Source: Dictyophora rubrovolvata (taxonomy: Eukaryota; Basidiomycota; Agaricomycetes; Phallales; Phallaceae). Taken from it: a stretch of DNA of 64,000 nt. Below, in pieces: positions 1-64,000 of this stretch. Under the pieces are notes generated by a model. It made no database searches, had not been told where the DNA came from, and was given only the letters and a program-made list of their open reading frames with translations. The position numbers and the translations under genes were made by a program. How positions within the stretch are numbered: position 1 is the first letter of the stretch; every line of letters starts with the position of its first letter. The DNA lies in contig CP114124.1 of the NCBI GenBank assembly GCA_029959195.1, positions 1,869,102 through 1,933,101 on the forward strand, read 5' to 3'.

Positions 1-1204
1 ACCCCATCAGCAACGTTATTAATGTGTGCAGAAGATATAAAGTGCCCTTTGGTTCGATGGTGTACGATCAGATCATCTCCACAAGGATGTTCCTCCTGAA
101 GACGTTGAACTTCAGCGATGTTGTGCAGATTGTGCAATGCAAGTCGTTCAGAGGGGTGGCGGTTAGAACATTATTAACGATGCGACCGAGATCTACCAAC
201 AGTAATATTACTTCTTGGCTCCTTCAAATAGAAAAGGGACTCACATCCTTCGAAGTCGCCGAGAGAAACGACCCACATACTCTGTTCATCAGTATAAGAC
301 CTTTTTGACATAATGACGGCAATTAGAGCAGTCAATCCAGTACAGGAACGCCTCACGACGGGATAAGGGTCATGTTCGCCCTGCTCCTTCATACCCAGAA
401 AGAAAGCGAGGAATATCATCCTCGGTCCATTCGTTCCAGAGCTTGGAATCCAGTGGACATAGTCCCTTTATCAGAGCCTGAGTTTGATGAAGTGTTGCAT
501 CGAATTCTTGAATTGTATCGACTAGAGCACTACTAGGTATAGTATCGTCCAGAGGGCTCGAATTCTTAGTAATTTCAAGAGAGATTCGTTCGTCAAAATT
601 AGATGTTTAGAAGCGTATTCTGATACTGCGATATCATAATGGCCTGCAAGCTCATTCTTATCTCAATAAACCTGTGTAAGGAATCGATATGCGTACCATC
701 CATAATGAGTGTGCAGTACGACTGTTCTATCTTCATTATGGCGTTTATACGCTTGGAAGGATGCTTGATGGACTTTGAAGTTGGGGTCCAAGAGGTCTAT
801 GGACCTACTACTTTTGGAGGCGAACTACGTGTTCATATCGTCTCTGGTATGGTGGTAAAGACCGACGCGAGAATCGCCAGCATAGCAAATATTCGACATT
901 GCAGACTGAAGGGCCTTGACTGGATCGAGACCTATCGAGTTGGTTTCTGCCTTATAGGACGATCGACCGTGTAGAGGGCGAGGAATAAATTAATAATCGA
1001 TAAGCACCCAACAATGGTGGACAAACGAGCCCAGCTACCGGGTGATCTGCTCCTGACGATGTGTCGCCCGTTTTCACGCTAGCTGTGGCCACCTTCGCCT
1101 ATAGTCTTGCTGGGATGCTCCACCAATGTCTTCATTTCAGTTGCAATTTGGGCTCTTGAGGGCAGAACACTGTCACGATACAAGTGTATTCTCAAGGCCG
1201 TCAT
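1..1204 (-). CDS. Unrecognised multi-exon gene, 3' end cut by the window edge
   Basis: I do not recognise this gene. On the minus strand, stretches with coding character join in frame through plausible introns. A start at 1204 opens a ~40-residue segment. A hydrophobic stretch (VGCLSIINLFLALY, about 1000-1045) may be a membrane helix. A segment at about 610-740 joins in frame, across a 66-nt GT...AG intron ending near 556, to a segment running to about 420. The next possible pieces are 174-419 and 1-170. Exon limits are not secure and an in-frame stop lies in each raw frame, so decay is possible. It runs in the same direction as the secreted-protein gene upstream of it. Confidence 0.3.
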
Positions 1205-1327
1205 AGCCGGACTTCCCTAATACAGCAGGTAGGCACCAGTCGGCTCGTTTCAACAAAAATGCCAGGTATTTATTGAATATGCAAAAACAAACAGAGGACG
1301 TAGCAATTTATGAACATTTGATTGGGT

Positions 1328-2099
1328 TTATTTGAGATTCCACAAAATGTACATTCCACCAGATGCTATGATAAAAGCTGTACCCACGGCAACGACGGTA
1401 ACACCCGTACTGAGTTTGAGCGATTCAGGACCATTCCAATTGGCTGGAAGCTGAAGGGAAAGTGTTTCGAAGGAGGTGTTGAGGGCATTGCTACATCCCG
1501 TTGTGTAAGCTAAAGAAAGGCAGGTTAGGGGTGAAAGCAAGCATGTGTTCATTAAACCAAATCGAGAGCTTACCAGTCAATACAGGTTGAGAACCGAGTT
1601 TAACGTCGGGTGCCTTGACATTTTGTTGGATGAGCGTGGTGAACAGGCATTGTTCACATTCCAGGAGTTGAGCGGCTACGGTAGTGTTGCATGTGCAGTC
1701 ATTGGTTACACAAGCCTGATCATCTCCTAATCAGCGTAGTTCGAGTGAAACAGGAAAACTCTAAGTACCTGGAAACTTGAGTTTACGGAGCCACATGCTC
1801 CGACACACTGTGATGAACAACAAAAAAGGCTTAGACTGGAAAGTCAATAAAGGAGACATGTATGGTATAGCTTACGGTTGTAGTGCTCAGAAATGTCTGT
1901 CCAGCAGAATCGAAGGTGACGAGTTCCGTCGCTGTAATATTGACATTGTTAAAAGGAAATAATACGTCGGCAAGAACTTGATGACAAAAAAGAAGTCAAT
2001 ATTCACCATTACACTAGATTTGACACATCAACTGTACTTACCCGAACTGCACAGAGTAGCAACAACAGCAACGGAGTACACAGCGAATGAAAAGCGCAT
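1328..2099 (-). CDS. Small secreted Cys-rich protein with C-terminal hydrophobic tail
   Basis: Five exons (2099-2042, 1976-1876, 1808-1770, 1715-1574, 1509-1328) give 173 residues. The first exon encodes a typical signal peptide (MRFSFAVYSVAVVATLCSS). The middle is Cys-rich, with CVGACGSV and then ACVTNDCTCNTT...CEQC, a spacing common in fungal extracellular domains of the CFEM or related kind. The protein ends in a hydrophobic helix (VTVVAVGTAFIIASGGMYIL) followed by only four residues, which suggests a GPI signal or tail anchor. It is likely cell-surface or wall-associated. Several N-glycosylation sequons are visible. No enzyme motif is seen and I cannot place it in a named family. Confidence 0.65.
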
Positions 2100-3700
2100 A
2101 TTGTTTCCTGAATATGAGCGGATTATGATGAGTATTTGATAACTTAGAGAGTGAAATAAGAGAATTAAACAGCGGTCAACGCTTTTAAAGAAGAGAAAGT
2201 GTCGTAGTGAAGTGAAGGACGGCTGGTCGCGACGGTCCAGGCTCGATCGGCATAAGCTTCTTTTAGTACTCCGACTTAAGCTCCGCGGGTCCTCCGTCCT
2301 TCGTAACGAATACTTCAATATCATCTCAATCAGATTTTTTTTCTTTGGAGTATCATAAGACTACATCCGCTACATCTTCTAACTGGTATCCTCTTCCTGA
2401 ACGGGGCTTCACGGCCTCCACGTGTTCCGCGTTCTGAGCATAGCTCGACTCGCGGACAAAGAGCGAGACGGAAACAGGAAACTGAATTCCTACACGGCGA
2501 GGAATGGCACCAATAATGGGATCTATGGTCCCGATTTAGTGTTTCATTAGGGAGAAGAGGAGCCTGCAAAGGGAGGCTTGCGCTCATCTTTCAAGTGTGC
2601 AAAGTAACCCCCTTCACGATATGCCTAATAATCTCCCATTGGATGGTGACCTTACTGGGAGGTGCGGCGGGGTCCAACATATCTAGTGACTAGTGATGTC
2701 GTGGGGGTAGGTGGTACTTGTGTCGAATAGACCGGATTGTCGAGTGACCGCCTTTGCTTTGTGTCCACATTTTGATGAAACAAGAGCTTGCTATGTTCAA
2801 TGCAGGTTTTGCACTCAGAACAATGTCAAAATGGACAATGGCTTTTTCCATGAATTATTTGAATGAGAATGATAAATTTGCTCCCGTTGCATCCTGCGAC
2901 AGCCCTATGAAGAAAATAGTATGTTCCTTGTTTCAGTGCTCGCCACCGAAATCGCCACCATAATCGTCACCATAGAACAGGTTAGAGTTTTCGGTTGATG
3001 ACATACGTTTTGTTCAAATGCGGCGAAAGTGAACACTGAAGTGTGGCTTTAGTGTCAAAGCTTTCAATCACGTCAAATAATGACGCGGTCCCTTTGCAGC
3101 CTTCATCGTCGGGAGAACACATCGTCAAGCCACAATTGATCCTTATCCTAACCTACACCTCGATACCTGCGTACCCTTAGGGATGTAACGTAAAATTAAC
3201 AAACTCGTTTCATCACCGATAAAATTCTGTGTCACCAGGGTAGACAGAGACGGACATCGGAAAACAAACTCTTTTTACAGATCCCTAATCACTAGATTGA
3301 GTTTGGCGACGGCAGGTGGACAGTGCCCGAGCATCTATGCATCTATGATTTGCATCTGTCCGATGTACAAATGCACGGGCTTGTACGAGTCACCGTATGG
3401 AAGTGCTTCGGCCATGTACACCAATTGAACTTTTGCTGTTTCATTTTTGCTCAGAAAATATGCAGGTATTTGGCCTCAAGATTCTTACGAGGAGTTCAAT
3501 TTGCTCCGTCTATTGTTCAAGGAGTCATGCCTGGTAATAGATTCGTCACATGCCATCGTTGCTTTGGTCGAAAACAGGTTTAATTTCATTTTCCAGCCCT
3601 TACCTCGCAACGACTCCATTCGAAGCCTCGAAGAGTAAATGACCCTGCACGACGATGTTTTCTGGAGCCGTGAAAGAGATCTGAGGACTGAAGCTTCGGA
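2100..3700. other. Intergenic
   Basis: No supported gene. Short open frames here lack splice-linked extensions or recognisable motifs. The left part is the 5' flank of the secreted-protein gene and the right part is the promoter region of the carboxypeptidase. Confidence 0.5.
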
Positions 3701-3710
3701 TATTTAAATA
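3701..3710 (+). promoter_or_regulatory. TATA-like box of the carboxypeptidase gene
   Basis: The sequence TATTTAAATA lies 45-54 bp upstream of the ATG at 3755, a usual distance for a fungal TATA element with a short leader. Confidence 0.45.
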
Positions 3711-3754
3711 GCAGCCTCGCCGGCCATACTAGTACATTCCCCAACAACATCAAG

Positions 3755-6700
3755 ATGTTGCACAGTCTCACTTTTCGAGTCGTGCCGTTCGCTCTTTTCG
3801 CAGCCTCAGGTCTTGTTAATTCCCAAGTACCTGAATTGAGTTCATTCCCTTATTCATATCCTGGCATTCCAAATACCAAGTACGCCTATAATTCTCTGAA
3901 CAAGGAGCAATGGCAAAATTGTTAGTTTTTTTTAATGATATCTCCTTTAATTTCTCCATGTTGACAATGTGAATTCACACAGACTATCGAGTGGATCCTC
4001 TGGCATTCCCCAACGTAACTCAATGTCGTATGCCGACCGGTTTTTCAGGAAATATCCCAGTCAATAGGGCTAATCACCCGAACAACACGCTTTTCTTCTG
4101 GGCTATTGAGAACAAACACGGATCGTTTACCGACGAAAAATCCGAGAAGTATATTGCTTGTCTTTTTTCTTATTCAGAGAAATTGACTTTTTTTCTTCCT
4201 GAACAGACCCTGGGCCATATGGCTAAATGGAGGTCAAACTTTTTTACTTGGAAAAAACTCGCACTGATTTGTATCAACAGGACCTGGTTCGTCGAGTCTC
4301 CTAGGTGCCGGTCTTGAGGTACAGGTTTTCTGCCAAGAGTCCACTGTCTTCTTTCAAACAATTCTGTTTAGAATGGGCCATGTCTGGTGCAAGCTGACAA
4401 TAGCCTTCGTCCAAACCCATCTTCTTTACACACTGTTCTCGACACGTTCGTTAACTTTCATTTCTGTCTCTTCTCTGATGATCATGTCACTGACTTCGAT
4501 GTCTAGAATTTACGTTGATCAACCAGTAAGTAGCCGCCCCGCGGAGTTGGGCTTTAGATGTTGATGAACGCATCACGGTCCGTTAAGGTTGGAACAGGCT
4601 ATGCCACTTCTGACGCCGAAGGGTTTGTAGCAGATGAAGATCAAATGGGCGATGACTTCATGGGTTTTCTCAGTAATTTAATTCAAATTTTTCCTACCTT
4701 AAGACATCGCTCTCTTTTTATGATGGGTGAAGTGAGTTTTGTTTCGTCCTTTTTTAAACAGTACGTCGATTCTGATATAGCGTGGTTGACCGCGGTCTAG
4801 AGTTATGCTGGTATGTATATTATATGCGATTCCTTTTCTTGGCTTACTGATGTTTTTTACTCTGAAGGCACATACATACCTTACATCATAAAGGCGTCTT
4901 TCAAAACTAAAAATCCCCCGGTCAATATAGTGCATGCGGTGATTGGCGGTATGTTCGTGATCATAATTCCCGTAATATATGTATGTATCTCTGACACTTT
5001 TGGACTTTAAGACGGGGGAATGATGTCATCACAAGGATTCCAACATATGCCAACGGTAATTGCCCTTTCATACTAACGTGGCAGTTTTCTCCTTACTTTT
5101 GAACTAGTTGAGTACAATCGAAACCTACCCACAAATGATCGGTTACGAAATTGATGTTTACAAGTATTTCGTTGAACAGTAAGTATCAAGTCTTGTGTGG
5201 TTTTTAATGTTCTGTATTAATCTTCATCTAGAACGCATTTGTGCGGCTACGATGTCAATCTTTCGTTCCCCCAGTCAGAGCCATTACCCTCACTTCGGAC
5301 GTTTTGGATCCCGGACAACGACATCGAATCGTCACTCACTCGCAGGGATAAAGTTCGCAAACACACGGGAGCGGGTAAAAAGCTCACACGACTTTTGGAA
5401 GCGCAACGCAAAGCAGCCCTCTCAAAACGAGATGCTGAACATATCGAACGGGAGCTTAATTTTAAACGAGCTGTTTCGGAAATTAAAAAAACCTCGGACT
5501 ACAAAATTTTCAGTAGACGAAACTTGGTCGGCAGAGCTAATGGCACGCTTGATCCCTGGTACCAGTGCGGGCTTCTCGGTGAACTGTGGGACTACGCTGA
5601 TAACTTTACGGCCCCTTGGAGTATGTTCAGTTCCTCTAGTCTTTTAAATACGAGTGCTGATTTCATACTATCTTTACACTAGGTCAGAGTCCGCTTGATG
5701 ACTTTGATGTATACTTCGTCTTAGATGGTTTATCGCCTGAAGCGCCCTTGGACCCGTCAGCTTTCTTTACCAGTTCGGTTTTATGTATGCTAGTGAAAAA
5801 ATATTTCTATTTACGGGGTTTTTCCTAGATTCTAAAACCACTGCTGCTCTTCACGCCCCGCAAAACTCACCATGGAAACTTGATATTGACTATCCATTTG
5901 GGAATGTTCTGGAACCAGGTCCCTGTATGTTCAACTGGAATGAAAACTAACGTAACCTTTGTTAACCCCTTTTTCTCTCTCTGCAGTACCGGATAATGAT
6001 TGGGGAGACCCTAGTGAGCTTTCATAGTATGTTGAGTTCTTCCAAACTGACTTCGTTCATATCAGGCCCTGCGTTGGTTTTCTTTTATAATTCAAAGAAC
6101 TTGATCATAGAGTAATCTTGTCTATCAAGACCTGTGAATTTATTCTCAGAATTAGCGACTAATTGTAGCAAAGCGGGCATTCACTTCACATTTTTGGACG
6201 GGCAGGCTGACGCTCTCAGTGGATCTTACTCGACTATCGGTAAGTCTTTCTGTTTATTGCTATAATCGCAGAATAATGAACAATTATATTTGACAGCAAC
6301 AATTCAGAACATCACTTTTGGCAAAATCCAAGGCTTCACTCAACGTCCCGGAACGGCATGGTACAGTGACGACGGTCAAATTGCCGGAGTGGTACATCAA
6401 GAAAGGGGCTTTACGTACATTCTCTTCGAGAATGCAGGACACCAGCTTCCGATCTACCAACCCAAAAATGTGAGTACATTTGAGCCATCAGTCTTTTTAA
6501 AAAAGCTTTAAATTGGCTTTAGTACAACACTGCCCTCCGTCAATTCGTGTTAGGCAATAATAAAAACGGCAGCATAGATAGTTCTGGGAAACTTGTTGGA
6601 ACACCGTTTGAGCTCAGTCATGCTTTCAACATTCCAGGTGAAAAAGATGCTGTTTTCACGGGTTCTGGGACGACACAAGGATCTACCGTTTGGCCGAGCG

Positions 6701-6804
6701 CCACCATCGCTGCATGGGAGAAGGCGTTGGAGGCCGCGATACCGTCGGCCACACCTATGGACCGCCGGCCGACTCCGACCCATCTACGCCAACGTCCAAA
6801 TTGA
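3755..6804 (+). CDS. Serine carboxypeptidase, peptidase family S10, secreted
   Basis: Nineteen exons give about 670 residues: 3755-3920, 3983-4148, 4207-4232, 4281-4318, 4372-4445, 4507-4525, 4588-4731, 4801-4810, 4868-4948, 5012-5055, 5108-5178, 5232-5620, 5683-5772, 5829-5924, 5987-6013, 6066-6072, 6130-6239, 6297-6469, 6523-6804. A signal peptide begins the protein (MLHSLTFRVVPFALFAASG). Family hallmarks follow in order: WLNGGPGSSSLLG, IYVDQPVGTGY, the nucleophile motif GESYAGTYIPYI, THLCGYDVNL, the Asp motif LDGQADAL and the His motif NAGHQLP, so the catalytic triad is intact. It should remove C-terminal residues from peptides outside the cell or in the vacuole. The 7-nt exon at 6066-6072 is the weakest part of the model; the alternatives there give a stop. 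Confidence 0.9.
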
Positions 6805-8592
6805 CTTCGATTGAATTTATTTGTTTGAATGGAGATTTAGCAGTTATTTATTCTTTTTCAATTCGAACCGGAGAACGGTCAATGGGGAATGAATACACAG
6901 AAATCCGTGTTAGTAGCTTAATAATTGAATAGATACAGAGTCTAGAGTACTATATTATTTCTCAGGGTTTTTATTCTTCTGGATCGAAAATGAGTAAACT
7001 GGAGCATCAATTCAAATTTTTGATCGGTATTGCAATCAATTATCTCAAACCAACATTGAAATCAAAAGGCGATTAACTTATTTGAAGCCTTTAGTTTCAG
7101 AATATTAGTACATTTCTAATGATTTACTGAACTTCGGAAACCTTTTACTTGTGTCCGCTCATGCTAGCGCAATTGACTCCTCAAACAGGGGCGATATTTC
7201 GTACTCTGGTGTTTCAATGACAGTCCGTTCAAAATTTCTCGGATTATTTTCCCATGGTCCTTGTGTTCCGAGCCACATATATGGTATGTACATGATAGAC
7301 GGATTGATCGCCTTCCAAATCGATTGATTTGGTAGATGGCTATGTATGTATGTGATCTTCAAAATTCAGATCAACGATGGAAAAAAAGATCTCAGGGACA
7401 TTTTCGTTTTCTCTTTGCTTGTGCATGTGTCAACGCGAAGACCCTTATACAGTAGTAGGAGTGTGATCAGTGTGATAGAACAAGCTATGCACATATTTGA
7501 ATTGTAAAGGGGCGGGAACATACGTATGAACCAGTTGTCGCTGTCGCTATTCCATAATGGTCTAATCCTACATACGCTATAAACTTCTTTGGGCGCACGG
7601 TGTTCATATTTGCTAGTGGGCGACTCGGGAATCTGTAAAAGCTAAGGCTAGCTAAGGCCTCACATGTGCATAGGCTTGGATGAGAAGAATAACAAAGAAG
7701 AACTGGCTTCTTGTTGAAGAAGTGCGTCGCCCAATTACACGAAGGAAGGTGATATAGAGCTTCCTATAGGCTTCAGTGGTCTACGCAGCCAGTGCCACGA
7801 TATATCGATATTAATATTAGCTGCTAGCGACAAATATTTATCAGTGAAAGTACCACTTATTAATGTGATATGATTTGATAGATATATCAGCTTTTGTTCT
7901 GTTAGCGGCTGTTCATTGGCCTGTCGTTGATATTCGGATAATGGTTAGATCTATCCAGTCGCCAGTCTTATTGCCTTTATTGGCGAAATGGATTTAATTT
8001 AGTAGAAAGGACAATGGGATAGCCCGTCGTGTCCGAGTCACCGCCCTGAGGTGACAGGTCTACTCGCAGCCAAGGTTGAGTTTGTGAGGGCGCAGTTAGG
8101 TGGCAGCGCCAGCAAGTCCGCAGTGAGAACATGGTTTGCGAACAAAATTCTCAGCTTCTATAAAGAAGTAGGATTAACGCAGAGTTAAAATAGACTCAGA
8201 AATTAGAATTAGAACGGTTCATTTGTACCACCACCATACGGTCTCATACGGTAGGCGGAAAGTCGCACGGCACGGCGGCAATCACCGTCACCTTCGTTTG
8301 GGCGTGTGACATCAGCCTCGAACCAATCAGCGTCGACAAATCAAATATTCCACCGTCCACCTTCTCCTCCTCCCTTTCTCTCTCATACCCATCCCTCTCA
8401 TTTCCTTTCCTCAGCCCGTCTGTCAGTTTTAGAGGTTGTTTTTCGGGTGTTTTTTTCCCTAACCTTTTTCTTCGGGCTAGGTAATCAAAACTGTGATCCT
8501 TGAACATCTCAGTTCCGGGATTTGGACCCAATTCTAAAATACCCATCTAGGACCATAGGACGATACCAACTTAACGTTTCTTTTGTCCTCGC
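6805..8592. other. Intergenic, AT-rich, then a CT-rich promoter
   Basis: 6805-8240 is AT-rich with no gene I can support; a minus-strand open frame at 7159-7362 has no recognisable motif. 8340-8480 is pyrimidine-rich on plus, as is usual upstream of fungal genes, and leads into the start at 8593. Confidence 0.5.
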
Positions 8593-11500
8593 ATGCCCTC
8601 TCCTTGGTCGTCCAAAATCCGTCAACACTTTATGTCATACAACCATCATCCCCATCACCGTCACCACAACGACTACTCTAGCGACGACTATAACCCTTAC
8701 CATTCCGATCCCAGCTCAATACCCCCACAAATGCCATTACCAGTCATGAACTCCCCTACCCACAGCATGTCCTCTAATCCTACTAGTAACGGCTCTCATT
8801 CCACACACCACCGAGACATTCTTTCCCCGCCCGACACGGCTGATACCTGCCCAGTCTGTCTCGAGCCTCTATCATTCTCCTTCCGCCTGCCAGGTGAAAA
8901 ACCCCACATCGTTCCTGAATGCGGTCATGCATTACACGAAGCTTGCTTTGTGGCCGTTTATGCCCCTTCCGGGACGCGATCAACTGCCCAAATTCCCCGC
9001 AAGACGAATTTAGGCGTCTGCGGTGTCTGTAGAAAACCAATGAAAGTCGGCGAAGGAGACGCGATCCATGGAGGCGGTGGTTCAGGAAAGAGTAATAGTG
9101 AGTACTACTCTTTCTTTTCGCGTCCTTTGAACATGGTTCATTTTTTTTCCATTACTGTAGAATTGGCCGCTCTAACTGGCATGGGCGATAGATCAACAAA
9201 CATATTTCCCGGGCGAAGCTCAACCGCCACACCCACAGGATCGTCCAGTCGTATTGGTTCGTCGTCAGGCCTAGGTGCAGTTAATCCAGGTGCTAATACA
9301 CCAACTCCTTTCGATCCAAACGAAGACGACCCACTCGACTCGACATCCCCTTCTGGCGGAAACGCCAGTGTTCGATCTGGCAGTAGTGGACATGGTTCTC
9401 ACCCCTACTCTCATGGGTCACCTTTTGTCGTAGCACCGAGCATCACGGTCAAACCCGAGTTCAGCACCTTAACGCGGAGCATGACTGAACCAACGCAACC
9501 TTTAACCTGCATCGTCACTATAGAATTGCCCAATCGAAGAGTTCATCCACACCACTCTCAGATGCAAATGCCAATGGGTCTCCAGGGAACCGTGATGGAG
9601 GATTATCTGCCTCAATCAGCTAATGTACAGCGGTCCCATGCTCGACAAGGTCAAGGTCATGTTAGTGATAGGTCAGATACCACTATACGACACGCAGTTC
9701 ATGACTCGGGGCATGGTGCCAATCGGGCTTCGACAAGCAGTAATTCGACAGACAGCACTTCTCCGCCTACTCAATATGCCTATAATGCCACTCCTGCGCC
9801 ATCCCATTCAGCAGATCCTTTCGCTAGCATTACTGAAGACCTGCGAAACCGCATTATCGATTGGAAAGGACACCCTCTAAGTGGGTTAGGCCCTTTGCAA
9901 ATGTACGACCTTCTCTCCGTCCGACGGGATTCTCTTGTGCGGGAATTTTACGTTTATCTGTTCCGCGAAGCTATCATTTGCGTCGTTGAAGAACGGAAAA
10001 GGAGTATTGCCACTCGTTTGTTAGGTGCAAATGGACACGCGGGCGATCATACCGCATCCTCTTCAACATCTCCAGGAGGAGGGAAAGGCGTTTTAAGACT
10101 CAAGGGCCGAATTTACGTACGACATATTAAGCAAGTTACCGAAACGAGTGTTAAAGGCGAACTGAGTTTAACGATAGATATGGAGGATGAGAGATTAGAG
10201 AGTTTTATTCTGATATTCAAAGAACGAGGCTCACTCGAGGCTTGGAGGAGCCGCATAGTTGAGCTTGTTTCGGCTTTCAGAGGCCGAGAGAGCGCCGTTG
10301 GCAATGTCTCCAGCAATCGGATTGGAGGCAACAATGGATTTCCTGATTTAACAGGCGGGTATCCTCCTCAACGTGTCGGAACGATATCCAGCCTTGTCAC
10401 AAGCGATTCGACCACCACGTCGGCCAGCCAGAACGACTCCCTGCTCGCACAAGGGTCAAGTCGCTCGACATTATCCTCCTCGACTTCGCCTTCGCAGAGT
10501 CATGCGACATATACGCCAAGCAACAATCACGGCAATGCGACGCAGCTCAAACATTCGCCTTCCAGTGTTTCTGCAGCTGGTTCTGGTGCGTCTGGATCGG
10601 GATCTGGTGGTTCTGTGGCATCTGGTGGAGACGAGTACGCTAATAATGTTCTCGCGGGACATATGGCCAACCTAAACATGTCGTACAATTATCCACCCCC
10701 TAGCAATTTCATAACACCCCATGTCTCAAATGGACCATCCAACTCGCTCCCTCCAATTTCACATACTCCATTTGACCTCATTCTTGTCCTCTCTTTACCA
10801 CCCCCGAATGCTTCTCCCTCAACCGCGGCTTTGAAGCATCGCGTTATCAAAACATCCTTAGATTTTATCATCGCTTCTCTAGGAGGCAAAGACAGATTGA
10901 GTATCGTCACATTTGAAGCGGGTATGGGTGGGCGGGTCAGGCGCACACCCTTCCTATGTCCTGGACGTCCGCAAGGTCTGATAAGACTCAAGCGATTCGT
11001 AGAGGGTATAGGTGCACCGCCCCACTCCCCGTACTCTGAGTCCAACACCGTGTCGCCGAGTAATGAAGATGAATTCCTCATCCGTTCGCCGCGCGATGAG
11101 AAAACGGATGTCGTCACCGCTGTCAATCATGCGCTAGACATCGTCTTACAACGCAAAACACGCAATCATAGTAGCGGTATGCTGCTTGTTTCTGACTCGG
11201 CTGACTCGACTCGTCGGGCGCAGATGGATCTAGTTCTCGCCAGAGCTGAGGCTGCCAAGTGAGTTTCGATCCATTTTTCGCCCCCTTAAATTTTATGTTT
11301 TGACTTGTTTTTTGTCAGCGTTCCAATTCACTCATTTGGTTATGGCCGATCGCATGACCCTGCTTCTTTATGGCTGATGTCGAACCACACGAGTGGAACG
11401 TATACCTTTATCAAGGACTGGTATGACTTGCGCGACTGTCTAGCCGGTTGTCTTGGAGGAATGATGTCTATAGCTCTAACCAACATGAAACTTCACATGC

Positions 11501-12552
11501 GGGTCGTTGACGGACGACGATTCCGCGTTCGGAAAGTCAGCGGTGGTCCCGCTTGTATTGTTAGTAGCGATGGTGCGGACGTAGATGTCGACGTTGGTGA
11601 ATTACGATTTGGAGAGCGGAAAGAAATGCTCGTTGAAGTTGAGTTGGAAAACGGTTTTCAGACTGGCGGTGGCAATGGCGGAAGAAATGGGCTGTATGAT
11701 AGGAACGATGCTGTTTCGCCACCCCCTCCTTCAGGTGCTGGTGGCTCTTCTCGTCCACGCAATGCAACCGAGCAATTCGTTGCCAATATGGGGCTCGATT
11801 TAACCGACACTACGCTCTCTGGCGTACCTGGTGGGAATGGTGGATTGTCAGGCACCGGAGTGTTGGGTGGTATGGACGGTGCCGCGTCGCTTGCTGAGGG
11901 GTTGATGGAAGGCATGATTGATGAAGTTCCTGTTTTCGAAGTGGATGGAAGCTTTTATGATCCTGCTGCTGGGAAACAGGTTTCGAGGCTTGCGCATCCC
12001 GTTTTGTTAACTGTGACGCTTTTGCCACCGTCGTCATCGTCAAGCGGCGGAGGGAAGAACGGTTCTAATAGCAATGCTCCCATCGATCCAGTCATTGTTC
12101 GACGACGCATGGAGCTTCTTGCCAGTGACATGATTACACGTGCGCTCGTTCTCGTCTCTAGGAAGAATGTACCACAAGCACAAAGGATCCTAAATGAGAC
12201 GAAGAGAATCCTGCATACAGTCTTGCAAAACATTACACAATCTTTACTCCCTCCGAACCCGCATGCCCCAACACAAGGCCAGACGCATCGTAATCGTAAA
12301 GAAGCGCTTACGCTTTCCGCCGTGCGGACTCTGCAGTCCATCTTGGCGGATATATCTCTTCTTTCTGAGGCGTTATTGGAGAACGTCGAGTTGTTTGCGC
12401 ATGATCAGAGAAACTTTGGTGCACAACAGGCTATGATTTTGAGAGATCAGAAATCTTGGACTGGTCGGAGCGCTACGGAACGTGTGTTTTGGACTGCTGA
12501 GGTCGCGAGCGAGATGGTCGAGCGAAGTAGGGACTGGATCGGCAGAGAATAA
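8593..12552 (+). CDS. RING-PH-VWA scaffold-like protein (Ste5/Far1 domain order)
   Basis: Three exons (8593-9097, 9161-11258, 11319-12552) give 1278 residues. The first intron (63 nt) is a multiple of three and stop-free, so retained transcripts would stay in frame. A RING-H2 finger is clear: C86, C89, C110, H112, H115, C118, C143, C146. A PH-like region follows at about 440-560 (GRIYVRHIKQ ... RGSLEAWRSRI). A VWA-like fold follows at about 690-880 (FDLILVLSLPPPN ... SIVTFEAGMGG ... GMLLVSDSAD), with VPIHSFGYG after the second intron. The usual metal-binding DxSxS of VWA is replaced by LSLPP. RING, PH and degenerate VWA in this order is the architecture of the yeast mating MAPK scaffolds Ste5 and Far1. 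A role in pheromone or MAPK signalling, or as an E3 ubiquitin ligase, is inferred only. Linkers are Ser/Gly/Thr-rich. Confidence 0.85.
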
Positions 12553-13826
12553 GGGGTGTTGGAAAGATTATTGTGGCGTCGAAAGCTTTAGTGTTTTCGG
12601 CTTCGCTACCGGTTACTTTTTTATTATTCTCTGCATAGACTTTTTTCTTCTTTCTTTCTTCATCTTCTTACCAAGCCCTCCTGATCGGTCTTCTTTCTCC
12701 CGCTCCAAAAATAAGTTATGCTCCCCCCATGAAAATCAAAAAATGGAATGGGTACCAATATAATGCTGTATTCTGTCGCGCCATCACGGTTTCTTCTCCT
12801 TCCTCCTTTTTATGCATCTTTTTCTTGCTTCTTCGTTCCATTCCGCGCGTCACACCCTCGCTCAACCCCTGCCTGAAACTCTTACCTTATGATATGTACC
12901 TATTTGAGACCAAAGAGTAGGTTCTCTCCTCTCGAGGCAAGCTTGTTCGCTGCCTCTTATTTGTACATATTCTGATGTTGATGTTTTTGTTGTATGTTAC
13001 AGATCGTGGATTTATGACCTTCTTTGGTATGGTGTGATATGCCGAATCGAACGGGAGAGCGAAAGAACCTCTCTTGAGACGATGACACTACTGGACGTCT
13101 GCAAGATGCAAACACTCGAGAGAATACCAGAATCTGGCAACGACGTATGTATGTCGTGGAGCCAATGACGCTAATGCGACTATACGTCGTCTATTACTTT
13201 CATTCTTTCTTTTCCTAATGCTGAACATGATATCCGGATGATATTCTCCTTTTCCTTTACCTCCTTCTCTTCCGCGAATGCTCTGGTTCCAGCTAAATTA
13301 CTCTACGATTGAGACGAAAAAAATTAGACAAATTTGGACTGGAGTGTAGGCATTTTATGATATCCCTCTGTTTTCTCTCTCTCTCTCTCTCTTTGATGGC
13401 TTTTTTGTGTCGGTTCGTGATTGAATTCATTAGTGACTATGATAACCGTTCCTTTACCTTTTCTCCGAGTCTTTCTCTCTCTCTTCTCTTGTCTGACTGT
13501 ATTTTCTATCGGTACTTTTAGTATTTTTCAGCGTTTCATATACACTATGCAGAAGTTATCTTTTTAGAACACAGTTTGTTTGCATGTTTCATTGGCGATT
13601 GGACGGCTTTCACTGAGTTGGTAGTTTGGATTACTACTCAATACATTTTCTTTTGTATGTAGCTCTTTTTGTCCATCCTACCGCTTTCGTAATACCCTGA
13701 TGAGTATGGGTTTCCCTATTTTTGCGATCAAGTTTAAGAAAGGTGTTATCAATTCAATCAGGTAAAAGACTAATAAGTAAAACCGTAAAGTTTATTTGTA
13801 CAAGACCCGCAATGCAGAACTATAAC
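12553..13826. other. Convergent intergenic region, pyrimidine-rich
   Basis: 3' flanks of the RING-PH-VWA gene (plus) and ECO1 (minus). Rich in CT runs, including a (TC)n microsatellite at about 13375-13392. No gene seen. Confidence 0.5.
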
Positions 13827-14977
13827 TTATTCCTGATATATTCTTATTCCACCTTTACCCCAAGTCTGCATGATTCTTTGTCCATCCCCGGTAGGCTGAG
13901 AAAACGCTATTTGACCCCTGGTCGGATCGAGCGGACAGCCGTATACGAATGTCCTTGCAGCTGCATCGAGCAAGGTCACTGCAATTCCTCGACGACGATG
14001 TGTTGCGCAGACGAATAGACGGGATATTCCAAGAGGGGTTGGAAGCAGTTCTGGACTACAAAAACAAAGCCCAACCATAATTTGAGTAACATTCGTAATA
14101 TTCGTTGCTTTTGAGCTTACCTGCAATACAATCCTCCGTCAACATGAATGTATCCTTCATCTTTCTTTGAAGGTTCTGGAATTACGTTCATCGCTGAAAC
14201 AATGCGCTGAGCGATTACGCAGCCGACGATTCGTTCTCGCGTTGTATTTGGTACAGGCAATAAGAATAAATATGCCTTTGAAGTCTCGAGTGCTTCTGGT
14301 GTGAGAGAAGGAGCAGATAATGATAAATTAATGGTATCAAAAAGATTGGATAACTGTTCGTAAATAATCAGCGGTACATTGGGATTCATTCCAGAGAATC
14401 TACTACTTACCTTTGCGCCGATTTTACCACCAACGTCGGCGGGAACCGAAATGATTCTTGCAAATATATCGCCATTGACGTCTTTAAATCGCAACAAATC
14501 TTCAATAACACGAACGCCTGCTTTGTCGGCTTCGCGTTCTTCTTCCTTTCCCCACTCTAGACCCCGCTGAACGCGCAAACAATGTTTTTTATGTAATGTC
14601 TCGTCCTCAACGGCGCCTTTAATGTATGACAGCGAGCACTTGAGACACGTTCTCAGAGTTTTATTCACCACGAAATGCAATTGTGTGGTTGCTTTGACCG
14701 AAGTTGATTGAAGAGAAGTTTTCTTCTTCTTCAGAGCATTAGATTTTGCGTTCAGTGATTTAGTCGAACTCGAGGAAGACTTTAACAACTCTAAGGCATT
14801 TTTCGTTTTCTTCGTTGGTAGGGAATTTAGAATCGAGCTATCCGCTAGGGGTCGCTTGCGTCTATGGATGGGATTTGGACTGGGGCTGGTTGTTGGTGAT
14901 GATGATGATTGGGGCGATGAGGGAAACTGGCGTGGTCTAGAGGAATATGTGCATTTGACCTGCGGCCGAGGAAGCAT
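13827..14977 (-). CDS. ECO1: Cohesin acetyltransferase Eco1/ESCO family
   Basis: Two exons (14977-14121 and 14055-13827, 65-nt intron) give 361 residues. The enzyme acetylates the cohesin subunit Smc3 in S phase to establish sister-chromatid cohesion in the nucleus. The N-terminal ~100 residues are Ser/Pro/Lys-rich and disordered. A C2H2 zinc finger follows (CLKCSLSYIKG, C111 and C114, then H129 and H132). The GNAT-type domain fills the C-terminal half: a region with RIVGCVIAQRI, then GISRLFVCATHRRRGIA, the acetyl-CoA loop, and the family signature FSQPT near the end. Length matches fungal Eco1 with a long N-terminus. An ACGCGT box lies 64 bp upstream. A broken copy of its 5' part occurs at about 30.9-31.1 kb. 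Confidence 0.93.
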
Positions 14978-15040
14978 GTTGGGAGAAACGGAAGCGTTGG
15001 CAATGCAAGAGACCTGTCGAAAATGGAGTGTCGCGTCAAG

Positions 15041-15046
15041 ACGCGT
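15041..15046. promoter_or_regulatory. ACGCGT (MCB-type) box upstream of ECO1
   Basis: ACGCGT is the core site for MBF-type G1/S regulators in fungi. It lies 64 bp upstream of the ECO1 start, and the same motif is kept in the duplicated flank near 31.08 kb. Cell-cycle control of ECO1 is known in yeast; here it is an inference. Confidence 0.4.
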
Positions 15047-15231
15047 GACCTAACTTTCAACCTGACTAATTTGAATATACAGTCACGCGCGGTCACACGC
15101 GGCAACTTTTTTTCCTCCTCCTGAACCCCGCCACACATGGGCACGCGCGTGCCTATGTACTAGCATTTATACCCGTAACTCATCTTAAGTCTGTATTATA
15201 TATCCCAGCACGTCCCATCGTATATATATGC

Positions 15232-15886
15232 AAATTTCAAGGTCAAACCTGAAGAAACCGTTGAAAATGCAGAAAAGTATGCACAAGAGCGCTTAATGGT
15301 TCGACTTACGAAATACTATGGGAATAATCACGGAATTGTTTTTGATGATGATTTAACCGATATTATTCCAAGTAAACTCACAATTTCTGCAAGTGTCTTT
15401 CACTCATATATCTTCAACAGATCCACCTTCCAAGACAATAGCATGGGGTGCACTTCCTACAGACACCACATTCGTTTTCTGGCCAACGGACAGGGTTGAT
15501 CAAGATAGCCCGCTTAATACTAGTTACAAAAACACACTTCAAAGTCGACTACTCCAACAGGAAGCAGGTAGAAGGAGTAAGACAAGTTTTTTTCTTGAAA
15601 ACTTTCCTCATAATACTTTACCTAGATCCATCCACGCTCTCAAGTGACCAAATGTTCAAAGTGGTCAATAAGCTTCAGAAAGAAATGGCTGAGAGCTGGG
15701 CATCGGCGGTTGGTTTGATATCAACCACAAAGAGAAGCCATGGTGTTGAAAGCCTTGGTAGCAAAGAGAGTAAGGTCGAGTTTTCAATTGAATGCGGCTG
15801 AAATCTCTGTAATCTCCGCATTTCTCGAACCGGTCATCGTCGAGAAATCGGACGCGGCGGACCTAGTCTGCCTACATCTGTCTCCT
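15232..15886 (+). pseudogene. Decayed copy of the orphan coiled-coil gene at 31.9 kb
   Basis: This region matches 31.99-32.9 kb closely, including the same intron positions (for example the acceptor before PPSKTIAWG here and PLSKTMAWG there). It is broken: the 5' coding part is missing, the frame is disrupted, and an internal deletion joins the coiled-coil start to the last exon. The stop follows soon after, and the tail from about 15790 is still recognisable. It lies divergent to ECO1, in the same relative position as the intact copy to the ECO1 fragment at 31 kb. Confidence 0.75.
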
Positions 15887-16592
15887 TCGGCCCGTTTTTC
15901 ACACATTTTATGATGAACATATCTGCACAGATTACAACTCAATGAAACTCAGTGTTTTTTTAGTTGGCTGATAGTAATACTAGAAAGCGCAGAGTGCCTC
16001 CGCAGCAACCTTGTTTGACCCTGCATGAGAAACTGACAGGTCAAAATGGAGTTTTAAAAGCAGGTACCACTAGCTATTTGTAAAAAGAGTTACTCTGAAT
16101 TTTAGTATCGAAAACATGAATATATCTCAGAAGACAAGATCTGATAAAATTTGAACAGCTTTTGTGGCTTGTTTGAAAAGAAAAGCAGTGGTTGGCATGT
16201 GGTCATTTACACCACATGCCGCACCCTTTTGCTCGAAGAAGCCTCATCCGCCCCAAAGTTTGAGCTTGGAAAAATCCGTTTTTGAGGTGACAATGGAGCA
16301 GGGCGTGGCGCCTCTAATATTCGGAGTTTCCTAAATTGTCACTTAGTGTAACATTCAAATGCTAGTCTTCGAAACCTACCTGACATCTGCATTGTTGTCA
16401 TGATAGTGCTGGTTTGATGAGTGTTTGATTGTCCTTTTCAAAAAATGGGATGGGAAATGAGATGTGTGTCTCTTTGATATCATTGAGGTAATCAGTATTA
16501 TAAGACAAAACCGGCCACTCTTCAATAGTGAAGTTACGTCCCACTACAGTAATGAATTAGCATAGATAGCTAGATTGGAGTTAGAATGGGGG
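15887..16592. other. Gene-free stretch with one strong hairpin
   Basis: No coding potential seen. At 16194-16220 a perfect 10-bp inverted repeat (GGCATGTGGT / ACCACATGCC) has a 7-nt loop. Confidence 0.5.
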
Positions 16593-16893
16593 TGTTAGAG
16601 CAACTCAGGGCACACACCTAGAGGATGGAAAACCTAAGAGAAAAAGCTTAGGGATCCTCCTCTAGGGAAAACAACTATATATCTACAAGTACAGGCACTC
16701 GGTTGATCCCCATGGGATCCACAGTGATAATGAACGAAAACAAGAATTCGGTCAAAGACCAAATTTGAGAGAACAAGTTGAAAACAAGAAATAGTCAGAA
16801 ATATGAGAAAGTGAGAAAGGGTGGAATAAACACAGAAAGAACATGAATACAGGAGAATGGGAAAACAGAAAGTGTCGCTAGCATACTGTGACA
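16593..16893 (+). mobile_element. Solo LTR, diverged member of family U
   Basis: It starts TGTTAGAGC and ends CTGTGACA, flanked on both sides by GGGGG (16588-16592 and 16894-16898), a 5-bp target duplication. Its inner part resembles the copy at 24.47 kb: a CTAGAGG ... CCTAAGAG ... CTTAGGGATCC block in the same order. Low complexity of the GGGGG flank makes the duplication less decisive. Confidence 0.6.
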
Positions 16894-16898
16894 GGGGG

Positions 16899-17338
16899 AG
16901 GCATAGGACACATTCATATCTCCAAGTAAAGATACAACAAATGGGTGTACCTTAACAGCTGCAGAAAAGAATGCAGTCACAAACTGGAAGGACTTGAAAA
17001 AGGGTGTCCGTGGTGAAGTGAATGGGCTGCGGGACTCTGTTGAAATAGCAGTCAGTATGAAGGTCATGGTAAGAGCAAACATTGACACCACATTGACATA
17101 GCAAACAGTTCTCGACACAGCAATTATATTGGATCCATGTGAAACATTAGAAGGAGAACACAACATTATTACTCTGCAATATCCGCTGGTGTACAACTTT
17201 CTTGGACATGCACTGTCGTGCACCAAAACCTTCCTCATTTAGTGATTGGGTTGCTTATCCAAAGTGAACATTCAAATCCTCCCTTCCTAGAAAGCGGCTA
17301 TCAACTTACCCAAATTCCCTTATTCAAATAATAATAAA
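16899..17338. other. Unassigned repeat-like DNA
   Basis: An open minus frame covers 16795-17238 (147 codons) but crosses the LTR end and shows no known motif. The string TGTCGTGCACCAAA at about 17216 recurs in similar form at 18.66 kb and 21.89 kb, so this is probably part of a dispersed repeat. Confidence 0.35.
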
Positions 17339-17593
17339 ATGTTCAATCTTCGTCTCTCATCCACATTCACAATTAGAAACCCTACCTCTTCCCCAGACAC
17401 CCAAGATTCTTCCCCAGAAGATGTTATCCCTCTGATATTTCATTATACTCATGATAGTCCTCGTACTCATGATTTGGATATTGAGACTACTTTGTTCACT
17501 TATTATTCCCCAATGCCTATCCTCCAAATTGACCCTATGACTCTTCTCTCAGTCTACTCGCACAAGGTTCCCAGAAGTATCCATAAATGTTGA
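17339..17593 (+). CDS. Orphan ORF of a repeat-associated family (copy 1)
   Basis: 84 codons, Ser/Thr/Pro-rich, not recognised. The stretch around LDIETTLFTYYSPMPILQID has the same pattern as LCDLDTQYYVYFTSYAHLNL at 22.1 kb and part of the ORF at 22.95 kb: an acidic turn, alternating aromatic residues, then (L/V)D-x-x-TLL or TLW. All copies lie in the repeat-rich zone, so a link to a retroelement is likely. It could be a fragment rather than a working gene. Confidence 0.3.
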   Translation: MFNLRLSSTFTIRNPTSSPDTQDSSPEDVIPLIFHYTHDSPRTHDLDIETTLFTYYSPMPILQIDPMTLLSVYSHKVPRSIHKC

Positions 17594-17949
17594 AGTTCAG
17601 ATATCATACATCCCTTCTTGGTGTTTGGAAGAGAAGTCTACATCAAGAAGGAATTAAGATAGTTTACAGTAACTCATATTTATTCTACGCCAGAATCAGC
17701 CTTATGAGATTCGTATCGTGTCTGGTTAATTGTTAAGTACTGATTCTCGGGTATCGGCAACGAGTGTATAAATGTCATGTATTTCATGATTTCCTCCCCT
17801 ATCTACCCAAAAACAAGTATTTCCTTTATTCTTTTTTTAGTTCCTGCTTGCTTTAATAATCCTTTATTTGTAATGTATCTTATCTTTCAGGAACAGTCAG
17901 ATGACTTAGTTCCAGGAACCCCTTTATTTTCTTATCATCTCTCTCCACT

Positions 17950-18473
17950 TAGTGATGGATCCAGTTCGGTTCAAAACCGCGGTAACTGGTTTGAAACCAG
18001 TTTGATGCAGTTTGGAACCAGTTTGGGAACCGAACTCAAACTGGGATCGTTCAAAATTTCGAACCGGTTTGGAACTGGTTAAACCAGTTTGAAACTGGTT
18101 TGACTAGAGTCAAATTACCTAGGGTTTCTGAGACTGAAAATAGGCTTTAAACTATACATTTTTAAAGGAGATTGTTCACACTTCCTCTCATATTACCATC
18201 TTTGAGCTCCCTAGTCTCTGAACATTTCATCTACAGCCAAATGTCAGCCCATCGGTAAGTGGAGGAGCCCGAAAGACATTACTAATCATGATTACTAAGC
18301 ATTAGCGCCCAACAATTACCTGTGTTAAACACAAGTCTTTTTAAACCAATCAAACCGGTTTGGAACTGGTTTCAAACTGAACTGGGATCAAACCAAACTC
18401 AAACTGCAATGGGTCGCCAAGTACAAACTGGTTTCAGACCGAACTGAACTGAACCGAACTGGATCCATCACTA
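17950..18473. mobile_element. Non-autonomous hAT-type element (MITE), 524 bp
   Basis: Terminal inverted repeats start TAGTGATGGATCCAGTTCGG and are mirrored at the right end (CCGAACTGGATCCATCACTA). The element is flanked by a perfect 8-bp duplication TCTCCACT (17942-17949 and 18474-18481). An 8-bp duplication and termini of the form (T/C)AGNG are the hAT signature. The inside has many AACTGGTTT / AAACCAGTT repeats and no transposase, so it must be mobilised in trans. Confidence 0.88.
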
Positions 18474-18481
18474 TCTCCACT

Positions 18482-20111
18482 TCCCTGTCTTACTATAATT
18501 TTCCCTGATCCACTATTATTCATTCACTTCCTTTTTAAGTAATTTCTTATCTTTCACATGATGTTTCTCTTACTAATGTTTGGAGCTATTTGTACTTGCT
18601 CAAGGTGTATAAATAGAGGCTCATTTTTCTTGTAAATAATCTATCTTGTAACTACTGTTGTGCACCAAAGTGCTTACCAATCAAATTGGTCTTTTTCCCT
18701 CTTATCTTTTTCTATTCTCAAGGACTTAGTAATAAGTCTCTATCTATCTCTACTAATTTGAACTTAATTCTTAAGTTCAAATCTTCCTTCAAGAGTCTCA
18801 CCTTCAATAACAGGACTTTTAGTTGCTGAACAATCCCTAAACAAAACTCTTTTATATTTTATTAGGAGCTAAGTCTATTCCAAATCTAAAACAAATCCCT
18901 TACAATAAACATTAATAATTGTATTTAATGATAATACAAATGTCACCGTAATGTCGTAGAGCGCGGTCTCAACCTGAGTGGGTTGTACCACGACAGTCCT
19001 CTGGACGTTGGCTCTACTTGTCTTGACGTCATTCAGGATCTTTGAGTCATCGGAGAATATCGTCAAGCTGAAGCTCTAAGAAGTCTAAAACGATCTGGTA
19101 GAATAGATCGTCAACTAGAAAGCAGAAGAACAAGAGATGGAAGAAGTAGCAGATCCAACGCCGGAATGGCGTTGTCACTACGGATGGTTTAGATTTAAAG
19201 TGTTTGGAAATGACAGAAGCGCTATTGGGAAATGAAGACTATATTAAGATATTGAACTAGGTTCGATATTAAGTCTGAAGAGAAGTCTAGCTACGAAGTA
19301 TAGAAGGCTTTATATACAAGTATGCTAGAGGTTTGAATCTCAGTTCGAAATAGATAACGAACTTGAGAATGTATACATGTCATAGTAATTTGTGAGTATC
19401 ATAAGTATATGCAGGGTCAGTTTGCCATGTGGCAAACATGAGGCAACAAGAACAAAGGGAAAGTACATACAAGGACCTACAACCATCATAGATGATCTCA
19501 TGCATGGTTTGGAACTAGACTATAGACCAAAGGTCTATCCGCGGCTTACTGTAAGTCCCAGGAGGACGATGGTGTCTAGGACTTCGTGAAAACAGCGATG
19601 AAGTCTGATAAGACTTCCAGTTGTAGTGTCTGCGAAGCGATTGTGATAAGATAATGTTTAAGTATGATAAGATAAGGGAATATAATAAGGAATCCGTATC
19701 GCTAGTGATGTCATGAATCGGATCATGACATTAATGACACAAGTTGGGTTAGAATACATGATAATGGTTCTGGACATTTCTAGTCAATGGATCCTAATAT
19801 CATGCAATCACCAACCAGTCTTAGGATTCTATTGACCTGCCAATCCCCTTCCCAAAGAACCAATAAACTCATCATCTAACCATAATTCACCTCCCCAATC
19901 TCAGACTTCTTCCAAATTAACAATATACCCTCCTCAATATCAACAAACAATATGCACACTTCAACGTGTTTGTTCTGGATTCCTAGAACAAGCTTGATCA
20001 GTTTTGGAATATAATAAAGAACAAAAATAACAAATAAGGGCAAACTTCTATTTTAATTATCTGGTCTCTTTTTGTTTTGGAGTTCCAAGTTTCTTCAGCC
20101 TTACTCTATCC
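18482..20111. other. Repeat-rich non-coding DNA
   Basis: A TATAAATAG box at about 18608 precedes a stretch resembling an LTR promoter and leader (about 18.6-18.85 kb). 19.0-19.75 kb has purine-rich repeat-like sequence, and a palindrome GTTTGCC-ATGT-GGCAAAC lies at about 19420. No gene supported. Confidence 0.35.
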
Positions 20112-20230
20112 TGTCAGGGTATGCTAGCATCGTCCCTTTCTTTTCTTCTATTTATCTTCAATTCCTGTCTATTCTATTTATTTCCATATTTCTCATATTT
20201 TATCCCATCCCTTGTTTTCCTTTTTCATAC
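20112..20230 (-). mobile_element. Fragment of a family U LTR
   Basis: Begins TGTCAGGGTATGCTAGCATCGTCC and then a T-rich stretch parallel to the copy at 26485 (ATTTATTTCCATATTTCTCA). Similarity fades by about 20230 and no matching end or target duplication was found. Confidence 0.55.
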
Positions 20231-20491
20231 ACTCATTAAACATATAAAAACCCCTTCTGTATGCTATTCCTTTCCCTAGACTTCAAATTAACGAAGATTA
20301 AAACTCTCATCACTCTAAGCTCCAAGTCTATCAACTTCGAAGCTCTAAATTTCAGCAAAGTTGCTTCTTATTAACTAATTATTTCTAGTGACTTTACATC
20401 TTCCCATCGTCCACATGGCGATTTCAAAACAGTCATATGAGAATATGTCCTCCGTCGAAAAGGACTAATTGATGTCAATGAAGAAACCTTG

Positions 20492-21091
20492 TGTTACGCG
20501 CCAGAATGTGTGTACGAAGTCTGGCGAGGTTAGTGCGAGAGGTAAACGGTAGGCTTCAACTTGCTCTTGAGTTGCACCCTCACTGTGTGCATCCGTTAAC
20601 TTCAAGTTGTGTGGTTGCGACATCTGACGCAGAGAGTGCGTGGTTCAGATGACGTGTTACGACATTGGAAGATGTTGTTGCATGGGCAACGTGGAGATAC
20701 GTGGTATGCCCACATCGTGCAATGGATACGAGAGTTTTGACGACGTCTACGATGTCACCCAAAACGTCGGGATAAAGATTTAAGATTTTGAGATGAAATG
20801 TCGGCGGCATCTGTGACGCTGCCTGTGGTGAAGCGAGAGATTAAGAAGAAGAGAAGGTATTTCAAAGAAGCTTGGCGTAACAAGTAACAAGGCGAAACTT
20901 CTATTGATATCAGAACGGAAAAGTAGATACATTAAATTGATCCTTTTATAGAAATGAAACATGATGACAAATATGAAAAAGAATGATACAGACAAATTTG
21001 GAAACGGCAACTTCTGGAAGTTGCCCAATAGGGAACAAGCAGAGTTTCAGGAAGTTAAGTGAGGTTACGTACGCACTAAGTGGGTATAACA
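20492..21091 (+). mobile_element. Solo LTR, family A, copy 1 (600 bp)
   Basis: Starts TGTTACGCG and ends GTATAACA (TG...CA), flanked by the 5-bp duplication CCTTG (20487-20491 and 21092-21096). Very similar along its length to 27391-27986. The absence of internal retroelement sequence at either side, with a private target duplication, marks a solo LTR left by recombination. Confidence 0.88.
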
Positions 21092-21096
21092 CCTTG

Positions 21097-22048
21097 TTAC
21101 CATTTCATGATAGGTACATCCAACATACACTTTACTATAATGATTTAAGGTTACCACCAATACTCTGTTTATATGATCAATATCATATCAGAGTAAAGGG
21201 ATATTCATATGAACTTGCATGATATCTACAGATGCATCGGGATGGATGGCTATCTTGGCAACTCATCTTCCAATGATCTGTGCTTTTAGCCAGATAAGTC
21301 CTATTCCTTGATGCCCCTTTAGATGTATTCCCATACCCTCCTAGTTTCTATTCTAATCCTCCTAATCCCCTAACTCCATCCCCTCGTTACAAGGCAACTA
21401 ATTCAGTAGCATTTTATTTGCCGACAACTAGATGACCTCGACCAATGGAAGAAGAGAATGTACGACTCATAAAGAAGAGAAGAGTGAGAGATTAGGAAAA
21501 TGGAGGAATTGTTGCTGTGGCAGTATGGTGTGAAAATGGTAAAAAGGAGAGTATCGCTTTTCTTCCAAATTGGGACTGTTTGTATTTATTGTACTTCTAT
21601 TTCCTCCCTGAAAAATTCCTCATTGCTTATTGTTCTCCCCAATTATAACTCTTCCTCTCTTTTTCTTCCTTTCTTTTTCTTTTATTGTTTCATGAAAACG
21701 GTTTACAATTGCTTATTGTTAAACCTCCTAAAAATTCCAAAAAATATTTCTTTTGTTCTAAACAGTATAAATACTGCATGTAAGTACATGTAATAGCAGC
21801 AATCTACCAGAATGGTTATCTCAAGTTTTAGTTCAGTTTAAGTCAAGTTCAAGTCAGGTTTCGTCTCTAGTCTATTTCTGCACTCACGTTGTCATACACC
21901 AAAATCTATATTTGGCAAAAATTAGGGTAAATGTTCCGAAGATTCCCTAATCCCACGATATGTCTCTCGGAGCTTGAATTCACTTTTGTAACTATCCAAA
22001 ACCCACGTCCAAACATTTTTTTATCCCAAAAATGTTGATACAAAAGAT
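21097..22048. other. LTR-like T-rich region with a TATA box
   Basis: 21.55-21.95 kb is T-rich and carries a GTATAAATACTGCATGTAA promoter block. A similar block with the same neighbours (then TAACAGCAGCAATACC) occurs at about 23.83 kb. The two may be LTRs of one degenerate element enclosing the orphan ORFs; I could not fix ends or a target duplication. Confidence 0.35.
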
Positions 22049-22423
22049 ATGTCCTCACTCCAGATTCACTCTTCTCGTTCCCTGCCATCCCTTCACACTC
22101 CTTCTATTGATGACTCTGATTGTTTTTGTTTTGTCTCTCCTATTCCTGATATCAATCTCTGTGATTTGGACACTCAGTACTATGTCTACTTCACATCCTA
22201 TGCACACCTCAACCTCGATCCCTCCACCTTATTACCATTATACCTGAGCCCCATTATTATCGGTCAACATAAAGCTTCAGATCTGATCTTGTATTCAGAT
22301 GCAGGTGATAAGAAGGTTTCTTTTGGAACACGATTATGGTTAGAAGGATATGAAGAATGGTTCGTTGTGGTGAATATGTACGTGATTCACATAGGTCTAT
22401 TGGACATGGTTACTAGGATATAG
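22049..22423 (+). CDS. Orphan ORF of a repeat-associated family (copy 2)
   Basis: 124 codons, not recognised. Ser/Pro-rich start, then the family p attern LNLDPSTLLPLY and an aromatic tail. After the stop the same frame continues with TFWHIVFDVPCSW, which parallels VWQFIFHQPLL in copy 3, so a nonsense change or an intron may have cut a longer protein of about 165 residues. Confidence 0.3.
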   Translation: MSSLQIHSSRSLPSLHTPSIDDSDCFCFVSPIPDINLCDLDTQYYVYFTSYAHLNLDPSTLLPLYLSPIIIGQHKASDLILYSDAGDKKVSFGTRLWLEGYEEWFVVVNMYVIHIGLLDMVTRI

Positions 22424-22945
22424 GCTACTGCTGAACACAGACATACATTCTGGCACATTGTATTCGATGTCCCTTGTTCATGGATCCGTCGTCGATATTA
22501 GCACATGCCAGAACCTGAATTTTTCCTTCCTTTCTACAATTCTGGTACTCCACAATTTCCCATGACTTCTAAACCTCCTATCTCCACCTTTGATCCTCCC
22601 ACCGAACCTTCATCACCTTCTTTTCATCCTATGACTCCTGTTTCTACTGTCCCCAAGCTACATCAACTTTGGAAATTCTGTTCGGCTATATTTAAGACAT
22701 CTGGGATAACGCCATAGGAAGTACTTCATTTGAATAATCAGGACTAATTAAAACGAAAAACAAGGACTTCTTTATTTTTTATTCCTCTCTTTTGTTGTCT
22801 TGTTTCTTTTCTTTTGGAGTCTAAATTAATTCCATCCTTTCTTATCCTTCTCTTCCATCATGAGCTCTGTGCAACCTCTTGGCTATGAATCACTTGCCCC
22901 CACTCCTTCCTTCCTTACCCCTTTTATCCTTTTACAGGGATAACT

Positions 22946-23446
22946 TTGGATGAACGATATGCCAACTTTGTATCAACAATACGGATTTATTGCATCTCTG
23001 GTACAAACATCGAGGTAGACAGAAGTACATTATGGCCACATTCTCTAGTCCCCATTCAAGAATACCAGGTACCCTATGAGAAACTGGAATTCCCAGAGAA
23101 TCCAAAAGTGAACGAAATAATCCATATCAACATACTCGCTCATTCATATGAATTGGTTTGGATTTGCCAGTTTCATCATAGCGAACAACCTGTTTGGCAG
23201 TTCATATTCCATCAACCACTTCTTTATCATGATGAATTTCTTTTCATGGATGCTCCCACTAATGTGATTGACAATCACCCTGCCCCTGACTACTGTCTGC
23301 TAGAGGTTGATACTTCCCAACTGCTTCCTGAGTACCTTGAACGAAGACCTTTAGTTCCATATAATTGGAGCTCTTTAACAAGAGTTCAACAACGAAATAT
23401 GCAGATACATATGGCAGTGGCGAACGCACATTGTTTCCGAGGTTAA
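22946..23446 (+). CDS. Orphan ORF of a repeat-associated family (copy 3, longest)
   Basis: 166 codons without a stop, not recognised. Visible are RIYCISGTNIEVDRSTLWPH (the shared pattern), then HINILAHSYELVWICQFHH and an acidic, Pro-containing C-terminal part. It could be a structural protein of a non-autonomous retroelement or a domesticated remnant; no protease, reverse transcriptase or integrase motif is present nearby. Confidence 0.35.
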   Translation: MDERYANFVSTIRIYCISGTNIEVDRSTLWPHSLVPIQEYQVPYEKLEFPENPKVNEIIHINILAHSYELVWICQFHHSEQPVWQFIFHQPLLYHDEFLFMDAPTNVIDNHPAPDYCLLEVDTSQLLPEYLERRPLVPYNWSSLTRVQQRNMQIHMAVANAHCFRG

Positions 23447-24473
23447 AGGAAGGAGATGAAGATCGAAATTCTGAGGCTGTGAAGCGCTTATCGATGGTGA
23501 TGTCTATTTTGGGAAAATTAGTAAGGATGAATAAAATGACCTCCTATCCTCATCATTTCCTTTCTTGTTTGCTCCTTTTTCTTTCCTTTTGTACTTGTAT
23601 TGATTCTAAATCCATTCTTTTGTGTTGCTCCTTTCTTTCTTTTTGTTTTGTCATTGCCTTGAAATTCTTTTGTTCACTCTTTATAATAGTATAGCCTCAC
23701 TGACTCATATGCCCCCTTTTTTTTATTACTCGCTTTTCTCTTTGTTTCTTTTCCTTCTTTATTACAAATCCAGCTCACAATTACTAATTGTGTTGCCACT
23801 CAAAGTCCAAAAACATTCTTATTGTTCCAAAATGTATAAATACTGCATGTAAATACATACCTGTAACAGCAGCAATACCTATGTTGGTTTGACTCAAGTT
23901 TAAGTTTGTGGTTTTTGTTTAGTGTTTTTGGTTTTGCCTCTTGTCTATCTCTACACTCACGTCTTTACCTTTAGAAAACTCTGAGACCGTACATTTCGGA
24001 GTATAAACTTGCGATCTGAGTTATCGCGATTATCATACTTTGCCTCACAAGCAACCCTTGATTTGTTAACAGTAACCGTCTTTTGGTTGTTGTTGTTTGT
24101 TGTTGTTTCCATCACCTCCCCCCCTTATTTCGCACTAAGCAGCACCTGGACTCGCTCCGCGGAGATTGACTACCTCACCATTCTTTTCTTGTGTATTTCA
24201 CTAGGCCTATTATTTTCCTTTTGCACATAGTGAAGCTTACAATGTCTATTACTTTGGATTACTCTGAGTGAGGCCTCGGAGTATAAACTCAATGATTTGT
24301 ATTGTCATTGAAGCCTTACTAACTTTAAACAGTTTAACATCACTGTATTATCGACGGTGTATTGTCACACCATTTTATTGTGAATTCACATTCATCATCC
24401 CCCTCATGCACACAAGATCTTAGGATCGTTATATTTTGTTGTTGTTGTTTGGTTTGATATCAACACTCACACT
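23447..24473. other. Second LTR-like T-rich region
   Basis: Contains the GTATAAATACTGCATGTAA block at about 23835 that pairs with the one at about 21766. A 16-nt phrase CGGAGTATAAACT occurs twice (about 23997 and 24277). No gene supported. Confidence 0.35.
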
Positions 24474-25515
24474 TGTCAGGGCTACTCACTCGGACTAGAG
24501 GGAGGGGATCCTAAGCAAAATGTATTTTGGAAAAATACTAACTCACCTAGAGGGAGGGGATCCTAAGAGAACAAACTTAGGGATCCCTCCTCTAGGGCTA
24601 CTTGTTACGTACAGTGGCCCGAAGCTATTCTGGATAGTTCCGAAGAAGTCTGGACCACGGGGTCAGACGGGAGACGGAGTACTGAAGTACAGGGTGAGGG
24701 ACTTGGCTTCAACTTATATGTTGCGCCCACTCGCCCAGCTTACGATATCCCTCGATTTCGGAATACGAGGAAGTACGCAAGTACGTACAAGTCCGACGAC
24801 GTGTGATATGACGACAGAGTACAAGTCCACATCGTCAAAGACGACGTGAACGATAAGTACGAGTTGACTCGAACGTTAAGTCCAAGCCAACTACGCAATA
24901 CGGATTAAGAGTACAAGACGGACTGGAGATGAGAGAGTAACTGATTAAACTGATTATATTCAGACTAAGGACTCACAGCTGAGGGAGGTGGGGTTTAAAT
25001 ACAGGAGGGAGCGGAACTACGTAAATGGGGATAATGACAAATAAGGGAAAGTGGGAATTGACTAGTGCAAGCCAAGATGACAACCAGGTACCTTATTACT
25101 AAGTGAGCAGAATACACATCCCCTTAAGGAAGATGTCTGATACGGAGTACGGATGGAGTACGGGTCTCGGAATTAAGGGGAAATACGGGGTATGTAGTAC
25201 GGGATTCGGGATAGTCCGGGTTTGGACTCTGGGGCACGCGGAGTGTGACACTACTAACTATATACTATGAAAAACGGCAAAGGCCATACACGGCCTTCGG
25301 TTCATGGACTGGGCGCGGATCTTTAGCCGGGGCCTAGGCCATGGCTCTGATGGGAATGGGCGCTCAGCACCCGTTGGAGGGAAAGAAGGGAATACGGAAG
25401 GAAGGGGGAATGCAGGAAATGGGATAAAATACAAGAAATAAGGAAATGAATAAGATAAACCAGAACCGAAGATAAACAAAGGAAAATAAGGGGACGATGC
25501 TAGTGTACCCTGACA
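24474..25515 (+). mobile_element. Solo LTR, family U, copy 1, interrupted by another LTR
   Basis: Starts TGTCAGGGCTACTC and ends GTGTACCCTGACA, flanked by the 5-bp duplication ACACT (24469-24473 and 25516-25520). Without the inserted LTR and one copy of its duplication it is about 389 bp and matches 26485-26891 in reverse. Confidence 0.88.
24603..25250 (+). mobile_element. Solo LTR, family B (648 bp), nested in the family U LTR
   Basis: Starts TGTTACGTAC and ends GTGTGACA, flanked by CTACT on both sides (24598-24602 and 25251-25255). The empty site is preserved in the other U copy: its reverse strand reads GGGCTACTAACTATATAC with no insertion. Confidence 0.9.
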
Positions 25516-25655
25516 ACACTCTTGCTATATCTTATATTCCCCCACCCTCCTATTCACGAAATCAGCACCAAGACCCACTCCACAGAGACTAGACGACCTC
25601 AAACAAATATCTTCATAGTTTTTCCGATAGTATATTTAGCTACGACATTTAGCTT

Positions 25656-26095
25656 TTATCTTTGGATCGTTACAGTACAGTACAGCTTGATGGACTAGAT
25701 GCCAGCATTGTACCAATTTTACCTGCAACAAGAAAAGTCACGATAAAGATGAAAGGCACAGATGGAAACACAGCTCAACACACAATATCACAAACACAAC
25801 TGCCTATAACACCCACTTATGTATTTACAGATTATCGGTCCCAAGGACAAACTCTATCCCATGTCATTGTTGATCTTGCACATCCTCCTATAGGTGGATC
25901 ATTGACAAACTTTAATTATTACGTAGCACTGTTAAGAAGTTCAGGAAGGGAAACGATTTGATTGTTGAGAGAGTTAGATACCAAGCTGTTGCAGCAACCT
26001 CAGGACCCAAGTCTCTAATGTGAAGATGAGAGATTGCAGGTATTAAATACACTGACGAAGGAGTGGCAGGCTACGATGACTCATCCAGTTCAGTA
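25656..26095 (+). pseudogene. Relic of a Pif1-like (Helitron-type) helicase C-terminus
   Basis: Contains TDYRSQGQTLSHVIVDLAHP and NYYVALLRSSGRETI, the last helicase motifs of Pif1-like helicases carried by Helitrons and common in fungal genomes. A TGA at about 25960 replaces the expected Arg codon; the frame then continues with LLRELDTKLL, and DERLQVLNTLTKEW follows after another stop. The upstream helicase and Rep parts are absent, so this is a dead fragment. Confidence 0.8.
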
Positions 26096-26484
26096 GCTAG
26101 ATAGTAACACTACCTAGGAGCAGACTTTTGAGAAAGTAAACACGATGAGTTGTAGAATTAGTACCAACAAATTGAAGCAACCTCTTTTATGATTGATATT
26201 AACTGAACTGGAGGTGTATTTTGAAGAAACCAAGTACAGAGATACACTATATGACAAAGAATGGGGATATTGAATAGGTGTTGAACTGGCCATGACCATG
26301 GAAGGCAGGAGCACTGCTGCCATTTTTGGTCAAGTCGGATGGGACGTCTGGGCCGAAATGGGTTTTTGAGTTGAATGAGTCGGATACAATCTCTAGTTTG
26401 ATCCCACGTTTAATGATATGATGGAGGAACGATTACGCGTGTGCAAGCCTGGGGCGCCACTAGGATTCAACTCTGTGCTGGGAT

Positions 26485-26891
26485 GTGTCAGGGTACACTA
26501 ACGCCGTCCCCTTATTTTCCTACATTTATCTTCAGTTCTGGTCTATTTTATTTATTTCCATATTTCTCATATTTTATCCCATCTCTTGCGTTTCCCTCTC
26601 CTTCCAAATTCCCATTTTCCCTTCAACGGGTGCTGAGCGCCCATTCTCATCAGAGCCATGGCCTAGGCCCCGGCTAAAAGTCCAGGACCAGTGCGTATCC
26701 ATGCCCAGTCCATGAACCGAAGGCCGCGTGTGGCCTTCACCGTTTTTCATAGTATATAGTTAGTAGCCCTAGAGGAGGGATCCCTAAGTTTGTTCTCTTA
26801 GGATCCCCTCCCTCTAGGTGAGTTAGTATTATTCCTAGAATATATTTTGCTTAGGATCCCCTCCCTCTAGTCTGAGTGAGTAGCCCTGACA
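26485..26891 (-). mobile_element. Solo LTR, family U, copy 2 (407 bp, inverted)
   Basis: Starts TGTCAGGGTACACTAACG and ends GTAGCCCTGACA, flanked by GGATG (26480-26484 and 26892-26896). It is the reverse of the copy at 24474-25515, but its private target duplication shows an independent insertion. Confidence 0.88.
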
Positions 26892-26896
26892 GGATG

Positions 26897-27385
26897 CCTC
26901 AGATTTTAAGAATTTCCGTGTTTAAGCACCAGGAGGGCAGGCTCTTGCTCAGTGGGTTTGGATGCCAATTTGGAAGGAAGTGAGAATTCTATTAGTTGTG
27001 ATGTAAGGCTAGCTATGATATGGTAGTGTAGAGTAAATGAAAACGAAACAGAGAGAAAAGGAAGGAAAGAAGGGTGGGGAAGAAAACTGAATGATATAAA
27101 GGATTGTGGAAAGGATGGTTGATGCTCGAGCATGCTGATGGTGAGAGCAAAGAGCAAAGAGGGTGTGGGTGCTCATATGCTCAGCAGGATGTTGGTGCCG
27201 TGCCAGCACCTGCCTATGGAGTAGACCTTGCAAGCAAGGTAACCAGATATCTGCTGTATACTTCACACATGCACTCATTGAAAAAAATCCTGCAATGTCA
27301 CCTTGATGTCACCCAACATTTTTCACTCAATGCGTCAAGTTAAAATCTTAGCTAAGTGGATCCCTCGTTCATCTTGACTACATCC
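26897..27385. other. Gene-free repeat zone
   Basis: Open frames on both strands lack motifs and splice partners. Nothing supported. Confidence 0.4.
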
Positions 27386-27390
27386 CACTT

Positions 27391-27986
27391 TGTTATCAGA
27401 ACACGTGTACGAAGTCTGGCAAGGTTAGTGCGAGAGGTAAATGGTAGGCTTCAACTTGCTCTTGAGTTGCGCCCTCACTGTGCACGTCCATTAACTTCAA
27501 GTTGTGTGGTTGCGACATCTGATGCATGGAGTGCGTGGTTCAGATGACATGTTACAACGTCGGAAGACATCATTGTGCGGGTGATGGGGGAACACATGGT
27601 ATGACCACGTCGCACAATGAATATGAGAGTTTCGACGATGTCTATGACGTCGTTCCAAACGTTGGGATAAAGGTTTAAGATTTTGAGATGAAATGTCGGT
27701 GGTGTTGCAGATGCCGCCCATGATGAAGCAAGAGATTAAGAAGAAGAGAAGGTGTTTCAAAGAAGCTTGGTGTAACAAGTAACAAGGCAAAACTTCTATT
27801 GATATCAGAATGGAAAAGTAGATACATTAAATCGATCCTTTTATAGAAATGAAACGTGATGACAAATATGAAAAAGGATGACGCGGACAAGTTTGGAAAC
27901 AGCAACTTCGGGGAGTTGCCTAATAGGGAATGAGCGGGGTTTCAGGAAGTTAAGCGAGGTTACGTACGCACTAAGCAGGCGTAACA
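27391..27986 (+). mobile_element. Solo LTR, family A, copy 2 (596 bp)
   Basis: Starts TGTTATCAG and ends GGCGTAACA, flanked by CACTT (27386-27390 and 27987-27991). Same orientation as copy 1, 6.9 kb away, but the different target duplication excludes a single element with two LTRs. Confidence 0.88.
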
Positions 27987-27991
27987 CACTT

Positions 27992-29010
27992 CCTCGCAGC
28001 CTCCGCTTTTGTTTCGTACCACACTAACATGCCACAATCTATTTTCTCTAGATACTACGAAGTACATTTGAACAAACCTTGCTGCAGCTGTAAATGGCGC
28101 ATACAACAATTTCATACAAAACGAAATGAACAGCTGAAAAGAGCTCGGTGAGAATCATCCATTTGGTTAGGGTATTGATGCATTTAGTTGTTTTATTTCT
28201 GAGATTTGTTTGTCTTCTCCATCATCAACCAGTTTTGCAATGCTGAATCTCGATATTTTCGCAGAACCCGTTTTGAATATTGCCGCAGGACTCATTGTAA
28301 GAGTTACTTTTTCTCCCTCTCCTGCTTGGTTTTCTTCGTCTAAGTTCTGATTTTCTTTCATAGATATGTCGAAAATCTCTACTGGCACAGTGAGTATGAC
28401 CCAACAAAAGGCCGTATCGACCATGCTCATTTTTTTTTTCAGGTTCTCAATGTCGTTACCTTTCCAGAGTTTGGTCCGGCGAGCAGTAAATGTGAGTCAC
28501 ACCATAGTGCATATCTTCTTACATCGAGCACTGACTGTTGTTTTGATACCGGCAGGTGTCTTCTCAACCATTACATTCCCTCATCATCCTCTCTTCTCTT
28601 TCGACATCTTCACCTTTTGAAGGACTTTAGTGACGGTAAAGGAAAGGAAATCATGTGTATATAGAGTCATATTAGAACAGATTAGTAGAACAGAAATAAA
28701 GGCTTTTGAACACTTATTATCATATGCGTGGTCAGATTTGTGCATAAAGTGGCAGATTTTAGTCTAAAATTGTGCGTTTAACGGTTTTAATCGGTGAGCT
28801 TTATTAAAGACAGATTCCGTCCGATAACGTCCGAATTCGTCAGACGGACTTTTGACTGGGGATGAATATTGAGTCATCCTAAAGCTAAAGCGGATACTAG
28901 AGGACATCGGCGGTCGTCCCGCCGCTCCCATTTCGACATCCATTATATCTGCCCATTACTCCTCGCGTACGGGGCGAAATACTTTTTTGGGAGGTTCAAA
29001 ACTTACAAAC
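27992..29010. other. Unassigned region
   Basis: Small exon-like pieces on plus (28345-28620) can be joined through GT...AG pairs into a short peptide, but no family is recognised. 28.64-29.01 kb shows nothing. Confidence 0.3.
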
Positions 29011-29019
29011 GACTAGCAA

Positions 29020-29740
29020 AAGTTGAATAATACCAACTGTTGGAGGGCACCTTCGTCTCGAAAATACAATGATTGGGCACGTCGAACTCGGGTTTTTCAT
29101 TCTTTGAACGAGCAGAATACATTTGAGCCGGCACTTGTAGAGGAAGCAGATAGTTGGGTCAAATTTTTTTTCCTTACCCGACGACCAAACCGCTACTTCA
29201 ACTAAGAGGCTCCCCCACCTCCCATTTACTACACCTAGATTTCTCACACTCGCTTATCCATTACTTCTCGCACATTCAACCGAACTCGTTCCATACTCTA
29301 TTCCCGTTGTCAGCATTCCACCTCCTTTGTGCAAGCGGAAGAGTTCACCCGCCCCCGAATTCACCTCGACAGAGCTTGCCGATAAACAAGGCCGGGAAAA
29401 GCCGTCGACGATACACCACTAAGCGAAGGACCCAGTAAAAACAAGAGTGTCATGAAGAATGACGGTACGTTAACTGTGCTGCATTTGTGAACTACGAGGG
29501 ATGGACAATTGCTGCGATCGTGGCCATAAAACTACTCATTTTTCCTTTGGCTTTTTTCTGTTCAATCAACAACGGCTTCCATTCAATGCGAAAGCTGCCA
29601 AGTGTGGCAGATGCTGCAGCGTGTATGTGAATACATTACACCCGAAATCCCTCAATGCGAACAATGCAACCCTTATGGGCTCGTCGGCAGCGCTCATGCG
29701 ATTTAGTAGAATTCGAGGGAGACTTTAACAACTGTGCGAA
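29020..29740 (+). pseudogene. PHD-finger gene fragment, copy 1, fused to an ECO1 scrap
   Basis: Matches 33.11-33.66 kb over most of its length. The second half of a PHD zinc finger is readable: IQCESCQVWQ ... PQCEQCNP, after an intron-like gap, while the first half is frame-disrupted. From about 29699 to 29735 the sequence switches to a piece resembling ECO1 (14757-14793), then ends. It is a non-functional mosaic. Confidence 0.7.
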
Positions 29741-29916
29741 TCATTCTTCCCGAAACTAAGGCCAGCGGTTATCCCAGACAATGAACAAAACTACCCGGAT
29801 GCCAATGAGCCTATTACCAGTGGTCATCAAGGAGTATGCCGACCTACTAATAGTCCCATAGCATAATTTGACTGGGCCGGTTTCCTCGGGACGATGATGG
29901 TGGACTTCTTCCAATA

Positions 29917-30216
29917 GGGGATGTCAGAGTAGGTCGTTTCAAGGCCGTTTCGCTGCCCGTTTCGAGATGTCGGGAATACCTCGGGAATACCACTTATCCC
30001 GTTTTAACTCTGAACACCCCCGCTGCCCGTCCGTTTCAATGACCGTTTCGTGTGCCATTTCACCTATGCATTGTACAGTCGCTCAAAAAAATTTTATATG
30101 ATTTATTAAAGAAATATTTCTAGAAATTCTCCTTAAAAATTCATCCCTGACCAAGAACGACCGATGGGTGAAACGGACAGCAAAACGGCCTTGAAACGAC
30201 CTACTCTGACATCCCC
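29917..30216. mobile_element. MITE of 300 bp with TIRs of about 34 bp
   Basis: The left end GGGGATGTCAGAGTAGGTCG is mirrored at the right end (CGACCTACTCTGACATCCCC), and the match extends on through GTTTCAAGGCCGTTT. Flanks fit a TA duplication, or AAT if the element is one base longer at each end. This fits Tc1/mariner or PIF/Harbinger; the superfamily is not settled. No coding sequence. Confidence 0.8.
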
Positions 30217-30227
30217 TAATGGTTAGG

Positions 30228-30335
30228 GTAGGCTTTCTGTGTCACAATGTCATTGAAGATGTTGACCGTGACGACAAGACAAATAGGTCAATCAATTCAA
30301 TCTTATATAGATGCAAATGCTGTGACTTGTTTTGT
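30228..30335 (+). repeat. Duplicated 3' tail of the orphan coiled-coil gene
   Basis: Resembles 33010-33085, the last codons and 3' flank of the gene at 31859-33045 (shared GTCATTGA ... AGTCAATCAATT...TATAGAT pattern). It is another broken piece of the same duplicated block. Confidence 0.5.
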
Positions 30336-30904
30336 CAGAAATACTCGTTACTCTTTAATAGTTTTTTTTTGATGTACGTCACACAAAGTACTCTTTTATA
30401 TCAACTGGTTAGATGGGCCTTAATATATGCATGTGATTTTACTCTTTCGCGGTGAATGCATCTCTGCAAACACTGATGAGGTCAAAAGCGATCTCAGCGG
30501 CTCCATCCTGAAGAGCTTCCGTTACTCGATTCCCCAAAAGGTAAACGAGATAAATATTAAACATACTGAAGAAGTAATAGTACAACAATCAACATGGGTT
30601 GAAAGAGATAACTTAAACGCCACAGAGGAACTCACCTAAAATCGGCATGCACCAATGGCGGGAACCGAGTGCTGAATATACTGTTGTAGCCTTGCCAGGT
30701 CTTAAGACACGGCGCGACCTCGTCTCTCAGATCTCAGATCCCAAATCTCAAATTCCAGGTGTTCGTCCACATTTTGCGATGCGCCTGAAAGGTTTCTCAG
30801 GCTCACATGAACTAACCTGCTCAAATTCTGCAAAGAATCGAACCCCGATATCTCTATGAATGAAATTGTAGTAGTGACATCTAACCTTCAAGGCGTTGCA
30901 GAAC

Positions 30905-30940
30905 TAGCAGCTCTGGGATTTGGACTGGGACTGGTTGTTG

Positions 30941-30984
<44 letters not shown>

Positions 30985-31085
30985 AGGGCGATGGGGGAAA
31001 CCGGCATAGTAGAGAATATGTAGTCAAGAAAGCATGTTGGGGAAATGGAGGCGTTGGCAATGCAAGAGACACGTCTTGACGCGTG
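30905..31085 (-). pseudogene. Duplicated 5' fragment of ECO1
   Basis: Matches 14868-15050 (start region and promoter of ECO1), including the GGAAGCATG-like start region, the leader (GCGTTGGCAATGCAAGAGAC) and the ACGCGT box. Everything downstream of codon ~40 is missing, so it cannot make an acetyltransferase. Confidence 0.75.
30941..30983 (+). repeat. (TGA)14 microsatellite
   Basis: Fourteen TGA units in a row. The parental position in ECO1 (about 14897-14910) has only about four, so the triplet tract expanded after duplication. Confidence 0.9.
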
Positions 31086-31089
31086 AGCG

Positions 31090-31700
31090 CGAGTGTATTT
31101 ACATGACATGATGACTGGGAAGTTGGTCATGACGCTAGTACGCGTGAGCGTGTGGACGCCGACACGACCAACTACTGCTGAGTGTCCCCACTTCACTTCT
31201 AAAATATAACGTCACCAACTCATCGACCAATTGATCTCTTGAATTGTCTAGCACTACATCTTCGAATCTAGGGACCAGGGTTACCATCGATTCAAAATGA
31301 CTCAGAGATCTCCCGAGTCCGGTCCCGAGCTCATGAGATCTAAGGGACAAATGAAGGAGGTTTTCCTTTCGGGGAAAACAATACACAGAAGAAGAATCGC
31401 AAATTTGTGGCGAGGATGCAGCATCTTTTGAATGACTCAGGTTGCAGTGGACACCGAACGTCATCTGAGCTGGACATTTCTTGTCCAAAGGAGTTAAATT
31501 TAAACATCTACAACATATTGTATTTAGATCTGTGTCCAAAGGAGTCAGGGCTGCATTAATTCGGACCACTCATTATAGATTTTTGGCCAGGACCGCCAAG
31601 TTCAATTACGTTCAATACCAATTATGGGGATGCTCATTGTGACATTAACGTCCAGTTGTCCACAAAATCGTCCGCTGGACAGGAACATATGTATTCGGTT
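31090..31700. other. Insertion between the ECO1 fragment and the orphan gene
   Basis: About 560 bp present here but absent from the parental block at 15.05-15.13 kb. A 144-codon minus frame (31135-31569) with several Cys residues is not recognised. It may be captured DNA from elsewhere. Confidence 0.4.
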
Positions 31701-31858
31701 TTTTTAGTTCACACGCGGGCACATGCGCGCGTCTAAGCACTAACATTTATACTCGTAATTTATCCAAAACTTATCTCAAGTCTGTAGTATACCAGACCCC
31801 AGCACGTCCCATCCCTTCTCAAAGTATTATACCCTCCTTCTGAGCTTATACCATCAAT

Positions 31859-33045
31859 ATGTCCAATACGTCCAAGTACAAAGTCATGAAAGGCGGCCGT
31901 GACGTCAAGGTGTCTACCACCACTAAACGATCGCTTGTTGAGAAAACTGTGGAAGTTCGAGCTAACTACTGCGAACGAAGTCTATCTGCAACTTTCAATA
32001 TCGAACCCGAAGAAACCGTTGAAAATGTAGAAAAGTATGCGAAAGAACAATTAATGAATAAGCTTGCGAGCCAGTTTGGGAGTAATCACGAAATCGTTCT
32101 TGATGATGACTTAACGGATATCATTCCACGTAAGCTCACAATTTCTGGCAGTGTTCTTTCGCTCATATATCTTCAAACAGAACCACTTTCTAAGACAATG
32201 GCGTGGGGGAGGCTTCCTAAAGATACCACATTCGTTTTCTGGCCGGCAGGCGAGGTTGGTAAAGATGTCCCGCTTAATACTGCTTACAAACAAGCACTTC
32301 AAACCCAAATACTCCAAGAGGAAGCAGGGAGGGGAAGTAAGACAAGTTTTTTCTTCTTTTTCAATACATTTCCCTGTAACGCTTGCCTAGATCCGTCCGT
32401 GCCCCCAAACGACGAAATGTACAATATGATCAAAAAGCTCCAGGAAGCCCTGGCTGGAAGCGAAGCTAGGCACGAGAAAGAGATAGCTGAACTGCGGGGA
32501 AATTTGGATAAGGTTACCGGAGAGTTGGAGCTCACTAATAACAAGCTAATCGCGAGTGCGACGGAGAGTAAAAGGAGTGTTAGTTCACTCGGAAGCACGG
32601 TGAACAAAGTGAGTCTTTGTCCCATGATCTTAGCCTATTTTCCAAATACATGGCTTTCCAGATGCAAAACACCTTGAGATGGCTTCTGTACCGCCACCTC
32701 TTGGACTCTGTTCGAGAACTGGTGGCTAAAGAGCTGGGCGTTAAAAGTTGGTTTGATATCGACCAAGCACAAAGAGAAACCATGGCGATGAAAGCCTTGA
32801 GAACCCTGGCGGCAAAGAGAGTGAGGTCGGGTTTTCAATTGAATACGGCTGAAATCTCTGCAATCTCTTCATTCCTTAACAATGACCGCTCGGACGTTCG
32901 GCAACAAGGTAACGCTGCAGCTCACTCTGGGGACCAAAGCGATATCAGAGAAGCAATTCAAATGATGCGGCCTGAACAGACTCGCAAAATACTCTCGGAT
33001 TGCTACACACTTCTTTTCGGTGTCAATGACATTGACGACCAATAA
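31859..33045 (+). CDS. Orphan coiled-coil protein, intact copy
   Basis: Four exons (31859-32129, 32181-32336, 32391-32608, 32662-33045) give 342 residues; I do not recognise the family. The N-terminal ~150 residues hold the best conserved part (EIVLDDDLTDIIP, then KDTTFVFWPAGEVGKD). Residues ~145-215 form a charged coiled coil (LAGSEARHEKEIAELRGNLD). The C-terminal part has helical repeats and ends FGVNDIDDQ. No signal peptide or membrane helix. A decayed paralogue lies at 15.2-15.9 kb, and splice sites agree between the two copies, which supports this model. Function unknown. Confidence 0.7.
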
Positions 33046-33109
33046 GTCAATCAATTTAATTTTAAATAGATCCAAATACTTTGTACGTTGCTCAAACATT
33101 TACTGTGCT

Positions 33110-34380
33110 TTTTAAATACACCTTTGTCTCGAGAATACAACGATTAGGCACATTGAACTCGTATTTTTCATTCTTTAGAAGAGCGATGCGTGGTCCAGTC
33201 AGAAATACATTTGAGTCAGCAGAGGAAATAGATAGTCGGATTCAACTGAATTCGTTTCATCCTCTGTTCCCATTATCAGCGTTCAAACCACCCCCGAATC
33301 CACCCCGGCAGAGTCCCAACCGTCGACAAACGAGGGAAAAGCCGTCGACGATACACCACCAAGCGAAGAACCCAGTGGTAACCAAGAGTGTTTAAGAGAA
33401 CGACGGTACGGTATCGTGCGCTGCATTTGTGAACTACAAGGTATGAACAATTGCTAAAACCACTCATTTTTTTCCTTCGGCTTTTTCTGTTTAGTCAACA
33501 ACGGTTTCCATTCAATGCGGTGTGGCAGCATGCTGCGTGTATACGAGTACACTACACACGAAATCTGTCCCTCAATGCCAACAACGCAACCCTAATAGAC
33601 TCGTTGACGGCGTTCGAGCACACATCGCGCCCTTCTTTCTCGCCTTCAGGCTAAGAACACCCAAAAGTAAGCCCAGGAGAAGAAAAAGTAATCGCGTCGG
33701 ACTTCCAGTGAGGTTATCTCAAAACAAAGGAAGGGAACCTCATCCACGTCGTCCCAGCCACAGCAAGCAAACTGCATCGCGACACCCCGAGTCCAACACC
33801 TCATTCACCTCTCCTAATCAACCTTACGCGCTCCTTCAACTCGACTCATGTTGTCGTCGTAAGACAATATGAGTTCTTTTCCGCCTATAACACCCTTTGT
33901 TCCTATCATTGGCTCCACATCCTCGACACCTTCCACGTTTTATAACCCGCTTCCTACTCGGCAGCCTAAACACATTCCACACGTTCTTTATCCGATCGAA
34001 TAGATGACTTGAAACTTGGCAGACATCGCGAATTTAGGCCACAAGAAAACACCATCCAAAATGAAACCTCGTACACATTTCCGACACAAAAATATTAGAA
34101 CAACGGCATTCACCACGGAACGTTCAATCAAAAGAAAGCAGCAGCTCAACAACTAGGGCATCCAGTCCAGCTCCACTCTCTCGTCGCCGGTCGGCTTGCG
34201 CGAAGGAAACCCAAGACAACTGCAACTAAGGACGGAGGGGCTAGAAAAGCCGGCACGGCATCCACTAAGATGCGTAGGAGCGTTACAAATGGAAAACGAG
34301 TAATTCCTGAAGTAAAGGACATGGATATTGATCAAGACGTTGACAGTACGTTCTCCGGTTCCCAACCTGAAGCTTGAAGT
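33110..34380 (+). pseudogene. PHD-finger gene fragment, copy 2
   Basis: An acidic leader (TPAESQPSTNEGKAVDD) runs into RYGIVRCICELQ, the C-x-C start of a PHD finger of the Set3/Bye1 type, then an intron. After it the finger is damaged: IQC and VWQHAAC fall in different frames with the second CxxC lost, while PQCQQRNPNRLVD recalls the end of such a finger. A basic, Ser-rich tail (ARRKPKTTATKDGGARKAG) ends near 34376. A functional gene with an odd structure is not excluded, but the frame breaks favour a pseudogene. Confidence 0.55.
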
Positions 34381-34684
34381 ATCATCCACTGATCTTTTAA
34401 ATGTCGACACGAAAGTCGGATGATTGACGTGAATGGCGGCCCGTCACTAGCTCAGATAAAAGAGCCGAAAGGAGACAAAAGCAATTCAACTCAATTACGT
34501 AATCCAATCATGTGCTGGTCACAGCCGTACACCCGGCGGCGGCGCAGCTCAACACTAAACACTTACGCTCATCTTTCAATCTCCCATCCTAACAACAGTA
34601 CGTTTCACCATTTTTCTCTTAGACTAACGACCTGACGTCCAGAATTCTTCTTAACTATTATCTTACTCGTGCAGCGCTTTAACG

Positions 34685-35648
34685 ATGGATAATGAACCCA
34701 CTGCCCTTTTTGAAACTTATGAGAATGACTTTCTTGCCCTTGTTAATGCGGTCAAGGTGAAATTAGATGGAGAGGCGAAGGAAGCACAGGGTGGTGAGTT
34801 ACTTTTACTTTGATCTCCTTCGAAATGTATGAGGAGTTTTCGACTGATGTTGTGTAACAATAGAGGCTCGGAAAGCCTTACTCCGGAGAGCAGATATGGA
34901 ACTTGACGAGGCTGATGAAATGGTTTGTTAGGTTGTTCTATCTTAATATGCACTGGACTGAGTTTTTGTTTTTATTTATTCTAGGTATCACAAATGGAAA
35001 TTGAAATACAGGGCATGCTTCAGTCGATTAAACCCCGGTACACTGCCAAAGTCAAGACTTACCGAACAGACCTCAACACCCTCAAAAAACGTACCGTACG
35101 TGCTTTTCATAGTACCTGATCTTTCCTCTATAAACCCCGTATGAACATCATCATCTAGCGCGAACTTCATGCCACTGCAAACCGCTCTCAACTGCTCTCA
35201 ACACCGTCGAATCCCTTCGGCGCATCCTCTCCCTCTGACGACCCTTATTCAACTTCAGACCGTGCGAGATTACTAGCAGGCACATCATCCCTTGAAGATT
35301 CTTCGCGCCGTCTCGCAGACAGTCATTCAATCGCTTTACAAACGGAAGAGATGGGTGCTGATATTCTGCGCAATTTGAGAGGACAGCGGGAGCAGATTGA
35401 GCATTCTCGCGAAACGCTTTCGCGTGCTGATGGGAGTCTTGATAAAGCTAAGGGGACGCTAAAGCGGATGATTAAAAGGTATGTTGGTGTTGGCTACTTT
35501 TTTTTGTCTCGCGCCTGCATTCTGATTCTTGATACCTTGTTTCGTTTTCCGCCATGGTAGAATGCATATGCAGAAGTATACGACTATTGCTATTATAGTT
35601 GTTCTCGTAATCCTTATTGGGGTGATACTGTGGTTCAAGTTGACTTAG
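34685..35648 (+). CDS. VTI1: Vesicle SNARE Vti1
   Basis: Five exons (34685-34793, 34864-34922, 34985-35095, 35159-35478, 35561-35648) give 228 residues. Vti1 is a Qb-SNARE that acts in Golgi-to-endosome/vacuole traffic and homotypic vacuole fusion. The N-terminal three-helix domain starts FETYENDFLALVNAVK, with ADMELDEADEMVSQMEIEI typical of the family. The SNARE helix lies at about 135-200 (ILRNLRGQREQIEHSRETLS...). A single C-terminal membrane anchor follows (TTIAIIVVLVILIGVILWF). Length is as usual for fungal Vti1. Confidence 0.95.
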
Positions 35649-35819
35649 GGGAAATTAATCTGATGTGCATAGTCATTTCTGGCGGATTTTATTTATATTA
35701 CCTTTTATTGCCCTTTTGTCGTTTAACCAAGAAAAGAATCAGACAAGTAGATCGCGTTTAAAGTATCTTTATTATAACGTATAAACGTTGTATAAACCAT
35801 GGATAAGTGAAAAATGTTT

Positions 35820-36343
35820 TTAGTCGAATAGACCGAAACCCATATCGTCGTCTGATTCTTCCTGTAAAAAAAAAACGATGTAAGGTTATACAATGTGAGA
35901 CGCAAAACTTATGGCACTCGTACCTTCTCTTCTTTCTTCTCCTCCTCTTCAACAGCTGCCGCAGCAGGGGCAGCGCCACCAGCGGCAGCACCAGAAGGAG
36001 CAGCGGCAACAGCACCTCCACCAGAAGGAACCTTGATAAAGAATTCCATGTAAGCTACCACGGAGCATGATTTACAATAGTCAACACTTACTGAAGCGAG
36101 TTTGGAAGATCCTTCAACGATGAGCTAATTGCGGGAATGAAAAATGAATGTGAGAATATGGCGTTTTAAGAAGGGTGTACATACCTCGTTGATATCTTTT
36201 CCTTTAAGTTCGGAGATCAGACTGTTCAAACGGTCGTCATCAGCCTCAATGCCGACAGCAGCGAGGACCGTCTTGATATCTGCGGCGGTGGGATCTTCAT
36301 TTCCACCGATTTTGAGAAGAAGGTAAGCAGCGAGATGACGCAT
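35820..36343 (-). CDS. RPP2: 60S acidic ribosomal protein P2
   Basis: Four exons (36343-36185, 36124-36092, 36031-35924, 35861-35820) give 113 residues. P2 forms the ribosomal stalk with P0 and P1 and recruits elongation factors. The start [15 protein letters not shown], the Ala/Gly-rich hinge and the invariant acidic tail ending [11 protein letters not shown] identify it. It is divergent to RPS15, which suggests a shared promoter region for two ribosomal protein genes. Confidence 0.97.
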
Positions 36344-36728
36344 CTGTCGATAAAAGTATTTTAGCTTAAAAAAATCTGGAAGGAAACTTAAGTACGAACT
36401 TTTAGTTATGTTTTAGTGGTTTTGAAGCTTGTAAAAAAGTAGATACGGCAGCCACAAATCGCTGTGTAGAATAGGACTTATAAGAGAAAAGGTACGAATA
36501 ATCGTGGAGAACTCACAGTTTAATCCCTTTGGGAGGACTTGCGGGTTCTGTCGCGAGTGTTAAAAGGGTGAATAGGCAATGTGTGGTAATCGAGCGGAGG
36601 TTAAAAAAAAGTACAAGTTTTGCAGCTGTATAGTAGCTGACTCAGCAGTTGGTAGGCGCTCATTCGACAACTTCACAAGACCTCATCAAGATCTCCCTCG
36701 AAAACTTTTAACGTCAAGTACTATCAAC
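36344..36728. promoter_or_regulatory. Divergent promoter region of RPP2 and RPS15
   Basis: 385 bp separate the two start codons. Both genes need coordinated high expression, so this region probably serves both. I could not name a specific factor site. Confidence 0.5.
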
Positions 36729-37557
36729 ATGGTAAGTCTGTTAGACGAAGCTTTGCAGTGTTGTTTTGTTGAAGCTGCAGTAACTAATATGTATTTCAGG
36801 CGGACGTCACCGATCCCACTTTAGCTGCTGAGTTGAAGAAAAAACGTACATTCCGTACGTTCTCGTACCGTGGTGTTGAGCTTGAAAAGCTCCTTGATAT
36901 GAGCAATGAAGAGGTTAATCATACTTTCATTCCTTGTTTTATTTTGATGATGTCTGATCTTTTCTCTTCTTGCAGTTCGTCGAGGTTAGTTTACTGGTAC
37001 ATCTGTCTCGGCGAATGTACAACTTAGGCTCTCATTGTAGCTCGTTCATGCTCGTGCACGTCGGCGGTTCCAGCGGGGATTGAAACGCAAACCCATGGGT
37101 CTTATTAAGAAATTGCGCAAGGCTAAGAAGGAGGCCCCACCAAATGAAAAACCCGCTGTTGTCAAGACCCATCTTCGGGATATGATTATCGTTCCCGAGA
37201 TGATTGGTAGCGTCATTGGTATTTACAATGGCAAGGTTTGTGGATTTCTGGCTGTCATGGTCGTTGAATTGGTATATAGCTTATGGGGGATGGTTTTTTT
37301 TAGACTTTCAACTCGGTTGAAATTAAACCGGAAATGACTGGTCACTACTTGGGTGAGTTCAGTATCTCGTACAAGCCTGTCAAACACGGTCGTCCGGGTA
37401 TTGGTGCTACTCACTGTGAGTATCCCATTTAATATGAACTATTCCCAGCAACGTCATAACTGACAACGTGTCGATAGCATCGCGTTTGTATGTCACATCG
37501 GATTTCACACAGCCCTTATTTTTGACTGACCTATTGTTTAGCATTCCTCTCAAGTAA
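36729..37557 (+). CDS. RPS15: 40S ribosomal protein S15 (uS19)
   Basis: Seven exons: the ATG alone (36729-36731), 36800-36913, a 9-nt exon (36976-36984), 37041-37235, 37304-37415, a 10-nt exon (37478-37487) and 37542-37557. They give 152 residues. The protein sits in the head of the small subunit near the decoding centre. Visible: [54 protein letters not shown], ending HSSRFIPLK. The two tiny exons supply Phe-Val-Glu and part of Ser-Ser-Arg-Phe, which restore the conserved sequence exactly. Confidence 0.97.
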
Positions 37558-38301
37558 ATTCCCCACTATCGTATACATCTTCTGTCCTGCTATGTTTATG
37601 GTGGATTGATTTTTTTTCCCATGCACTATGTCGTATGAGCAGCATTTGCGCTTGCACTCTTAGTAAAAGAAATGCGATAATTATTTTTTTTTGCATTTTT
37701 GAAACAAAGCCTGTGCTGTAGATGACAAAATCAAGAGGTAAAACTCAAAATGGGCTGTACATAGTGGCCTTTTTTTCCTTTTTTCCTGTAAGCTCCGTTG
37801 GATGAATTGGATTTGGCCACAAGACCAGCAGATCAAATTGATGTCTGCAAATTTTGATTGGACACTGTTCTGTCGCCTGACAAGCCAGGCTTAACTATTT
37901 TCTCCTAAGTGGAGAAAATAAAACACGGTTGGAGCTGTTTTTGAAAAAAAAAAAATTATACGCTATGCATTCTAAGCCTATTCTTTTTGAGCAGCCTGTC
38001 AAAGAAATAGGGGAGGGAGGCACAAAGCCTCTGGAGCGTACATAAGCGCGTGATGCAAAAAAAGTTTTTTTTTGAGCCAGAATCGGACGAAACGAGTCCG
38101 AGTTTTTGCGGCAATTTCTTGCCGAAAGTCGGTCTGATTTGCGGCAGATTGCGGGATTCCAGTGCTGGGTCGCCTTGTGGAGGCTGGTCGTGCTTTTTTA
38201 GTAATATCTCCATTTTTCCTTTGCGCTCATCGCCTTCAACGACGACGAACCCCATTCTTTTTGTCGCTCAGACAAAGGGCGACTTCTAGGATCGACTAGC
38301 C
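37558..38301. other. Intergenic
   Basis: 3' flank of RPS15 with A/T homopolymers, then the 5' flank of the LIM-RhoGAP gene. No gene seen. Confidence 0.5.
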
Positions 38302-41300
38302 ATGTATGATCGTTCGCAGTCGTCGCCCCAGCCGATTCCCAATTACCATCAATCTCCAATCCCTCCTCAACTACGGCCCAATGAACCCAACGCTATCCAA
38401 CATCCTTCTTCTCTCACAAATTCGCGAATGCCACTGCGAACTGCAGGCTTGAACAGATCGTCTACTGTGGTTGTACATGACAAACCCAACAACCCGCTAC
38501 CCCCACATGCTGCAAGCGATCATGGTCATACTCGTCTGTATGATCACTCCAATATTACCAACATCATTTCTCCTCCTTTTCAACAAGCTTATACCTCCTC
38601 CTCCTCGTCTAGACCTAGCAGTCGAGGTCCTCCTTCCTCGAATCACTCGGAGGATAAAAGCTCCCCAGTGTCTCAAAGCGCACCTCCTTCCCTATTGTCC
38701 CAAACTCACAGCAACTATTCGTCATCAACTGTATCTACTCAGTCATGCTCAGCTTGTGGACTGTCGATGTCTGGTCAATTTGTCAGGGCTCTTGGAAATG
38801 TTTATCATCTTGATTGCTTCCGATGTCGTGTATGTGAATCTCCATCCTGACTGTCCTTTATTCTCACATGACATTCCTATTCCTAGGACTGCAACTGTGT
38901 TGTTGCTCAGAAGTTTTTCCCAGTCGAAGGTCAAGATGGAAAACCGTATCCTTTATGCGAACGTGATTATTTCCGACGACTAAACCTCATATGTGCCAAA
39001 TGCGACCAAGCCCTTCGAGCCAGCTATATCACCGCTTGTGGTAAGTAGCAGTGTATTTCCAAACGCTTCTTCTTTCTTCATCTTCATCAACTTCTGTGAT
39101 AGGAAAAAAATATCATGTTGAGCATTTCACCTGCTCCGTTTGTCCGACACTATTTGGTCCCCAAGACTCATATTACGAACACGAAGGAAACGTGTATTGC
39201 CATTTTCACTATTCCACTCGATTTGCGACCAAATGTGTTGGATGTGCTAGTGCTATTCTGAAACAGTTCGTCGAAATCAACCGTAATATGAGGGACGAAT
39301 GCTGGCATCCAGAATGTTACATGATTCATAAGGTGCGTTTCTATTGACGTCAAAAAGTATAATCCTCAATCGACTGATCATTTGTTGTTTATATTATATT
39401 AGTTCTGGAGCGTCAAACTACGCAGCCGTCGTGTGGAACAACCGCCCGAGTCCTCTCAACAAACGGGTGACCAACCTCCTTATTTCCAAGAAGAGCAGGA
39501 TGAAACTCCTGAATCGCTCAGAGAAAAGCAACTCAAGGCTGAAAAACAGGTTTCGCGGATTTGGTCGTTAGTCTCATAGACGATTCTTCTTTTCTTCATC
39601 CTTCTGACGCCTTTGTTTTTTTTTTTGACAGGGTGCTATCGTCATTCGAAGAATCCAGTGCCGCATGCATATCGGACATGCTTCGGCATGTCAGTAATGG
39701 ATATTACCTCGAAGCCGTTCGCATGGCCGAGAAATTCATTTTACATGTGGAAACTTTATTCGCTACTATTGATGATCTCGAGACTTATTTCGCTCGGCTA
39801 AGTTCGAGAGGTATTCTTCTTCATTCATTCATTCAATAAAGTATGCTGAAGTAGTCAATTAGGGATGTCACATGTGCGGGAAGCTCGACTGTTATGCCGT
39901 AAAACGGTAGATCTCTTTACTCTATTATCACATACACAAGACAGCGGCGAACGACGCGTGGGCATGACCCAAGAACTATTAGCTCTTGTGACAGGCTTGG
40001 CGCATTATCTGAAAATCCTCATCCGAATTGCTCTTACAGGCGCATTGAAACTAGAACGGGACCATGATTTTAGTAAAGGTCTTACGACCTTTCTACAGCA
40101 TCTTCAACTTCTTTCGAGCAATAAAGCGAATCCTTCAACAAGGAGGCTGAAAGCTGACGTTCAATCGACTTCAGACGGTGGATGTCCAAGCACTCAGGGC
40201 GTTATTTATGGTTATAAAAGTCTTGCTCCCGAGATTGCTACAGAGCCACCATTTAGTACCCAGACTATGGATCCCGCCCAAAGACAGTTGCCGACACCGT
40301 ATGATCTTTGCATGGAGTGCAAGGTCACTGTAGAAGAAGATTGTGTACGGCTAGGAACCAATCGGCGTTGGCATTCTCACTGTGTCAAATGTAAAACATG
40401 TGGTAAAGCCGCTGCTCCCCCGTTACCTCAAAAGGAGAACTCGAGGGATGAAGAAATAGATGCTAAAGAGACGAAGGATGCGAAAGACAAGACACCGGTT
40501 CCGCCACCTGTCCCGCCAAAGGTCTCAACTTCGCGACGTCCGCCTGCATTAGTCGATGATTTTGTTTTCGAACATGCACCTCTACGAGAAGGTACTACGC
40601 CTTCTGAAGTACCCATTGCTGCTATATATTGCGTGGAACACAGTCACGCCGGGTGTGATCGCGGGTTTCAAGCAGTTACGAGGCTAGAGCAGTATGCGTT
40701 CTTATTGAACGTAGCTCTCCGGCGATTATATATTGTCTTAAAGCGCCGAGGTGTCATTCCTATGTCTGCTGGTATGTTCCGTTTATGTTACGCAATGTAT
40801 ATCTTGGTTAATCTCTCTTATGCTCTAGCTGCCGCTGCCGCTGCAGACCAAGGTCAAGCGGAACAGCCCGGGTTCGGAAATGATGTATATCGCAGCTCGA
40901 GTGATGCCATGCGAATAAACTCGATGGCTACGCTGGATAGGAAGCTTTCTGCGACGTCTCGAGTCCCGAAACGGTCCACGGTAGTCGAGTCTCCACCTAA
41001 TCGGGTCCCGCAAACGTCTGAAGCGCGTGTGGGAGGAGATACCGCTCCTAATGCCAACACGAACACCGCTGCTAATGCTAATGCTAGTCAAAAACAGTCC
41101 CCATTACATTTACAACAACCTCCCCCTATCCCACCATCTCAATTAACACTGAAACAGCCTCAACCACGGAGTGCGGCGAGTCCGATGTCACTACCTACTC
41201 CTCTCGTGGCCGGTCGATCTCCTGGGCCGTCGACGTTACCGTATACGGGGAGTGGTCCTCCAGTTATCTCGTGGAATCCGCCTTCGTCGCCCTCAATGGA

Positions 41301-43184
41301 TGAGGCTATCCGCATGCGCCATCAAAACAGCACCAACACCGATGATTCATTCCACCGACAGTCTATTTCACCGTCCGTTGAGGACTTCCCTGGATTGCGG
41401 ATTCACCCCGAATGGTCGTTGGATGATGTTCCTAGACTCGTTGCGGTGGATGGTACGGCACAAGGCCGGCCGTCGCAGTATCGGACTAGACCGCTCATAG
41501 GAGAGTTATCGCCTTTAGAGCTGGCCATTGTGAAACATGCTGCCGTACTTGCTTTGTGGAAGTCGCCGCTGCGTGATCAATTCGACTTGGATGAGATTCT
41601 GGATATGGTTGAGTTGAAGAAGAGTGGGTGGTGGGTTAAGATTTTTAAGGGCAATGCAGATAAGAAAAATAGGAATACTAAGAAGGGTGCGTGTCTTTTT
41701 TTTTTATTTGTTTTCCTTTGGGAAGTTCTTCCTTCCCCTCTATCTTACATCTTAACGAAACTCTATTATTGATTTGTCAACGTGAACAGGCGCTGTGTTT
41801 GGTGTTCCGTTGGAACAACTCGTCGAGAGACAGGGCGCTGATTCGTCACTTGGTGCTTCAGAGGAACCTTTACGAGTACCTACGTTTATCGACGATGTCG
41901 TTTCCGCAATGCGACAAATGGGTCAGTTTGGTTGCATGTGAAGAGATATAGTGTATTTCTCAACCTTATTATTTTTAGATATGTCGGTAGAAGGTATATT
42001 CCGCAAGAATGGAAACATCCGACGGCTGAAAGATCTATCGGATGCGATAGACAGAGACCCACAATCTGTTGATTTGACGCAGGATAATGCAGTCCAGCTG
42101 GCTGCTCTACTTAAAAAGTTCCTACGTGATCTTCCTGAACCGCTTATGACGGTGAAATTATTCAAGCTTTTTACGTCTTCCCAAAGTGAGTTCATTGTGT
42201 TGTGTGTACAGAAAAAAAATGTTTACACCGTGAACAGTGCTGCCTTCTCAGCAAGACCGTCAACGGTGTCTACATTATATTTCGCTTATACTACCCAAAT
42301 CACACCGGGATACTATGGAAATACTGTTTGTTTTCTTGAAGTGGGTGGCGTCTTTTGCGCACGTAGATGAAGAAACAGGGAGTAAAATGGACTTGGCGAA
42401 TCTAGCGACTGTCATTTGTCCAAGTATTCTCTATGGCAAAGGACGTGATACTGCGCATACGGAAAGTGTATTGGCGATACCTGTCGTGACGGAACTTTTA
42501 GTGAACCAAGACGAGTTCTGGCAGGTTCCCGAAGAGTTTCTGCCTATGCTTCAAGAGAAAGAATATTTCGCGAGTAGTCTGGATTTATCGAGTAAAGACT
42601 TTATGAAGAAGTGCGAGACTTTCCTTCGTTCGAGGGCAGGTGCCGGTGGACGACTTGGCGGGGTGACGTCGCCGCCACCTCTTGCGCTTCCGGGAACTAC
42701 TCTCCCGAATGGACATGCAGCACCAGCACCAGCCAATTCTTCTTCTCGACACGACGGAGAAGTTCGACTAGTGCCGCAGTTGGTACCGCAGCGCTCGGAT
42801 CCCGCCATGAGTCGAGGACGTGCTATGCCCTCTGATCCTCCACGACAACAACCGAATCCCAATCGATTCAAAACAGACTCACAGTCTTTGGAACGAGAAT
42901 GGAATTATGGATCGCCGTCTAAAGGCAATAATTTGCTCAATCCACAGCCACCTCCACAACTTGTACATCAGCCGTATTCTCATCCGCTTCCGGCAACACC
43001 AGCGAAGACTATGTCTGGTGGTAGTGATTCACTATCCGATGCTGATTGGGCAGCAACCCAGCGACTGCCGCCGCCTATTACAGGAGGAAATAATAATCTG
43101 CGGTCTAGATCGAATTCTCGTCCAGGATCGTTTGACGGTTCACCTGTCTCTTCGAATGGACGACAATCTCCACGGCTTTCGTAG
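38302..43184 (+). CDS. LIM-domain Rho GTPase-activating protein (Rga1-like)
   Basis: Ten exons (38302-38829, 38887-39040, 39103-39332, 39403-39563, 39632-39810, 39863-40771, 40829-41686, 41790-41921, 41979-42185, 42238-43184) give 1434 residues. It should stimulate GTP hydrolysis on Cdc42/Rho in polarity control at the cortex. After a Ser/Pro-rich head, LIM1 begins CSACGLSMSG, LIM2 begins CAKCDQALRA and leads to CVGCASAIL. A helical region follows, then a further half-LIM (CMECKVTVEEDC ... CVKCKTCGKAA). The RhoGAP domain near the C-terminal third has the arginine finger in GIFRKNGNIRRLKDL and LLKKFLRDLPEPL. The tail is Pro/Ser-rich. Intron 40772-40828 is in frame and stop-free. Confidence 0.93.
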
Positions 43185-43778
43185 CCTGAGGTTTCTTCTC
43201 TTTTTTTGTCTGTCGCTCATTAGCATATCTTTGTCTGTACGTTTTCATGTTTCCAATAAGTTTATTCTTTGGTTTATTGATCCTTCTTTTTGTTTTAGGT
43301 CGTCGTTTTCTTTTGGTGTATTTTTACATACATATCCTTTGCTATCTCGGTCAGTAGCCACAGCCGCACTTACAAAGTTATTGGACTTTTATTATTCAAA
43401 GTTTGCCTGACACTCTTTTCGCCCCCTTTCTTTCATCAACTTTTTTTTTTTGCTCGTCTTCTCGGTCCAACGTTCCTTACTTCAAAGGTTCTTCTTATTC
43501 TATAGTCACATCATTTTATTTCTGTTTCCTTGTCTACTTCAATGTTGAGATATATATACCATATACCCAGCTTTTCAGCGGTTTCTGACGACTGCCACGC
43601 TCGACAGTACGCGTGAGCGTGACTTGTTTGTGACGTTCTGCTCCGCCCGCAACGTACATACCTTTAACCACGCATCACAGCCAGTCATTCATTCAATCTT
43701 AACCACTTTAACACAAGATATATGAGATTCTGAATCACTCTTCTATATAGTACCCTCTTATCCGTCTTGTCTTCCTCA
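43185..43778. other. Intergenic with an ACGCGT box
   Basis: T-rich 3' flank of the RhoGAP gene, then the KEI1 promoter. ACGCGT at 43609-43614 is an MBF-type core site 165 bp upstream of KEI1; its use is not shown. Confidence 0.4.
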
Positions 43779-44989
43779 ATGAAAGTCACTTTGAACCCCA
43801 AATGGAGACCCCGTCCTTTTCACTCTTTTCTCGGTTTTATGGATCTTAAAACAGGTTTGTGTATTTTATGTACTTCTATTACATTACCCCTTTCCAAACC
43901 TTGTACATTTTTTGAAGGAGTAATCATGGCACTTTTGTTCGCGGTATGTTTGGCTTGGCAACTCGTTGCATCGGTTTGAATCTGATAAATCTTTCCGGTC
44001 ATTCATCAGCTCTTGAACAAAGTCGCCGGAGTTTATGGCCTTATCGCCGTTTTTACCGGTGGTTCTCTCGCGCAATTAAGCATGTATATCTACTCGGTAC
44101 TCGCTTTGGTCGCTTTTACTTGGGGTCTCAAAGCTGTAGGGGATGTAAGTTGGTTTAAAGCCTTGTTAGCAAACCGTTTATTCATTATGTGTGTGTTTTC
44201 AAAAACAACAGGAAGACGCTAAACGTGTATTATATTTTGCGCACATGTTTTTCCTCGATCATATATTTTCCACCTGTTGGACGGTCTTTTTCGGTGTGGT
44301 TTGGTGGGTGTATACACCACATGATGGGAAACGAGTGGCCAATTCCGATGCGCAGCGCGCGATGATGGGAGGTGCAAGTGGTTCCGAGGGACATAACATG
44401 ACTGAAGCGGAACGTACAGCCGCTGCATTGGGTATATGGAATAAAGAAAAGGGCTTTGCGGCTGCGGTACTTGTTACGGGTTGGATTATCAAGGTAGGAA
44501 GGTCCCTTTTTCACCTGTGATTGAATGATTGTCGACTGGACACAGATTTACTTTGCTCTCCTCATTTATTCGTTTGCGTATCATCTACGGAATGGATCCT
44601 ATCGACACTTTAACGGCATCCCCTTTTCATATACTTCTGTTCCTGGAAACTTGGAAGGAGATGATGATGAAGAGCATTCGACGTTTCAAAACATCTACTC
44701 TTCACAACAACGACATGCGCCACATTCGTCCGCCGCCAGCTGGACAGATTTTGTCACTGCGCCAAAGCGCAAACGGAGCGCTGTCTATCGGGAGAACGGT
44801 GGGCCGTATCCAGACGAAGTGGATGAAGTCCTATTTGATGAAGATGAGGCCATGGGAGGCGGGGGTATAGGGTCGAGCGGACATTCTAAACTTGGGACTG
44901 AAGAGACAACTAGCATTAGCACGAATGGAGATGAACAAGAATCTGATACCCGGATGCAGGCAGGTGGTGGTAGTGATAGGAATAGGTGA
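43779..44989 (+). CDS. KEI1: Inositol phosphorylceramide synthase subunit Kei1
   Basis: Five exons (43779-43854, 43918-43943, 44010-44144, 44212-44493, 44546-44989) give 320 residues. Kei1 is the Golgi regulatory partner of the IPC synthase Aur1 in sphingolipid synthesis. Visible: FLGFMDLKTG, then four membrane segments including LLNKVAGVYGLIAVFTGG and FAHMFFLDHIFSTCWTVFF, followed by VVWWVYTPHDGKR, a block typical of the family. The C-terminal tail is acidic and Ser-rich. The ATG at 43779 is chosen because the frame upstream has only a TTG. Confidence 0.93.
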
Positions 44990-45344
44990 CATTTTTGTTG
45001 CGTATACCTTTTATTTTTTTTTCGATCTCTGTTATATAATTACAATCCAATCTTAATACATGCGATTTTCCTCGATGAAAGTGTTCATGAAATCGAGGTA
45101 TTACTGTGTAAAAGATACATAGTCCTACTAAGGTGAACAATTATGTAACAGCTTTGACTCGGAATGTCGGACCTTTGAGGAGATTGGTTTACTCAACATC
45201 TCAAACTAGAAGCACCGAAAGCTCAATCATTTTGAGCACTCCTCTGTCAGGCTTCCAGGAGTCACCGTGTACAATCGAGTCCGATTAAACGACAGTGTCC
45301 CAACTCGAGGGCCGAATTTTTGCTCTGCGTAAAGAACCGAACCA

Positions 45345-46523
45345 ATGGGACCAACAACCGAAAAAACAAGCTTGGAATCGCAGTCAGCTCCAATCTGGAG
45401 GGTTCCCCCAGAGATATTGTCTTACATATTCGAATTAGCGCACCGAGAAGTACTCAAAATACCCTCTCACCGTTTCCACTTGGCAAAGGGCTGTCCTAAC
45501 ACTTCTTTCTCGAACAAGATATCACACGTATCTCGACTGTTTCGAGACATTGCTGTCAACACTCCGACGCTATGGACGGTGATTCATGTTCATGGTGTCC
45601 CGAACGGGGAGTTGGATCATTGCAGAACATATCTCGAGCGTTCTGGAAACTCACTTCTTAGCATCACTTTGCATTTGTTCGGTGTACAAGATTCAAAACA
45701 TACTATTGCCCATATTATGGCCCTTATTCAAGCCAATATGTATCGGCTACAACAACTGAAAGCGGAATTTGACGATTATAGTATACCGTTACATGCCATG
45801 AGGCATTTGACGCAACCAGCACCTCAATTAACGACCTTACATCTGTCGGACTACACAGCACCCGGGGCCATCTTCAGCGTTGCAAATAATTCCACTCCTC
45901 CCCCGTTTTTTGGAAACCAAACAAACAAACTAACCGATCTACAGTTGTCTATGGTCCCTATATCCTGGTCGCAGTCCAAGTTCAGAAATTTGGTCGTGTT
46001 CAGCCTTCACGGTTATACGCGGACTCTGTCACTACCTCACCAGGAATTTTGGGCCATCATTGAAAATTCACCGTCGCTGCGAAGGCTAGAATTTGAAAAC
46101 TCAGGATTTCTTCCACCACAGTCGAGCCCTCTCGAATTAGATGTCCAACAACAACCTTGCATATTGAATTCGTTGGAGAAATTACGGTTGGCGATACTTT
46201 CACCAAACGTTGCTTCAACACTGCTATCTCGCCTTCATGCCCCTAACTTGCAGGTCTTAGCACTTTTGTATATAAAACAAGGTGACGAGCTTCTAAACCT
46301 CACCGCAGGACCTCCTGTGCCTTTTCCTAACTTGACCTCACTACACATTGACGGCGTCTTTGTAAATGACAAAACCGTCGTGAACCGACTTCATCGTGCC
46401 TACCCAAGTCTTCAGAGGTGGGATTTCTCAAACGAATCTAGCGCTGTTTCTTTACTTGCGACTTCAACAAATACCGAAACAAATATGCCAGAAGAACCCT
46501 TTCAAGTTGAGGAGCTGAGTTGA
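45345..46523 (+). CDS. F-box protein
   Basis: A single exon of 392 residues. The F-box-like motif lies at about 17-60 (IWRVPPEILSYIFELAHREV ... SHVSRLFRDIAVNTPTLWTVIH), the form very common in agaricomycetes. The rest has leucine-rich stretches (QLTTLHLSDY, LTDLQLSMV, SLRRLEFEN) suggesting an irregular LRR-like substrate-binding part. It would act as substrate receptor of an SCF ubiquitin ligase. These families are large and fast-evolving, so the target cannot be guessed. Confidence 0.85.
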   Translation: MGPTTEKTSLESQSAPIWRVPPEILSYIFELAHREVLKIPSHRFHLAKGCPNTSFSNKISHVSRLFRDIAVNTPTLWTVIHVHGVPNGELDHCRTYLERSGNSLLSITLHLFGVQDSKHTIAHIMALIQANMYRLQQLKAEFDDYSIPLHAMRHLTQPAPQLTTLHLSDYTAPGAIFSVANNSTPPPFFGNQTNKLTDLQLSMVPISWSQSKFRNLVVFSLHGYTRTLSLPHQEFWAIIENSPSLRRLEFENSGFLPPQSSPLELDVQQQPCILNSLEKLRLAILSPNVASTLLSRLHAPNLQVLALLYIKQGDELLNLTAGPPVPFPNLTSLHIDGVFVNDKTVVNRLHRAYPSLQRWDFSNESSAVSLLATSTNTETNMPEEPFQVEELS

Positions 46524-47054
46524 TGGGACATGTCCCACTTCCTTAACGTTTTTTTAAAAATGGAATTTAAACACTACTCCTTGCAATTTCCAACATTACT
46601 CTGATATTCTTCAATGTCACAGTCTCGCATTTTGTTTGAACTTGATATATCTCTATTTTAGAAATTTAGGCTAAAGATTGACATCCTTGAGTCTGTTCTA
46701 GCCCTTTTTCTCTCCTTCAGCCCATCCCAGTATTTCTTACGATATGGGAAGAAGTGTCAATTAGGAGCCGTAAGATTTGCACGAGTGGTGGTAGAGGAAG
46801 CTCGAGGATGCCAACGAGGAAAGAAGGAAAATGTGAAGAGGAAATAATTGGGATTGAGGGATATACGGACGCCTCCAACAACAAATGCACATTAACAGTA
46901 TGGCCCGTTAAATACCCACGGAAATCTTGACGATGACGCACGGGTCGTGACGGAGCGCTTGTCGAACTTGTACTCATCCAGGAGGAGCGTTCCCTGTTTT
47001 CCAGCCCGAGGGAGCCACCAATCATATTCCCAATCGTACTCCCACCCTCGTTCT
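46524..47054. other. Intergenic, no gene seen
   Basis: Open frames here have no motif. It separates the F-box gene from the decayed minus-strand genes. Confidence 0.4.
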
Positions 47055-47815
47055 TCCATTGCCTGTCACAGAAGCTTTCTCAGATTACGCATAGTCCTAC
47101 TTTTCTTCAAATACGAGTGATCGACAGTGCTCAAAGAATGGCACGAAGAAGGTAGGAGACTGGGTGAGAAAATCTGTGAAGGGCTTTGGCCACGCTTCAT
47201 TTCTCCGATCCTTTTTAGTTCGGAGGGTATATCCAGTGCGCAGATCCCTTGCCAAGGAAGTCGGCCGTGAATGCCAATCGCTTCGACGTCGTCGGGTCGG
47301 GTCGGGGTCTGTGAAGGTAAAAAATTTAGCACAAGTCCTTCAATTGCAAGAAGCAAATGCAGGACGAACATAGACCGAAGTGGACACTGTGGCTCGCAAA
47401 GCGCGGCGTACCGATGCCTCCTCTTCCGTCCCCGGAATGGCATATGCTTGCCTGTCGTTGGGTCAAAATAGAGCTTTGACAATCCCATATCAATCAGGTG
47501 CGGGCAAAATTTTCAGGCTTGATATCGCGGACAATTTTTCCGCGAGCATGGACCTCTTCGATTGTCGGGGGCTGGATTACCGGCATGCTAGATAGAAATT
47601 CCTATTGTGTCTAGAATAAATGATGCGATTTTGCCATTTGCTCTGCAAGGATAAGAACAGTCTTCAAAGACATTTCTCCTCGACAGAAACGACACATTTT
47701 TTCAAGATTCGACCCGAGCTTGTCCATGACTAGGATATGGGCACCTTGGTCTAGTAGGCTCGACCAGTGAATCCTCGCAAAATGCGAAACACCTGGAATC
47801 TGAGAGACGAGGCCA
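47055..47815 (-). pseudogene. Decayed casein kinase 1 gene
   Basis: Pieces of a CK1-type kinase appear in order on minus in different frames: FQVFRILRGFTG, ILVMDKLGSNLEKMC, MSLKTVLILAEQM, RDIKPENF, LIDMGLSKLYFDPTTGKHMPF, RPDDVEAIG, GRLPWQGI, RIGEMKRG and FFEHCRSLVFEEK. At least three frameshifts or stops separate them, the loop after the catalytic HRDIKPEN site is partly lost, and the ATP-binding lobe is missing. A 66-nt GT...AG intron is still present before TPTRPDD, so it came from genomic DNA and not from a processed transcript. Confidence 0.85.
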
Positions 47816-47829
47816 CGACGACATATTCA

Positions 47830-48060
47830 CCTTCAACCGAAGATGAAATGGAAGGGGAAGCATCCTCATAAAGCGTTGGCGTTGCAAAACGAGCCACTGC
47901 ATCTTGGACCTCCTGGGTGATCGCAGGGACAGATTACTGAAGGCCTTCTGTACGCAAGAGAGCTCCCTTCTTGACATATAAGTCTAGTAGTTCCTTCGCA
48001 GCGAATTGATGGATAGAAGGTGGGAAGGTGGTAATCAGAGTCTGTTGCAAAGGGCCATCG
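47830..48060 (-). pseudogene. Unidentified coding fragment next to the CK1 relic
   Basis: The minus strand reads LITTFPPSIHQFAAKELLDL, then after one stop AITQEVQDAVARFATPTLYE, before passing into the CK1 relic. It looks protein-coding in origin but I do not recognise it. Confidence 0.35.
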
Positions 48061-48266
48061 CTATTTTGAAAAACAACGAGTAGAGCATGAGAAATGGAAC
48101 ACCAAGAAGGCTTTGTTACTCCTCACAGTAATGGCGTCACACTTGAAACAGACTAATCGAAAAAGGCTCGTGATTTGTATATCCACGCTATACGGGACTG
48201 ATCATATGAGAGGGTATGCATTCACCACTGAAGACGGTAAGAGCGGTGAGAGCACTACAGCAGATA

Positions 48267-49350
48267 TCAGTGGGGGGTTGGACTACGAGTTATTGAAAGG
48301 AAGCACGAGAACGGCGAGGATGCCCAAGGAAAGTTGTGTACAAGTCGAGCAAGGGAATCTTCATCGCGCGATACAGCGTGGCGTTCTGTCATAAGCATCA
48401 GATTAGTCTTGAACCTTTTTCCATTAGAAGCGTTAGAGGAAGTATTTTGATTAGAGGCATAACGAGCGAAAGTATTAGTGCACACCCTCAACGGTGTTTT
48501 AGAGTAAGCAAGAGTTCCAGACTTGTCAGTGTTATCCTTTCCTTGACCAAGGTTGAAAACAAAGCCGACGGCCAGTGTAAAGCCTTCGTATATCTGACCA
48601 TGGAGAGTGTTTTTAGCAGCAATCGCATCATGAAGGCCGTCATGAGTAACACCAGCAGTTTGAGCGAGCGGACTGGCAGGGGCCAAAGTAGCAAGAGGAC
48701 AGGTAGAAGGTGGGTTTGGAGGAACAATCTGAATTCGCTTGACTTGTCCAAATGGCTTAAATAATATATCTACTTCGCTTGCAGGGAAAAGGGTGACCGG
48801 AATATTAGAAGCAACGACAGTGTTCGTATCCAATCTCGTTATACGATTCTCAGTTTGGACGCAAGTGGGGGCGTTTTCGAAATGAAAGCGATCATAACCA
48901 GATAGAAACCCTAGCGGCGTATTTCCCAGTAAGCAATCAGTCATGTATATCAGTGACATATCTTTCCATACCGTCTGAACGATTTATATTTGCCCAGATA
49001 ACTCTCAGTTAGAACCCTCTACAAATAATTGATAGTCGCTGAGTAGTAAGAATGAGAGTGTATAAGTTATGTTACCCGATGCATATGCCATCCAACCACT
49101 GAATCACTTCCTTAGCTTCCTCTTGAGTCGACATTACAACGAACCCTCTTCTTCTTGAAGCAAAAGTCGTGCGTTTTCAGTAACACTGTGTGAGTGGGAG
49201 TGCCGTGAGGCGTGAATAAATTGTGATAATCCTGACTATGCTCTTTGTTAATAAATGTAAGCACGAGTTAGCGTGACGGGAAAGTACGGAGTAAGGTCAT
49301 GTGGAAGGTTGAGAACGTAAAGGTTTCTTCGTGATCCTGTACCGGGTTTT
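48267..49350 (-). pseudogene. Decayed two-RRM RNA-binding protein gene
   Basis: RRM1 is readable in pieces: RRNLYVLNLPHDLTP (RNP2), LFTPHGTPTHTV, then SRRRGFVVMSTQEEA (RNP1), in different frames. RRM2 lies in the open frame 48267-48959: ITRLDTNTVVASNIPV, FKPFGQVKRIQIVP, AAKNTLHGQIYEGF. Frameshifts inside RRM1 and a scrambled C-terminal end argue for decay, although the second half is open for 230 codons. Confidence 0.7.
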
Positions 49351-49659
49351 TGGCCATACGTTCATGGAATATGCAGCCACTGCAAGGCTTTTCTGTAAAG
49401 AGCGTCAATGTAATCATAACCGGTCGCAGATGTATAACCATTGACTTGTGAGCTTCCTCATTTAGTAAGTGTACCGTACAACACCACTGACATTGATCAC
49501 ACGAGTGATGAGTCTCCTACGCAGTCAATACGAACAGGCCATTCTGTAGTCATATTTGAAAATAATTAAAGCTGCACAACCAGCGTGAAGCAAGAGGTGA
49601 GAGATCTGAGTTTAAAACTGAGAAAACTCCATTGTCCGTTTCTTTCAGCGGTGTGGTGT

Positions 49660-50266
49660 ATGGTCCAGTCTTCCGTTAAAGTCGACGAGGAACCTACCTC
49701 ACCTCTCACTCCTTTAGCCCCTTATCCTGACATCCAACGAACCCGTGCAACTGAATTTTATGGATTTGCCGCGCTGACAGGGACGTCTGTTCTTTTTGTT
49801 GTGTATCACGTTTGGGCGTTGACTCCGGACAACTGGATTGAGGCCACCGGAGTGACGTGGTATCCATCAAGGTAAGTAACTATTAAAAAAAAGTGTCCGG
49901 GAGATATCTGATGATTTATTTCCTCATCATAGAGAATGGTCGCTATTGATACCCGCGTATACGATTATAATAATTCTCTTGACATACCTCACTTATTGGG
50001 GGCTCGCTTTGTCAGCTACGCCATCCTTTGACGAACTTAGAACGATTACAGGTCAATAACCAGATCATTTCTCTCTCGAAGCTACATATTTACATCATTC
50101 TATACCAGACTCGCATGCGCATCTTCCGAAACGGGAAGGGGAAAACCCCTACATAAGACAGGTTAATCCAGATGCGCTACCGGAACTTTATGATATTCCA
50201 ATTGGCACCGTCAATCGCGTTCTATTCACCACCACCGGCGCGCACGTCGCACGCGAACCTGGTTAG
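49660..50266 (+). CDS. PIGP: GPI-GlcNAc transferase subunit PIG-P
   Basis: Three exons (49660-49871, 49933-50051, 50109-50266) give 162 residues. PIG-P (yeast Gpi19) is a small ER membrane subunit of the complex that starts GPI-anchor synthesis by adding GlcNAc to phosphatidylinositol. Visible: TEFYGFAALTGTSVLFVVYHVWALTP (first membrane helix; 20 residues of it are diagnostic), GVTWYPSREWSLLIPAY, a second helix, and the C-terminal signature LPELYDIPIGTVNRVLF. Its 3' end lies 43 bp from the MULE. An upstream in-frame ATG at 49585 exists, but the conserved part does not need it. Confidence 0.92.
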
Positions 50267-50308
50267 GCCTGTGACACGCGACGCGTGACGCGTGACGCAC
50301 CCTTAACT

Positions 50309-50664
50309 GATACTAAAGCGTGAACAAGCTCTTACTTAAGCGGCTTGTCAAGCCTCATGATCGCTTATGCAGCCGTTGTCTCCCAGTATCGCTTCCTCCT
50401 CCCTCGACATCGCTTGCTACCTTCCCCTTACTTTACTGCTTTGGGTCTGTTCCGCTCGCAGCAATTTCATCGTACCTTCGTCTTTACCCGTTCTGGCTCG
50501 ACCTCCGTTGCAGTATCCGCTGCCAGGGCCACTATTTCCCCATCTGGCCTGGACTGACATCGGCAGCTTGAATGCTGATATTCTACCATTCCTAGTTGGT
50601 TTAATTTTATTCGCTTCACTGTCGTTGCATTGTTCCTGATGTTATTGATAAAGCCTTTGTATTT
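50309..50664 (+). repeat. Left terminal inverted repeat of the MULE
   Basis: About 356 bp, inverted against 57592-57945 with only scattered differences. Contains no gene; the inner edge fades after AAAGCCTTTGTATT. Confidence 0.92.
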
Positions 50665-51019
50665 TCATCAAACTAACCTTTTCCAGTATAGCCATCATCA
50701 CACTTAAGTGGTCGCTAAGCCGTAAGTCTAAAAAAGTACAAGCCAATATTTGAACCGATGACAGGAGACCATACGAAATACATCCGTAAGTCATCTCATT
50801 CTGATATTTAAACTGCCTAGTTGTTCATTCACCCTCCAGCCATCCCCAGTGTCCCCCCCCTTCACTGCGCATTGGGTTTCTGTACCCACCCTTTATATCA
50901 TTACCAGCCATTTTGTCTCCGCCCTTGCAATTTATTTTTCACATCCATTCGTTTCCGGTATGCCTTTTCATCTGCCTGTTGACTAACCTTCTTTTTTTCA
51001 CTTATTCTCCAGATTAACA

Positions 51020-54000
51020 ATGGATGATCATCAAGAGATAGATTCATATATGTATGTACATTATGTGCGCGGTGGTTGTACTCATTCACACAAGTAGAGC
51101 TAATTCAAGTTGCGGGAGTAATGCCGTCCAACTAACTCTGGAAAAGGTAGTTTCCTTCTATACGCGCATGTGTCTTTTTCACATACTTTCTGGGCTAATT
51201 AGCTGGGTCTTGACGCCATCCCTTCTCATCCAACAAAAGAAGAAAAGGGAAAGATAACGGTGAGTCATTTATTACCAGTTACACACTTGTCTAACAATAT
51301 CTACTATGAGGTACACTTCAAAATGCTCCACTGCGACCCTGGTCAACTCGATGCAATCAAGAAGACGTATACTGGGCATCAGCATTTTCACCAAATTTTT
51401 ACGGAGTCAGATTCGTCTCAAATCACCGCGCGAGAATGTTTGCAGCAACAGAATCTCATTATTGATGATTTAGGAGATTTAGGAAATGGATGGAGTAGAC
51501 GATGGAGCTCGTTATCTCGTGAGTCTGCTGAAGGATGTATATGGCAGCGCATACTCTTTCAGTGGTATGTAGGTTGTAATCATAAATTCCTACAGATGTA
51601 TTTATTTTTTTGAATATATTGTATTCTAAGTCAATCTGGGAGTAGTACCGCTGCAAGAAAGATAATTGCAGACTATAGGAAGTGTGAACAAGGCAAAAAT
51701 AGTAGCAGTGGTGAATGGAAGCGCAAGATGCCTTATGATTACACAGGCTGTCTGGCTCACTTGGATCTGACATACGATCCTCGAAGTTCAAGAATTTATC
51801 GAATCACTGGTATCCTCGATCATAATGATGCCTGCAAAAGTAGTCTAATGAGTCGCGTGCCTAATGTTCCAGTACACCCGCATGTGTGGCAGGATGCGCT
51901 AGAGCAGATAAATAATGGCGCGAAGTATATTTTTGTTTATGGCAAATAATCCGCATGAATTGATGGATTTAACAGCATGATGGCTGTTCAAAAACGCAAT
52001 CAGGAATTATTTCAAGCCAAATTGTATCATGGTCAAACAGAATCCCAGTCTGCGAAGGCCAATCATCGCTATATTCTGTTGCCAGGTGACTCCCGAACGT
52101 TGTACCGGAAACAAGCTATGTTTTTCGGGGTGGACTTAGAAAATTCGCCTGCAGACAATGTAGACAACTGGTTAAACTCCAAGTCAAAATTGTATAGACC
52201 GGAATTGGCATCGGCAGTATTTTCTTACCAAGGCCGTATGAAGAAGACAGAGCGGTTTATGCTGTGCATACAGACAGCAGAAATGAAAGTGGCGACTTGG
52301 GAGCATTCTCACAACAAGCAATTAATCATCGACGGAACGTTCGGAATTTGTGATCGACGTATTCTATTATTCATTGCTTTAGGGGTTGACAAGCAGAATC
52401 GTGGGGTTCCGCTTGCCTTTTTTTTATTTTCAGCTCCAACGGGCAATCAGGCTACTCATGCGGGCTATGACACCTTTATCTTAACAGACCTTTTGAACTC
52501 ATGGACGAAGAGTCTGGGCAAGTGCGAAAATCAGGATTTTGCTCCCAAAGTCGTTATAACGGACACGGATACCAGAGAGCGTGGGGCTATACTAACAGTA
52601 TGGCCACATACAACACTTCTACTTTGCAAGTTTCACACACGTCAATGTTGGACGAACAAGAGAAAATTGTTAGTCAAAGGAAGCGAGACACAAACATTTC
52701 ACAAGGACCAAATAATTAGAAGACTGCAGAATCTTGAGAAAGCGTGAGTGTATATTTATTTATTTCAGTGTTTTAATGAACATTTGCTTCCAGTTTAATT
52801 GATTCGGAGAAACACGTGGATGCCATTGCCCTGGTAAATTCTGAAAAAGCATGGCTCAGCGATCTACAACATTCTCACCCTCATCTTTCTACAATGACGA
52901 AGGGTGCAATATCATATGTCAACTACTTATCATCGTTTTGGTTATCTCGATCTCTGTGGGAAAGCTGGTCAGCGTTTGGACGAATAATGGCTTCTCGGAT
53001 CTTAGAGATTCCTCTGGAGGGTGTGATTCCCACCACAAATCACCTTGAAGCTTTCAACGGTGTCTTGAAGCATAAATATATCCACCAGTATCAGAAAAAT
53101 GGCCGTCGCATTCGATTCGATCTTCTTATTATGCTTCTAATTACGCGGATTCTCCCCTGCATATACACACAGCGAAGTATTGAAAGAGAGTACTATGATT
53201 GGCTTTCCGTCCGCTTTGGTTCCCAGCTCCAAACTCGAGAGCTAATTGAAGTCAAGAAGTCTAAGAAAATAACAAACTCGGACAATCCCGCACTCAGAAG
53301 AGAGTATGCCATTACCTGGTGGTCTCCAGATTCGCAAGTCCATTATCATGCTATTGCACAAGCAATTATTTCTCACCAACGTATATCCGATTTCAAGTGG
53401 ATAGACTCACAAACCATTGAGGCCACCTGTGCAAGTAGTCTCGCAAACACTTCATCTCAAGATCATATGCGCTATTCGATGTCTCTTAACTGTTATGGCT
53501 TGGCGGCATGTTCTTGTCCATTTAATTCAATGGGAAATGGAGCATGCAAGCATCTGTGGGCATTCCGGTATATTCTTCCTACTTTATCATCGACTGTATC
53601 CTTTTATTTTCCATTAACTGAGAAGGTGGCACTCGAAATCCACCAATTATTTTTTCCATCTCACACCTCAAACCAAGCTCTTCGTATTTCAGAAGTACTT
53701 CATGAACCTCCAAAGAATCACTTGTGTGCCATTGCGACTATTGCAAATACACTATCAACAATGGTTCCTGACTCGGATGCAAGCTCTAGCTCGGAAGAAT
53801 CAGACACAGACCAAGATTGGAATTTTACAGATGAAAGTGATACAGAATTAGCAATACAGGTATGACGAACTTAAATTACCTTAGTTTGATTACTTACTAC
53901 ATAGGATTAATTAGGCTACTTCGACAAGCTTGAAATTAGCAAGTGGTGATGCGCTAAAAGAACAGCTGAAAGCTCGTATTACTCAGGAAGTCGCATCTAT

Positions 54001-54347
54001 CCTTCCTCGTCTCCATGGTCTCTCCCAGCTTTTGAAAGAGGGACAAGACAGTCTTAATGAAGTATTAGAAGTTGCGGAACTGCGAACACTCATTAATACA
54101 ATGAATATGACACTATCTGACAATACGGCACCAGCAGAGAGTAATATCGCTACAAGCATGAGCACTTCAGTGGTAAGTTACAACAAGTAAAAAAAACCTC
54201 ACTCTACTATATGTTGCTTATCAAACTCAGGCCTCTAATCCTCACAAGCAATTTCAGAAAAGCAATAAAACTTCATCAAGGCGAAAAGTTTTACCACCAT
54301 CACCCGAGCGAAATCAAAAGCGCAAACGGTCAACTGCAACTTATTAA
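51020..54347 (+). CDS. MULE transposase (DDE and SWIM zinc finger)
   Basis: Nine exons (51020-51051, 51095-51146, 51203-51259, 51311-51564, 51631-51924, 51976-52743, 52794-53859, 53915-54172, 54231-54347) give 965 residues with no break. The catalytic triad fits MULE: D349 in IIDGTFGICDRR, D426 in VVITDTDTRERG, E571 in IPTTNHLEAFNG, with CKFHTRQCW between. A SWIM finger follows (C725, C727, C737, H739 in CSCPFNSMGNGACKHL). An acidic Ser-rich stretch, a short coiled coil and a basic tail with KRKR (likely nuclear signal) end the protein. The first three small exons are the least certain. It should cut and insert the element at its inverted repeats. Confidence 0.92.
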
Positions 54348-54527
54348 TTTACATTTCAACCAAATAAGTTTTATTTATTGTATTTTATTTACAATCGTAA
54401 TATACTATTTGTTGAGACATATTTCATTTGTGGAAAAAACCACCGTATAACCACATACAGTGGTGGTGGGATTCACGGAACTTGCAATGCACACGAAAGG
54501 TCATTCTGAAGCAAGAAAAAGCTTCAG

Positions 54528-57242
54528 TCAAACCAAAAGAAGATATTGAAAGGACTGGCTTACATTCAAATCATGCAGTGCTACAGGAAGCGACCAGGCC
54601 GGACATTCCTTCGGGACATTTACTACGGGTTTTTGGGAGACGGGAGGAATACGACGTTTGATATTGGCGACGATCTCTGGAGGAGAACGCTGCAGGAGTA
54701 GAAATAGGAATTACGGGTGGTTGTGCTTGCATTTAGGGTCATAGTCATGGTAGTGTCATTATTATTGTTAGGAGAAGGTTGATCGGAAACATTGCATTCT
54801 TTCATGATTCGCATGCGGAGCATCATTCTGGAACACAGAATGATTTCAGAAGGTTCAGGTGGGAGAGAACAAACGGTGGACATACTGAAAAGTTGTGTGA
54901 GTAGAACAGGGACGATTGATATGTTGCAAAAAGGAGGCAGTGGTGGTAGCCACATGTGCAGTATACAAAGGAGGTAGTATCGGCTGTGGGCAGATTGGTG
55001 CAAGGAAAAATGAGTGGGAATGATAAAGTCCGGAAGATGTACTGACATTGCTGAGATGTTTTGAGAGGGGTGTGGAAAGATAGTGGTAGACGTTGCAGTT
55101 GAAAAAGATTTCATGCGGCATGCGCTTACATAATGATACTAATGCGCCAACTTATTTGATCTTGCAGCAAGTTTCAAAAAATTTAAAACGAAATACAATT
55201 TATTTTTCATGGGATACATTTAAGAGTCTGGACATTAGTAAAAAAAATATGACACTTCTTTCTACCGTTCAGATTTACCAGGACTGTGTCTAAATATAAT
55301 GATCCCAGACCGGACCAAATTAACTTTCTCCAATGAGATTAGACTCCAATTGATCTTCTGTATACGCAGGTCCAGAGGCCAGGTACGCCATAAGACTATG
55401 ATGAGTGGAATTATAGTCCCAAAGCGATGGTTGTTCACCTCTGGAACCAGAAGGCCCTGTATGTGGCATGTGGTATTGGGTACGTCGGGATATAAGAGCT
55501 GAGTAAAATGTATGAGTGTGTGTGCAAAGACTCGACTGCATCTTACGTGGGCGGGCTGCACTCAAATGCGGAGGAATAGACTCGTTTACTTGGTTATATG
55601 ATATAGTCCCTCGTTTTGGATACCTCAACGGTGCTGGAGAAGAATTCAACGATTGGCGAATGACTGGTGTAGGAATCGAGGTTTGAGAATCAGACAGAGA
55701 TGGTGATATTTGAAGGGAAGGATTAGCTGGCGTGCCAAGAGGTGGAGGTGTAGGTTTTACGAAAAGAGGGCAGTATTTTATCAAGTGAATCTTCAACATG
55801 TCCTTTCTTACCAAAAATGAGCAGTCGCATTTGTCATAGAGCCGCCAAAAATTATCAGATGTAATGCCTTCCCCTGATTGCAATGCCATAAGAGCTGACG
55901 TTAACTCCTCTCCTGCAAGTGGGGGTACATCTGAATTCTTTTGAATGGCATAGTGAGGTTCCGGAGGTTCGAAAAGGCAGTGTGTATCTCCGAACCAGCG
56001 TTCACTTGGTTCAACATCTTGTTTGGACCAGCTAGTAAGACTCAGAAAAATTATTCAGTTGCTAAAATGACTAACGTTTAGTTGAACTTGCTTTGTCTTT
56101 GGAAATGGAGGAATCCGAGTCATTAGAGATGAGCGGGGATGAGAGTGCTAGACGGGGTTGAGCACAAGGCGGAAAAGACAAGGTTTGTTCCACTAATGAG
56201 TCTGTGAATATTTATGTCGAAAAACATTGAACACCACATACCTTCATCGTCGGAACAATCTAATTTTGTATTAATAAAATAATTATTCAAATAACAAATG
56301 AAAAACACTACCGGAGGGACTATGTCTTGTTTTCTTGGGACTAGAAAGAAGGAAAGGGAGCATTGGAATATTAGCGGACACTCGTTTTTGTCCTAGATAA
56401 TTGATGTCTCATAGATACAATAAAATAGTGAGAATGAATAAGAATACCTCGAGGAGTAGTAAAACCTGTTTTTCGAGTTGGTGGAATGAAATGTCTGGGA
56501 GGTGAGGGAGTTAAAGGAGTCAGAGGGCATTGCATGTAGGGGTCTTTTTCCCAAGGTTGAAGCAGTTCCCTGTCATCAAAGCCAGGTAATCCTGGTGATT
56601 ATTACAGTGAATATAAGTTTCTAAAGAAACCTGAGTAATGTACATACCATCCAACTTAAGTGTATGACGTCGAGGATATCTAGCAGTTAATAAGCGTGGG
56701 TTATTCCGCATGTTCTCCGGTGGAACTTGAAAAAAACAAATTAATATAAAAACATACAACTTGAGATTACTCACCAAAAATACCACAGCCGGTGTAATGG
56801 CCTTGACATCCTAAAACTACCTTACGATGATACGGAGAATCTGCTTTGTGGACAACCCAAATTTTGGCGAAATGAATGGCATGTGGATTGGGATCCCGAG
56901 TATTACACGGACAGCACGGCGGAGTAAATTCATAATGCCTGTATGCCCAATCTAGCATACTTGCGGGGTATGGCTCTCCATCATCATTGAGTGGCCTATA
57001 ATATCATCGAAAGAATAAACTTTCACAAGGAGGGAGACTCACCACAGCCATAAGAGAGGCTTAGACATGCTCTGGTTAACCCAATTGAGAATATGACCTT
57101 TTCTTGCAGCTGAATTCATTAGTTCTTTACACTTTGAAAATACTCCGGTGGAGTCTACATCCCCAAGGTCAATGGGTGCGCGAGTGGGTGAAAAAAATTC
57201 AGTAGAAGAAATAGACGGTGAGCTGGTTGGTGTGGAAGACAT
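54528..57242 (-). CDS. MULE accessory gene, Cys-rich, unknown function
   Basis: Start at 57242. Exons 57242-57043, 56995-56775, 56725-56648, 56591-56448, 56392-56312, 56259-56242 (18 nt) and about 56201-56076 join in frame. A long exon then runs to at least 55320 and further pieces possibly to 54528. The N-terminal domain (about 60-165) is Cys-rich: HYEFTPPCCPCNTRDPNPHA ... VVLGCQGHYTGCGIFV, a likely zinc site. The middle is Pro/Ser/Thr-rich. A second module follows: ITSDNFWRLYDKCDCSFLV and HLIKYC, a possible CxC...H...C metal site. No enzyme motif. It is convergent with the transposase and fully inside the repeats. A role in transposition, DNA binding or silencing evasion is only inferred. 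The junction near 56050 and the 3' end are uncertain. Confidence 0.7.
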
Positions 57243-57591
57243 ATTGGAGAGTGAGAGTCAGAAAAGGGTGTTGCACACGAAATGGAGTGGGCGGATGAGA
57301 GACTCAGGATGCACTGACACGGTATTTATGTGTTGAAAAAAAAACATTAAATTCGAATGAAAATTTTATTCAACAAACTAAACAACAAAATTTCGAGGAG
57401 TTGCATGGCCGGCAAGTAGTAGAGTGTATGCCGAGGGCGAATAGGAAATGGTTTTATGACAGAATTTGAAACTTTGAAAGCTATTCAAATTTCTTGTTAA
57501 ACTTAATGGGGAAAGCTTTCAGTCGCGAACCAACTTACATGCCAAACTGGTAATACTTATGCCTAATACGGAAAAGCACTTCTTAGCAGAA

Positions 57592-57945
57592 ATACAAAGG
57601 CTTTATCAAAAAGTGTCAGGCACAATGCAATGACGACGAAGCGAATGGAACAAACTAACTAGAAATGGTAGAATATCAGCACTCAAGCCACCGATGCTGG
57701 TCCAGGCCAGATGGGGAAATAGTGGCCCTAGCAGCGGATACTGCAACGGAGGTCGAGCCAGAACGGGTAAAGACGAAGGTACGATGAAATTGCTGCGAGC
57801 GGAACAGACCCAAAGCAGTAAAGTAAGGGGAAGGTAGCAAGCGATGTCGAGGGAGGAGGAAGCGATACTGGGAGACAACGGCTGCATAAGCGATCATGAG
57901 GCTTGACAAGCCGCTTAAGTAAGAGCTTGTTCACGCTTTAGTATC
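57592..57945 (-). repeat. Right terminal inverted repeat of the MULE
   Basis: Inverted match of the left repeat; the outer end reads GCTTTAGTATC directly before the target duplication. Confidence 0.92.
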
Positions 57946-58067
57946 CCCTTAACTCGTGTCAGTTCGACGAGCTTCAAGTTCAAAAGGCTCGTTGAAACAG
58001 CTGTAGGTTGAAATTATTTGGTGTAAAGTGTTGCGCACACATCTAATGAGAAGTTGGATATAAGGCT

Positions 58068-58987
58068 ATGTCTTCCGTCCAAACAGCCAAGAAACTTCTA
58101 CGGTCCAACATGAAAAAAACGCTCAGCGCTCTGTCTCTAGAGGAAATTCATAATCAATGTATGTATGACCCCCCTTTTATGAGAGCATCGGAATCCAAAG
58201 TGAAGACAATTGATAGCCAACTGCGTGTTTGATCAGGTTTCTTCAAACCCCCTTTTCCAAAATGCCGCCGTAGTCAGCTGCTACTTGAGCATGCCCACCG
58301 CCGAACTCAATACCAATAATATCGTGCGCTTGATACTGCGAGAAGGTACAATCTATATCATGCAAGTCTTTAAGATATCAGATAAATGTTCTCAGAAGGC
58401 AAAGTACTTTTTGTCCCCAAGATCGATTCTTCAAGGGGAGAAATTGATATGCTGAGAGTCTACGACGAAGAAGACTTAAATTCTTTGATTCCAAAAAAAT
58501 GGGGAATTAGAGAGCCCGAGTTGTACAGGAATGGCACCCTCAGAGCGAATGGTGAGCTTGCTGAGAAATCTCTCCCTTTTTGCGGGTCATTAACACTGCG
58601 TTGAAGTCTTGGACGCTTCCAGTCCCCCATTGGACCTCGTTCTCATGCCAGGTTCGTCTGTTGGCGCACTCATTGTGAAAGCACATCCTAAGAATTCTCA
58701 GGCGTGGCATTTGACGAGACATTTTCGCGCCTGGGTCATGGAAAGGGCTATTATGACCGCTTTCTGCTAACCTACAACTCTATCCGTACCCGAAATCAAC
58801 AATCATCGAAGGTACCGGAACTTTGTATGTCAACACTTTGATATCCCTTTCAAATAGTTAACCGTTCGCAGATGCTCTTTCGTTCACGGAACAGATTCTT
58901 CCTTCATCTACTATACCTATCTCAGATCATGACTGGCGATTGGACGGTATCTTTCATCCAGAAGGAGTGTTGATGCGTCTTGAATAG
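58068..58987 (+). CDS. MTHFS: 5-formyltetrahydrofolate cyclo-ligase
   Basis: Six exons (58068-58158, 58217-58345, 58396-58551, 58607-58651, 58702-58824, 58872-58987) give 219 residues. The enzyme uses ATP to turn 5-formyl-THF into 5,10-methenyl-THF in one-carbon metabolism. Visible: AKKLLRSNMKKTLSALS at the start, AAVVSCYLSMPTAELNT, GKVLFVPKI, LDLVLMPGVAFDE, the signature RLGHGKGYYDRFL, and a C-terminal DHDWRLDGIF. Length is normal. Its 5' side is only about 120 bp from the MULE, so the insertion may have separated it from upstream control sites. Confidence 0.94.
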
Positions 58988-59741
58988 TTGTAAAGTGTAC
59001 CAATGTCATCCGTTTTGAATAGTCCATGACACTTCATTCACTACATGCTTAATTCACGATGGTGCATTCGGGGCCGGTCTTAGGTAAAGGGGTACTCATG
59101 GCAGAACGGCGCCGCCGCCGCCCACATGCTAGGCCACCTTTCTGTTGACGGATTTCTTCGTCTTTGTTTCCGTGGGACCATATCTATTAGGATATGCCTT
59201 TGGTCGATCTGAACCATAGGCTCTCATGGGACTTTGTGAGCACAAGTATCCGGTAAACCAGCATTCTACTTCCACCAGGAAGGGTCGTATTGGCAAGAAC
59301 GATTTATCGCACCTGGCTTCTCAACAGTGTTGGAGTCCCACGGAAATGATTTAGACACATTAAAAGCGAGTCGAGATTCAGCAAGAGATCAAGGCTAATT
59401 AGAGCGCAGTGCGTTTGTCTAATTCAAAAGTATACAAGTGGGAGGATGTGTTCTAATAGCAAGAGTACATGGGTCACCACTCGCTACATTCATGGTTATG
59501 TCGCCGTACTACTTACGCTAGTCGTCACTGTAGTTCACTTAGCTGCGGCGGGCCGGGCATCCTCGACGAATATTGAAGGAAACTCATGCTCATGCATCCA
59601 CCGTTTACTCGAGCTTCGATTATTATTCCACGAAATTGATAATTACTGTTAAATCTCCAACCCGTCAGAGTCCACAGACCTGAAAAGAGGTGTGCAAGGG
59701 AATGTATTTAAATGGCCTCGGTTACGTAATCCTCCTTCTGC
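58988..59741. other. Intergenic
   Basis: No supported gene. TATTTAAA at about 59705-59712 is TATA-like and lies some 30 bp upstream of the BUD13 start. Confidence 0.45.
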
Positions 59742-60800
59742 ATGCAAGCTTACTTGGCGGAGAAGTATCTGTCGGGTCCAAAGGCTGACGCCATTTTAGC
59801 TCGTGCTGGAACAAATAAAAAGAAAAAACGGCGGAAGACTGAAGAAAAAACTGGTGATCAACACGGTTATAAGATCCAGGACGAAGATGGCGGATGGGGT
59901 GCTACGGGTGACGAAGAAATGAACGAAGAGATCGATACCGTTGTGGCCAATGACCGTACTTTCAAAAAACGGAAAGTAGGTGAAGGATGGGAAACAGTCC
60001 GTCCTGCAGAGAATGCCCCTATTCCAGAAGAGCCTATCCCTGTCGATGAGCAACCCATTGTCGTGCAGACGGAATCGATACCGATGGGAGGACTATTGAC
60101 GGCTGAGCAGATGAAGAAGAAATTCGGTACAAAAGAAGCTCAGAAAGTTGAAAAAACAGAACTAACTGAAGAAACCGTTTATCGTGATTCGTCTGGGCGG
60201 AAGATTGACCCGAAGGTTGCTCGAGCAGAAGCGGCACGCCTGAAGAGGGAACTGGAAGAGAAGGAGGCCAGAAAAATGGAATGGGGAAAGGGTGTTGTAC
60301 AGCGTGACGAAGAGGAAAGACGACGAGCTGAATTGGAAAAGGAAAAGACTCGAGATATTGCTCGGTAAAATCCTTTCGCGTTTTGTTTACTTTGTTGCTT
60401 TATTGATGTCGCTCAAGCTATGCAGACGATAAAGATCTAAACGAGGAATTAAAGTCGCGGGAAAGGTGGAATGATCCAGCCGCTGCTTTTCTGACCGTAT
60501 GTAATTACTTCAGATCCTTGAGCCTTTTACAAGTAATTAATTTTCATAGAAAAAATCGTCGAAAGGTCCGAAGAAACCAACATATAATGGGCCACCGCCA
60601 CCGCCAAATAGGTTTGGCATCAGGCCTGGGTACCGTTGGGATGGCGTAGGTACGTGGTGCACTGTGTCTTATCAAGTGTTGAAATGACGCGCTTCCTTAA
60701 AGATCGTTCTAACGGTTTTGAAAAGAAATTTTTCCAGTCCTTCAATTCTAAAAAGAGGACTACTTATGAAGCTCACGCTTGGAGTACTGAAGATATGTAA
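59742..60800 (+). CDS. BUD13: Pre-mRNA splicing factor Bud13 (Cwc26)
   Basis: Four exons (59742-60364, 60418-60496, 60550-60649, 60703-60800) give 299 residues. Bud13 is a subunit of the RES complex (with Snu17 and Pml1) on the activated spliceosome, needed for splicing and pre-mRNA retention. Lys/Glu-rich helical body, [12 protein letters not shown], then the conserved C-terminus [42 protein letters not shown]. It starts [16 protein letters not shown], as in orthologues. Confidence 0.95.
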
Positions 60801-62726
60801 ATCAAGCCTTGCTTGGGTGTCTAATTAGTAGTTCTGGTACATAGATTGGAACTTATGAACTTGGGTTAGGCATACCTCACCTGCCATATAATTTATATAT
60901 TCCGGCCATTGATGTATTATACTACGCAGAAGCTAGTAGTAAAGAGAAAATGATTTACTTGCTGTAATTCTAGGATAATTAAATATTAATCGTTCCCATT
61001 AAGTTGTGTTATTATCGCATCTCTACCCTTTCTTATTTTTTTCCATGGTAACGTGAGTAGTAGTAGAGAATGTACAATGTTGCAGTTCCCTTTGCAGATG
61101 GTACACTGTTACACACCGGTACCCGAGCGATCATGTGAGAACTATTGTTTTTCCCCCCTCAGGCCCCATGTGTTAACTCGGCCATTATAGATCCACCCTC
61201 CCTTAATACCACTCTTGACGAATACTTTAATGCTGTTGTCACCTTGCGTTCTCAACATCTCAAACGTTATCTTCGGAAATATTAGTATCCCGGTGAACCC
61301 GTACGTGGCTTCACAAACGAAAAAAGGGCCCGACTCCTATTAAGCATGGCCCTCGGTTGCGGAATTTCCCCAGTATTAATGGTTTGAAGACGAATAAAGT
61401 CTTTTATTTTTTTACAATACTGTGAAGTCCAAACTCTGCCAATGAAAGAAATTGTCTTTGAATATAAAATGTGTGTGAATTATTTACATGACAGAGCGAA
61501 CTTTTTTTTTTGAAGTCAAAGTCGAGCACCGCAATGTATTGACGTTCAGTACAAAATAGCAATTTGCAAAGAAGAGACACGTATTGTGTCTAGATACAAG
61601 TCAGGAGCTCGCCCAGAACTGCTAATATTCTCTGGTTTAATCGGCTGCTCTTCTTCCCCCGAAACCTTCAATAATGTCGCCGAGAATCCGGTGTTGACGT
61701 CTCTTAATTGCTCTTCAGGTCGTCAAACAAGGATAAAGCTGAACTTTTGAAGATCTCGCGAGCGTAATATTTTCAGAATTGGATCCCTAGGAACGTTGGG
61801 ATTAACGACTGTGCAGAGGCATTCTCAGTAACGGGGTCCTTTGAGATGAAGAAACAACGTAAAAGCACAGCACACACAATCACTGTAATGTTCTGGCGTC
61901 TCACGAGAAGAAGCAAAATGAAGATGGTGAGAAGAAACGTGAGCCAGTTCGCTTCATTGGCATCTCAGAAGCGTTTTTTGGCACTGCTTCCGAGGCCGCT
62001 CGGAGACATTTTGACACTGTTTGTCGGTCGTTCCAAACTTCCGTGGTATCCCAGAAGCAGTTTGGCACCCTTTTTTCGTAACATACTAGTTGGCATGCTG
62101 GCATTTCACACTGGCACGTTTGGTCGGGGCGTGCCAGTCAGAAATTCCAAACGTTCGTGACCATCCATCTCACGAAGCAGTTTGGCACTGATCTTCCGGA
62201 AAATTCCGGCACCTCTGAAAGAAAGGATTTTGACACTGCTGGGTCGACACTTTCAGCACCTGAACCGACGTTTCGGGAAAGCATCAAGTGTATTGCAAGT
62301 GCTCGATTTTAGTTTCAGATATCAATTGAGGACGTTCGAAGACGCGACGAAAGCTCGAGGAGAAATACGGTGGCCACATACTTATATGCCGAAGTATCAT
62401 GCTTTCGAACCGTGTTATTCTCTTCTAAAGCTTCGTCCATGACATGACAATCTGCGGTGACTGTTAGAATAAGGTTCCGAGTGCCGGGATGCTCTCATAA
62501 TGGCAAACCGTCTGGGGGTATGATGAGTTAGACGAATATTGATAGATCGACACGGTGACAGTCCTACTCCAGGACATGTCATACTGCTCCGAAGATACCC
62601 CGAGGAACACGGATTCTTTAGCTTGCGCAAGAAAGTTTGGATGTTCTATTAGTCACGACCTCCAGAGGAACATACATAAAAGCCTCTTCAAAACCTGGCC
62701 AAATACCTCAAGCTCAAGCTCAAGCT
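60801..62726. other. Intergenic with a degenerate TTTGGCAC-type repeat
   Basis: 60.8-61.85 kb is AT-rich with nothing supported. From about 61975 to 62260 the motif TTTGGCAC or TTTGACAC recurs at irregular spacing (for example after AAGCAG), which may be an old tandem array. A short CTCAAG repeat precedes the next start. Confidence 0.4.
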
Positions 62727-63878
62727 ATGTCAGCAAGGATGCAACATGTTCAATTCGTAACTCCCCCCGCTTTCGCTTTCGCTTCGGCTCCCTTTTTCCT
62801 GCCTGCCGTGCAAAGTCTCGTGCCCAGCGGTCAAACGTCCGCTCGCACTTTACCAGTAATAACCGCACAGACAGGTCCATTCACCGACTACCCCCCTCGA
62901 TCCGAAGAAGAAGGAGACGACTCGAAGCTCGTATACACATACGGTTCCTTCCACGAAGAACCAATCGCAGCACTCAGCATCAACACCTGCCACAACGACA
63001 CCTGGACACTTTGCATTCCAGTTGAGATGCCTGAAATTCCCAATGCGACACTCCTCGCGGTCAACTACATGATCACGTACGCGACAACGGGAGACAACGG
63101 GAATTCGACCATCCAGACTGACGTGATTCTCACCACCGAGAATGTCCCAACGGGGGTACTCATCGAAGGTACAGGTCTTGAAGTTTACAGGAGGAACAAG
63201 ACGGGCTACGGACCGCGTACGGTCGACCACGACGCAGCGCTTTGTCTCTCGACGACCCTCGCCGTCAAATGCAATGGGGGTGGTGAACAGTGGAGTCATT
63301 ACGTGGATAGCCAGCACATCACTCCCAACGTGCGCATCATCGACAAAGAAGCTCGTCTTTATGTGGTGTTCCACGTCTGTGAGTACCCCACTGCGAGAAC
63401 TATTAGGAGTCTGTCTGTGGAGGTCTCCGCGACATGGCAAAAGGAGGAGGTTGAAAAGAAAGCCCAGCAGGAAGCAGCGGAGAAGGCGGAGGCAGAGAGA
63501 GCGGAGGCAGAGGAGAAAGAGCGCCAGAGGAGCGTCAGACACGCGGAGGAGAAGGCGGCAAGGGAGGCGGCGGAAGCGTGGCGATGTGAGGAGAGACGGG
63601 CACGAGAGGAGGAGAAGGAGGCACGGAAGGAGTTGACACTGGCAATAAAGGCGGCGGAAGAGTGGAGAAACGAGGAGAAACGAGCAAGGGTCTTTGCAGC
63701 TGCGCCCGACGAAGCGGACGCGAAAACGCAGGACCGCATAAAGGACATACTGGAGAAAAACCCGAGTCTCGCGGGGGGTACATGCACCAGCGGATACGAG
63801 TGGAAAAAGACGGCGACTGGATACAAGTGTGGAGGAGGGGGACACGAGTTGACTTTTGCTGACCTGAATATGGTGTGA
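62727..63878 (+). CDS. Unrecognised protein with long charged helix and Cys/Gly tail
   Basis: A single open exon of 383 residues from the first ATG (62727); the frame is open a further 30 codons upstream but without ATG, so an upstream exon is possible. The N-terminal ~220 residues look like a beta-rich globular domain (TLLAVNYMITYATTGDNGN; IEGTGLEVYRRNKTGYGP). Residues ~240-345 are an Ala/Glu/Arg-rich uninterrupted helix or coiled coil. The tail has CTSGYEWKKTATGYKCGGGG, a paired-Cys motif. I do not know the family; agaricomycete-specific is likely. Codon use is GC-richer than its neighbours. Confidence 0.7.
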   Translation: MSARMQHVQFVTPPAFAFASAPFFLPAVQSLVPSGQTSARTLPVITAQTGPFTDYPPRSEEEGDDSKLVYTYGSFHEEPIAALSINTCHNDTWTLCIPVEMPEIPNATLLAVNYMITYATTGDNGNSTIQTDVILTTENVPTGVLIEGTGLEVYRRNKTGYGPRTVDHDAALCLSTTLAVKCNGGGEQWSHYVDSQHITPNVRIIDKEARLYVVFHVCEYPTARTIRSLSVEVSATWQKEEVEKKAQQEAAEKAEAERAEAEEKERQRSVRHAEEKAAREAAEAWRCEERRAREEEKEARKELTLAIKAAEEWRNEEKRARVFAAAPDEADAKTQDRIKDILEKNPSLAGGTCTSGYEWKKTATGYKCGGGGHELTFADLNMV

Positions 63879-64000
63879 TTATGGTAAGGTGCAGCCTCCA
63901 GTATATAAAGTCTCGATTTTACTCACCTTTTCTCCCCCAGGTCGCTCTTTTCCTGTCTTCTCGTTATAAGCCTAAAAACATCGCTCTTTCCTTCCCTATC
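63879..64000. other. 3' flank to window edge
   Basis: TATATAAAG at about 63901 and a CT-rich stretch could be the promoter of a gene beyond the edge. Confidence 0.3.

Follow-up and report, generated by a model that had tools for sequence, protein, structure and literature searches.

The stretch of DNA analysed here (64,000 nucleotides, called the window below) contains at positions 50309-57945 a Mutator-like element (MULE) of 7,637 bp, which is regarded, with a probability of about 0.85, as a complete and probably autonomous DNA transposon. The features that place it in the MULE superfamily are terminal inverted repeats (TIRs) of 356 bp, a target-site duplication (TSD) of 9 bp (8-11 bp being the range used for the superfamily) and a MULE-type DDE transposase domain. 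Besides the transposase gene it carries a second gene that is conserved in a distant relative on another contig, C9, and the complete two-gene MULE of the original prediction is thereby upheld. The main addition to that prediction is that gene 2, judged by sequence comparison, has been paired with the transposase since well before the lineages of the window and C9 elements diverged.

The limits of the element are given by the following features:

50300..50308, no strand: left target-site duplication, CCCTTAACT
50309..50664, plus strand: left terminal inverted repeat, 356 bp, with 1 difference from the right repeat in the outer 246 columns
57590..57945, minus strand: right terminal inverted repeat, 356 bp
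57946..57954, no strand: right target-site duplication, CCCTTAACT

By direct reading the duplication is exactly nine bases long, the bases beyond it being different on either side, and the chance of a perfect 9-mer standing exactly at both edges of the element is arithmetically about 4^-9. Both ends open with GATACTAAAGCGTGAACAAG when read inward from 50309 and from 57945. The perfect 9-bp duplication that had been predicted was found exactly at both edges, the limits 50309..57945 needed no correction, and the inverted repeats, estimated earlier at about 355 bp, measure 356 bp each. The accompanying claim of nearly identical ends holds for the outer two thirds only: the aligned repeats disagree at 22 of 357 columns, including 2 gaps, and these differences are unevenly distributed, one falling in the outer 246 columns and 21 in the inner 111 (P 3.4e-10 under an even distribution). 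This distribution points to a mosaic, in which the outer part looks as if it had been converted or constrained. Short tandem repeats of GACGCGT occupy positions 50280-50299, immediately to the left of the insertion site.

The two genes of the element are convergent and both contain introns. Their exon models were built manually from homology and consensus splice signals, with the C9 homologue as a guide, and are listed here:

51020..54347, plus strand: gene 1, MULE transposase of 965 aa (homology-guided splice model; Pfam PF10551; C9 homologue)
51020-51051, 51095-51146, 51203-51259, 51311-51564, 51631-51924, plus strand: modelled exons 1-5 of gene 1
51976-52743, 52794-53859, 53915-54172, 54231-54347, plus strand: modelled exons 6-9 of gene 1
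55320..57242, minus strand: gene 2, 521-aa protein without a recognised family (splice model; homologue in the C9 element)
57242-57043, 56995-56775, 56725-56648, 56591-56448, minus strand: modelled exons 1-4 of gene 2
56392-56312, 56259-56242, 56201-56076, 56017-55320, minus strand: modelled exons 5-8 of gene 2

The model of gene 1 consists of 9 exons, the first two short ones being its least certain parts, and 8 introns of 43-66 bp, after removal of which the frame is unbroken. Residues 346-451 match the Pfam MULE family PF10551 with 41.2 bits (cut-off 27.6), and the ZSWIM1/3 RNase H-like Pfam profile is matched with 16.8 bits, below its cut-off of 27.2. A SWIM-like motif, C725-x-C727-x9-C737-x-H739, scores 13 bits against Pfam SWIM, below the cut-off of 19.6, and the putative catalytic positions are D349, D426 and/or D428, and E571; both these positions and the CxCx9CxH spacing are present in the window and C9 transposases alike. 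The unbroken DDE/SWIM transposase described earlier stands insofar as the gene is open once its eight introns are removed and PF10551 is matched above cut-off, but it is spread over nine modelled exons and is not one frame.

In the model of gene 2 the last acceptor was placed so that the frame conserved in C9 is kept. The whole protein matched no Pfam family at E<=5, and two conserved exon pieces of the window gene matched none at E<=10; the C9 counterpart of one of these pieces gave a match to zf_C2HC_14 at E 0.09 and 13.1 bits, below the cut-off of 25. No significant match was noticed in a PDB profile search with the two conserved pieces, one of which reached a ribosomal protein at E 1.2 and the other nothing. 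The fold was predicted in a single run with low confidence (mean pLDDT 42.6), and a GRF-type zinc finger considered for exon 2 was supported neither by Pfam nor by this fold. Between the genes lies an open reading frame of 163 aa on the minus strand (54623-55114), which was taken as chance because it has no Pfam match at E<=1 and the intergenic gap of the C9 element is only 406 bp.

The number of copies was assessed in the genome of 28.24 Mb, assembled in 11 contigs (among them C3, C7 and C9). A search of the rest of the assembly with the end repeat, proposed together with the original prediction, was carried out with positions 50318-50680, inside the left end, as the probe and gave at least three places, namely the two ends of the element and one further place, C3:46832-47178, these counts being lower bounds. 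The genome thus yielded one complete copy, that of the window, a fragment on C3 and the diverged relative on C9, and no short deleted derivatives were found in the genome searches. When up to 3 mismatches were allowed, the terminal 18-mer occurred at 33 places versus 19 for a backward control, exactly only at the three known ends; the two closest of the 30 inexact matches (2 mismatches) had no similarity past 17 tip bases. Relatives were also sought among viral contigs (49 pattern matches, then 34) and among bacterial and archaeal genome contigs (47 pattern matches), with none confirmed in either set.

The C3 copy (C3:44635-47187) corresponds to the right-hand 2.55 kb of the element. It is considered a separate insertion and not a segmental duplication, because it stops at the repeat tip and the flank there is unlike that of the window. 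At the break on its other side, where CTATGATGAG stands in the window and CTATAATTAG at the end of C7, C3 switches from the element to DNA shared with C7 over 226 bp at 96.9% identity. This subtelomeric stretch, common to C3 44419-44644 and C7 2429900-2430125, directly adjoins the truncated copy on C3. Since the passage into C7-shared DNA lies about 0.9 kb from a TAAACCC array, the left part of the copy was apparently lost to a subtelomeric rearrangement.

Several other observations were made on these contigs. On C3, at 43134-43727, TTTAGGG and then TAAACCC telomere arrays face each other across 100 N (43417-43516), which is most likely a scaffolding error joining a chromosome end of about 43 kb to another end. 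The 7-base telomere unit TTTAGGG is common in plants rather than in fungi. A weak MULE-domain match on the minus strand of C7 (2428480-2428746; 26.3 bits, below cut-off), roughly 1.4 kb away from the terminal TTTAGGG array that starts near 2430130, was missed by both the window and the C9 transposase queries and is taken as another family or a relic. The PF20151 family (DUF6533), which is expanded in Agaricomycetes, gave at least 144 scored matches (150 of 217 candidates in the genome were scored), with C7 holding many of them, and no match in 14 control genomes; this makes it likely that the host is a basidiomycete.

It had been supposed that the near identity of the ends points to recent movement. 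This inference fails: at each of the 22 columns that distinguish the two ends of the window element, the C3 copy carries the right-end type in its own right end, so the differences between left and right ends arose before the copies split. Dating by TIR identity was rejected for this reason and also because the mosaic spread of the differences suggests conversion or constraint of the outer part. Recent movement is nevertheless likely when judged from the comparison with C3. Over 2,550 aligned bases the two copies differ by 10 substitutions and by three inserted bases at two places, and their gene 2 products by 2 amino acids before the break. All ten substitutions are transitions and nine fall in CpG sites, of which 7 are intact in the window copy and 2 in C3, the compared window stretch holding 84 CpG; the tenth, at 55400, lies at the junction itself, the other nine being internal. 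The simplest reading would be a recent common source of the window and C3 copies followed by deamination of methylated CpG, and the substitution pattern suggests that the host probably methylates the CpG of this family. The ratio of observed to expected CpG is 0.77 in the element vs 0.94 in the rest of the window, therefore the element may be silenced.

These data also bear on an alternative, a silenced or dead relic which seems intact only through its youth. Such a relic is a real possibility, although one held at below even odds: the decay between copies is of CpG type at nine of nine internal substitutions, the element is depleted in CpG and one complete copy was found, but both window genes are open over their full spliced length and the target-site duplication is perfect.

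The second gene is supported by the relative at C9:1442301-1449034, which is flanked on both sides by its own 9-bp duplication, CATGCGGAG; in a scripted search no other pairs of ends were found that combine an exact 8-11-bp repeat with 10 of 14 matching tip bases. Its tip repeat is short, with 20 of the first 23 bases alike, and blastn alone gives a 22-nt match (E 0.009). The extreme tips of the window and C9 elements are no more than suggestive of homology, as 201 of 40,000 random window 23-mers do as well on the C9 right tip; against the left tip of C9 the score of the window tip is lower (2 vs 6). Both elements carry the same two genes in the same convergent layout. The C9 transposase model (986 aa) is 43% identical to gene 1 over 947 aligned columns, and the C9 gene 2 model (478 aa) is 26% identical to the window protein over 427 columns (blastp E 1e-28), with 121 bits against 33.5 for the best of 500 shuffles. 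Of the 8 intron sites of window gene 1, 5 coincide with those of C9 in column and phase and three do not; in gene 2 this is true of 3 of 7, while two more fall within 1 and 4 columns and two disagree. The comparison is not fully independent, each model having been drawn with the other in view. A second gene has thus been kept with the transposase across two element lineages of one genome. Since the relative shares the genes and their layout and has a 9-bp duplication of its own, gene 2 is a long-kept part of the element lineage and not a recent passenger. The second gene claimed by the original prediction gains a 521-aa model backed by this homologue.

MULEs carrying captured host genes are known as Pack-MULEs. 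It is unlikely that gene 2 is a passenger of this kind without a role in transposition. The propensity of MULEs to acquire host gene fragments, noted in the available text of PMC6446971, and the lack of a recognised transposition domain in gene 2 would fit such an origin, but the same colinear gene with shared intron positions occurs in a relative with no more than 43% identity in the transposase, and gene-2 pieces searched in the genome matched only the window, C3 and C9 elements, with no host copy elsewhere. Moreover, third codon positions of gene 2 agree between window and C9 at only 0.29 (412 aligned codons; identities biased by the protein-guided alignment and used solely as a sign that third positions approach saturation), yet the frames are open over 478 and 521 codons. 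Finally, an assembly artefact in which the repeats are mis-joined flanks is highly improbable: one dubious join does occur in the same assembly (the facing arrays on C3), but there is no N in 50300-57954, the target-site duplication is exact and the same architecture is found in the relative on another contig.

Several known systems resemble the complete two-gene transposon proposed here. MuDR of maize has long TIRs, a 9-bp TSD and a convergent gene layout, and each of its genes is transcribed inward from its own terminal repeat. As described in part of PMC6446971, MuDR combines a transposase gene with a second gene (mudrA and mudrB), and mudrB, of unknown function but apparently required for integration, is likened to gene 2 by description alone. 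The closest fungal counterpart is Mutyl of Yarrowia lipolytica, with 7,413 bp, 22-bp imperfect TIRs, a 9-bp TSD and a second protein whose function is unknown according to the accessible part of PMC5014426; its genes are mutA/mudrA and mutB/mudrB. The likeness lies in the two-gene plan of a fungal MULE, the similar size and the 9-bp TSD, and the 22-bp imperfect TIR of Mutyl resembles that of the C9 relative (PMC5014426 and PMC6446971, both in part). In contrast, the host of Mutyl is an ascomycete, the TIRs of the window element measure 356 bp and its genes are modelled with many introns, and gene 2 and MutB are likened by description alone. The orientation of MutB is given as 'same' in the text and 'antisens' in a table of the accessible portion of PMC6446971, and in most strains mutB is missing or too degenerate for identification, as stated in an excerpt of PMC9865632. 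The window element, probably from another phylum, is apparently of the same kind as Mutyl; its repeats are longer and its genes rich in introns. Hop of Fusarium oxysporum is likewise a fungal MULE with a 9-bp TSD, but it has 99-bp TIRs and an 836-aa transposase, and a second gene is not mentioned in the available passages of PMC5014426. The Vandal/Hiun elements of Arabidopsis are MULEs with extra genes (PMC6446971, in part), compared here by description alone; Vandal families encode a protein that regulates silencing of their own element (PMC12730594, in part). Second-ORF MULEs are known in several groups, including Mutyl and some ascomycete elements, and the subgroup that contains Basidiomycota has one ORF in the accessible sections of PMC6446971. 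Among the matches listed in a search of titles and abstract beginnings of open-licence papers, no basidiomycete two-gene MULE was present.

A mechanism can be proposed in which the gene-1 transposase would bind the long end repeats, of which the outer ~245 bp have stayed alike, excise the element and insert it with a 9-bp staggered cut, as in MULEs generally. As each gene starts approximately 350 bp inside its repeat (355 bp from the inner edge of the left repeat for gene 1 and 347 bp from that of the right one for gene 2, from the coordinates), transcription of each probably runs inward from the adjoining end repeat. Gene 2 may be an element-encoded helper acting on element DNA, most likely for integration or against host silencing; mudrB offers a parallel for the first role and the Vandal protein for the second, and given the CpG pattern an anti-silencing role is plausible, though not clearly preferred. 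It is suggested only tentatively, as a rather doubtful extension, that gene 2 founds a new basidiomycete family of MULE accessory proteins that aid integration or escape from CpG methylation, independent of mudrB, MutB and the Vandal anti-silencing protein. If this is true, the two-gene plan would have arisen repeatedly in MULEs.

What is described here is a full-length two-gene MULE, probably from a fungus of the mushroom class, together with a diverged two-gene relative that serves as an internal control. The element could help to test the function of MULE second genes outside plants and, if it moves, might become a possible gene-tagging tool for basidiomycetes.
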